42,333 bases of DNA from Actinomycetes bacterium (GTDB lineage: Bacteria; Actinomycetota; Acidimicrobiia; Acidimicrobiales; Acidimicrobiaceae), in NCBI GenBank assembly GCA_021799875.1, contig JAJYZP010000013.1:1-42333 (forward strand). Direction: 5' to 3'. Below are positions 1 through 42,333 of this stretch, in pieces. Positions within the stretch are counted from its first letter, which is position 1. Each line of letters begins with the position of its first letter. The notes below the pieces were generated by a model. It was not told the DNA's origin and did no database searches. It saw only the letters and a list, made by a program, of their open reading frames with translations. The translations under genes and the position numbers were made by a program.

Positions 1-30
1 GTACTCGATTCTCCGCATTGAAATAACCCA

Positions 31-1422
31 CTAACGATCGACCTCCCCCATGACGGGATCGACCGAGGAGATTACAGCGATCGCATCGGCGATCAGCCCA
101 CCGTGCAACAGCACGGGCAAACTCTGAAGGTTCACAAAACTCGGAGCTCGAACATGCAAGCGATACGGACGCGCACTGCCGTCAGACACGATGTAGCACC
201 CAAGTTCGCCCCTCGGTGATTCAATGGCAACGTAGTTCTCACCCGCCGGCACCTTGAATCCCTCGGTGAAGAGCTTGAAGTGATGAATGAGAGCCTCCAT
301 AGACTCGTCAATTCGAGCCCGTGGCGGTGGTGTCACCTTTCCATCTATGGCCTTGTATTCGCCTTCAGGCATAAGTTCAACGATCTGTTCGATAATGCGT
401 ACCGATTCCAGAATCTCGTTCAAACGGATTGAGTAACGGTCGTACGTATCTCCGACGCTACCGACGATCACATCAAAGTCGACCTGGTCGTAGTAGAGAT
501 ACGGCATGGTTTTGCGCAGATCCCACGGGAGTCCAGTGGAACGAAGGATCGGTCCCGTCGCAGACAGTGCTAGAGCTTGCTCTTGAGTAATGATGCCAAC
601 TCCATCTACTCGCTGACGAAAGATCGGTTGGCCAGTCAGCAGCTCTTGGTACTCTGCGACCCTCGGTGGCAGCGTCTCGCAGATCAGAACGACATCGTCA
701 TACCAACCATCTGGAAGATCTGCAGCTACACCTCCCGGTCGAATAAAGTTATGGTTCATCCGGAGCCCGGTCACCTTCTCGAGGAAGGTCAAGATAAACT
801 CCCGCTCTCGAAACCCATAGATCATCATGGAGGTGGATCCAAGGTCCATGCCATTGGTCGCCATCCACATGATGTGCGAGGAGATCCGATTGAGCTCTAC
901 GAGGAGCATGCGAATCCACGTCGCTCGCGGCGGTATCTCGAGATCCATCAACGACTCAACGGCGAGCGAAAAGACGAGCTCATTATGGAGCGGGGAGAGG
1001 TAGTCCATGCGGGTTACATTGGTGGAACCCTGGAGGTAGGTCAGGCCCTCCGCTGTCTTCTCCATCCCGGTATGAAGGTATCCAATCACCGGCTTCGTAC
1101 GGAGTACGGTCTCTCCTTCAAGCTCCATCATGATACGAAGCACGCCATGAGTGGAAGGGTGCTGTGGACCCATGTTGATGATCATCGTCTGGTCCTCTCC
1201 GACCGGTACTTCATCAACGTCGAGGTCTATCGCCTCGCTCTCTGGAACCCGCAACGTCGCACCGTACTGTTTTGCCAGCTCGACCGCTCCCGTTCCTGAC
1301 CGCTCGGTCATCTCCTGAGTACCCTCAAAGGTCTCACTCAGCAAGATCACCCGCTCTCGGTCAGCGTTCTCCTCGAGACCGGGATTCTCGTTCTTGCTGC
1401 GGATATCGTGCACACGGCTCAT
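31..1422 (-). CDS. nuoD: NADH-quinone oxidoreductase subunit D (NuoD)
   Basis: This is the 49-kDa-type subunit of complex I, part of the peripheral arm that lines the quinone-reduction site. The diagnostic motif MGPQHPSTHGVLR follows about 80 residues of N-terminal sequence. It is followed by GYLHTGMEKTAEGLTYLQG, the RPGGV segment, and the C-terminal ESPRGELGCYIVSDGSARPYR block. I chose the ATG at 1420-1422 because it overlaps the nuoC stop as ATGA; the frame stays open upstream, but that part lies inside nuoC. The protein is 463 residues with an unusually acidic N-terminal extension compared with minimal NuoD, and an internal start nearer the conserved core cannot be excluded. It is the last complete gene of nuoABCD before the window edge. 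A minus-strand ATG at 16-18 could begin the next nuo gene. Confidence 0.95.
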   Translation of the reverse strand: MSRVHDIRSKNENPGLEENADRERVILLSETFEGTQEMTERSGTGAVELAKQYGATLRVPESEAIDLDVDEVPVGEDQTMIINMGPQHPSTHGVLRIMMELEGETVLRTKPVIGYLHTGMEKTAEGLTYLQGSTNVTRMDYLSPLHNELVFSLAVESLMDLEIPPRATWIRMLLVELNRISSHIMWMATNGMDLGSTSMMIYGFREREFILTFLEKVTGLRMNHNFIRPGGVAADLPDGWYDDVVLICETLPPRVAEYQELLTGQPIFRQRVDGVGIITQEQALALSATGPILRSTGLPWDLRKTMPYLYYDQVDFDVIVGSVGDTYDRYSIRLNEILESVRIIEQIVELMPEGEYKAIDGKVTPPPRARIDESMEALIHHFKLFTEGFKVPAGENYVAIESPRGELGCYIVSDGSARPYRLHVRAPSFVNLQSLPVLLHGGLIADAIAVISSVDPVMGEVDR

Positions 1423-1868
1423 CGCGTCGACCTCACATCTTTGAACTGCACCGGCACTCGCCCAACGGAGTAGTCCTTTCGGAGCGGATGGCCCTCCCAT
1501 CCCTCTGGCATCAAGATCCTCGAGAGGTCTGGATGCCCTTCAAAGATCACACCGAACATGTCGTACGCCTCTCGTTCCATAGCCTCTACGCCGGGGTAGA
1601 GCTGGAAAATTGACGAGACACTGAGATCTGACTCAGGTACCTGGACCCGAAGACGGCGTCGCTCTCGTCGCTGCACGGACAGGAACGAGACAACGAGCTC
1701 GAAACGTTCCCCGACTAGTCCTGAAGGTAGAGTCCGCTCCGGTTCGAAGTCGAGATAGTCGACGACAGTCAGATCGGCACAGGTCTCAAAACCCTCGTCA
1801 CGCAATCGTTCGACCGACCCGTAGTACTCCTCTCGAGTCACGTAATCTACCGGTGGTACTGCTCTCAC
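1419..1868 (-). CDS. nuoC: NADH-quinone oxidoreductase subunit C (NuoC)
   Basis: The product is the 30-kDa-type subunit of complex I, a peripheral-arm scaffold that packs against NuoD and NuoB. Its 149 residues contain the family signature: the [20 protein letters not shown] block followed by [17 protein letters not shown] near the C-terminus. The length fits an unfused bacterial NuoC. The ATG overlaps the stop of nuoB (ATGA at 1865-1868), and its own stop overlaps the nuoD start in the same way, so the three genes are probably translationally coupled. Nothing looks degraded. Confidence 0.95.
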
Positions 1869-2461
1869 TCTGAGCCGCCCTCCTTCGCTGCCGCATACGG
1901 CCGAATGGCGGTAATGCCGGTCTTCGTCGGCATACTTCGAACGGTCTGATCGGCCACGGTCAGCTCCGCCCCTTGACCACTACGCTCTCGTCGCTTGGTC
2001 AGCTCCCCAGTACGCACGGCCTCATGCAAGGTGAGAATTGCGTGGATCAAGGTCTCAGGTCCTGGAGGACATCCCGGAGCGTAGACATCCACAGGTACGA
2101 TCTGGTCGACCCCCTGCACGATGGCGTAGTTATTGAACATGCCACCCGAGGACGCACAGACTCCCATGGAGATCACCCACTTCGGCTCCATCATCTGGTC
2201 GTACACCTGCCGCAGAACCGGCGCCATCTTCTGTGATACTCGCCCAGCCACGATCATGAGATCTGCCTGTCGAGGAGAGGCTCTGAAGACCTCCATGCCA
2301 AAACGGGCCAGATCGAAGTCGGCTGCTCCAGCACTCATCATCTCAATAGCGCAGCAAGCGAGTCCAAAAGTTGCAGGCCACATCGAGTTGTATCTCGCCC
2401 ACTTGACGAGATTCTCGAGTTGTCCTGTCAGGAAATTATGGTTGAGGTCTTCAAGTCCCAT
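1865..2461 (-). CDS. nuoB: NADH-quinone oxidoreductase subunit B (NuoB)
   Basis: This is the PSST-type subunit, which carries [4Fe-4S] cluster N2, the last electron carrier before quinone in complex I. The expected cysteines are present: the adjacent pair in [12 protein letters not shown] (residues 36-37), one in [12 protein letters not shown] (about 102) and one in APGCPPGPE (about 131). The ATG at 2459-2461 was chosen because the protein then begins [10 protein letters not shown] just before the conserved domain. The longer open frame upstream overlaps nuoA and looks like shadow coding. The start lies 7 bp after the nuoA stop and the stop overlaps nuoC. Confidence 0.95.
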
Positions 2462-2468
2462 GCTACGC

Positions 2469-2888
2469 CTACGCCACGAGCTCGGAGGAGATCGACTCAG
2501 TCTCGTCTTCAACCAGCGGTTGGAGTCGCTTCTTCGGCCCCCAGTCGAGAGCGCCATTTCCGACGAGATAGACAAACGAGGAGAAGACCGCAACGGCAAA
2601 CACTAGCACTTCAACAAATCCAAAGGTCGAGAGTTGATGAAAGGCGACGGCCCAAGGGTAGAGGAAGACGATCTCGATATCAAAGATGATAAAGATCATG
2701 GCAACAAGGTAGAACCGTACGGGGAACCGCTGGGCCGGGCCGCGTCGTGGAACGATACCGCACTCATACGGAGCACTCTTTGCAGCCGTGGGTCGCTTGG
2801 GAGCGAAAATACCCGAGGCAATGAACGAGCCCGCAGCGAAGATCGAGGCCAAGATCGCCATGACCACGATCGGTAAGTATTGAGACAT
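2469..2888 (-). CDS. nuoA: NADH-quinone oxidoreductase subunit A (NuoA)
   Basis: This is a small membrane subunit of complex I with three predicted transmembrane helices (about residues 5-28, 60-82 and 88-110). The conserved segment [20 protein letters not shown] lies in the loop, followed by [16 protein letters not shown], which is diagnostic for NuoA/ND3. It is the first gene of the minus-strand nuo group and faces a divergent gene across about 180 bp that must hold the promoter. The C-terminal tail after the third helix is acidic and slightly longer than usual. Confidence 0.95.
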
Positions 2889-2966
2889 AGACCCTCGCCT
2901 TCTTTCACGTCTCGCAGTCGCGCCGAACGATCGGTCGCCAACCGGCCACGTCTATCTTTGCAAAGA

Positions 2967-2994
2967 TTGACCGACGTAACAAATTCACTACCCT
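2967..2994 (+). promoter_or_regulatory. candidate sigma70-type promoter for the flavoprotein gene
   Basis: TTGACC (2967-2972) and TACCCT (2989-2994) are 16 bp apart, upstream of the gene at 3069 and within the nuoA/flavoprotein divergent spacer. It is a visual match to -35/-10 consensus only. No operator was recognised. Confidence 0.3.
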
Positions 2995-3068
2995 AGTGCG
3001 CTTATCGTGGAACTCTCTGAGTCACCCGACAGTCGGTCGGGCTTACATTAAAGCTGAGCACCAACACA

Positions 3069-4376
3069 GTGGCCGACCATTCATCAGCCGACCCTAGCTT
3101 TAGTGGAATGGCTATCTCTCAGGTACAGTGTCGGGTCGCTATCGTTGGCAGCGGACCATCCGGTGCGGCCTGCGCGTACTGGCTCTCTCTACGCGACGTC
3201 GAAGTACTCGCACTCGAAAAAAAGGTCTTTCCTCGGGACAAGACCTGCGGCGATGGTCTCACCCCTCGTTCCGTCGTTGCCCTCGAAGCAATGGGGCTCG
3301 GGGAGTTCCTTGCGACCAAGCACCGCTACTTAGGCCTCCGTGTCGTGGCGTATCGTCGCTCCTTTGAGCTTCCTTGGCCTCAGCACCCAAACTTTCCCGA
3401 CTATGGCTACGTGGTGACTCGATCCGAACTCGATCACGCCGTTGCGAGCCGAGCGAGCGAGGTTGGTGCAACCATACTGACCCATCACGAAGTAGTCGGT
3501 GTTGACCAAGAGGGCGGTGCAATCACTGCGCTGAGGGTCAAGAATATCGACGACGATTCTCTCTCCGAAGTCCGTGCACAGTACTACGTCCTCGCCGAAG
3601 GCTCGAACGCTCGAATCGCTCGAACCCTTGGAGTTCAACGTGATCGTTCCGAACCCATGGGGTTAGCGATTCGCGGCTACTACGAAAGTCCTCGCGCAAA
3701 CGAACCTTGGATAGAGTCCCACATGGACCTACGCGACTCGAGCGGCGCGATTATGCCTGGATACGGTTGGATCTTTCCACTTGGGAACGGTCGAGTCAAC
3801 GTCGGATTTGGGCTCCTCTCCAACAGCCAGCGATGGCGATCTATCAACACGACCGATGCGCTCTCTCGCTTCGTCGAAGGCGCCCCTCCGTCTTGGGGTC
3901 TGTCACCAAAGACACTCTGTGGACCCCCGACCGGCGGCAAGCTCCAGATGGGCCACTCCGTATCACCCCAACGTGGCCCAAACTACCTCGTCATCGGGGA
4001 CGCAGCAGGCTCGATTAACCCCTTCAACGGTGAAGGCATCTCGTACGCGTATGAGACTGGGAAGTTGGCCGCTGACGTTATCGCACGAGCACTCGAAAAG
4101 GGCGATCACAACGAGCTCGATCGATTTGAAGAGCTACTTCGAAGCCAGTATGGGACCTACTATCGCGTAGCCAGACGTTTTGTTCGACTGATCTCTGAGC
4201 CACGCATCATGGGCCCCGCTATCTGGGTGGCGATGCGGGACCCAAAACTCATGGGACTCACGGTTCGCGTCATGGCAAACCTCATGCGCGACCAGGGCAA
4301 GGGAGTGCCCGAGTACCTCTACGATGCGGTTACCAGAGCGCTCCCAACGAGCCCCAAAACAGCAGTACGACGCTAG
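3069..4376 (+). CDS. geranylgeranyl/menaquinone reductase-family flavoprotein
   Basis: This is a FAD-dependent reductase of the geranylgeranyl reductase family, which saturates isoprenoid double bonds, for example in menaquinone tails or archaeal-type lipids. The N-terminal dinucleotide motif VAIVGSGPSGAACAYWLS is followed by the characteristic FPRDKTCGDGLTPRSV and a later FAD-binding block GDAAGSINPFNGEGISYA. At 435 residues it has a normal length. The GTG at 3069 gives the longest frame. An ATG at 3108 (MAISQVQCRVAIVG) is nearer the FAD motif, and neither has a good ribosome site. The divergent position next to nuo genes suggests, but does not prove, a quinone-related role such as menaquinone reductase (MenJ). 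Confidence 0.85.
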   Translation: MADHSSADPSFSGMAISQVQCRVAIVGSGPSGAACAYWLSLRDVEVLALEKKVFPRDKTCGDGLTPRSVVALEAMGLGEFLATKHRYLGLRVVAYRRSFELPWPQHPNFPDYGYVVTRSELDHAVASRASEVGATILTHHEVVGVDQEGGAITALRVKNIDDDSLSEVRAQYYVLAEGSNARIARTLGVQRDRSEPMGLAIRGYYESPRANEPWIESHMDLRDSSGAIMPGYGWIFPLGNGRVNVGFGLLSNSQRWRSINTTDALSRFVEGAPPSWGLSPKTLCGPPTGGKLQMGHSVSPQRGPNYLVIGDAAGSINPFNGEGISYAYETGKLAADVIARALEKGDHNELDRFEELLRSQYGTYYRVARRFVRLISEPRIMGPAIWVAMRDPKLMGLTVRVMANLMRDQGKGVPEYLYDAVTRALPTSPKTAVRR

Positions 4377-4487
4377 AACTCCAAGGAGGAGAGACAAGCG
4401 TTTGGAGGCCCATCAGAGGACGTGGTCGATCGATCTCGCTATCACCACGAGCTCACAATCTGTTGCCTGCGGCGGCTGGGAGAGGCC

Positions 4488-5780
4488 TCAACCGAGCGTC
4501 ACACTCTTGTCCATGAGACCATGAGCGACCGCGGAGGCGACGTCTATCGTTCGTTCGATCTCAGCCGGTGTGTGAGCAAGCGAGGGAAAGAGGACCTCAT
4601 ATGGACCTGGGGCTAGAGCAATACCGCGATCGAGCATTCCGTGAAAGAAGGCGGGATAGAGCCCCAGCTCAACGCTGTCCCGAGCCTCTGCATAGTTGGT
4701 GACCACGGAATCGCCGAAGAAAATACCCAAGAGCGACGAAAAATGGGGCACTTGAACCGCTACCCCTGCCTCTCGGATCACCTTGACGAGCTCGTTTGAG
4801 AGTTGAGACGCCCTTCCGCGCAGCATTTCGTAGGCCTCAGCATCGAGAAGCTCCAACACCGTACGCCCCGCAGCCGTGGCCAATGGATTACCCGAAAGGG
4901 TCCCTGCCTGGTACACCGGGCCGCTCGGAGCGAGTGCTTCCATTACCTCTGCCTTACCCGCTAGCGCTCCAATTGGAAGGCCCCCTCCAATCACCTTGCC
5001 ATACGTTACAAGATCGGGCCGAACCCCGAAATACTCAATCGCTCCACCCCTTGCTACCCGGAATCCCGTTATCACCTCGTCGAAAATGAGCAGCGCACCA
5101 ACTCGATCGCACTCTGCTCGAAGGCCCTCAAGAAACCCTTCTACTGGAAGAACAAGGCCCATATTCGCCGCCACGGGCTCCACGATCACCGCAGCTACCT
5201 CGCGGGTCAGTTCGGGAACGACGTTGTAGGGAACCACGAGCGTCTCTGAGACCGCAGCAGCAGGAACGCCGGCAGAGCCCGAGATACCCAGTGACGCTAC
5301 ACCGGAGCCAGCAGAAGCCAAGAGCGCGTCGGAGTGACCGTGGTAACAACCGTCGAACTTGACGATGAGCGACCGCTCTGTGTAACCGCGAGCCAACCGG
5401 ATCGCAGTCATCGTTGCCTCCGTGCCGGAGGAGACTAGTCGAACCTTATCGACTCCAGGAACACGCTCCACGATGGCTTCGGCGAGCAGAACCTCACCTT
5501 CCGTTGGTGCACCGAATGTCGCGCCTCGGGCCGCTGCCTCAGAGATCGCAGTGACGACCCGCGGATCACCGTGACCAAGAATTGAGGCTCCATAGGACTG
5601 CACATAGTCGAGATATCGTCGTCCCTCGACATCGGTCACCGTCGACCCTCGGCCCATCGCCACACAGTACGGGGTACCTCCGACGGAGGCGAAGGAGCGT
5701 ACCGGCGAGTTCACCCCGCCCGGAATTACCCTCTGCGCCCGCTCAAACAGAGCTGCATTCGTTCGCGCTTGCTCATCCAT
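4488..5780 (-). CDS. hemL: glutamate-1-semialdehyde 2,1-aminomutase (HemL)
   Basis: This PLP enzyme converts glutamate-1-semialdehyde to 5-aminolevulinate, the second step of the C5 heme pathway after HemA. The signature RVIPGGVNSPVRSF is near the N-terminus. The PLP-binding region LLIFDEVITGFR and the Schiff-base lysine in TYGKVIGGGLPIGA (about K262) are intact. The ATG at 5778-5780 was preferred over an upstream TTG because GGGAAAGG lies about 9 bases before it on the coding strand. This gives 430 residues, normal for the family. It is the last gene of the heme cluster and converges on the flavoprotein gene; no clear terminator was seen in the 111-bp gap. Confidence 0.95.
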   Translation of the reverse strand: MDEQARTNAALFERAQRVIPGGVNSPVRSFASVGGTPYCVAMGRGSTVTDVEGRRYLDYVQSYGASILGHGDPRVVTAISEAAARGATFGAPTEGEVLLAEAIVERVPGVDKVRLVSSGTEATMTAIRLARGYTERSLIVKFDGCYHGHSDALLASAGSGVASLGISGSAGVPAAAVSETLVVPYNVVPELTREVAAVIVEPVAANMGLVLPVEGFLEGLRAECDRVGALLIFDEVITGFRVARGGAIEYFGVRPDLVTYGKVIGGGLPIGALAGKAEVMEALAPSGPVYQAGTLSGNPLATAAGRTVLELLDAEAYEMLRGRASQLSNELVKVIREAGVAVQVPHFSSLLGIFFGDSVVTNYAEARDSVELGLYPAFFHGMLDRGIALAPGPYEVLFPSLAHTPAEIERTIDVASAVAHGLMDKSVTLG

Positions 5781-5868
5781 CAATCGAACCTTTCCCAAGA
5801 TCGCAGCCAGCTCTACACTTCATCGATCAGCGACAGAGATCCTTCGCAACCCAAAGCGAACCTTCCTC

Positions 5869-6846
5869 TCAGAGCAGCGGAGCGAGCTCGCCAGCGAAGT
5901 ACGTCAGCACCGCCGTCGCTCCCGCCCTGCGTACCGCCACGAGCTGCTCCAGCGCAACCGCTTGACCGTCAATCCAACCTTGACGAGCAGCGGCCTGAAT
6001 CATTGCATACTCCCCAGACACATGATAGGCCAACACTGGAACGTCAACGAACTCCCGCACTTTGGCGATAACGTCCAGATACGTCACGGCAGGCTTCACC
6101 ATAACCATGTCGGCACCCTCATCGATGTCAAGCAGGACCTCGCGCCGAGCGTCATGGATGTTGTGAAAGTCTTGCTGATACGAGCGTCGATCTCCCCCAT
6201 CAGCAATTGCAACGTTCACCGCGTCTCGAAACGGACCATAGAGCGCCGAAGCGTACTTGACCGAATAGGCCACTATTCCCACTTCGCTCAACCCTTCCGC
6301 ATCCAATGCCTCTCGAATCGCTCCTACCTGGCCATCCATCATGCCAGACGGCGCTACCATCGTGGCACCGGCCCTCGCCTGAGCCAGAGCTGTGCGGGCG
6401 TATAACCGGAGCGTGGCATCGTTATCGACCGATCCATCGTCTCGGACCACGCCACAGTGCCCATGATCGGTGTACTCGTCCAGGCAGAGGTCACTCATAA
6501 GGACAAGCTCATCACCAAACTCCTGACGCAATGCACTGAGAGACTGTTGTACAAGGCCATCAGGTGCCCACGCTCCGGATCCGGTCTGATCTTTCGTCAA
6601 AGGGACTCCGAAGAGCATCACCGCTCGCACACCCACCTCTAGCAGCTTCTGAGTCTCGTGCAGAAGCGACGAGACCGTATGCTGGAAGACCCCAGGAAGC
6701 GAGGGGATCTCCCGAGGCTGGTCGATACCTTCAGCAACAAAGAGTGGCGCAATAAGATCCGACGACCTCAAAGTCGTCTCTGATACCAGTGAGCGGACCG
6801 CTGCTGTGGCCCGCAGTCTTCGAGGGCGTGACTGTGGAAAAACCAT
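5869..6846 (-). CDS. hemB: delta-aminolevulinic acid dehydratase (HemB)
   Basis: The enzyme condenses two 5-aminolevulinate molecules to porphobilinogen in the cytoplasm. The two active-site lysines are in AYSVKYASALYGPFRDA (about K197) and MVMVKPAVTYLD (about K251). The metal loop reads SDLCLDEYTDHGHCG, with two cysteines (121, 131) and aspartate at the position of the middle zinc cysteine. At 325 residues the length is standard. The gene starts at an ATG and lies between cobA-hemD (157 bp upstream) and hemL (88 bp downstream). Confidence 0.95.
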   Translation of the reverse strand: MVFPQSRPRRLRATAAVRSLVSETTLRSSDLIAPLFVAEGIDQPREIPSLPGVFQHTVSSLLHETQKLLEVGVRAVMLFGVPLTKDQTGSGAWAPDGLVQQSLSALRQEFGDELVLMSDLCLDEYTDHGHCGVVRDDGSVDNDATLRLYARTALAQARAGATMVAPSGMMDGQVGAIREALDAEGLSEVGIVAYSVKYASALYGPFRDAVNVAIADGGDRRSYQQDFHNIHDARREVLLDIDEGADMVMVKPAVTYLDVIAKVREFVDVPVLAYHVSGEYAMIQAAARQGWIDGQAVALEQLVAVRRAGATAVLTYFAGELAPLL

Positions 6847-7002
6847 CTCTCAACTCTAGGCGAGATCGAATGACCTCTCAGTGATCGGTTCGCGGTTCTT
6901 CAGCACTACCGTATCTCGCATCCGACTTTCATCACTGTCCCCAGGGGAACAGAACCCTTCACTCGCGCTCGCCACTCTGACCGGCGTCTCCCTACGGTGT
7001 CC

Positions 7003-8532
7003 TCACAAGCCTGGCGCTCTGGCCAGATTCAGCGAGGAGTGATCGGAACACCAGGCCCGGATGGCCTCGACCAAGCCCTCATTGTCGTGAGTCTTCGCTT
7101 CGATGGTAACAGCGAGCCCTTCCGCTTCTGCGGCTGCTTTCGTGATCGGCCCAATCACCGCAATCGTCCCTCGTACGAGACTGGGGTCGTACGACGATAC
7201 AAACGAATGAACCGAAGAGGCCGAGGTAAACGTCACGACGACCTCCGGATCGTAGACTCTCTCATCGATCTCATCAGGACCTAGCTGTACCGGACTATTG
7301 CGATACGCCCCAACAACATCGACCTCCCAGCCTTTTGTGCGCAGCGCAGTGGGCACAACTTCCCGGGCGACCTCGGCTCTCGGGAAGAGGACGCGACCAG
7401 GTCCAGCTGGAAAGAGTTCTGCGAGCGACTCCCCGACCGCTTCAGGCGGCACAAGGTCGACTCCGACGCGAAACCTCTCGACCTCTCGGGCGGTCGAACG
7501 TCCAATCGCTGCCACCTTGGTCGATCCAAGAGCTCTAAGATCGTCCACTCTACCCAAAAACCTCTTGACTGCATTCACGGAAGAGAAGATGATCCAGTCG
7601 TACGAGGAAACGGTCGCAATGGCACGCTCTAGCGCTCTACCACCGTCACTTGGTTCAACGATCTCAAACATTGGACACGAGATGATCTCCGCACCAAGTG
7701 CTCGAAGACCACGTGCTAAGCGATCTTCCTCGGCATCCCCTCGAGTCACAACAACACGAAGACCAGCGAGCTCCGGTGGAGAGAACCAATCCAGCTCCAC
7801 TCCTGCGCTTCCCCCGATGACCAAGACAGCGGGAGACTGTATCTCGCTATCGCCAAGAGCACTGAGTGTTGTCCGAACCGTGGACTGACGAGGAGTGGTC
7901 CCCCACGTTACAGCCAGAACCGGGGTCGCAGGGTCCATGCCGGCCGCTTGCAGCTCTGATGCGATCTCCGCTCGGTGGGCTACTCCCATGAGCACCACGA
8001 TGGTCATATCAAGGCCACAGAGAGCGTTCCAGTTCAGGTCGAGATGGCCACCACGCTGAGCATGTCCCGTCACCACGACAAACCCGCTGGACTCCCCTCT
8101 ATGGGTAACCGGAGTACCTCCGTAGGCGGGCACTGCAATCGCAGAAGAGACCCCCGGAACGACCACAAAGGGAACGCCACGAGTGAGAAGAACCTCGGCC
8201 TCCTCGCCACCACGTCCAAAGACAAAGGGATCACCGCCTTTGAGCCTCACAACGACCTCGTGCTGCGCAGCAAGCCCCACCAACAGCTCATTAATCTCGT
8301 CCTGATTCGTCGGCCGATTTGGTCGTTTGCCGACGTCGATCCTGCGAGCAGTCTTTGCACAGCGGGCGAGGATTGATGAGTCTACGAGATAGTCGTAGAC
8401 GACAACGTCTGCACGTGCAAGCAGTTCTGCGGCTCGAAGAGTAAGGAGGCCATCGTCGCCGGGACCACTTCCAACCAGGTAGACCGTGCCATAGCGAGGT
8501 TCGGTGCTCGTCTCGCCACTGGTTCTGCTCAA
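7003..8532 (-). CDS. uroporphyrinogen-III C-methyltransferase / uroporphyrinogen-III synthase fusion (CobA-HemD)
   Basis: This is a two-domain protein. Residues about 15-245 form a SUMT (CobA-type) methyltransferase with [56 protein letters not shown] and VVVTGHAQ. Residues about 255-505 form a HemD-type uroporphyrinogen-III synthase beginning [20 protein letters not shown], with [13 protein letters not shown] and [13 protein letters not shown]. The fusion closes hydroxymethylbilane to uroporphyrinogen III and also methylates it to precorrin-2 for siroheme or cobalamin. The start is a TTG at 8530-8532 overlapping the hemC stop (TTGA), with AAGG about 12 bases upstream. At 509 residues it matches fused forms common in Actinobacteria and clostridia. 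Confidence 0.93.
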
Positions 8533-9425
8533 GGCTGCTTACCTTGAGAAACGAGTTCTACGAGGAGGTCGCGACCTCCTCGAGCGAGCAGAGCATCTCC
8601 GAGTTCTTGACCCACACGCACGGGATCATCACCATGTCCATACATTCGAATCACGACTCGGCCGTCGAGAGATGCCACGAAACCTTGGATATCAAGACGT
8701 TCACCGGTGCTCACGGCATAGGCGCCAACCGGTAGTGTGCAGCCGGCTCCTAGTCGTTCCAGCATGGCTCGCTCGGCGGCAATGGCTCGATGAGACTCCC
8801 GATGATCGATCTCCGCCAACATCGCAAGCGATGTTGAATCGTCGGAACGACACTCTACTGCGAGCGCCCCTTGCCCTACTTGGGGACAGAACGACTCCAC
8901 CGGCAGCACCTCAACGATCCGATCCTGCAGACCGAGTCGTTCAAGAGCCACAGCTGCGACGAAGAGCGATCCTCCTGGCGGAAGTTGAGCGAGACGAGTG
9001 GCCATGTTGCCTCGCACTTCGCTAACGACGAGATCGGGGCGTAGCGACAACAGTTGAGCCCGACGTCTCGCTGAAGAAGTTGCCACTGTGGCTCCCTTTC
9101 GAAGCGCACCGAGACTCCGTCCAACTAGTGCATCTCGAACCTCGGCGCGCGCAGGGACTGCAGCGAGCCGAAGACCTGGGACCTTCGCCGTTGGCAGATC
9201 TTTCGCCGAATGAACCGCTATCTCGGCTCGTCCGTCGAGCACCGCCTGTTGGATCTCTTTCACAAAGATCCCTTGACCCCCGATCTCAGTGAGTGGTTCA
9301 CGTAGTCGACGATCCCCCTCACTGTGAATCTCGACGATCTCGTACGGAACTCCGAGCTGACCACCAACAGTATGTGCCTGCCACAGCGCCAAGGGCGAGC
9401 TCCGCGTAGCAACTCGAAGTGTCAC
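8529..9425 (-). CDS. hemC: hydroxymethylbilane synthase / porphobilinogen deaminase (HemC)
   Basis: The enzyme polymerises four porphobilinogens to hydroxymethylbilane. It has the N-terminal RVATRSSPLALWQA, the VHSAKDLPT segment, and the cysteine that carries the dipyrromethane cofactor in LGAGCTLPVGAYA (about C229). The start is a GTG at 9423-9425 with GAGAGAGG about 8 bases upstream on the coding strand. The length of 298 residues is slightly below many homologues (about 310), with no missing motif. It is coupled to the downstream CobA-HemD fusion and separated from hemA by 100 bp. Confidence 0.95.
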   Translation of the reverse strand: MTLRVATRSSPLALWQAHTVGGQLGVPYEIVEIHSEGDRRLREPLTEIGGQGIFVKEIQQAVLDGRAEIAVHSAKDLPTAKVPGLRLAAVPARAEVRDALVGRSLGALRKGATVATSSARRRAQLLSLRPDLVVSEVRGNMATRLAQLPPGGSLFVAAVALERLGLQDRIVEVLPVESFCPQVGQGALAVECRSDDSTSLAMLAEIDHRESHRAIAAERAMLERLGAGCTLPVGAYAVSTGERLDIQGFVASLDGRVVIRMYGHGDDPVRVGQELGDALLARGGRDLLVELVSQGKQP

Positions 9426-9525
9426 GTGTCTACCTCTCTCGTGTCCTGCTTGGACGATTCGTCACGGCTCCCTCCTCACAGGCAACTCCACACCTGTGTG
9501 AACGAAGGGCCGGTCACAGACAATG

Positions 9526-10797
9526 CTAGAGGTCGAAAAGCTCCTTGAATTCATCGATCGCGGCCGTTCCTCGACCGCCATCAACCGCCTTTCGCAGTCT
9601 GGTCGCCGGAGCATGCAGCAACTTCGCAACGACCTGGGAGGTCAATCGATCGATCTCCGCCAAGAGTTCAGGATCATCAACGGTCCTGCGATGAACAAAC
9701 GCTTCTATCTCTTTCAATCGGATGTTCTCTGCACGCTGGTAGAGCGCTTGCAGCACGGGGGAGAGCTCTCTCGCTGCGTGAATACTCGCAAATCGCTCCA
9801 AAGACCCACTGATGAAGCGCTCGACCTCCTGAACGGCATCTAGTCGCACCCCAAGCTGAGCTTCAACGTGACGATTGACACCATCGAGATCGATAAGACG
9901 AACGGCTTCGCCATCTCCGACATCGATCTCCACATCTCTTGGCATCGAGAGATCAACGATCGCCAACCGACGACCACCCCGATGCACGGCGACCTTCTCA
10001 TACATGGCAGAGTCGAGAATCGTCGATGGAGACGAAGTAGCGAACACGACTCCATCTGCTTTCGCGAGGATCGTCTCTAAGTCCTCCAACGCCCGAACTT
10101 CGACCGACCCGATCCGATCACGGTCTCGAACCCGTTCAGGTCTGCGAGTCACAACTACGACATCAACGGAACGGTCGAGGAGAACCTCGACGACTTCAAG
10201 CCCAACCGCTCCACTACCCACAACGGCTATGAGGGGCCGAGTATCGGAGTGATCGATCTCTATCGTCTCCAGGCAGAGACGAGCACCGGCGGCGGCCACG
10301 GAGGTCGACCCAGTGGCAAGCTTCGTCGATGATCGAGCCTTCTTGCCCACCTCGAGCGCCTCTCGGAAGAGGCGGTTCAATACCTGACCTGAGCTCTTCT
10401 CAGAGATAGCCGCCTCGAAGGCCTGTTTCACCTGGGAAAGTATCTCACTCTCTCCTACAATACGCGAGTCCAAACCACAGGCAACGCGATAGAGATGCTC
10501 GGCTGCGCCAGCGCCATAGTGAACTCGGGCAACCTGGGTCAGTTCCTCCTTCGAACGCCCAAGTGTCGAAGCTAGGATCGTCGAGATTCGGTCAACGGTC
10601 GAGTGGAACTCGAGCGCCTCAAAATAGATCTCGGTCCGAGCACATGTCGAGAGCACCACAAACTCATTGAGGCCCTGACCAATCTCCGCAGCAAGCACCG
10701 CTTTCAGAGCCCTTAAGCTCTCCTCTGAGAGTGCATAGCCTTCAAAATCAACGTCAAGTAAAGGACGATCTGAGACCGTTATCGTCACAACAGCCAC
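9526..10797 (-). CDS. hemA: glutamyl-tRNA reductase (HemA)
   Basis: This NADPH-dependent enzyme reduces glutamyl-tRNA to glutamate-1-semialdehyde and is the committed step of the C5 pathway. The catalytic cysteine lies in LSTCARTEIY (about C52); the family usually has STCNRTE. The GESEILSQVKQA block and the NADPH-binding AVVGSGAVGLEVVEVL follow. The start is a GTG at 10795-10797, preceded by GAGG. The length of 423 residues is normal. It is the first heme-pathway gene in the cluster after the precorrin-2 dehydrogenase gene. Confidence 0.95.
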   Translation of the reverse strand: MAVVTITVSDRPLLDVDFEGYALSEESLRALKAVLAAEIGQGLNEFVVLSTCARTEIYFEALEFHSTVDRISTILASTLGRSKEELTQVARVHYGAGAAEHLYRVACGLDSRIVGESEILSQVKQAFEAAISEKSSGQVLNRLFREALEVGKKARSSTKLATGSTSVAAAGARLCLETIEIDHSDTRPLIAVVGSGAVGLEVVEVLLDRSVDVVVVTRRPERVRDRDRIGSVEVRALEDLETILAKADGVVFATSSPSTILDSAMYEKVAVHRGGRRLAIVDLSMPRDVEIDVGDGEAVRLIDLDGVNRHVEAQLGVRLDAVQEVERFISGSLERFASIHAARELSPVLQALYQRAENIRLKEIEAFVHRRTVDDPELLAEIDRLTSQVVAKLLHAPATRLRKAVDGGRGTAAIDEFKELFDL

Positions 10798-10879
10798 GGC
10801 ACCTCGTCTCTTTCGCTACCTCACGCACACTGCTCACAAGGGACTCCTGCCGAGACAGTCGGTTTTCTACCTCTCTAGA

Positions 10880-11326
10880 TTACTCGGCCGAAGCGCGTTG
10901 GGGCTGTACCGAAGCATCTCGCTCAATGGCCGCTCTTAGAAAGTCTCGCAGCAGACGAGCGCGTCGAGGATCTCGTCCTGCACTCGAGACGCTCACAGTC
11001 ATGTCGTCAAAGGTAAAGAGAGCGGGGAAAGCGACGCTTCCGAGGGCCGCCTCGGTAGCGCAGCACACGAGAGCACCCTGACTACGAGCCTCTTCGGTAA
11101 GGCGTGCCGCAACGGTTCGATCTGAGACTGCGATCACAACGAAATCAGCTCCATCGAAATCTTCACGAACGCAATCGCGAACCGCAACGGTCAGGTCTTC
11201 GCCTCGGGAACGACGAAGACTCTCAAATCCCTCGGAAAGCTTCGCAGCAACTACTGATACCTTCGCTCCAGCATCGAGAAGCGTCTCAATCCGTCTCGTC
11301 GCTACAGCGCCTGCCCCGACAACCAC
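10880..11326 (-). CDS. precorrin-2 dehydrogenase / siroheme synthase N-terminal-type protein
   Basis: This is an NAD-dependent oxidase of precorrin-2 to sirohydrochlorin (CysG N-domain, SirC or Met8 type). The Rossmann motif VVGAGAVATRRIETLLDAGA is followed by DFVVIAVSDRTV and the conserved TFDDMTVSVSSAGRDPRRAR. The product of precorrin-2 synthesis by the neighbouring CobA-HemD would be its substrate. The start is uncertain. The first usable codon is a GTG at 11324-11326, but the frame stays open up to 11405, and the upstream residues (LDPTQLSW) look like the missing first strand of the fold with no ATG, GTG or TTG. It may begin at a rare start codon or be slightly truncated. Confidence 0.8.
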   Translation of the reverse strand: MVVGAGAVATRRIETLLDAGAKVSVVAAKLSEGFESLRRSRGEDLTVAVRDCVREDFDGADFVVIAVSDRTVAARLTEEARSQGALVCCATEAALGSVAFPALFTFDDMTVSVSSAGRDPRRARLLRDFLRAAIERDASVQPQRASAE

Positions 11327-11415
11327 CCACGACAGTTGCGTCGGATCAAGCGAAAGAGAGAGCGTAAAATTCCCCCGACCACGTCCCCCCGCTACCGAGA
11401 TGGTAACTCACCCAC

Positions 11416-12216
11416 TCATCCACCACCCAACCGAACAGATCGCGCAATGCAAGCTCGAATGGCAGCGTTCACCATCGATCGAAAACCGTGGGATTCGAAC
11501 TCTCCAAGCGCGGCCGCAGTCGTGCCACCAGGGCTTGTTACCTCATAACGAAGCTCCTGAGGGGGCCTCTCTGTCTGCAGCGCAAGACGTGCAGCACCGT
11601 CGACCATCTTGAGCGCTAGCTCTCGAGCCAGGCTCCTCTGCAGTCCGGCCTCCACGCCAGCGTCCTCGAGAGCCTCGAGAAAAAGGTAGAGGTATGCGGG
11701 GCCGGAACCAGAGATCGCCATCAGTGGGTCGAACTGGGCCTCAGATACCACGTGAACCGACCCAATCGAGCCGAAGAGTCTCTCAACGACCGCACAATCC
11801 TGCTCCGTAACCGAGCTACCGTACGTGATCCCCGAAACGGCCCGGCTGACTAGAGCAGGGGTGTTCGGCATCACTCGAACCACTGGACGGCCATCGCCGA
11901 TCCAAGTCTCCAATGAGGACAACGTCACCCCGGCTGCTATCGAAACAAGCCGCTGACTCACAACCTTCTGCTTCGCTAATGCCTCAACGATCGCTCGAAC
12001 CTGAGGTGGCTTAACCGCAACGAGGTGGGTCTCAGCGGCAACCGCAACTTCCGATATCTCCACGCCCGGACAGCGGTCGAGGACGAGCGCGCTACTTCGG
12101 ACTCGGTCACGCACCGTGACAACAACCTCCTCGGCGCTATAGAGGCCCCGATCGAGAGCTCCTGCGAGAATGGCCGTACCCATCTTCCCGCCGCCGATGA
12201 GATTGAGAGCTTTCAC
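11416..12216 (-). CDS. proC: pyrroline-5-carboxylate reductase (ProC)
   Basis: The enzyme reduces pyrroline-5-carboxylate to proline with NAD(P)H. The N-terminal LIGGGKMGTAILAGAL is the cofactor-binding motif. VRVMPNTPALVSRAVSG and ISGSGPAYLYLFLEALEDAG are the family signatures, and TSPGGTTAAALGEFE is near the C-terminus. The length of 266 residues is standard. It is the only gene of amino-acid synthesis in this run; proC next to a heme cluster and mshA is an arrangement seen in other Actinobacteria. Confidence 0.95.
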   Translation of the reverse strand: MKALNLIGGGKMGTAILAGALDRGLYSAEEVVVTVRDRVRSSALVLDRCPGVEISEVAVAAETHLVAVKPPQVRAIVEALAKQKVVSQRLVSIAAGVTLSSLETWIGDGRPVVRVMPNTPALVSRAVSGITYGSSVTEQDCAVVERLFGSIGSVHVVSEAQFDPLMAISGSGPAYLYLFLEALEDAGVEAGLQRSLARELALKMVDGAARLALQTERPPQELRYEVTSPGGTTAAALGEFESHGFRSMVNAAIRACIARSVRLGGG

Positions 12217-12239
12217 GTCTCCAGCTTAGAGTTCGGCTC

Positions 12240-12725
12240 CTACTTGACCGGGCGATAGCGATAGGAGCTCCCAAATCCGAGCGCCATAGCGGTGGGAAAG
12301 AGCTCCTCTGTGGCCGCCAGTGCCGCCCCTAGGTAGGTATCGAGCAGCTCACTGCTCATATCGCTCGTCTTCGCACGCCCCACGAGATAGAGTGCTTCAT
12401 CCCGATGCTGAGCGCTGTGCAGGTAGGTCATCTCGTAGTTGCGCCGGAGAAGATACTGCAAGACAAGCACCTCATTCTTCTGAGGATATGGCATCAGGAA
12501 GGTCTCAAATGAGGTGGACCGTTCGCCGACTGCCACCCATAACATCACGAACTCTTTACAGTGCGCACGGAGCCTGATACCAAAACGAGTATCTCCATCG
12601 TCGCGCACAGTGCCAACGATGTCACTACCCTCTTCGACGCTGGCTCCGGTCCACAACACAAGCGACTCGACGAGCTCTATGCGTCGTTCCAGCGAGACCA
12701 GATCTACCTGCTTCGTGTTATCCAC
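12240..12725 (-). CDS. YbjN-domain protein
   Basis: This is a 161-residue soluble protein resembling the actinobacterial YbjN (type III secretion chaperone-like fold) family found immediately beside mshA, for example the Rv0487/Rv0486 pair. Visible features are YLLRRNYEMTYLHSAQHRDE and an SDMSSELLDTYLGAALAATE helix near the C-terminus. No catalytic motif or membrane segment is seen, and its biochemical role is not known. It starts inside the 3' end of mshA (8-bp overlap), so the two are probably co-translated. Confidence 0.7.
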   Translation of the reverse strand: MDNTKQVDLVSLERRIELVESLVLWTGASVEEGSDIVGTVRDDGDTRFGIRLRAHCKEFVMLWVAVGERSTSFETFLMPYPQKNEVLVLQYLLRRNYEMTYLHSAQHRDEALYLVGRAKTSDMSSELLDTYLGAALAATEELFPTAMALGFGSSYRYRPVK

Positions 12726-13956
12726 AACGAAGAAGCTCGTGAGACGAGAGCGATGCTACGACATCTAAGAAACTTCGAGCGCTCTCCTTCCAGGTGAATC
12801 CACTAGAGACCTTCAGACCACCTGCTCCCATCAACGATGCACGCTCGTCGGAGGCGAGGATCTCTGAAAGAGCATCTCGAAAATCCTCAACGGTTCTCTC
12901 CGGCACCAAGAGTCCACTTCGGCGATGTCGCACGAGCGACACTAAACCTCCAACCGCCGATGCCACAACTGGACGGCCAGAGGCGGCGGCCTCGAGTGCA
13001 ACGAGCCCGAAACTCTCGGTTCGAGACGGTATCACAACGACGTCACAGGCTCGATAGTACGAGGAAAGGAGCTCATGTGCCTGTGGATCGACGAGGTGGA
13101 GCCGATCGGAGACGCCGAGCTCTCGAGCGATGGTGACGAGGCGCTCGTACTCCTCTACGCCTTCTATCCCAGAGGGGCCACCGACGATGACGAGGTGAAG
13201 ATCGAACTGGCTACGCAGAGCTCCGAGAGCCTCCACCGCCAAGGTAAAACCCTTGAGCGGCTGAATACGACCGATGGCAAGCATGATCTTCGATCCAAGT
13301 GGAAGACCAATCGCACGACGTGCCATCTCCTTGGTGCCAGGGGTGAAGAACGCCGTGTCCACTCCAAGTGGTACGGTCCGAACCTGAGCGGGTTGCACTC
13401 TGTAGAGCTCGCTCACCCATCGAGCCTCCGGTTCACACGAGACGATGATGGCGTCCGAGCAGCTCATGGCTCGTTGCTCATTAATAATTCGCACCCGAGA
13501 ATCGACGCCATCATCTGGCCGCTCACGCCCGACCTGCTTTACACGCTCGAGGGTGTGAAAGGAGGTAAACAGCGGTACGTCAAGTTCATGCTTGAGTGAG
13601 TGGCCAACAATGCCCGAGAGCCAATAGTTTGCGTGAACGACACCAACGCTCTCTTCGCCGGCCTTGGTGAGGACTTCGAGAGCGGCGTCGGTAAAGTTCG
13701 GGACATACTCCAGGAGCTCTTCTTTGGGAAGCGGCGAGGGGTCACCCGCAGTCACATTAAAGACCCGAAAGTTTGGCTCAACGGTCACGATATCGGCCTG
13801 GTCAATCGAGCTTCGACGCGTCAGGACATCACACTGCACCCCAAGCCTCGCAAGAGCACTGGCCAAACGGCGAACGTAGACGTTCATGCCGCCGCTGTCA
13901 CCTTTTCCAGGCTGATCAAGCGGAGAGCTATGGTAAGAGACGACCGCTATCCTCAC
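12718..13956 (-). CDS. mshA: D-inositol-3-phosphate glycosyltransferase (MshA)
   Basis: This GT4 enzyme transfers N-acetylglucosamine to inositol 3-phosphate, the first committed step of mycothiol synthesis. It has the N-terminal VSYHSSPLDQPGKGDSGGMN and the TSFHTLERVKQVGR segment. The C-terminal Rossmann domain has AIGRIQPLKGF and the nucleotide-binding VVIPSRTESFGLVALEAAASG. The length of 412 residues is normal. The start is a GTG at 13954-13956 because it gives the canonical MRIAVVSYHSSP; its ribosome site is weak. Mycothiol is largely restricted to Actinobacteria, so this gene is a strong taxonomic marker. Confidence 0.93.
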   Translation of the reverse strand: MRIAVVSYHSSPLDQPGKGDSGGMNVYVRRLASALARLGVQCDVLTRRSSIDQADIVTVEPNFRVFNVTAGDPSPLPKEELLEYVPNFTDAALEVLTKAGEESVGVVHANYWLSGIVGHSLKHELDVPLFTSFHTLERVKQVGRERPDDGVDSRVRIINEQRAMSCSDAIIVSCEPEARWVSELYRVQPAQVRTVPLGVDTAFFTPGTKEMARRAIGLPLGSKIMLAIGRIQPLKGFTLAVEALGALRSQFDLHLVIVGGPSGIEGVEEYERLVTIARELGVSDRLHLVDPQAHELLSSYYRACDVVVIPSRTESFGLVALEAAASGRPVVASAVGGLVSLVRHRRSGLLVPERTVEDFRDALSEILASDERASLMGAGGLKVSSGFTWKESARSFLDVVASLSSHELLRCG

Positions 13957-13986
13957 GTTCGCACCGTAGTCACAGCTCTCAACCTC

Positions 13987-14018
13987 TTGAATCAGGCTCG
14001 TTTTGAATCAGGCTCGTT
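13987..14018. repeat. perfect 16-bp tandem duplication at the rsiG-like 3' end
   Basis: The unit TTGAATCAGGCTCGTT occurs twice head to tail (13987-14002 and 14003-14018). The second copy contains the stop codon of the rsiG-like gene and the first lies in the spacer before mshA. The duplication does not change the encoded C-terminus. Confidence 0.9.
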
Positions 14019-14529
14019 CTTCACGCTCAAGCAGCGATTCAACGGTCGCATCCCCACTTTTATAGCGAGAGACCATCTCTGCCGAGAGCACTTCAATGAC
14101 ACCATGTAACTGAGTTCGAGTCGAAGATATTCCCCGTTCCACGGAGTTCAAAAACTCCAAAGAGTCCGCAACTCCCGCGTCGTGACCAGTCATCTCGTTG
14201 AGCCACTCTTCAGCTAACGCTCGGTCGTCACTTCCGATCTCCACCTCGACGAAGCGAGCAGATCCACCTCCTCCGTGAGCTCCGTGATCTCCAAGTGCTC
14301 GAACGACCTCCCCGGTGAGGTCTCGGTCGGAGTTACCAGCGTGACCTGCACTAACCGCCAAGAGATCGATTCTCGCTTGCAACGTGCGCCTCACATAGGA
14401 GAGGAGATTTTCCGCGCGAACGGCCCGATCTCTCTTCGACCTGACCTCTTCGACACTGAGGTCGCTCAGACCCTCTGTAAAAGAAGTTGACCCAATCTCA
14501 CTGAGTTCGCTGGCTAATGATTGACTCAC
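14008..14529 (-). CDS. RsiG-like c-di-GMP-binding anti-sigma factor
   Basis: The 173-residue protein is predicted to form two long helices joined by a Gly/His-rich linker. Helix 1 carries a perfect E(X)3S(X)2R(X)3Q(X)3D motif (E40, S44, R47, Q51, D55, within ENLLSYVRRTLQARID). This is the c-di-GMP signature of RsiG, the anti-sigma of WhiG in Streptomyces. Helix 2 has a degenerate copy (E125, S129, R132, then S136 and Q140). The start is a GTG at 14527-14529 with AAGGAG six bases upstream; it overlaps the sodX 3' end by 32 bp. By family knowledge it would sequester a WhiG/FliA-type sigma when c-di-GMP is bound. No such sigma gene is in the window. Confidence 0.75.
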   Translation of the reverse strand: MSQSLASELSEIGSTSFTEGLSDLSVEEVRSKRDRAVRAENLLSYVRRTLQARIDLLAVSAGHAGNSDRDLTGEVVRALGDHGAHGGGGSARFVEVEIGSDDRALAEEWLNEMTGHDAGVADSLEFLNSVERGISSTRTQLHGVIEVLSAEMVSRYKSGDATVESLLEREERA

Positions 14530-14962
14530 TACCGTCTCCTTCAACACTTGAACCGCTCCTCGCGTCCAGTGAGCCAGCACGAGACGCCGGAAAATACCGA
14601 TACCTCGCTACTCCCTCGACCAAAGAGAGATCGACAAAACCGAAATGCCTCGAATCGGTGGATGAATCCGCATTGTCACCACGTACTTCAATGCGGTCGT
14701 GGAGAACTCTGACCACACGCTTGATCATATGACGTCGCTGATCACGGGGATCCCGCACCACCACAATCTGACCGGGACGTACCGCCTCTACCGAACGCAC
14801 CACGACGAGCCGATCCCCCGCTCTCAACGTAGGCTCCATGGAGTCCCCGGTCACCTCGACACGATGCAAGGGAACGCCACCTAGGACCGCACGGAACGCA
14901 CTTCGGAGCGAACGAAGCACGCCCCGAATCAGCGAAACAGTACGACCTTGGGGAGTGGCCAC
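14498..14962 (-). CDS. sodX: S26-family protease, likely nickel-SOD maturation protease (SodX)
   Basis: This is a small signal-peptidase/LexA-like serine protease. The catalytic serine lies in VTGDSMEPTLRAGDRLVVV and the catalytic lysine in HMIKRVVRVL. Conserved RGDNADSSTDSRHFG follows. Its divergent position 102 bp from sodN matches the usual sodN-sodX partnership, in which SodX removes the SodN propeptide to expose the nickel-binding His1. I chose the GTG at 14960-14962, which has AAGGG upstream, giving 154 residues. A TTG at 15013 would add 17 residues without a ribosome site, and an internal GTG at 14920 is also possible. No clear membrane helix is seen. The stop lies inside the rsiG-like gene. 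Confidence 0.82.
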   Translation of the reverse strand: MATPQGRTVSLIRGVLRSLRSAFRAVLGGVPLHRVEVTGDSMEPTLRAGDRLVVVRSVEAVRPGQIVVVRDPRDQRRHMIKRVVRVLHDRIEVRGDNADSSTDSRHFGFVDLSLVEGVARYRYFPASRAGSLDARSGSSVEGDGSESIISQRTQ

Positions 14963-15064
14963 CGAGCATCGCCCTTTCCGGCTGGAGAAACAACGTGAGA
15001 ACTCTTTCGACAAGGGTAATGTTATCGGTATTCGCTCAAGACGAATGTTGCAAGGAGAGAAGAA

Positions 15065-15481
15065 ATGAAGATTGCATCCGCCCTGTTAAAGCTCCTCGAT
15101 ACCGTGAGCGCTCCCACCTCTGTCAGCGCACACTGCGACCTTCCCTGTGGAGTGTACGATCCAGCGCAGGCACGTATCGAAGCTGAGTCAGTCAAAGCAA
15201 CCATGGAAAAGTTCAATGCATCAAACGACCCAGTTTTTCAACAACGAGCCACCATCATCAAAGAGGAGCGTTGTGAGCTCGTCAAGCATCATCTCTGGGT
15301 GCTCTGGACCGACTACTTCAAGCCTGAACACCTCGCCAAGTACCCTAACCTACATGAGCTCTTCTGGAAGGCCACGAAGAGCGCTGGCGAAGCTAAGAAG
15401 ACCAATGACGTCGCAGTTGCGAGTCGACTCCTCGACGAGATCGAGGAGATCAACACCATCTTTTGGGACTCCAAGAAGTAA
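15065..15481 (+). CDS. sodN: nickel superoxide dismutase precursor (SodN)
   Basis: The enzyme disproportionates superoxide in the cytoplasm with a mononuclear Ni centre. A 22-residue propeptide ends before the Ni hook HCDLPCGVYDP (H23, C24, D25, P27, C28, Y31 of the precursor). The mature part would be 116 residues, as in Streptomyces NiSOD. Further family residues follow (RCELVKHHLWVLWTDYFKPEH). The ATG has AAGGAGAGAAGAA just upstream, a strong ribosome site. It is monocistronic, followed by a terminator. In Streptomyces, sodN is nickel-regulated through Nur; I did not identify a Nur box here. Confidence 0.96.
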   Translation: MKIASALLKLLDTVSAPTSVSAHCDLPCGVYDPAQARIEAESVKATMEKFNASNDPVFQQRATIIKEERCELVKHHLWVLWTDYFKPEHLAKYPNLHELFWKATKSAGEAKKTNDVAVASRLLDEIEEINTIFWDSKK

Positions 15482-15518
15482 GTAACGCTCGCACCACTCT
15501 CGATAGAGGGTTACCTCG

Positions 15519-15557
15519 AAGTCCGTTGGCACAGCGTGCCAACGGACTTTCGTTTTT
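15519..15557 (+). terminator. Rho-independent terminator of sodN
   Basis: A perfect 14-bp stem (AAGTCCGTTGGCAC with GTGCCAACGGACTT) around the loop AGC is followed by TCGTTTTT. It lies 37 bp after the sodN stop. Confidence 0.93.
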
Positions 15558-15734
15558 GGCGACAGGTATCTCATCGCTTCTCCTCCCGAAGTGATGAGAT
15601 GGCAGAGCCTAACAACCACGCAGGAAGCAGAGAATCTGACGCAAAAAGCTAGGACGCACCGTAGTGAAAACCTGTGAGGTCGAAGTGGCCGACTTCGCTC
15701 GAGAGAGCGAAGTCTTGCCGATAAGGTCGTAGCC

Positions 15735-16796
15735 ATGGTGCCGAACTCGTCGCTCTCAAAGGCCAACTCCCCTGACGACCTCGCTCGTGTTGTTGTGGAA
15801 TCAACGTGCCGTGAGTATCCTCACCTTTTGCATCAGCAACTCACCAGCGACGACGATCTTCTTCCCCCTCGAGCACTTAATCCCTGCTTCTTTGGTAGCT
15901 ATGACTGGCACTCAGCGGTTCACTCGCACTGGACGCTGCTGAGGTATCTAGAAGCTGGATGTTCCAAATCGCTCGAACGCGAGATCGTGGAGACGATCAA
16001 CCAGCACCTAACAACACAGAACGTTGCTCAAGAGCTGGCATTTTTCACGGGCCCTAGTGGCCTCACTTCGGAACGACCATACGGTTGGGCTTGGCTTTCA
16101 CTACTCGAAGCGACCTGTCGTGACGCAGGGCAGCGTTTCGCCCCCGCTCTCGAGTGGTCATACGCTCTCAGACCTCTGGTCGACTACCTACAAGAGCAAC
16201 TAGTCCAGTATTTTACCTCTCGGCTTGCCTTCCCTATACGTGCTGGAACCCACAGCAACACCGCCTTCTCGCTCCACATCTGTCTCCAGGCGGCACAGCT
16301 CCGCAGCGACGCCGTCGTACTCGACGCACTCTCACGTGCGACAGTTCGACTCTTCGAAGCTGGCCGGCATCTGCACTGGGATGACGATATCTCCGGCGAT
16401 GCTTTCCTGACACCTAGCCTCACCGAAGCTGCCCTCTTGGCAACCGTTCTCCCTGTCGATGACTTCATCTCCCTGCTCGAGCGCCTCGGCGTTCCGACCC
16501 CAGAGGCCTGGAGAGTCCCAGTATTCCCCTTCGACGGCGATGATCCCGCTACGGTTCACCTAGAGGGACTCCTTATCTCAAGGGCCTGGGGATTTGAAGC
16601 AATCCGTAGGGCTCTACCCGACGAGCACCCGATCGGACTCCAAGCTACAGAGGCTCGAGACGCACATCTCCATGCGATCACGGCGATCGACCCAACCAGC
16701 GGCTTCAACAGAAGCCACTGGTTACCTACGTTCCTGTGCTACCTCGAGAGTTGGCTTTCTGGAACTTGGTCATCTGCCGACCCGTGCCAGCTCTGA
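15735..16796 (+). CDS. DUF2891 family protein
   Basis: This is a 353-residue soluble, mostly helical protein of the DUF2891 family, whose function is unknown. The family blocks are clear: NPCFFGSYDWHSAVHSHWTL (about 49-68), SERPYGWAWLSLLEA, FPIRAGTHSNTAFSLHICL, and SGDAFLTPSLTEAAL. The conserved His, Trp and Asp residues and the helical repeats suggest an (alpha/alpha)-barrel-like enzyme, but this is inference. The ATG has AAGG about 10 bases upstream. The C-terminal HWLPTFLCYLES is also family-like, so the gene is complete. A short hairpin (16795-16810) overlaps the stop. Confidence 0.85.
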   Translation: MVPNSSLSKANSPDDLARVVVESTCREYPHLLHQQLTSDDDLLPPRALNPCFFGSYDWHSAVHSHWTLLRYLEAGCSKSLEREIVETINQHLTTQNVAQELAFFTGPSGLTSERPYGWAWLSLLEATCRDAGQRFAPALEWSYALRPLVDYLQEQLVQYFTSRLAFPIRAGTHSNTAFSLHICLQAAQLRSDAVVLDALSRATVRLFEAGRHLHWDDDISGDAFLTPSLTEAALLATVLPVDDFISLLERLGVPTPEAWRVPVFPFDGDDPATVHLEGLLISRAWGFEAIRRALPDEHPIGLQATEARDAHLHAITAIDPTSGFNRSHWLPTFLCYLESWLSGTWSSADPCQL

Positions 16797-17452
16797 CCCT
16801 TTCCAGGGTCAACGGGCTCTTCGAGTATCGGACTGCGGATTAACAGACACTCTTGTCTCGAGCTTTATCTTGCGAAACTTCGCTTGGCTCAGATGGCCCT
16901 GCTGCACCTCATCTGATAGCTCCGCGTCGCTCTTGCCCAGACATCACCACGACGAGCGTGCCGGAGAGTCTGATCAGCTTCGTTTCACTACACAACCTAG
17001 CTACGGATCTCAGGCACCAAGAAAGCGGATGCTCAGTCCGCTCTGGTCTATCCACAAGGGACAGATGTCGAGACCTCGCTCTACCTCTCTCAGAGCTGAG
17101 CCGTACCTTCTGTCGAGGAGGACTGGATCCACGTCGGCATTGCACGATGCTGTCGGCACGGTTCAACCCAAAGTGCGTTGAGATCGCAACGATCGCTACA
17201 GTACCGAAAGACTGTGGCCGGACAAAGTCGACATCACTGACTCTGGAGCGCACACCTGAGCGCTCGGGCACTATGGCCTGCAACGAACAGCTTGTCACAG
17301 TCCAAGTCTTCACCGAGGCAGAGAAAGCGCACGATGTCGCTTTCGTTTGGAGACCACCGGAAACAGCCAAAGAACTTACCGTCTCAACCAAAAAGATCAC
17401 GAGCTACCGAGCCTTGATGCCCGGACCAGGGTGGAGTGTTCCCGCGGTACCC
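16797..17452. other. 656-bp stretch without a supportable gene
   Basis: Open frames exist on both strands (plus 16853-17467, minus 16909-17400) but overlap each other and show no recognisable domain, and no good ribosome site was seen. The first bases form a short GACCCT-TTCC-AGGGTC hairpin (16795-16810). The plus frame near 17280-17460 looks somewhat protein-like, so a decayed gene is possible. It is the space between two convergent genes. Confidence 0.5.
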
Positions 17453-18163
17453 TTAGTGTCCGAGTAACCGGGCTCGCAGCACCGTCTCCCAGACGTGAAT
17501 CATCGGGCCGAAACGAGAGCTGAGCCCGATCCCAATCCCCAGCACCACGACGACGATCATCACTCGGTACCAGGTGTCCTGCGTGAGTTCGGTCGTTGTG
17601 GCACGCAGTCTCCTGAGATCTCTCAAGGAGACCGACGAGGCCCGAAGTACGTAGGCGAGAACGTGAATGGCCGTAAAGATAAACCAGGCGATGAAGCTAT
17701 CTCGATGCAGTGCAAACCAGAGCCCCTCCGACGATGACGACGGCCCGACAACGATCAGTGCCACACCACTCGACATCATGACGACGGTCGAGGCGATGAG
17801 GAGAGGTCCGATAATACGGAGCGGCATCCACGGAGGACCCGCTTTCTTAAAGTCAACACGCCGCGTGTAGTAGAGCACGAAGCGATAGCTGGTGACGACG
17901 ATCTTCGCGCTCATAAGAGGTATCAGCATGATTCCCACTACCACGTGCCACGCCAGCAGCTGGCCCGTAAAGGGGACGGAGATACCTTCAATGGCCAAGA
18001 GCACAAAGAGGGCGACACCGAGCAGAGACGTGAGCCGCGCAACGAACTGGACACGACGAGAGTTACCAGGAAGATCCGACTCAAGCTCCGTGGTCAAGAC
18101 GGTGTTGACTACGATATCTCGACCATCGATTGACACTACGCTTCGCTCCCTCGGACTCGGCAT
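17453..18163 (-). CDS. cytochrome b561-like integral membrane protein
   Basis: This is a 236-residue protein with about five transmembrane helices (roughly 42-60, 67-88, 115-137, 150-170 and 200-216). Histidines are positioned like heme b ligands in QLLAWHVVVGIML, FALHRDSF and FTAIHVLAYVL. This resembles the cytochrome b561/DUF4405 superfamily of diheme membrane electron carriers. The N-terminal 40 residues are soluble and polar. It starts at an ATG with a weak ribosome site. No partner reductase is adjacent, so its electron donor is unknown. Confidence 0.6.
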   Translation of the reverse strand: MPSPRERSVVSIDGRDIVVNTVLTTELESDLPGNSRRVQFVARLTSLLGVALFVLLAIEGISVPFTGQLLAWHVVVGIMLIPLMSAKIVVTSYRFVLYYTRRVDFKKAGPPWMPLRIIGPLLIASTVVMMSSGVALIVVGPSSSSEGLWFALHRDSFIAWFIFTAIHVLAYVLRASSVSLRDLRRLRATTTELTQDTWYRVMIVVVVLGIGIGLSSRFGPMIHVWETVLRARLLGH

Positions 18164-19393
18164 CTCGGCCTAATGAGTTCTTTATCTTCAACTACCAACC
18201 TGGCCCCGAGAGACGCTCAAGCATTCTCGTGGTCTTCTTCGCCACCCTGACATCACAGACCGCTACCGTGACACCAGTTGGCACGAAGGATAGAGGATCA
18301 GAGCTGAGTCTCGACTGAGTTAGAGACGAGGGAATCAGCTAACTTTTTCCCTGCAAAACCCTAGTGCGGACCCATGGCCGACGTCGACAAATCTGAGGAA
18401 ACTCTTAGGATCGTCGCCGCGGTGATAGCACACGCCGACCCCGATGCGACGAAGCTTCTCTCGTTGCATTCGAAGCTCTCGCAGAAGGTGCCAAGGTGTA
18501 GCCGCCGAGGATTGCCGGTCTTATCTCGAGGCCTATAGACCGGTCACGACCTTCTCAGCTACTGAGCTTGTGACCATGCGCCGAGTGTCGCACGCTCATC
18601 AAACTCGAGATCCACCGCCAGATTCAGATGAGTCGCCAAGCCAGTTGCCAAGACCAATACTTCGAAGATCACGCATCAAGCACTGGCGAGAGCTTGGTCG
18701 ATCGCAACCCGAATCGAACCAAGTCTCTCACTCGAGATCCCTCCGTTACGACCGGGTAACCTCGATCGCTAACCCCCGAGATCGTGCAGCGCGCACGAGA
18801 ACAGTCCTTGCCACTAGGTCAGTCGGCACGTCGAGCACCGACACAACTCACGCCCCACAGAGATCTCCTCGAACCGCACTCCAGGGCCGACCCAATCTCC
18901 CGACGCGTTCGAACCCACCACTGATCGACGTTGCCCTATCGTCCGGTCGGCCTCATCGGTCCGAAGCTGCGTCTTAGACGAGCACACCCCCCGGAATAAA
19001 TCACCTCTTAGTCGGCCTCCACGTGGAACCTCTTCGAAAGTTTGCGCTCTGCGCTACAGTCGCTACGGCGCATGACTCGCCAACTAGAGTCTCGGAGCTA
19101 GCTGGCGAGATCTCCGAGAACGTCACCGTACTCAGAACGAGAGTTCGACCATTTCCAACAGTCACTTCTTGCTCCGATGCCGCTGAACAACCGCACCTCT
19201 CTCGCAGAACGTACGCCGATTGCGTCACAACGGAAGTTGCGAAGACGAAGGTAGCTGACCCCACTGCGACCCCACAGCTGCGTCGAGACGGAGATAGGAA
19301 TCGACGAAGAGCTCTCGTGACCATCCCTCGTAGTTCGACTCTCGTCGCTTCAGCGTTCGCCTCCCACGAAGAGGTCTTCTACAGTGTTCACAC
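18164..19393. other. 1.2-kb stretch without a supportable gene
   Basis: A plus-strand ATG at 18374 begins a 55-codon frame (MADVDKSEETLRIVAAVIAH...) that ends in low-complexity Arg/Ser sequence. A longer overlapping frame at 18444-18977 is Arg/Ser/Pro-rich like a shadow frame. Between 18572 and 18751 another frame looks protein-like but has no start. The pattern would fit a frameshifted, decayed gene. No RNA gene or repeat was recognised. Confidence 0.4.
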
Positions 19394-20776
19394 ATGGCCC
19401 AAAGTTCCACAGCGTCCACGCCGACGACCCCATCGTTCTCCATCGTTGATGAGCTCGCAATCGAGGTGGATCGATCAACCATCTACGAGCTCGGCTGGCA
19501 ATCGTGGAGCCCCTCGGGAATCTACAACGCCGCCGGACTCTCACCCCGGCCACGACGAGAGCTCTGGCAGACCATGGCCTTCCGACCAGAACGACCACTA
19601 GCGGCAACTGGATTTCAAAGCGAAGGAATGCTGGGTGTCGATCCCGGCAACGGTGCTCCTATGACGATCTACGCCATGGCAGGTCCAACTCCCACGATCC
19701 CTACGATTCGAGCCGTTCTACAGGACAACCAGCTCACCATCACGAGCACTGACCCAATTGAGGTGACAACTTGGCCCAGCGCTGCCAACCTCGAAGAAGC
19801 CGTGGCAGGATGGACAGAGCAATTCGCCACTCGATGCATGCAACGACCACTTCGTACACTCTCCCCCACCTGGTGCTCGTGGTACTGCTATTGGTTTAAC
19901 GTGACAGCAGAGGATGTACTGCGAGCCTCGCGCCACCTCTACGAGCGTGAGATACCCGCTGACGTCATCCAGATCGACGATGGCTGGCAACGTTCCATTG
20001 GGGACTGGCAAGACTCCGAGCGATTCGGTTCTCTTGAGAAGGTTGTGAAAGAGCTGCAAGATCAAGGGAGAAGCGTCGGCATCTGGCTTGCACCATTTCT
20101 GGTCGGCCACAAGAGCCAGCTCTTCAAGGACCATCCAGATTGGCTCGTCCCGGATCGTTCCGCGGGCTTCAACTGGAATCAGGAGCTATCGATCCTTGAT
20201 ACCACACGTCCAGAGGCGCTTCATTCCATGACTTCGACGCTCTCGAGCCTCCGAGATCTCGGCATCCAATACTTCAAGTTGGACTTCCTCTACGCAGGCG
20301 CTATCACCGGAACACGGCACCGGCCGATCCACGAAAATGACGCATATCGCGAAGCGCTCAGCGCGTTTCGCTCCGCTATCGGAGAAGATTCCATCGTCGT
20401 AGGCTGCGGGGCACCGCTCATACCTAGCATTGGACTCGTAGACGCAATGCGGATCTCCCCAGATGTCTCACCGACCTGGGAGCCTCCACTTGCCGACATC
20501 TCTCAACCCGGTGGTCGTGCCTCGGTCCTTGGGACCCGAGCTCGTCGAGCTCTCCAGGGTCGGTGGTGGACTAATGATCCCGACTGCCTCTTACTTCGAC
20601 CCGAGATTGAACACCGAGATCTCATCGCAGCCAGCGTTGAAGCCGCACACGGGCTGAACTGTCTCAGCGATCCACCCGACCAACTCGATGCATGGGGGGT
20701 CGAGACCGCACAGAGATTGATGACGAACTCATCGACCTCGCCAGCCGTTCCAGCTCCTCCGGTCGCTATCGGGTAA
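19394..20776 (+). CDS. GH36-type alpha-galactosidase
   Basis: This is a cytoplasmic glycoside hydrolase (no signal peptide) predicted to remove terminal alpha-galactosyl residues, for example from melibiose or raffinose. The barrel motifs are in order: PTWCSWYCYW (about 159), VIQIDDGWQRSIGDW (about 191), SVGIWLAPFL, the nucleophile aspartate in YFKLDFLYAG (about D297) and the acid/base aspartate in MRISPDVSP (about D357). WWTNDPDCLLLR follows. At 460 residues it is a compact member. The ATG lacks a strong ribosome site. It precedes the sugar ABC cluster by 442 bp and probably works with it on alpha-galactosides. Confidence 0.88.
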   Translation: MAQSSTASTPTTPSFSIVDELAIEVDRSTIYELGWQSWSPSGIYNAAGLSPRPRRELWQTMAFRPERPLAATGFQSEGMLGVDPGNGAPMTIYAMAGPTPTIPTIRAVLQDNQLTITSTDPIEVTTWPSAANLEEAVAGWTEQFATRCMQRPLRTLSPTWCSWYCYWFNVTAEDVLRASRHLYEREIPADVIQIDDGWQRSIGDWQDSERFGSLEKVVKELQDQGRSVGIWLAPFLVGHKSQLFKDHPDWLVPDRSAGFNWNQELSILDTTRPEALHSMTSTLSSLRDLGIQYFKLDFLYAGAITGTRHRPIHENDAYREALSAFRSAIGEDSIVVGCGAPLIPSIGLVDAMRISPDVSPTWEPPLADISQPGGRASVLGTRARRALQGRWWTNDPDCLLLRPEIEHRDLIAASVEAAHGLNCLSDPPDQLDAWGVETAQRLMTNSSTSPAVPAPPVAIG

Positions 20777-20962
20777 TCAGTTTCCTCCTAACTCCAAAGT
20801 CGCTTCTCAGCTACCTCCCTCTTGACCAGTCGCTCAAGTCTGAGGCTTGATCCTCAAACGACAGCTGGGCTACTCCCCATATCCCTACCCCATCGACGAC
20901 TCGTACAGAGCCCAAATAGCTGTGCTTCGAGCCGTCGGGGCACAGCAAACCTCCTAGGAAGC

Positions 20963-20984
20963 TGAAAATAACCTGATATTTTCA
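20963..20984. promoter_or_regulatory. perfect inverted repeat, candidate operator
   Basis: TGAAAATA-acctga-TATTTTCA is an 8-bp-arm palindrome in the gap before the sugar-binding-protein gene. No other palindrome this clean was noticed in the gap. The binding factor is unknown; the DeoR-type regulator of the cluster is a candidate. Confidence 0.4.
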
Positions 20985-21044
20985 AGAGGAAAGTGTCCGA
21001 AGATGAGAAAACCCTGTGCGTTTGATCAGTTCGGTATTTCAATA

Positions 21045-21108
21045 TTCCCTGCTCAGAGCTACTTCCCTGTGATTTTCCGGTGTAAACATCGAGTGATCTG
21101 TTTCCCTG
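21045..21108 (+). repeat. three TTCCCTG direct repeats, candidate regulator sites
   Basis: TTCCCTG occurs at 21045-21051, 21063-21069 and 21102-21108, with a related TTCCTG at 21128. They lie just upstream of and around the candidate promoter of the sugar-binding-protein gene. DeoR-family regulators often bind direct repeats, so these are plausible operators. Confidence 0.35.
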
Positions 21109-21111
21109 ACG

Positions 21112-21140
21112 TTGCGAAAGTGTTAACTTCCTGTTAGGTT
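21112..21140 (+). promoter_or_regulatory. candidate promoter of the galactoside operon
   Basis: TTGCGA (21112-21117) and TAGGTT (21135-21140) with a 17-bp spacer lie about 80 bp before the binding-protein start. Assignment is by consensus only. Confidence 0.35.
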
Positions 21141-21218
21141 CTGTTGTGGAGTTATCAACTTCAGACATAGGCAGTATCGCTGCGGAAGATTCCAGCGGCA
21201 CGTTTCAGAGGGGGAAAA

Positions 21219-22568
21219 GTGGCATCACACGTGGGCCGATTGAAGAGGAGTGGAAAGTCCGCTCTCATCAAAGGCGCCTTAGCTACCGGCGCACTCTCAA
21301 TGGCACTAGCAGCCGTTGGGACCTCAAGCGCAAGTGCATCGACACAACCGCACGCCAAAAAGGCGAGCGTCGTCAATCTAACTTTTTGGTCTTGGGTACC
21401 GGGCATCTCCGCCTCGGTCGATCTCTGGAACAAGACTCATCCCAACATTCACGTCACGCTCGATGAGACCACATCGGGTCAAGCCGGCACCTACGCCAAG
21501 ATGTTCTCGGCGCTGAACGCCGGCAACGCTCCAGATCTCGGTCAAGTCGAGTACCCAATCATTCCGAACTTCGAGCACGTCGGCGGCCTTGTTGACCTCT
21601 CGAAGTACGGCGCTAACAAGTACAAGTCCCAGTTCGTACCGTGGACCTGGAAGCAAGTGACGCTCGGGAACGCCGTCTATGCCATCCCGCAAGACACCGG
21701 CCCGATGGGTCTGTTCTACCGAGCCGATCTCTTTAAGAAATATCACCTCGTAGTTCCAAAGACCTGGGCGCAGTACCTAGCCGACGCGAAGAAGCTCCAC
21801 CAAGAGTCACCGACCTCGTATATCTCGGCATTCCCATCCACGGACTCCGGCTGGTTCTCAGCTCTAGCCTGGCAGGCTGGCGCCAAGTGGTTTACGACCA
21901 AAGGCAGTACTTGGCACGTCAGCCTCAACGACCCAGCTACGATCAAGGTCGCGAAGTACTGGCAGAATCTTGTCGCCAACAAGCTGGTCAAGGTCGAGCC
22001 CGACTTCGCAACCGGTTGGTACAAGGATCTCTCCGACGGGACGCTGCTCACATGGCCAACTGCGGTCTGGGGTGAGAACACCCTCGTCACAAATGCTGCT
22101 CCCACCAAGGGTGATTGGCGTGTAGCACCTATGCCGTCGTGGGGTGGCAAGCCGAGCAACGGTAACTGGGGTGGATCGACAACGGTCGTCTTCAAAGACT
22201 CCAAGCATCCTGCCCAAGCTGCACAGTTCGCAGAGTGGCTCAATACCAATCAGCAGTCGATCACGTCTCTGATCACCAAGGGCGGCCTCTACCCTGCGAA
22301 CATCAAGGGGCAGAGTCAGAAGGCCGATAACAGCCCGGTAGCGTTCTACGGAAACCAGAACATTTACAAGGTCTTCAAGGCGGGTTCGAAGATCGTAAAC
22401 ACGAACTTCCTATGGGGCCCGATCATGGACACCACGCTCACCGAGATGAGTGATGGACTTTCCAAGGCGAGCGCAGGGACCGGAACGCTCCAAGGCGCTA
22501 TCGCAAGTACTCAGAGCCAGACGCTCAACGCAATGAAGTCCCAGGGCTTCTCCGTGGCAGCAGGCTAG
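21219..22568 (+). CDS. sugar ABC transporter, extracellular solute-binding protein (family 1)
   Basis: This is a 449-residue secreted protein of the maltose/multiple-sugar binding type that captures the sugar for the two permeases downstream. The Sec signal runs from basic N-terminal residues through a hydrophobic core to an AxA-like site (GTSSASA, about residue 41). No lipobox cysteine is present; in fact I see no cysteine in the protein. The body has VVNLTFWSWVPG, NAGNAPDLGQVEYPI, and GNAVYAIPQDTGPMGLFYR, typical for family 1. The start is a GTG at 21219 with GAGGGGG immediately upstream. A hairpin follows the stop. The substrate is inferred to be a galactoside from the neighbours. Confidence 0.92.
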   Translation: MASHVGRLKRSGKSALIKGALATGALSMALAAVGTSSASASTQPHAKKASVVNLTFWSWVPGISASVDLWNKTHPNIHVTLDETTSGQAGTYAKMFSALNAGNAPDLGQVEYPIIPNFEHVGGLVDLSKYGANKYKSQFVPWTWKQVTLGNAVYAIPQDTGPMGLFYRADLFKKYHLVVPKTWAQYLADAKKLHQESPTSYISAFPSTDSGWFSALAWQAGAKWFTTKGSTWHVSLNDPATIKVAKYWQNLVANKLVKVEPDFATGWYKDLSDGTLLTWPTAVWGENTLVTNAAPTKGDWRVAPMPSWGGKPSNGNWGGSTTVVFKDSKHPAQAAQFAEWLNTNQQSITSLITKGGLYPANIKGQSQKADNSPVAFYGNQNIYKVFKAGSKIVNTNFLWGPIMDTTLTEMSDGLSKASAGTGTLQGAIASTQSQTLNAMKSQGFSVAAG

Positions 22569-22591
22569 CTCAGGTCCTAGATTCAATGAAT

Positions 22592-22625
22592 ACAAGCACG
22601 GGTCAGTTCGCTGACCCGTGCTTGT
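22592..22625 (+). other. 15-bp intercistronic hairpin with TTCG loop
   Basis: ACAAGCACGGGTCAG and CTGACCCGTGCTTGT form a perfect stem around TTCG, 23 bp after the binding-protein stop. No T-run follows, so it is more likely a partial terminator or an mRNA 3'-end stabiliser that keeps binding-protein output above permease output. Confidence 0.8.
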
Positions 22626-22679
22626 GCACACACATTACTCAGAAGATCAACGAAGTACTTTTAGCGGGGGGTCCGTGCT

Positions 22680-23675
22680 TTGCAAGTTCAAGCAGCATCG
22701 TCGAGTCGGTCAGCGCAACTACCACCTAACGATCCACCTGGTGGCACTCATCGCAGAGCACCAGAGAAGCTTCCAAGGTCGAGACGGCGACTTGCACCGT
22801 ATGGTTTTCTCCTACCATTTCTAATCTTTTTTCTCGCCATATTCCTTGTTCCAATTGGCTACGCGATCTACATCAGTTTCTTCTCTACGCACGTGAGCGG
22901 ACTCGGCCTCGGCCCCAGCCAGACCACGACGGCCTTCGCTGGCTTCTCCAACTATCGCCAAGCCATCACCAACCCGAGCTTCTATCAAGGGGTCGAGAGA
23001 GTCCTTGGCTTCGGAATCGTTCAAGTCCCAGTCATGTTGATCTTCGCAACGATCTTGGCCCTGGTCTTAGATTCCACCGCCGCTCGACTGCAGCGATTCT
23101 TTCGACTCGCATTCTTCCTTCCCTACGCTATCCCTGGCGTCATCGCCGCGATCCTGTGGTCATTTCTCTACCTGCCAGGAGTCAGTCCCGTGGCCGGAAT
23201 ACTTCACTCTCTCCACTTTGGTACCGTCAACTTCCTTGGCTCCCACAGCATCTTGTGGTCGATCGCAAACATCGTGACCTGGGAGTACACCGGCTTCAAC
23301 ATGTTGATTATCTACGCCGGTCTCCAGGCGATTCCTCAGAGCCTCTATGAAGCGGCTCGCCTCGACGGAGCAAGCGACTTTCAGATAGCCCTACGGGTCA
23401 AGCTTCCCATGATCGGCTCTTCGATCATCTTGACGACGGTCTTCTCGATCATTGGCACACTCCAGCTCTTCAGCGAGCCCGAGATTCTACGTGCGGTTAC
23501 CACAAATATCTCGACCTCGTACACCCCGAATCTGCTTGCCTACACCGCAGCATTCTCTGAGAACAACACCAACCTCGCCGCAGCTATCGCTGTCCTGCTA
23601 GCCCTCGGCACCTTCATTCTGTCCTTCGGATTCCTCCGACTAGTACAACGACGATCGATGGGAGTTTCACTGTGA
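22680..23675 (+). CDS. sugar ABC transporter permease (MalF/MsmF/UgpA type)
   Basis: This is an inner-membrane permease of 331 residues with six predicted transmembrane helices after a basic, disordered N-terminal 35 residues. The EAA loop that docks the ATPase is EAARLDGASDFQIALRVKLP (about 224-243). The start is a TTG at 22680-22682 with a G-run about ten bases upstream; no ATG or GTG lies before the first helix in frame. Its stop overlaps the GTG of the next permease (GTGA). It should pair with the second permease in a 1:1 channel. Confidence 0.92.
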   Translation: MQVQAASSSRSAQLPPNDPPGGTHRRAPEKLPRSRRRLAPYGFLLPFLIFFLAIFLVPIGYAIYISFFSTHVSGLGLGPSQTTTAFAGFSNYRQAITNPSFYQGVERVLGFGIVQVPVMLIFATILALVLDSTAARLQRFFRLAFFLPYAIPGVIAAILWSFLYLPGVSPVAGILHSLHFGTVNFLGSHSILWSIANIVTWEYTGFNMLIIYAGLQAIPQSLYEAARLDGASDFQIALRVKLPMIGSSIILTTVFSIIGTLQLFSEPEILRAVTTNISTSYTPNLLAYTAAFSENNTNLAAAIAVLLALGTFILSFGFLRLVQRRSMGVSL

Positions 23676-24595
23676 CGTTGACGACGCCGAAAACACCTCG
23701 TCCACCCACCTCAGAACCCAAGCCAGTTCGCTACGATGCCAAGGGCAACCGCAAGCAACGCTGGGATCGTCGATCGGTCTTGACGACGGCGGTCCTCTTC
23801 GTCGTGACCGTCTACTTTATTTCGCCCGCCTACTGGCTTCTCATCTCCTCAAGCAAAGGCCCATCAACGCTCTACAACTCGGCCGGCTTTTGGTTTGCAA
23901 AGTTTCAGTTCGGGAAAAATATCTCTGGACTCTTTAGCTACGACGGTGGGATCTTCTCCCGTTGGCTCTTAAACACCGTTCTCTACGCAGGCGTTGGAGC
24001 CATACTTGCTACTTTGCTAGCAGCTGCTGCAGGATACGCCTTAGCGAAGTATGAGTTCAAGGGCCGAGAAGCGATCTTTTGGACCATTCTGAGTGGCGTT
24101 CTCGTCCCAGGAACCGCTCTCGCCCTGCCGCTCTACCTGCTCATGAGCAAAGTGCACCTCACCAACACGTATTGGTCAGTCCTCATCCCAAGTATCGTCA
24201 GCCCCTTCGGCGTATATCTTGCTCGAATCTACGCTACGGGATCGATTCCAACCGAGATCATTGAAGCCGGCCGGGTCGATGGTGCAAGCGAGTTCCGCAT
24301 CTTCCGAACCATATCGCTTCGCATTATGTCTCCCGCTCTCGTCACCATCTTCCTCTTCCAGTTTGTCGCCATCTGGAACAACTTCTTTCTCCCGCTCGTC
24401 ATGCTCTCGAATCAAAAGCTCTATCCAGTAACACTCGGCCTCTACAGCTGGGATAACCAGTATGGTCAAGCGCCTCAGCTCATTAGCTACGTGGTCACCG
24501 GTGCTCTAGTCTCCGTCATACCACTCGTTATAGCGTTCCTATCCCTGCAGCGCTTCTGGCGATCAGGGCTTACGGCAGGAAGTATCAGAATCTGA
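23672..24595 (+). CDS. sugar ABC transporter permease (MalG/MsmG/UgpE type)
   Basis: This is the second membrane permease, 307 residues with six helices. Its EAA loop is EAGRVDGASEFRIFRTISLR. It has the N-terminal SPAYWLLISSSKGPSTLY typical of the MalG-like partner and AAAAGYALAKYEFKGRE in the middle. It starts at a GTG overlapping the first permease stop and ends in TGATG shared with the beta-galactosidase start, so translation is coupled across all three genes. Confidence 0.93.
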   Translation: MTLTTPKTPRPPTSEPKPVRYDAKGNRKQRWDRRSVLTTAVLFVVTVYFISPAYWLLISSSKGPSTLYNSAGFWFAKFQFGKNISGLFSYDGGIFSRWLLNTVLYAGVGAILATLLAAAAGYALAKYEFKGREAIFWTILSGVLVPGTALALPLYLLMSKVHLTNTYWSVLIPSIVSPFGVYLARIYATGSIPTEIIEAGRVDGASEFRIFRTISLRIMSPALVTIFLFQFVAIWNNFFLPLVMLSNQKLYPVTLGLYSWDNQYGQAPQLISYVVTGALVSVIPLVIAFLSLQRFWRSGLTAGSIRI

Positions 24596-26625
24596 TGAAT
24601 CAACGCAACAATCACGTGCCACCGCCGCTCAAGTTAGGATCCCTCGCCTACGGCGGAGACTACAACCCTGACCAATGGCCAGAAGAGATCTGGAAAGAGG
24701 ACTTCTCGCTGATGCAAGAGGCCGGTGTCAATCTCGTCACCGTCGGCGTCTTCTCCTGGGCGAAGCTGCAGCCCCGTCCAGGAGCCTTTGAGCCAGAGTG
24801 GCTCGACCGTGTTCTCGAGCTGGCTAGTGCCCACGGCGTCTCCGTCGATCTTGCAACCGCCACGGCATCTCCTCCTGCTTGGCTCATCCGACAGCACCCC
24901 GAGATCCTTCCGGTCGATGTCAACGGCGTTCAACTCGGCTTCGGATCTCGTCAGCACTACTGCCCATCTTCACCTCTCTATCGCGAGGCGGCCGTTCAGC
25001 TCGCTACCGAGTTAGTCCGCCGCTACCACGATCATCCAGCGGTCGTTATGTACCACGTTGGCAACGAGTACGGCTGTCACGTCCCACAGTGCTACTGTGA
25101 GATCTCTGCCGCCTCCTTTCGCCGCTGGCTCAAAGGCCGCTACGAGAGTATTGAAGCGCTCAATCACGCGTGGGGCACCGCATTTTGGAGTCAGCGATAC
25201 GACGATTGGGACGAGATCGAGCCGCCTCGACGAGCGCCTACCTTCCCCAACCCCACCCAACAGCTCGACTTTGCACGTTTTAGCTCGGACGAGTTGCTCG
25301 AGTGCTTCTTGGCCGAGCGACGCTCTATCGAAGCGATCGACACTTCCAAGCCAATCACGACGAACTTCATGGCCTTTTTCAGGCCAACCGATGGCTGGAA
25401 GTGGTCGAAGCACCAAGATATCGTCACCATGGACAGTTATCCAGATCCTTTCGATTCCGAGATAGCCTTACAGAGCGCAATGGTGGCAGACCTCACCAGG
25501 TCATTGGGAGGTGGACGACCGTGGCTCTTGATGGAGCAAGCTCCAAGTGCCGTAAATTGGAGACAGATCAACGCACCAAAGGCTCCAGGTCAGCTTCGAG
25601 AGCTCTCTCTCGCAATGGTTGGACGTGGAAGCGACGGCATCTTGACCTTTCAGTGGAGAGCCTCTGCCGCCGGAGCAGAAAAATTTCACAGCGCAATGGT
25701 CCCACATGTCGGACAGAACTCGCGAGTCTGGAGAGAGGTGGTTGAACTCGGGAGAGACCTGCACGCGCTCCAACCGGTCCTCGGAACCCAGACCGTTGCC
25801 CGAGTCGCACTTGCGCTGGACTGGAACAACTGGTGGGCGCTCGAGCTTGATTCACATCCCCATAGCGAGCTCCGTCTCCCCGAACTCCTCCTCCAGTTCT
25901 ATCGCCCGCTCTTTGAGGCCTCGATTGCGACGGACTTTGTCCATCTCGAAGACGATCTCTCGTCTTACGATCTCGTGATCGCACCGTGTTCATATCTCGT
26001 CTCCGATACTGCCGCTACCAACGTCGTTCACTACGTTGAGGGCGGAGGTACATTCCTCACAACGTTCTTCTCGGCCATTGTGGACCCAAATGACCACATT
26101 CGACTCGGCGGCTACCCCGCTCCGTGGCGGGAGATGCTCGCTATCTCGGTCGAAGAGTTCTCGCCACTCGAGAAGGGCCAGACAGTATCACTCGGTGGAA
26201 TTCTGGCGCACAGCGGATCGACCGGATCGACCTGGAGCGAGAATCTCACCGCCCAAGGAGCGACCACACTCCTCCACATCACCGGCGGTGATCTTCACGG
26301 CGTCCCCGCTCTCACGGTCGCCCCTTATGGAGACGGACAAGGGTACTATCTCTCCACGCTCCCTGATGCTCAAACCCTGAGCACGATCGTAGGGCAGTTA
26401 CTCGCAGATACGAAGATCTCTCCACCTCTCCCGCACCAACGGGGTGTTGAGACCATCACGCGTGGAGAGTTCATCTTCGTTACTAACCACAACTCTCACT
26501 ACGTCACGATTGAACTCGGTCAAAGCTACACAGATCTCTTGAGCACCAACGGTCCACAAACCACACTCGAACTTCCACCTCGAGGCGTTGCGGTCCTACA
26601 ACCCACGAACCAGCGGGGAGCTTAA
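24595..26625 (+). CDS. GH42 beta-galactosidase
   Basis: This 676-residue cytoplasmic beta-galactosidase hydrolyses beta-galactosides imported by the adjacent ABC system. The N-terminal TIM barrel starts YGGDYNPDQWPEEIW. The acid/base glutamate is in YHVGNEYGCH (about E158) and the nucleophile in WLLMEQAPSAVNWR (about E314). Cysteines at about 123, 161, 166 and 168 fit the zinc cluster of GH42 enzymes such as the Thermus A4 type. A trimerisation domain (VVIAPCSYLV-like region near 460-480) and a small C-terminal beta domain follow. No signal peptide is present. The ATG overlaps the permease stop. Confidence 0.95.
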   Translation: MNQRNNHVPPPLKLGSLAYGGDYNPDQWPEEIWKEDFSLMQEAGVNLVTVGVFSWAKLQPRPGAFEPEWLDRVLELASAHGVSVDLATATASPPAWLIRQHPEILPVDVNGVQLGFGSRQHYCPSSPLYREAAVQLATELVRRYHDHPAVVMYHVGNEYGCHVPQCYCEISAASFRRWLKGRYESIEALNHAWGTAFWSQRYDDWDEIEPPRRAPTFPNPTQQLDFARFSSDELLECFLAERRSIEAIDTSKPITTNFMAFFRPTDGWKWSKHQDIVTMDSYPDPFDSEIALQSAMVADLTRSLGGGRPWLLMEQAPSAVNWRQINAPKAPGQLRELSLAMVGRGSDGILTFQWRASAAGAEKFHSAMVPHVGQNSRVWREVVELGRDLHALQPVLGTQTVARVALALDWNNWWALELDSHPHSELRLPELLLQFYRPLFEASIATDFVHLEDDLSSYDLVIAPCSYLVSDTAATNVVHYVEGGGTFLTTFFSAIVDPNDHIRLGGYPAPWREMLAISVEEFSPLEKGQTVSLGGILAHSGSTGSTWSENLTAQGATTLLHITGGDLHGVPALTVAPYGDGQGYYLSTLPDAQTLSTIVGQLLADTKISPPLPHQRGVETITRGEFIFVTNHNSHYVTIELGQSYTDLLSTNGPQTTLELPPRGVAVLQPTNQRGA

Positions 26626-26627
26626 AC

Positions 26628-27449
26628 GTGATTGTCAGCCTACGAAGGAGACGAATCACAGAAGAGATCCGACATCGCGGCGCAATTAGGGTCGTCGAAC
26701 TAGCAGAGATCTTTGATGTTTCAGAGATGACAATCCGTCGTGACCTCGAGGTTCTCCAGGAGTCTGGACTCTTGACCAAGGTACGTGGCGGTGCGGTTCG
26801 AGCGGAGAAGAGCGCTGAAGAGCCAGGCTTTATCACAAAACTCTCCCGTGCAGCCGCAGAGAAACTCGCCATCGCGAAAGCGGCCCTCTCACTCGTAGAA
26901 CCTGGATCATCGGTTGCCATCTCTGCAGGAACGACTACGTGGGCCTTTGCCCGCCTCCTGCCCAGTATTCCCGGCGTGACCGTCATCACGAACTCGATCA
27001 GCATCGCCACAGAGCTGCACAGCAACCATCCCGAGCTACCTCTCATCCTTACGGGCGGGGTGCCCACGCCATCTGGCGGGCTGGTGGGTCTCATAGCCGA
27101 TACGGCCATTGAATCTCTCTACGTCGACATTCTCTTCCTAGGGGTGCACGGAATGGACCCAGAAGCGGGCTTCACCACCCCAAACCTCGCAGAAGCGAAG
27201 ACCAACCGAACCCTCCTGAGCTGTGCGCGTCGGACGGTCGTACTGGCCGACCACACCAAGTGGCGTACGATCGGCATGGCACGAATCGCACCCTTCGACG
27301 CAGCCGACGTCTTAGTCACCGATGACCAGCTCCCAGATGAGGCCTGTCGATCGCTCCAAGACGCCGTCGGTGAACTCATTATTGCCCCGACCGAGACTCC
27401 CCACGCAGGAGAGGACGTACCCTTTGAGGAGGTGCTGATATCGTCATGA
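26628..27449 (+). CDS. DeoR-family transcriptional regulator
   Basis: This is a 273-residue sugar-responsive repressor. The N-terminal winged helix-turn-helix contains HRGAIRVVELAEIFDVSEMT followed by IRRDLEVLQESGLL and the KVRGGAV wing. The C-terminal sensor is an ISOCOT/DeoRC domain with ISAGTTTWAFARLL, TVITNSISIATEL and VVLADHTKW. The GTG start lies 2 bp after the GH42 stop. It sits inside the operon it most likely controls; the inducer is presumably a sugar phosphate, as for other DeoR proteins. Its stop overlaps the following 55-codon ORF (ATGA). Confidence 0.93.
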   Translation: MIVSLRRRRITEEIRHRGAIRVVELAEIFDVSEMTIRRDLEVLQESGLLTKVRGGAVRAEKSAEEPGFITKLSRAAAEKLAIAKAALSLVEPGSSVAISAGTTTWAFARLLPSIPGVTVITNSISIATELHSNHPELPLILTGGVPTPSGGLVGLIADTAIESLYVDILFLGVHGMDPEAGFTTPNLAEAKTNRTLLSCARRTVVLADHTKWRTIGMARIAPFDAADVLVTDDQLPDEACRSLQDAVGELIIAPTETPHAGEDVPFEEVLISS

Positions 27450-27613
27450 CCACTACCAATGACTCCACAAGCGCGCAAGCAGGTCATACACCGGTCGGCG
27501 ACGTCGAGCTGATCACCGAGAGCTCGCTTGGCATTAATCGCCAGGTCTTCCAGAAAGACGATGGACGACGATTGACCATCTACCGATCCACAAAAATCGA
27601 GGGTACGTCATGA
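27446..27613 (+). CDS. 55-aa small protein coupled between the DeoR gene and galT
   Basis: An ATG at 27446 overlaps the regulator stop (ATGA), and its TGA at 27611-27613 overlaps the galT ATG (ATGA). The 55-residue product has a Thr/Ser-rich start and a C-terminal half VFQKDDGRRLTIYRSTK. The DGRRLTIYR segment recalls the N-terminal extension (ADGRELIYxD) of many actinobacterial GalT proteins, and this galT starts directly at the RFDPTTRAWI core. So the small ORF may be that extension split off as a separate peptide. Double stop/start coupling and a clean frame support real coding; the function is unknown. Confidence 0.6.
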   Translation: MTTTNDSTSAQAGHTPVGDVELITESSLGINRQVFQKDDGRRLTIYRSTKIEGTS

Positions 27614-28590
27614 CCGAGCGACGATTTGACCCAACCACTCGCGCCTGGATTACCTTTGCGACACATCGTCAGAATCGCACGTACAAGCCACAGACGGACT
27701 TCTGTCCCCTGTGTCCGACCAAGGTCGATTCTGAACCGACAGAGATCCCGTTTCCCGAGTTCGAGGTAGTCGTCTTCGACAACCGATTCCCATCGTTCTC
27801 CCCGAACCCTCCAGAGCCCAGCGTCTCACCGACACCGCTCTCTCCTGTAGCTCCAGCAAGCGGACGATGCGAAGTCATCGTCTACTCCGACAACCACTCC
27901 CTAACCTTGACCGATCTCGGGCTATCTCGAATCAGAATGCTGGTCGAAGTGTGGATAGACCGATGGAAAATCCTCGGTTCTGACCCGGCTATTCGCTACG
28001 TTATGCCTTTTGAAAACAAAGGCGAGATCGTTGGCACCACGCTCTCACATCCGCATGGCCAAATCTATGGATACCCAGACATCCCACCGGTGCCGCTACG
28101 AGAGCTCACGGCTGCACTCGAACACTTCGAAGAGAAGGGTACGTGCATCTACTGCGATGTGGTCGAGGAAGAGCTTCGCATGGATACCCTCATCGTGGCC
28201 CAAACCCAAGGTTGGATCGCCTGGGTACCTCGATGGGCCAGATTCCCCTACGAGGTGCGCCTCGCTCCTCAACAACATCGCAGCTCACTTGCTGCTCTCA
28301 CAGAGCCAGAGCGAGATGGATTAGCTGAGATACTCACACAGATCACAAAGACGTACGACGCCCTCTGGGGCTTCTCGCTCCCATACATCATGGCCTTTCA
28401 CCAGAGTCCAACCGACGGAGACCCGAAGTGGGACCGTGTCAGCCACCTGCACGTCGAATTCGCACCGCCTCACCGAACCAGAGATCGGCTCAAGTACCTA
28501 GCCGGCTCTGAACTGGCCGGAGGATCGTTCATCACCGATGTCCAGCCCGAAGTTGCCGCCGAGCGTCTTCGAGCCGCAAGAGCGAAGTAA
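27610..28590 (+). CDS. galT: galactose-1-phosphate uridylyltransferase (GalT)
   Basis: The enzyme transfers UMP from UDP-glucose to galactose-1-phosphate in the Leloir pathway. The HIT-type active site SHPHGQIYGYP holds the nucleophilic histidine (about H149). The zinc-binding FCPLCPT near residue 32 and the second-half SHLHVEFAPP are present. At 326 residues it is a compact bacterial form lacking the N-terminal extension of some actinobacterial relatives. The ATG overlaps the stop of the preceding 55-codon ORF. galK follows after 2 bp. Confidence 0.95.
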   Translation: MTERRFDPTTRAWITFATHRQNRTYKPQTDFCPLCPTKVDSEPTEIPFPEFEVVVFDNRFPSFSPNPPEPSVSPTPLSPVAPASGRCEVIVYSDNHSLTLTDLGLSRIRMLVEVWIDRWKILGSDPAIRYVMPFENKGEIVGTTLSHPHGQIYGYPDIPPVPLRELTAALEHFEEKGTCIYCDVVEEELRMDTLIVAQTQGWIAWVPRWARFPYEVRLAPQQHRSSLAALTEPERDGLAEILTQITKTYDALWGFSLPYIMAFHQSPTDGDPKWDRVSHLHVEFAPPHRTRDRLKYLAGSELAGGSFITDVQPEVAAERLRAARAK

Positions 28591-28592
28591 CC

Positions 28593-29714
28593 GTGGACTC
28601 CTCGCCAGCAACGAGCCTGCGAGCTCACTACGAAGAACTCTACCGTCGCTCCCCAGAAGGTATTTGGATGGCTCCAGGAAGAGTCAATCTGATCGGCGAA
28701 CACACCGACTATAACATGGGGTTCGCTCTCCCCTTCGCCATCGACCGATCCACACTCTTAGCCCTCAGCCCATCTCCAAGTCGTTCGATCGCGATCGCAT
28801 CTCGCCAGATGAGCCAAAAAGTAGAGATACCGGTTGAAGACGTAGCGTCGGTCGCACCCTCAAGTTGGGCTCGCTACCCGCTGGGAGTGGTCTGGGCGCT
28901 CCAGCGTCGAAAAATAGAGATCCCTGGCTTCTCAGCACTTTTTGACTCGACCGTGCCGCTAGGGAGCGGCCTCTCCTCAAGCGCATCCATTCTGGCGGCC
29001 ACGGTCTGTGCTTTGAACGATCTCTTCGAACTCGGACTCTCTCGAGCAGACCTCATCGACCTCTGTCACGAGGCGGAGGTCGAGTTCGTCGGAGCGCCCG
29101 TGGGCTACCTCGACCAGATAGCTGTTCTGTCGAGCCACCAAGGTTACGGCGTACTCATCGACTTTCTCGATCTCTCAACGACCGAGACACCGCTCCCTCA
29201 GGAGACCATGGTTATCGTTGACTCCCGATCGCCCCACCGTAACGTCAGCGGCGACTACGCACAGCGGAGACGTGAGTGCGAGGAGGCGGCAGCGGCGCTC
29301 GGGGTCAAATCTCTCCGAGAGGCAACTCCGGAGCAGGTTGAGGCCGAGCTCAGCGGTATCGAACGCCTCCGAGCACTCCACGTGACCACTGAGAATCGCC
29401 GAGTCCTCGAGGCCGCTGATCGCTTAGCCCACCAACAGCCGATCGGTGATCTCTTGAATGCGTCCCACGTCTCTCTGCGAGACGACTTCGCCGTCTCTTG
29501 CAGAGAGCTCGACCTCATCTGCGAGACCGCCCTCGAACTCGGAGCAAGCGGTGCCCGTATGATCGGCGGGGGCTTCGGCGGTTCGGCCCTGGTACTCGGG
29601 CTTCAATCCGATGAGCTCCAGCCTGCCCTCACCACAACCTTCTCGCAGCTTAACCTCCCAGTACCGACGGCATTTCGGGCATCTTCTGCCGAAGGCGCAA
29701 GCAGGTTATCGTGA
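28593..29714 (+). CDS. galK: galactokinase (GalK)
   Basis: This GHMP kinase phosphorylates alpha-D-galactose at C1, supplying the substrate of GalT. The galactokinase signature WMAPGRVNLIGEHTDYN is near residue 25. The ATP loop VPLGSGLSSSASI is near 127, the catalytic-base region VGYLDQIAVL near 170, and the C-terminal GARMIGGGFGGSALVL is intact. The length of 373 residues is standard. The start is a GTG 2 bp after the galT stop. The stop overlaps a GTG that opens a 47-codon frame (GTGA at 29711-29714). Confidence 0.95.
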   Translation: MDSSPATSLRAHYEELYRRSPEGIWMAPGRVNLIGEHTDYNMGFALPFAIDRSTLLALSPSPSRSIAIASRQMSQKVEIPVEDVASVAPSSWARYPLGVVWALQRRKIEIPGFSALFDSTVPLGSGLSSSASILAATVCALNDLFELGLSRADLIDLCHEAEVEFVGAPVGYLDQIAVLSSHQGYGVLIDFLDLSTTETPLPQETMVIVDSRSPHRNVSGDYAQRRRECEEAAAALGVKSLREATPEQVEAELSGIERLRALHVTTENRRVLEAADRLAHQQPIGDLLNASHVSLRDDFAVSCRELDLICETALELGASGARMIGGGFGGSALVLGLQSDELQPALTTTFSQLNLPVPTAFRASSAEGASRLS

Positions 29715-29854
29715 CCGACACGTGGAGAGACCGACAAGTACAGGCGCAGGCCTTTCGATCGATATCAGAGCTTGTGGCCACACTGCTGGGCGGTTCACAG
29801 ATCGTAGAGGCACTTGGAACTCGACGCAGAGTATGGAAGAATGAGGAGCTATGA
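29711..29854 (+). CDS. 47-aa putative small protein after galK
   Basis: A GTG at 29711 overlapping the galK stop opens a 47-codon frame (MTDTWRDRQVQAQAFRSI...) predicted to be one amphipathic helix with a basic C-terminus. It ends at 29854, overlapping an ATG that begins a further 28-codon frame running into the ATPase start. Only the overlap pattern and clean frame support it. It resembles nothing I know and may be a chance read-through. Confidence 0.35.
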   Translation: MTDTWRDRQVQAQAFRSISELVATLLGGSQIVEALGTRRRVWKNEEL

Positions 29855-29936
29855 CCACAGCGAATCTTAGGGTATACCGACACAATACGAAAGGCTTGGC
29901 TGGGTCAGGCCGCTATCACATGGGGGGAAAGAAGTA

Positions 29937-31118
29937 ATGGCAACGGTAGAACTCGACCACATCAAGAAGGTCTACCCTAACGGCACGGTGGCAGTCTCTG
30001 AAGTCGATCTTACGATCGGCGAGGGCGAGTTCATGGTGCTCGTCGGGCCATCCGGTTGTGGAAAGACGACTCTCCTACGAATGATCGCGGGGCTCGAAGA
30101 CGTCACTTCCGGCACCCTCACGATCGGGGGCAGGGTAGTCAACAACGAGCAACCGAAGGATCGAGATATCGCTATGGTCTTTCAAAACTATGCTCTCTAC
30201 CCCCACATGACCGTGGCAGAGAACATCGGCTTCGCCCTCAAGCTACGAAAGATGCCCAAGGATCAGATCGCTCAAAAGGTCCAAGAGGCGGCAAACATCT
30301 TAGGTTTGACGGAGTACCTCAACACCAAGCCTGGACAGCTCTCTGGTGGACAACGTCAGCGAGTTGCCATGGGCCGGGCCATCGTTCGAGAACCAGCCGT
30401 TTTCCTCATGGACGAACCGCTCTCGAACCTCGACGCCAAGCTCCGAGTTCAAATGAGAGCGGAGATCTCCCGCATTCAGCGCACTCTCGGTGTTGCCACG
30501 ATCTACGTAACCCACGACCAGATTGAAGCGATGACGATGGGGGATCGAGTGGCGGTCATCAATGCAGGCGTCCTCCAGCAGTGTGATACTCCAACCGCTC
30601 TCTACGATCGACCCGCGAACCTCTTTGTAGCCGCATTCATCGGCTCACCGTCTATGAACCTCTACGAAGCGGCCTTGAGCCCAGACGGCTCCTCGATCAC
30701 GATCGGTTCAGACGTCGTCACTCTTCCCCCCGAGGTAGTCGAGGCCCACGCCCACCTCGCAGAGTACCGAGGCAGAAAGCTTGGTGTCGGGATACGACCC
30801 GAGCACCTGAACTTCCCGACCTCCGAATCGAGCGGCAATCGCATCACCACAACGATCGAGCTCGTCGAAGCACTTGGATCTGAGACGCTCGCCCACTTCC
30901 GCTGCGATGCAACCTCAATTCGCTTGGATCTCACGATCAATGACGGTGAAGAGATGATCGACCTTCCCCTCGTTGCGTCGTCAGCATCCAACCATCGCTC
31001 GGTCGGTGTTGCGCGCATCGATCCAATCCATCGAGTCCAACACGGCGATGTCGTTCTCTTTGAGATCGCCACCGACCGACTCCACTTCTTTGACCTCGAG
31101 ACCGGATTGAGCTTGTAG
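29937..31118 (+). CDS. sugar ABC transporter ATPase (MsmK/UgpC/MalK type)
   Basis: This is a cytoplasmic ATPase that energises the two permeases and may serve other CUT1 systems. Its 393 residues include Walker A GPSGCGKTTLLR, Q-loop NYALYPHMTVAEN, signature LSGGQRQRVAMGRA, Walker B VFLMDEPLSNLDAKLR, the H-loop VTHDQIEAMTMGDR, and a C-terminal TOBE/regulatory part from about 235 (IGIRPEHL-like at GVGIRPEHLNFP). The ATG overlaps the stop of a 28-codon frame (TAATG); the preceding GGGGGGAAAGAAG is a good ribosome site. It ends the galactoside cluster. Confidence 0.94.
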   Translation: MATVELDHIKKVYPNGTVAVSEVDLTIGEGEFMVLVGPSGCGKTTLLRMIAGLEDVTSGTLTIGGRVVNNEQPKDRDIAMVFQNYALYPHMTVAENIGFALKLRKMPKDQIAQKVQEAANILGLTEYLNTKPGQLSGGQRQRVAMGRAIVREPAVFLMDEPLSNLDAKLRVQMRAEISRIQRTLGVATIYVTHDQIEAMTMGDRVAVINAGVLQQCDTPTALYDRPANLFVAAFIGSPSMNLYEAALSPDGSSITIGSDVVTLPPEVVEAHAHLAEYRGRKLGVGIRPEHLNFPTSESSGNRITTTIELVEALGSETLAHFRCDATSIRLDLTINDGEEMIDLPLVASSASNHRSVGVARIDPIHRVQHGDVVLFEIATDRLHFFDLETGLSL

Positions 31119-31127
31119 CTCTCACCA

Positions 31128-31171
31128 GTGTCATGCGCTCTCGAACCGAACGCTCTGAGAGGGCATGACAC
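31128..31171 (+). terminator. stem-loop after the ABC ATPase gene
   Basis: GTGTCATGC (31128-31136) pairs with GCATGACAC (31163-31171). After one mismatch CTCTC pairs with GAGAG. It starts 10 bp after the stop. No T-run is present, so it may be a weak terminator or a 3'-end protector. Confidence 0.55.
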
Positions 31172-31872
31172 CCATCAATCTGCGTTCTGCGCATTGCCTA
31201 CAACCACACGGCTGTACAGCACTCTCCTCACAACCGATTTCCCTCTTCTCACCACAAGACAGATGCCGTGCTCGTAGCAGAGCGACTGCGCCTTACACCC
31301 AGACACCCTCGCATTGCGAGTGCTCGCCGCACCGGTAGTGTCTCACACACCTTCGCCATTACTTGGAACGTTGCTTACTGTCGATCGATACTCATGTCAT
31401 TGAAGATCCAGCGACGGCCGCACGGGCACGATCGCTCCCTGAGCTGCTCAGGCGAGTGTGGCCCACGCCCGGTCCTCCCACGATGCTCATCTCACCCACA
31501 CCGCATCACGGCGCACCACGTCGAACGACCGACCGACCGAACCTCCGCAGAAGGGATGGCTCCGATCTCATCGGGCGAGGCGGCCAGCACCCATACCAAG
31601 TGGATTTTCATCGTGCTGCCGAATCGCATCTTTCGCCGGCGCGCATCGATCACAAGGCGAAAGAATGCTCCTTGGCGTTGGACTCACGATCGTGTCACTT
31701 CATATCTGGTGCATCGATACAGAGCCACCTCCCACAATCTGACACTCCCCTAGCGAGAGGTCACGAAACCGACGGCCGTGGAGAACCAATCACCAGGCAG
31801 GATCGTGACCACCCGACCCAGTACCATCACCGTACGGCTTCGCTCAACTGAGGCGAACTCAAGCTCCTCAGC
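31172..31872. other. 0.7-kb stretch without a supportable gene, possible transposase relic
   Basis: Plus-strand frames here are Arg/His/Pro-rich and unrecognised. On the minus strand, about 31560-31672, a frame reads AFFRLVIDARRRKMRFGSTM and continues for about 35 residues. It weakly recalls the VID-x-SRR-x-VGW-x-M block of IS3/rve integrase cores. No start, terminal repeats or remaining DDE residues were found. Confidence 0.3.
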
Positions 31873-32895
31873 TCAGCCTTTCCGGCTCCGCCGCAACAGC
31901 AGCTCCTGCTCTTGTGCGACCGTGAGTCCCATCGAGGCCGGAACCTGGGCTGGGTGCTCACGCTCATGGGCGTAGATCTCCCGAATACTTTGACGCAACG
32001 GCCGAGGCGTTAGACCGGCCTCCAGAGCACGGCGTGGATCGACCGTGTCCAAGAGCCGAAGCGGATCGGTTCCGAGCCACAACGGAAAGGCCGACTCGGA
32101 GATCTCAAGCTCGGAGATCTCGTCGGGGTCAATCCAGGTTAGCGATGTGCCTGCAGGAGCAATCTCCTCTACGACCTCCGTGAGGAACCCCTCAAAGGTA
32201 CAGGGCTCTGCTGGAGAGACGGTGTGGTACGTACCGCTCGCCTCTCCCGTGGCCAAGCGAACCACAAAGTCCGCCAGGTCGCGCGCGTCAATCACTTGAA
32301 AGGGGTTCTCCTTCGGACCCGGCACGAGCATCTCTCCGCCACGAGCAGCTCTCATGACCCACCAAGTAAAACGATAGGTGTAGTCATAAGGACCGATCAC
32401 TACGGTCGGTCGAACGATACTCACCGGCACGACAGGGAGTCCCGACTCCAAGTCCTGACCACCAAAGTATCGCAACGCTGCCGCCTCGCAGAGGGCTTTG
32501 AGGCCTCCATAGGTCTCATTGGTCACCTGCTCAACCGTTGGGTCCTCCAGCGTCAGAAGTGGTGCATCTTCATTAATGCCTGGTTCTTGGGGCGTGGCGT
32601 AGGCCGAGACGGTCGAGACGTAGACGTATCGTCCTCCTCTGCCGGCGAGAGTCTCCGCAAGTGAACGAACCTGGCGAGGGAAGTACGCTGAGGCATCGAC
32701 GGTAGCGTCCCACTCTCCGTGTGTCAACGCTGCGAGGTCACTATTGCGGTCACCGTAGCGATGCTCCAGATCCGCGAAGATCTTCTCCTGCGACGTTCCA
32801 CGATGAAAGAGCGTCACTTCGTGGCCAGAACGAATGAACGCTTCCGTGATGTGCCGACCGACGAACTGAGTTCCTCCAACGATGAGTACGCGCAT
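31873..32895 (-). CDS. NAD-dependent epimerase/dehydratase-like SDR
   Basis: This is a 340-residue atypical/extended short-chain dehydrogenase. The N-terminal MRVLIVGGTQFVGRHITEAF is the cofactor motif (GGxxxxG form). DATVDASAYFPRQ and the YVYVSTVSAYA strand follow, with a possible YGGLK (Y-x3-K) catalytic pair and SIVRPTVVIGPYDYTYR. It resembles NAD-dependent epimerase/reductase proteins of unknown substrate more than GalE. The ATG start has a weak ribosome site. It lies downstream of the NRAMP-like gene by 90 bp and may be co-transcribed with it. Confidence 0.7.
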   Translation of the reverse strand: MRVLIVGGTQFVGRHITEAFIRSGHEVTLFHRGTSQEKIFADLEHRYGDRNSDLAALTHGEWDATVDASAYFPRQVRSLAETLAGRGGRYVYVSTVSAYATPQEPGINEDAPLLTLEDPTVEQVTNETYGGLKALCEAAALRYFGGQDLESGLPVVPVSIVRPTVVIGPYDYTYRFTWWVMRAARGGEMLVPGPKENPFQVIDARDLADFVVRLATGEASGTYHTVSPAEPCTFEGFLTEVVEEIAPAGTSLTWIDPDEISELEISESAFPLWLGTDPLRLLDTVDPRRALEAGLTPRPLRQSIREIYAHEREHPAQVPASMGLTVAQEQELLLRRSRKG

Positions 32896-32985
32896 GGACG
32901 GAGCCTACTGTGTACCACGCAAGATCATTCACGAGACAAGTTCGCGATCGTTCGGCTCTCTAGCACCGATCGTCAAACCTTGCCC

Positions 32986-34785
32986 TCACCCAGAGCTCAG
33001 TTGCACCGCCTTAACGATGAGTAAGATAACACTGAGCACTAAGTATGCCCGCAGACTCAACATACCGATCCGAAGTCCTGGTGACCAACGAACCGGCCGC
33101 AAAAGATTGAGCGGCGGCATCCTCCACGTCATCTTCTCGCTGCGAGAGAGAACTCGCTGCTGGACAGGTTGGACAGATGCGTGGCGCCTCCGACTTACCA
33201 GCAAAACGATTCCGTAGACGATACCTCCCGCAACAACAAGGCCGATGCCGAGGTCTTCAGCGATACTAATCACATTGATGTTGGGGAAGAGCGTGCTCGT
33301 CATCAGGGTTCCGGAGAGATCCAAGAGCACGCCAATGATGAGTGTGGCGAGTGCATTAAGCCAACGCGCATTGACCCAAGGACCGAGCACCTCCGGATCA
33401 TTGCAGAGCAGCAGCAGGAATACGCTTGCGGACGGCAACAAGATTCCCGCCAGTGCCTGCACCGCAGTGGTAATGAGCCCGAGTGGGGCGTGTGGGATCA
33501 GGACAATCCCACCGGCCAACGCCACCATGATGGTGTAGCTCACGTAGAAGGGCTTTGCTTCCCTCCATCCTCGATGCAAGGAGTGGCGCAACCCAAAGAC
33601 GTCTCCGAAGGCGTAGCTCGTCGCTAAAGTTACTGCAGCAGCGCCAATGATACTGGCATCGAAGAGAACGACGGCAAAGATGTCCCCAAGAAGGGCGGAG
33701 TGACGCGCAAGAAGATGAGCCACGTCACCGGCGTTCGTAAACTTCCCGAAAAACTTTGTGCCGCTCGCCGCATAGTTCGCAGTAATCATGATCGCAGCAG
33801 CGCCAATCACGACCACGATCGACCCAAGCACCGTATCCACTCGCTCGTAGCTAATGAACCTTGGCGTTATGCGCTTGTCGACGATGTTTGACTGTTGGAA
33901 AAAGAGCTGCCATGGAGCAACGGTCGTACCAACGATAGCAATGATCAATAAGACCGAAGATGAGTTGGCACCACCGAAGATCGCTGGCACAACAAAGTTG
34001 TTGAAGATCGTGGGAAAGTGCGGATGAGAGAGCACAAACATGGGGATCTGGAGGAGACTGATGCCGATGAAGACGAACATCGCACGCTCCCACCTTCGGA
34101 AGCTTCCTGAGGCCATAATCACGACGAGCGCTATCGCCGCCGTCGGCACGACGATGTAACGAGACAAGCCAAAGTACGACGCTGCAAGAGAGATGCCGAT
34201 GAACTCCGTCACGATCGTCAAAAAGTTCAGCAGAAAGAGGTCTCCGACAGAGAACCAGCCCCATGCCCGTCCGAATCGCTCGTTAATAAGACGAGCATGT
34301 CCAACACCGGTGACCGCCCCGAGGCGCACGACCATCTCTTGATTGACCACCAGAACCGGAATTAATAGCAAGAGCGTCCACAGTAAGGAGGTATGAAGGT
34401 TCTGTCCGGCCTGGGCGTAGGTCGAAACGCCTCCAGCATCGTTGTCGCCAACCATGACGATGAGACCTGGACCAACAATCGCCGCAAGCGTGAGCAGGCG
34501 TCGCTTCCATCGAGAACGGTCACCATCATCGTCGAGGTTGATCCGTCCAAACGCTCCCTCAATATTGCCGAGGTGCGCTGAGTCCAACACTGCCGAGGCC
34601 GGCGGTGCGACGAGTTTGCCCGATCCTTGGTCCTCGATTGAGGGAAGAGGCTCCCTTGGGGTGTCGTCGCCCTGAGCTCGATCCCAAGACCGCCTCACGG
34701 TGTCACCCTCCGCTCCCAGTCGACTGAGATCCACTCGTTTCATGGCGCTCTGATCGTGGTGCCGGCTCTCGCCTCCTCCACTCAT
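32986..34785 (-). CDS. NRAMP-family transporter with non-canonical metal motifs (possible Mg2+ transporter)
   Basis: This is a large membrane protein with eleven or twelve helices after a soluble, acidic N-terminus of about 95 residues. TM1 has VGDNDAGGVSTYAQAG where canonical NRAMPs have DPGN. TM6 has GTTVAPWQLFFQQS where the Mn/Fe-binding methionine (MPH) is normal, so that methionine is replaced by alanine (about A290). Loss of this methionine is known from NRAMP-related Mg2+ transporters; applying that here is inference. The ATG at 34785 overlaps the MgtE-like gene by 83 bp; an alternative ATG is at 34743. Neither has an ideal ribosome site. Confidence 0.8.
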   Translation of the reverse strand: MSGGGESRHHDQSAMKRVDLSRLGAEGDTVRRSWDRAQGDDTPREPLPSIEDQGSGKLVAPPASAVLDSAHLGNIEGAFGRINLDDDGDRSRWKRRLLTLAAIVGPGLIVMVGDNDAGGVSTYAQAGQNLHTSLLWTLLLLIPVLVVNQEMVVRLGAVTGVGHARLINERFGRAWGWFSVGDLFLLNFLTIVTEFIGISLAASYFGLSRYIVVPTAAIALVVIMASGSFRRWERAMFVFIGISLLQIPMFVLSHPHFPTIFNNFVVPAIFGGANSSSVLLIIAIVGTTVAPWQLFFQQSNIVDKRITPRFISYERVDTVLGSIVVVIGAAAIMITANYAASGTKFFGKFTNAGDVAHLLARHSALLGDIFAVVLFDASIIGAAAVTLATSYAFGDVFGLRHSLHRGWREAKPFYVSYTIMVALAGGIVLIPHAPLGLITTAVQALAGILLPSASVFLLLLCNDPEVLGPWVNARWLNALATLIIGVLLDLSGTLMTSTLFPNINVISIAEDLGIGLVVAGGIVYGIVLLVSRRRHASVQPVQQRVLSRSEKMTWRMPPLNLLRPVRWSPGLRIGMLSLRAYLVLSVILLIVKAVQLSSG

Positions 34786-35971
34786 CAGGGATCGTCGCTT
34801 CTAAGATGTCATCCACCGTGATGACGCCAAGCATCGTTCCTCCATCGTTGAGAACCGGGACACTGAGAAGGTTGAAATCGGCCATCAAGACCGCAACGTC
34901 AACAACATCGGCGGTCGGCAAAACGTCGATAAACTCTCGATCGAGTATCGAGTCGAGCGATGCGCTCGGATCGGCTCGCAGAAGATCCACAACAGAGGCC
35001 ACACCAAGCACATGGCCGTCATCGTCGACCACGTGCACCGTGAGAGAGACCTCAACCTGCAGCGATCCAGCTTGCCGAATGGCGTCGATCGCCTCCTGAA
35101 CACTCAATCCGACCGGACAGGTTAGGTAATCAACGCTCATGATTCCGCCGGCGCTCGACGCATTGAAGGCCATCAAATTCATGATCTTTGCCTTGTGATT
35201 GGGGGTCAGGAGGTCGAGAATTTTGACTCTTCGCTCTTGAGGCAATTCGGCCACCGCATCGGCCGCATCGTCAGAGCGCATCAGCTCAATGACCGCAGCG
35301 ACCTCTTCATCGGATTTATCGCCAAACAATCGGGTCGCAACATCGGGATCCAACTCCCCAAAGACATCGGCTTCGAGCTCAGGATACTCATGCAGAGCCT
35401 CCATGATCTCCTCGCCTTCACTTCTCGATGCGTCTTCAACCAAGTCGGCAATCTGAGCGGGCTTGAATCGCCGAACGCGACGGAACGGTCGACGAACGAG
35501 CTCGGTAGCACTATGACCGATCAACGGCTCGAAGGCCTTCCAATCTTTTCCGTTGCGCACACTAGGCTTACGGAACGATGCAAAAAGCCTCGCAGGTCGG
35601 CGGCGCGTATCGAGAGAACAGAGAACCCAGCCATCGGCGGTCTCTTCAAGATCCACGTCCCACGCCCAAACGAGCTCTGCATCGTCAACATCGATCAGTC
35701 GATGCCCAAGGATGTCTTCTCGAAGCAGAACTTCACCACTACGGCGCTCGAAACCTCGAAGATCTACTTTGGCCTTGGTCAGAAGGATCCGGTCAGCTTG
35801 AAACTCAAGCACTCGTGCAATAGGCATGAAGACCTGGCGACCCCCTACCCTCACCACGAGTCCTTGAAGAAGCGGGTACTCACCTTCGCGCAAGCGAAAA
35901 AGCAGGTCATCGAGCTTGCCAATCGTCTCTCCGCCTTGGGTAACGAGCGGCGAGCCAATGAGTTTGGACAT
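34703..35971 (-). CDS. soluble PRC-barrel/MgtE-N/CBS protein, likely Mg2+-sensing partner
   Basis: The protein has about 422 residues and no transmembrane helix. The domain order is a PRC-barrel-like N-terminus (about 1-95, KLDDLLFRLREGEYPLLQGL), a MgtE N-terminal superhelical domain (about 165-280: QIADLVEDAS, LEADVFGELDPDVATRLF, AADAVAELPQERRVKILDLL) and a CBS pair (about 280-400: SVDYLTCPVGLSVQEAIDAI, then GVITVDDILEATIPDEW). In MgtE these cytosolic domains bind Mg2+ and gate the pore, but here the MgtE membrane domain is absent. The gene overlaps the NRAMP-like transporter, which suggests a gating or sensing subunit. Start is ATG at 35971; a GTG at 35977 adds two residues. Confidence 0.85.
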   Translation of the reverse strand: MSKLIGSPLVTQGGETIGKLDDLLFRLREGEYPLLQGLVVRVGGRQVFMPIARVLEFQADRILLTKAKVDLRGFERRSGEVLLREDILGHRLIDVDDAELVWAWDVDLEETADGWVLCSLDTRRRPARLFASFRKPSVRNGKDWKAFEPLIGHSATELVRRPFRRVRRFKPAQIADLVEDASRSEGEEIMEALHEYPELEADVFGELDPDVATRLFGDKSDEEVAAVIELMRSDDAADAVAELPQERRVKILDLLTPNHKAKIMNLMAFNASSAGGIMSVDYLTCPVGLSVQEAIDAIRQAGSLQVEVSLTVHVVDDDGHVLGVASVVDLLRADPSASLDSILDREFIDVLPTADVVDVAVLMADFNLLSVPVLNDGGTMLGVITVDDILEATIPDEWRRREPAPRSERHETSGSQSTGSGG

Positions 35972-36048
35972 GTGCACAGTGCAAGCCTACCGAGGCTAAC
36001 TCAACGACGAACCGGTCATCGACACTTACAGAGCAACGAATCTGACTC

Positions 36049-36148
36049 CGGCCCTCACAGGTAGAGATGCTCCTTCACGCAGTAGATCTCCGCCGAGTCA
36101 CCCGTACGGTTGGGACCAGAGCTCCACTAGCTCCACAGCGAGTCCCCA
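36049..36148 (-). promoter_or_regulatory. hairpin-rich leader of the MgtE-like/NRAMP genes
   Basis: Upstream of the minus-strand MgtE-like gene, TGGGAC (36111-36116) can pair with GTCCC (36142-36147), enclosing GAGCT/AGCTC (36119-36123/36129-36133). A second hairpin pairs GAGAT (36064-36068) with ATCTC (36086-36090), flanked by CGGC/GCCG. It does not match the M-box, ydaO or yybP-ykoY consensus that I remember. It is a candidate regulatory leader only. Confidence 0.35.
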
Positions 36149-36260
36149 GCGCTCTCGCTTAGGTTCACTCACCTGCGTCGGAGGTCTCCAACAACGACTC
36201 AATAGTCACCGAGTCGTGAGTAATCTGGCCGCTCTCTCCGCTCGATTGATCGAATTACAC

Positions 36261-36872
36261 CTACTCATCGGCTTGTCGGCCACCGTCCGGACGCGCCGAG
36301 ACCATACCTCGAGAGAAGAGCGGAATGAGAACGTGGGAGAGCGGCCCGAGCGACGCAGCGTATAAGACTGTTCCAACACCAACGGTGCCCCCGAGTATCC
36401 AGCCCAGAAGGAGCACCGATCCCTCTATTACCGTTCGAACCACCCGAAGCGAGTGGCCGCGTCGTGCCATGCCCGTCATAAGCCCATCTCGCGGACCAGG
36501 TCCAAGACCACTCCCGATGTAGAGACCGGTAGCAATCCCAGCAATCGCAACTGCGGCGACCATGAAGAGAATCCTGACATCGAGCGTCGCCGGCTTGGGC
36601 AACACTACCACCGCAACGTTGATGACGTTGCCGATGATCGCGACGTTGGCAACGGTTCCAATGCCTGGGAGCTGACGGAGAGGAATCCACGCCCCAAGCA
36701 CCACGACACCCACAATGATGGCCCACGTCCCGATTCCGAGTCCAAAGCGTCTCGAAAGTCCTTGGTTAAGAACATCCCAGGGATCGAGGCCGAGCCGAGC
36801 ATTGATGAGCAGGCCAAATCCGAAGCCGTATAGGACCAGTCCGAAGCCGAGTTGCGAAACTCGCAGAGCCAT
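36261..36872 (-). CDS. YczE/YyaS/YitT-type integral membrane protein
   Basis: This is a membrane protein of 203 residues with about five transmembrane helices. The family hallmarks are LYGFGFGLLINARLGLDPWDVLNQGLS-type sequence at the first helix (LGLDPWDV) and GLYIGSGLGPGPRDGLMTG. Function is not established; members are often annotated only as YczE-like. I chose the ATG at 36872 because it places the start just before the first helix, as in the family, and AAGGG lies upstream. A GTG at 36926 would add 18 polar residues. Confidence 0.75.
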   Translation of the reverse strand: MALRVSQLGFGLVLYGFGFGLLINARLGLDPWDVLNQGLSRRFGLGIGTWAIIVGVVVLGAWIPLRQLPGIGTVANVAIIGNVINVAVVVLPKPATLDVRILFMVAAVAIAGIATGLYIGSGLGPGPRDGLMTGMARRGHSLRVVRTVIEGSVLLLGWILGGTVGVGTVLYAASLGPLSHVLIPLFSRGMVSARPDGGRQADE

Positions 36873-36939
36873 ATCCCTTGGCGATGTCTTTACGTGATGT
36901 CGAGCGTAGGAAGGGAGAAAGGCCACACTTCAGCGTAGT

Positions 36940-37098
36940 TCAGCAAGCACTGCCGGCAGTCCCACAGACGGGAACTGAACCACATCTCGCAACGACCACC
37001 CACTCGCCATCGACACTCTTCACTCCGACGCTATTCACACCGACACGAGCTGCGACCTCTCCAGAGCCACCAAGCGGCTTCCACTTCGTAGTTGCCAT
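36940..37098 (-). CDS. 52-aa putative small protein upstream of the YczE-like gene
   Basis: An ATG at 37096-37098 is preceded by AAGGAAGGGC, one of the best ribosome sites in the window. The 52-residue frame (MATTKWKPLGGSGEVAAR...) ends in CGSVPVCGTAGSAC. Four-cysteine-like spacing and the GEWVVVARC strand loosely recall the N-terminal zinc finger of ISL3-type transposases, so it could be a truncated transposase start. It could also be a real small protein. It lies within a hairpin-rich segment. Confidence 0.35.
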   Translation of the reverse strand: MATTKWKPLGGSGEVAARVGVNSVGVKSVDGEWVVVARCGSVPVCGTAGSAC

Positions 37099-37927
37099 GC
37101 CCTTCCTTGAGCGTCACCCACTTCACCGGTTCCTCCTACGTAGACATGGTTACCCAGCCATGAGACCGAGGCGAGCTACCACCTCCGCTCAGTTAGGAGC
37201 AGAAGCAGCATCTTTCATCCAAGGTGGTCCGACCCAATTCACCCTGCCACCTGCCTCGTTACGACAAGTTGCCCCGCACTCTACGATCTGCCTAGGAGTC
37301 TTCTTTCGAGTAGCCACCAGCCATCCTTGCTAGTCAGTGAGGCTCACGTACGGAAGCGACAGATTCTCACGTTCTCTTTCACCGTGCGAGTCGGGCCTTC
37401 CTCCCCAATCTTTTAGACCCTGTATGGGCTACATAGTTGGCCCCGGCGCATCTTGGCGAGCATGTGCCGACACTCCTGGTTTTCGATGACCTCTCAGCCC
37501 TTCCACGCTCCATCGAAGCTTCGCCATTGCTCGCATCCTTGACCCATATCCAAGACGGTCAATGCCATGCTGTCCCTTAGGCTTCAACAGCGCTGATGAG
37601 TGGCGCTTGCGACCGACGAGGTGTCTTCCTCCAACCGGACCTACCAACGCCGTCTTCGGGGAGAAGGCACAACTCATTGGCGCTCTACCAATGCTCATGG
37701 CAGGTCAATCACACGGTGCCCAACTTCAGCCATGACTCTCAGCGTGAGTCTTTGACCCACCTCTCCTCCCGTGACCTCGGGCCACCGAGATCGTCGATTG
37801 ACACGACCGGTAGTGAAGGCAACTAGGGAGTCTCTGCCGGTCAGCGCGCTACCACTGACCACTAAGCTCGTTGCAGTCGTGCAAGGTCGAACACGCTGTA
37901 ATCGGCGCCCTCAGAGCTGGAGTCGCC
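37099..37927. other. 0.8-kb gene-free, hairpin-rich segment
   Basis: No supportable protein gene was found. The clearest structure is GGAAG (37352-37356) pairing with CTTCC (37397-37401), enclosing an imperfect ten-base stem (GATTCTCACG with CGTGCGAGTC) around 37362-37392. Next to it GGCTCACGTACGG (37341-37353) resembles half of a group II intron domain V. Minus-strand CATGG...CCATG and GAGG...CCTC stems lie at about 37130-37190. It could be a decayed intron, a mobile-element edge or an RNA gene. Confidence 0.3.
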
Positions 37928-38293
37928 ATGACCGTTGGTCCCTGCGAAGGAAGCGATGAGAACGCACTTGCCCACACCCCTCGGCCGCCGTACGTTGCAG
38001 TGATCTTCACGTCACGGTTGCGAGATAACGATCCGGACTACGAGCTCACAGCTCGAAAGATGGTAGCGCTTGCACGTTCTCAGCCGGGATTTCTCGGCAT
38101 CGAATCGGCACGAGAGACACTCGGCATCACCGTCTCGTACTGGTCGGACGAGGACGCTGCTCGATCCTGGAAGCAAGTCTACGAGCACCTCGGAGCCCAG
38201 TACCTCGGCAAGACCCGCTGGTACGAAGAGTATCGAGTTCGAATCGCAACGATAGTTCGAGACTACGGAGCTGACAAGTTGTCAGACACGTGA
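37928..38293 (+). CDS. antibiotic biosynthesis monooxygenase (ABM) domain protein
   Basis: This is a small ferredoxin-like-fold protein of 121 residues. The ABM pattern is visible: YVAVIFTSRLRDNDPDYEL, then ARSQPGFLGIESARE, then ITVSYWSDEDAARSWKQVYE and the C-terminal RWYEEYRVRIATI strand. Members are often dimeric and include heme-degrading or quinone-oxidising enzymes as well as proteins of unknown role, so no substrate is assigned. The ATG at 37928 was chosen over an upstream GTG/ATG extension because GGAG lies five bases before it. Confidence 0.8.
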   Translation: MTVGPCEGSDENALAHTPRPPYVAVIFTSRLRDNDPDYELTARKMVALARSQPGFLGIESARETLGITVSYWSDEDAARSWKQVYEHLGAQYLGKTRWYEEYRVRIATIVRDYGADKLSDT

Positions 38294-38415
38294 GAACCGC
38301 CCACACAGCAATGACGCCACCGTTGCATCGAAGTCGAAGCTACCGATAACCACGTAGTATCAAAGCAAGACTCAGTTGGGTCTTAACACAGCGTGAGATA
38401 AACCGTGGAGGCCCT

Positions 38416-38883
38416 ATGACCAAGGTTGCAGAGTATATGACGACCGATCTCGTAACCTTTGCTCCTGAGATGCAGATCGATGCCGCTATCGCAAGGCTCA
38501 TCGAGCGGGGTATTCACGGTGCACCGGTTGTCGAGGACGGCAAGCTCGTCGGCATTCTTACCGACGACGATCTGGTCGTCGGAGAGTCCCGAATCCACGT
38601 TCCAAGCATGCTATTAATCTTCGGCGAGTTTGCAATGTGGCCCCCGTCAGTACGAAGGTTCGAACGCGAGGCCGAAAAGGCTCTCGCACTCACCGTGAGA
38701 GACGCTATGACCCACACCGTGGTCAGCGTCGGACCGAACGACGATATCGAAGATGTTGCCACGACCCTTCATCAACGGCGCTACACCATGCTTCCGGTCG
38801 TGGAGCACGGCAATCTCGTCGGAGTAATCTCCAGAGAGGACATACTGCGTGCGCTGGCGAGAGAGAAACAGGGAGACCTCTAG
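38416..38883 (+). CDS. CBS-domain pair protein
   Basis: This is a 155-residue stand-alone Bateman module. CBS1 is at about 1-65 (VAEYMTTDLVTFAPEMQIDA, GAPVVEDGKLVGILTDDDLV) and CBS2 at about 92-150 (VRDAMTHTVVSVGPNDDIED, LPVVEHGNLVGVISREDILR). Such modules bind adenosine nucleotides or related ligands; the partner is unknown. The linker between the domains is long (VPSMLLIFGEFAMWPPSVRR), as in many bacterial stand-alone CBS proteins. The ATG has GGAGG five bases upstream. Confidence 0.9.
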   Translation: MTKVAEYMTTDLVTFAPEMQIDAAIARLIERGIHGAPVVEDGKLVGILTDDDLVVGESRIHVPSMLLIFGEFAMWPPSVRRFEREAEKALALTVRDAMTHTVVSVGPNDDIEDVATTLHQRRYTMLPVVEHGNLVGVISREDILRALAREKQGDL

Positions 38884-39446
38884 CCTGAGACCATCGAACC
38901 GAACCTGCACCCCCGTTAACTCGGGTCCTTCGTGGTGCAGCTGCGAGCTTTGAGGACAAGAGCGACTCTTGCGATCTCATAGCCATCCCCAGATAGCGCT
39001 CTCGGAGCGTTTCGGTCGAAGCAGATTGAAAAGACCGTTCGCCCGGATCAAAGTCAAAGCTCAACACACAGATCGAGCCCCATCTCTTCCCGACGAGCAA
39101 CATTCGGCGCAGAGCGCGACGGGCTCCTCGTTGGCGAACCTTCACCAAGTTGACGAAGCGTTCGCTATCTAGGCGCTGCGCGTTCGCACCGGCGACCATC
39201 ACTGCCGATGCGCTCTACAAACTGAGAGAGGCAGTGACGAGTCAGAGCACTATACCACCGTCCCGAAGTTCGCCGATGTGACCGTCGATCACCCAGGGCT
39301 TGCCATCTCTCGCACAACCTCCACAGGTCCCCAAGGGTCAAAACACGGCTCCTCTAACGAAGCCGCCATTTGGGGAAGCGAGGCACCTCAGAGACAAGGA
39401 GGTGAATCGGCGCCGCGGGAAAGTACCGGCCCTCCCCTTCTAACGG
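38884..39446. other. 0.56-kb stretch without a supportable gene
   Basis: A CTGCACC...GGTGCAG stem (about 38908-38942) with an inner CCCG/CGGG pairing follows the CBS gene and could act as a terminator for it. Frames on both strands here overlap the CBS gene or are unrecognised. Nothing else was seen. Confidence 0.4.
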
Positions 39447-40874
39447 TCACGCCTTTGCCGGGGTCGGGACGGTGAACCCCACCCCGGTGATCGAGTAGGC
39501 CGGCAAGGTAAGCCTGGTACCAAGGACGCCGGTGGTGCGATTCAGACCCGAGACGGTCGAGGTGGGCGCCGCAGTGATCGACTCAAGCGACGCTCTTGGC
39601 GACAGCCCGGTACTAGTTCCATCGGACATAGTGATAGCGCGATTGGTCAAGTTGATCAGCACCGTTCTGGTACCGATCGGGCCACTGAACGATGCTCCGA
39701 TCACTCCTGCAGCACCACCGGGCAGAGTGGGTGCCGCGCTGAAGCGAAGTGGCGTAACTCTGACCGCTTGGGTAGAGGCACTGGTCAAAAACATCAAGGC
39801 CGATCCGCTCACAGTTGGCTGCGGAGCCAAGCCCGAAGTGAAGGCGCCCGTAAAGGAGTTGGAGAAGAGATCCCAATAGTCATCGAGCTGCACTCGGGGT
39901 GACTGGTCGAACAGGAGCACCGACTCGGCCGCGTAGAGCCCGTGGAGCCAGGTGATACCCCGAGCCGGTCGGCCACCCAAGAGGCCCTGACGGGACAGGT
40001 TGAACTCCGTGAACCAGATCCGATACCGGCTAGGAAAGGTCGCCATGACCTGTTCGGTCGATAGCCAGTTGCTCTGGACTTCGGCGAGGAACTGCATCGG
40101 ATTGAGATTGCGACCGACCGGGGCGAAGTAGTCGTGCAGGGTGATTGCGTTGATATCAGCGCCAGCGATCGCTAGCAACGTCTTGTTCCAGCTCTTCTCA
40201 CGACCTGTGCTCTGTGGCAGAGATCCAACAGCAGCGATCTGAACTTTGGGAAACGCAGCGCGGATCGCTGGTGCCCACTTCGCCACGGTACGGGCATAGG
40301 AGGCTGCAGTTGGGAACACTTTTTGGTAACTACTGATGCCGAGGTAGAACTCGTTACCCAACTCGACATAGCGCACGGGGATTCCCAGGTTCTGAGCCGT
40401 ATGCAGCATCTGTAACTGGTCTGCAAGATTAGAGGTGAGGAGGTTGAGATCAAAGACGGGAACGGTCCCAGTCTCCCGAACGATGCTTTGGAGTGTCTGT
40501 AAGGTGAAGCCGTAGTCGCGAGTGCGAGCAGGCTTGAATCTGCCACTACCGGAGATAGTCGCAGGCTGGTGCAGCGATCCGTTCTGCCAATCCCAGTAGT
40601 TCGAGATCGCTCCACCTGGATATCGGATCGTCCCCCCTTGAAAGTCCCGCACCGCAGTCATCACCCCAGATGCAGCAAAATCCTGACCGACCCCGGCGTA
40701 GTCCAGGTTCGATCCATTGATCGGAGCGGTAAGCGCAATCGGTGATCCTGCCTGCACCCCGACCGTAACCATGCTTTCGCTACTCGCAGATGGTGTCGTC
40801 GCTCCTGCATCGCTACACCCGGCCGCAAGCAGCGCCACTACCACACCTGCCACGAGGCTCATTTTCTGAAACAT
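39447..40874 (-). CDS. clan GH-A-like glycoside hydrolase lipoprotein
   Basis: This is an exported protein of about 475 residues. A short signal peptide with lipobox LLAAGCSDAG would anchor it to the membrane by the cysteine. A (beta/alpha)8-type catalytic domain follows, with GGTIRYPGGAISNYWDW, the acid/base-like YVELGNEFYLG (about E175) and the nucleophile-like RIWFTEFNLSR (about E290). The C-terminal hundred residues look like a beta-sandwich (TVLINLTNRAITM). It resembles arabinofuranosidase/GH79-like enzymes, but the substrate is not clear. Start is ATG at 40874; an ATG at 40862 is also possible, and neither has a strong ribosome site. It is followed by GH1 further upstream on the same strand. 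Confidence 0.7.
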   Translation of the reverse strand: MFQKMSLVAGVVVALLAAGCSDAGATTPSASSESMVTVGVQAGSPIALTAPINGSNLDYAGVGQDFAASGVMTAVRDFQGGTIRYPGGAISNYWDWQNGSLHQPATISGSGRFKPARTRDYGFTLQTLQSIVRETGTVPVFDLNLLTSNLADQLQMLHTAQNLGIPVRYVELGNEFYLGISSYQKVFPTAASYARTVAKWAPAIRAAFPKVQIAAVGSLPQSTGREKSWNKTLLAIAGADINAITLHDYFAPVGRNLNPMQFLAEVQSNWLSTEQVMATFPSRYRIWFTEFNLSRQGLLGGRPARGITWLHGLYAAESVLLFDQSPRVQLDDYWDLFSNSFTGAFTSGLAPQPTVSGSALMFLTSASTQAVRVTPLRFSAAPTLPGGAAGVIGASFSGPIGTRTVLINLTNRAITMSDGTSTGLSPRASLESITAAPTSTVSGLNRTTGVLGTRLTLPAYSITGVGFTVPTPAKA

Positions 40875-41721
40875 GAAGTCAAAGGTATCGCCGGTCTGTA
40901 AGCCAGCCGTTCTCAAAGTGTTAGCGTCCTATGATCTCACCGTCGATCGGTACGCCACGTGGTCACCCTCTCTCAAACCACCCCACTGTGGAACTCCTCG
41001 CTTCCATGGAGCCGCCCGACAAAATCGCACCCAAGAGGTAGCTCAAACGATTGAGAAAACGTGGCCAGAGAGGGCGCCCATCGTGCAGACAGAGCACAGA
41101 GGCCGACCTTCGGTGTTGTCCGACTGTCGCATCACCGTAGCCAGCTCCGAAGTGTCGCTTCCGAATTCGCTCACAAAAGGAGCTCAGGCCGCTAACGTTC
41201 CGACTTCACGAGCCAATCGAGAAGCTAGAAGCAGATGCCGACGAAGCGGGCGAGGACTTCAGGGCCTCTCCTTCCATGAACTGCAGTTTCAGCGCCAATC
41301 CGAATCAATCCATGAGACCTTTCGCGCCACGATCTAGTCGAAGCACGTTCCTGAGATCACCGATGCTAGCAGCTACCTCCAGCGCTAGCGGAAGTAGCGC
41401 TGACCGGAAGCGAGCCGGCGATTATGAACCGGAAACTCCGCACTACAAGGTGCACACAGCGTTGACGCTCCATCAGACCGACTTGTCCAGCGTTTCCTAC
41501 GACCGTAGCGTTACAGCGCCATGACTGCGGTAGCGCACACTCGACCCGACAGCGTTGCATTCGAGCCTCAACGGTGTCGTCGTCGGCATGCCTCAACCAC
41601 CCAAGCTCTCATGCGGATCGTGCCCTTGCCGCTCGAAGGTTCACGAACGATGAGACCGAGCTTCATCGTCGAACCGGACAAGCGGCCACCACCGCAGCCT
41701 CTTGAGCTTCGGATGCGAACC
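40875..41721. other. 0.85-kb stretch without a supportable gene
   Basis: It lies between two minus-strand glycosidase genes. Frames on both strands (for example plus 40873-41337) are Arg/Ser-rich and show no recognisable domain. No hairpin with a T-run, tRNA or repeat was identified. Confidence 0.45.
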
Positions 41722-42333
41722 TTACGGCTCCCTCCGCACGGAGTTTGACGAAGCAACGCCTTGATAGAACCGGAAGCTATCTTTAGGAACTCTTCGTCCC
41801 GTGTCGTAGTCGACCCAGGTGATGCCGAATCGCCTCGAATAACCTTCGGACCACTCAAAGTTATCCATCAGACTCCACACGAAGTATCCCCGAACGTCGA
41901 CTCCGGCCGAGATCGCATCGTGCACGGCCCCGATATGTCCGATCAGGTAGCGCGTCCGTTCCTCATCGTGGATACCACCATCAGGAGCGACGTAATCATC
42001 GTTCGCACAGCCGTTCTCGGTGATATAGATGGGCAGCTCTGTGTAGTTCTCACGTACGTTCACCAGAAGCTCGCGGAGAGAATCTGGCTCGATCTCCCAC
42101 TCCATTGGAGTTCGATCAACTCCTGGGCGATGCATCCCAACGCTTCGAAGCGATTCATCGACGATGGTGGCAGGCCGGGAGATATCGACGAGATATCCAG
42201 CGTTGCGATGCTCTGCAACCCGATCTCTACTTCCAACCAGCGTCGGCTGGTAGTAGTTGATTCCCAAAAAGTCCAAGGTGCGGGAGATCTCCGTGAGGTC
42301 ACCCTCTTCAATGGTCGGCATTTGACCTTCAAA
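41722..42333 (-). CDS. GH1 beta-glucosidase/beta-galactosidase, C-terminal part (cut by window edge)
   Basis: This is the 3' portion of a family 1 glycosidase; the open frame runs off the window end. Visible are DFLGINYYQPTLV, the nucleophile glutamate in PIYITENGCANDD, and the aglycone/galactose-binding WSLMDNFEWSEGYSRRFG followed by GITWVDYDTGRRVPKDS. These fix the family firmly. The catalytic acid/base (NEP motif) would lie in the missing part. Substrate preference cannot be told, but the proximity to the galactoside island suggests beta-linked disaccharides. Confidence 0.93.
   Translation of the reverse strand, partial: FEGQMPTIEEGDLTEISRTLDFLGINYYQPTLVGSRDRVAEHRNAGYLVDISRPATIVDESLRSVGMHRPGVDRTPMEWEIEPDSLRELLVNVRENYTELPIYITENGCANDDYVAPDGGIHDEERTRYLIGHIGAVHDAISAGVDVRGYFVWSLMDNFEWSEGYSRRFGITWVDYDTGRRVPKDSFRFYQGVASSNSVRREP

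Follow-up and report, generated by a model that had tools for sequence, protein, structure and literature searches.

Our analysis of the window, a stretch of 42,333 nucleotides from an Acidimicrobiaceae genome, indicates that one of its genes very probably encodes a canonical twin-motif RsiG, the c-di-GMP-dependent anti-sigma factor of WhiG, as judged from sequence comparison. In the proposed mechanism, c-di-GMP would arm RsiG, which would then hold WhiG inactive until c-di-GMP falls and WhiG is released, and, through this switch, high c-di-GMP would reduce the expression of flagellar genes. The high confidence applies to the RsiG-WhiG part of this reading, whereas the flagellar part stands at roughly even chances. 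The gene and its neighbours are as follows:

14529..14008, minus strand: rsiG, 173 aa from a GTG, putative c-di-GMP-dependent anti-sigma factor of the twin-motif type
14536-14541, minus strand: AAGGAG, Shine-Dalgarno-like, 6 nt 5' of the GTG at 14529 (read off the sequence)
14498..15013, minus strand: sodX, Ni-SOD maturation protease (NCBIfam TIGR02754, 6.4e-20), conserved upstream neighbour of rsiG
15065..15481, plus strand: sodN, nickel superoxide dismutase (TIGR02753, 2.5e-47), divergent from sodX
12718..13956, minus strand: mshA-like glycosyltransferase (TIGR03449, 4.2e-108, below the equivalog cut-off), conserved downstream neighbour of rsiG

The open reading frame that an earlier note on this DNA had reported at 14008-14529 exists and is read on the minus strand. 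An alternative GTG at 14580 would extend the protein to 190 aa; the relatives begin near the later GTG. The start of rsiG overlaps the 3' end of sodX by 32 bp. The order sodX-rsiG-mshA together with divergent sodN is common to most of the Acidimicrobiaceae loci tested, family assignment being taken from named records (Ferrithrix thermotolerans, L183, and 'Acidimicrobiaceae bacterium' MAGs). The exceptions are four loci of genus g6 with no sodN match within the stretch covered, locus L020 without an MshA match and locus L022, which showed none of these neighbouring genes. Across the wider class, rsiG also lies close to mshA at many loci. The placement of rsiG behind sodX and apart from a sigma gene, which the earlier note had correctly observed, is the normal arrangement in Acidimicrobiaceae and nothing out of the ordinary.

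Assignment to the RsiG family, already proposed from the sequence alone, was borne out by database comparison. The Pfam family PF22802 (RsiG) matched the protein in two stretches (E 2.9e-17, 62.5 bits; gathering score 27), and a PDB sequence search aligned S. venezuelae RsiG (6pfj) over residues 21-167 with an E-value of 2.3e-8, while single-motif RsiGs matched at 2e-4 to 8e-4. No FlgM match was found in the protein with Pfam, and a scan to E 10 gave RsiG only. An AlphaFold2 model built from 59 sequences (mean pLDDT 86.4, pTM 0.78) contains long helices at residues 26-63 and 120-158. At E <= 0.001, its only PDB matches were the S. venezuelae RsiG chains 6pfv_T, 6pfv_E and 6pfj_T, with TM-scores of 0.56-0.64 against the RsiG chains of 6pfj/6pfv and ~31% identity in the structural match. 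The predicted fold is thus the antiparallel coiled coil of RsiG seen in 6pfj, as the reading in the earlier note requires. Relatives across the class were gathered by a search with a seven-row RsiG alignment; queries with the single protein or the 59-row alignment returned no matches. In the family tree of RsiG, the window protein forms a long branch of 1.12 changes per column, the placement of which is poor.

The earlier reading also called for a WhiG/FliA-type sigma factor in the genome, and one was found among the five sigma-70 proteins with region 3. Its gene lies on contig C35, flanked by rpsB and a XerC-like recombinase gene (both neighbours named by eye), and the protein scores 362 bits against the NCBIfam equivalog NF004935 (cut-off 343) and matches S. 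venezuelae WhiG (6pfj) at E 4.1e-90. In the solved complex, the WhiG residues contacting c-di-GMP are K57, G61 and R62 in S. venezuelae numbering (PMC8325347), and K, G and R are kept at these positions in the WhiG of this genome. These comparisons identify the protein as a clear WhiG orthologue and the predicted partner of RsiG, encoded on a contig other than that of rsiG. It is the only sigma factor of FliA/WhiG type in the genome, which also encodes 13 GGDEF domains. By analogy with the Streptomyces and Rubrobacter structures, we infer that the window protein binds c-di-GMP, sequesters WhiG and acts as a monomer, and that Glu146 takes the place of Asp at one of the sites that read guanine.

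Twin-motif RsiG had already been reported in three of four Acidimicrobiales, and RsiG-WhiG has been described as the one sigma/anti-sigma pair known to be a target of c-di-GMP. Among 395 class genomes, we found both proteins in 234, RsiG only in 13, WhiG only in 14 and neither in 134, WhiG being counted at E ~1e-78 or better. The Fisher p for this co-occurrence is 3e-72, a value that overstates independence, as the genomes are related and shared ancestry was ignored. At the level of gene content, the pairing of RsiG with WhiG across the class is plain. In several members of the family, WhiG has R-S-R or K-S-R instead of K-G-R (L073, L074, L076, L078-L080, L082, L084, L089, L092 and L093). Three WhiG homologues (G056:C26, G090:C314 and G270:C125) have one TGA inside the matched stretch, and each may be a pseudogene, contain a frameshift, have been matched past its own stop or reflect an assembly fault.

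The flagellar part of the reading begins with the gene content of the genome, which encodes FlhA, FliM, FliR, flagellin, FliS and FliW, further flagellar export genes (read by eye) and CsrA. In 19 of the 23 family genomes outside genus g8 (0.22 expected from shuffles), flagellin is preceded, at comparable distances, by an element of the form T-N-A-A-G, 14-16 bases, N-C-G-A-[A/T], which recurs across seven genera; the pattern is loose and was drawn up after inspection of the same loci, which are related, so these counts are descriptive. In the window genome, the element reads TAAAG, 15 bases, then GTCCGAAGA. The textbook flagellar consensus matched at only 9 of 12 positions at this flagellin gene, a level that the best of 50 shuffles equalled or exceeded, and a genome-wide count of WhiG-type promoters at two mismatches (84, versus 67 for a reversed-pattern control) was not informative. 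Outside g8, the flagellated family genomes have no sigma of FliA/WhiG type other than WhiG, and in the class RsiG is present in 61 of 69 flhA-bearing genomes. On this evidence, the chances are about equal for and against a WhiG regulon in Acidimicrobiaceae that includes flagellin and a switch that gates flagellin.

In genus g8, the flagellin element was found in none of four genomes, RsiG is absent from eight of nine genomes and most genomes are without the RsiG and WhiG pair. Two g8 genomes, G037 (C13; L096, L155) and G041 (C91; L095, L168), have a divergent FliA-type sigma whose gene shares a contig with flagellin. It is the only sigma of FliA/WhiG type found there and is possibly a replacement of the WhiG-RsiG system.

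In flagellated Acidimicrobiaceae, RsiG-(c-di-GMP)2-WhiG could, with odds that we consider balanced, be a flagellar anti-sigma system in which RsiG does the job of FlgM and the second messenger directly blocks flagellin transcription. FlgM, the usual anti-sigma factor of flagellar FliA, would be alike in holding a FliA/WhiG-type sigma that transcribes flagellin, but it is a protein unrelated to RsiG and is released by secretion, whereas RsiG would be armed by c-di-GMP. The outputs published for RsiG-WhiG are sporulation in Streptomyces and type IV pili in Rubrobacter; RsiG, WhiG and flagella together would, if the idea is true, give a third output, namely direct c-di-GMP control of flagellar transcription. 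Loss of FlgM has been reported for those later flagellated classes of the phylum that lack FlgFG (PMC10746217), among which the text of that survey of actinobacterial flagella appears to place Acidimicrobiia; WhiG is not mentioned in it. According to a paper of 2021, flagellated Actinoplanes are without RsiG (PMC8325347), and a search confined to open-licence papers found none tying RsiG to flagella in the class. The flagellar link makes a reasonable lead, one that could probably be put to the test in relatives already in culture, among them Acidimicrobium ferrooxidans and Ferrithrix thermotolerans.

Alternatively, RsiG may hold WhiG while the main regulon, like that of Rubrobacter, covers type IV pili or c-di-GMP enzymes instead of flagella; we regard this as possible but rather unlikely. 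The genome encodes type IV pilus-type (PilB/PilT-type) ATPases on contig C179, and a WhiG-type promoter with one mismatch lies ~40 nt 5' of a GGDEF-domain gene on contig C11 (L108 1501-1527), echoing Rubrobacter, in which WhiG-type promoters precede genes for c-di-GMP enzymes. Moreover, flhA is absent from 186 of the 247 RsiG-bearing genomes of the class, so flagella are not a universal target and other targets must exist. However, promoter matches on the pilus contig are two-mismatch only, the element upstream of flagellin spans seven genera, and WhiG is the sole sigma-28-type factor in a genome with flagellar genes. The promoter before the GGDEF gene might also form a feedback loop. The only two exact TAAA-N14-16-GCCGATAA matches in the genome (L105 ~1501-1528 and L106 748-774) were not used, as both are oriented away from their nearest convincing genes and neither has a convincing gene downstream; each lies outside a gene for a large, probably secreted protein, within ~100 bp of its start.

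The c-di-GMP motifs of the window protein matter less than the flagellar lead and are ordinary once the register is corrected. They are placed as follows:

14365..14412, minus strand: motif 1, first long helix, residues 40-55, ENLLSYVRRTLQARID, E40-S44-R47-Q51-D55, intact
14092..14139, minus strand: motif 2, second long helix, residues 131-146, ERGISSTRTQLHGVIE, E131-S135-R138-H142-E146
14110..14157, minus strand: 'motif 2' of the earlier note, residues 125-140, E125-S129-R132-S136-Q140 (ESRSQ), out of register

Motif 1 is intact (ESRQD), in agreement with the earlier note, and its E, S and R are nearly invariant in an alignment of the window protein with 58 relatives. For helix 2, the earlier note had described a decayed copy, ESRSQ. 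These letters are real, but they lie six residues too early and are not the homologous motif. A script listing all registers found the ESRSQ set and, six residues later, ESRHE, which fits the motif better. In the 59-row alignment, E131, S135 and R138 are invariant (59/59), whereas the columns of the ESRSQ register are variable, column 129 being Ser in one row of 59; ESRSQ was therefore rejected as motif 2. With it falls the claim of one intact and one decayed motif, and also the evolutionary reading built on that claim.

Compared with E(X)3S(X)2R(X)3[Q/H](X)3D, motif 2 fits at four of five positions and has Glu for Asp at the last, a change within the range seen in relatives. Column 142, the fourth position, is His in 37, Phe in 17 and Gln in 5 of the 59 rows, and column 146, the last, is Asp in 54, Asn in 2, Lys in 2 and Glu in 1, the window protein. 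His often stands in place of Gln in motif 1 of RsiGs, and the His-bearing RsiG of C. woesei binds c-di-GMP (PMC8325347). By this comparison, His at the Gln site of motif 2 is standard, and Asp146 to Glu is the sole departure, a conservative one. Among ~100 RsiGs examined, a sample of Acidimicrobiaceae and higher-scoring class matches that leans to canonical motifs, five others have Glu for Asp in the first helix and three others in the second, and because it recurs in other RsiGs the change lies within normal drift. Among 40 later loci, two gave no readable motif pair.

The window protein has the same length as the twin-motif monomer of Streptomyces venezuelae (6pfj/6pfv), the same two-helix antiparallel fold in the model and two motifs in register, but motif 2 is E-S-R-Q-D there and E-S-R-H-E here, and the target is sporulation there and probably flagella here. 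It also resembles other Acidimicrobiaceae RsiGs (L173, L183 of Ferrithrix thermotolerans and those of MAGs) in family, in rsiG-mshA linkage and in having two motifs, with the last position of motif 2 being Asp in most of them, Lys or Asn in the Ferrithrix-type proteins and Glu in the window protein.

The same position leaves some room for an asymmetric RsiG, in which motif 1 works, motif 2 is weakened by Asp146 to Glu and c-di-GMP is bound unequally at the two ends. It is this Asp that reads the Watson-Crick face of the outer, splayed-out guanine (PMC8325347), and in genus g5 (Ferrithrix-type) three RsiGs have Lys or Asn there and a fourth has Glu, which suggests that the constraint is relaxed near the window lineage. 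Nevertheless, Glu keeps the carboxylate, the remaining four positions of motif 2 are standard and the same substitution occurs in the other RsiGs counted above, which makes asymmetry improbable for this protein.

The earlier note's reading of an in-between state, a transitional homodimer midway between the Rubrobacter type (single motif) and the Streptomyces type (twin motif), had nothing in its favour beyond the misregistered motif and is scarcely credible. The protein is full-length and has two helices, the second of which aligns with those of twin-motif relatives; all relatives with both helices locatable carry two motifs, so that any loss of a motif would be secondary. The RsiG of Rubrobacter radiotolerans (7lq2-7lq4, a single-motif homodimer) is similar in its first-helix motif and in its WhiG partner, but the window protein possesses a second helix (120-158) and a second motif of its own and would have no need to dimerise; the dimerisation proposed in the earlier note likewise came from the misread register. 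The canonical twin-motif monomer remains the preferred reading of the window protein.

Better candidates for a truly asymmetric RsiG than the window protein are the proteins with Lys, Asn or Gly at the last position of motif 2, namely L008, L009, L024, L063, L198 and L204; L008, L009, L024 and L204 comprise Ferrithrix-type RsiGs plus one other. In addition, MAG G023 has two different RsiG genes (L178 on C110 and L177 on C138), whose motifs 2 end in Lys and Glu, and which represent either a paralogue or a mixed bin.
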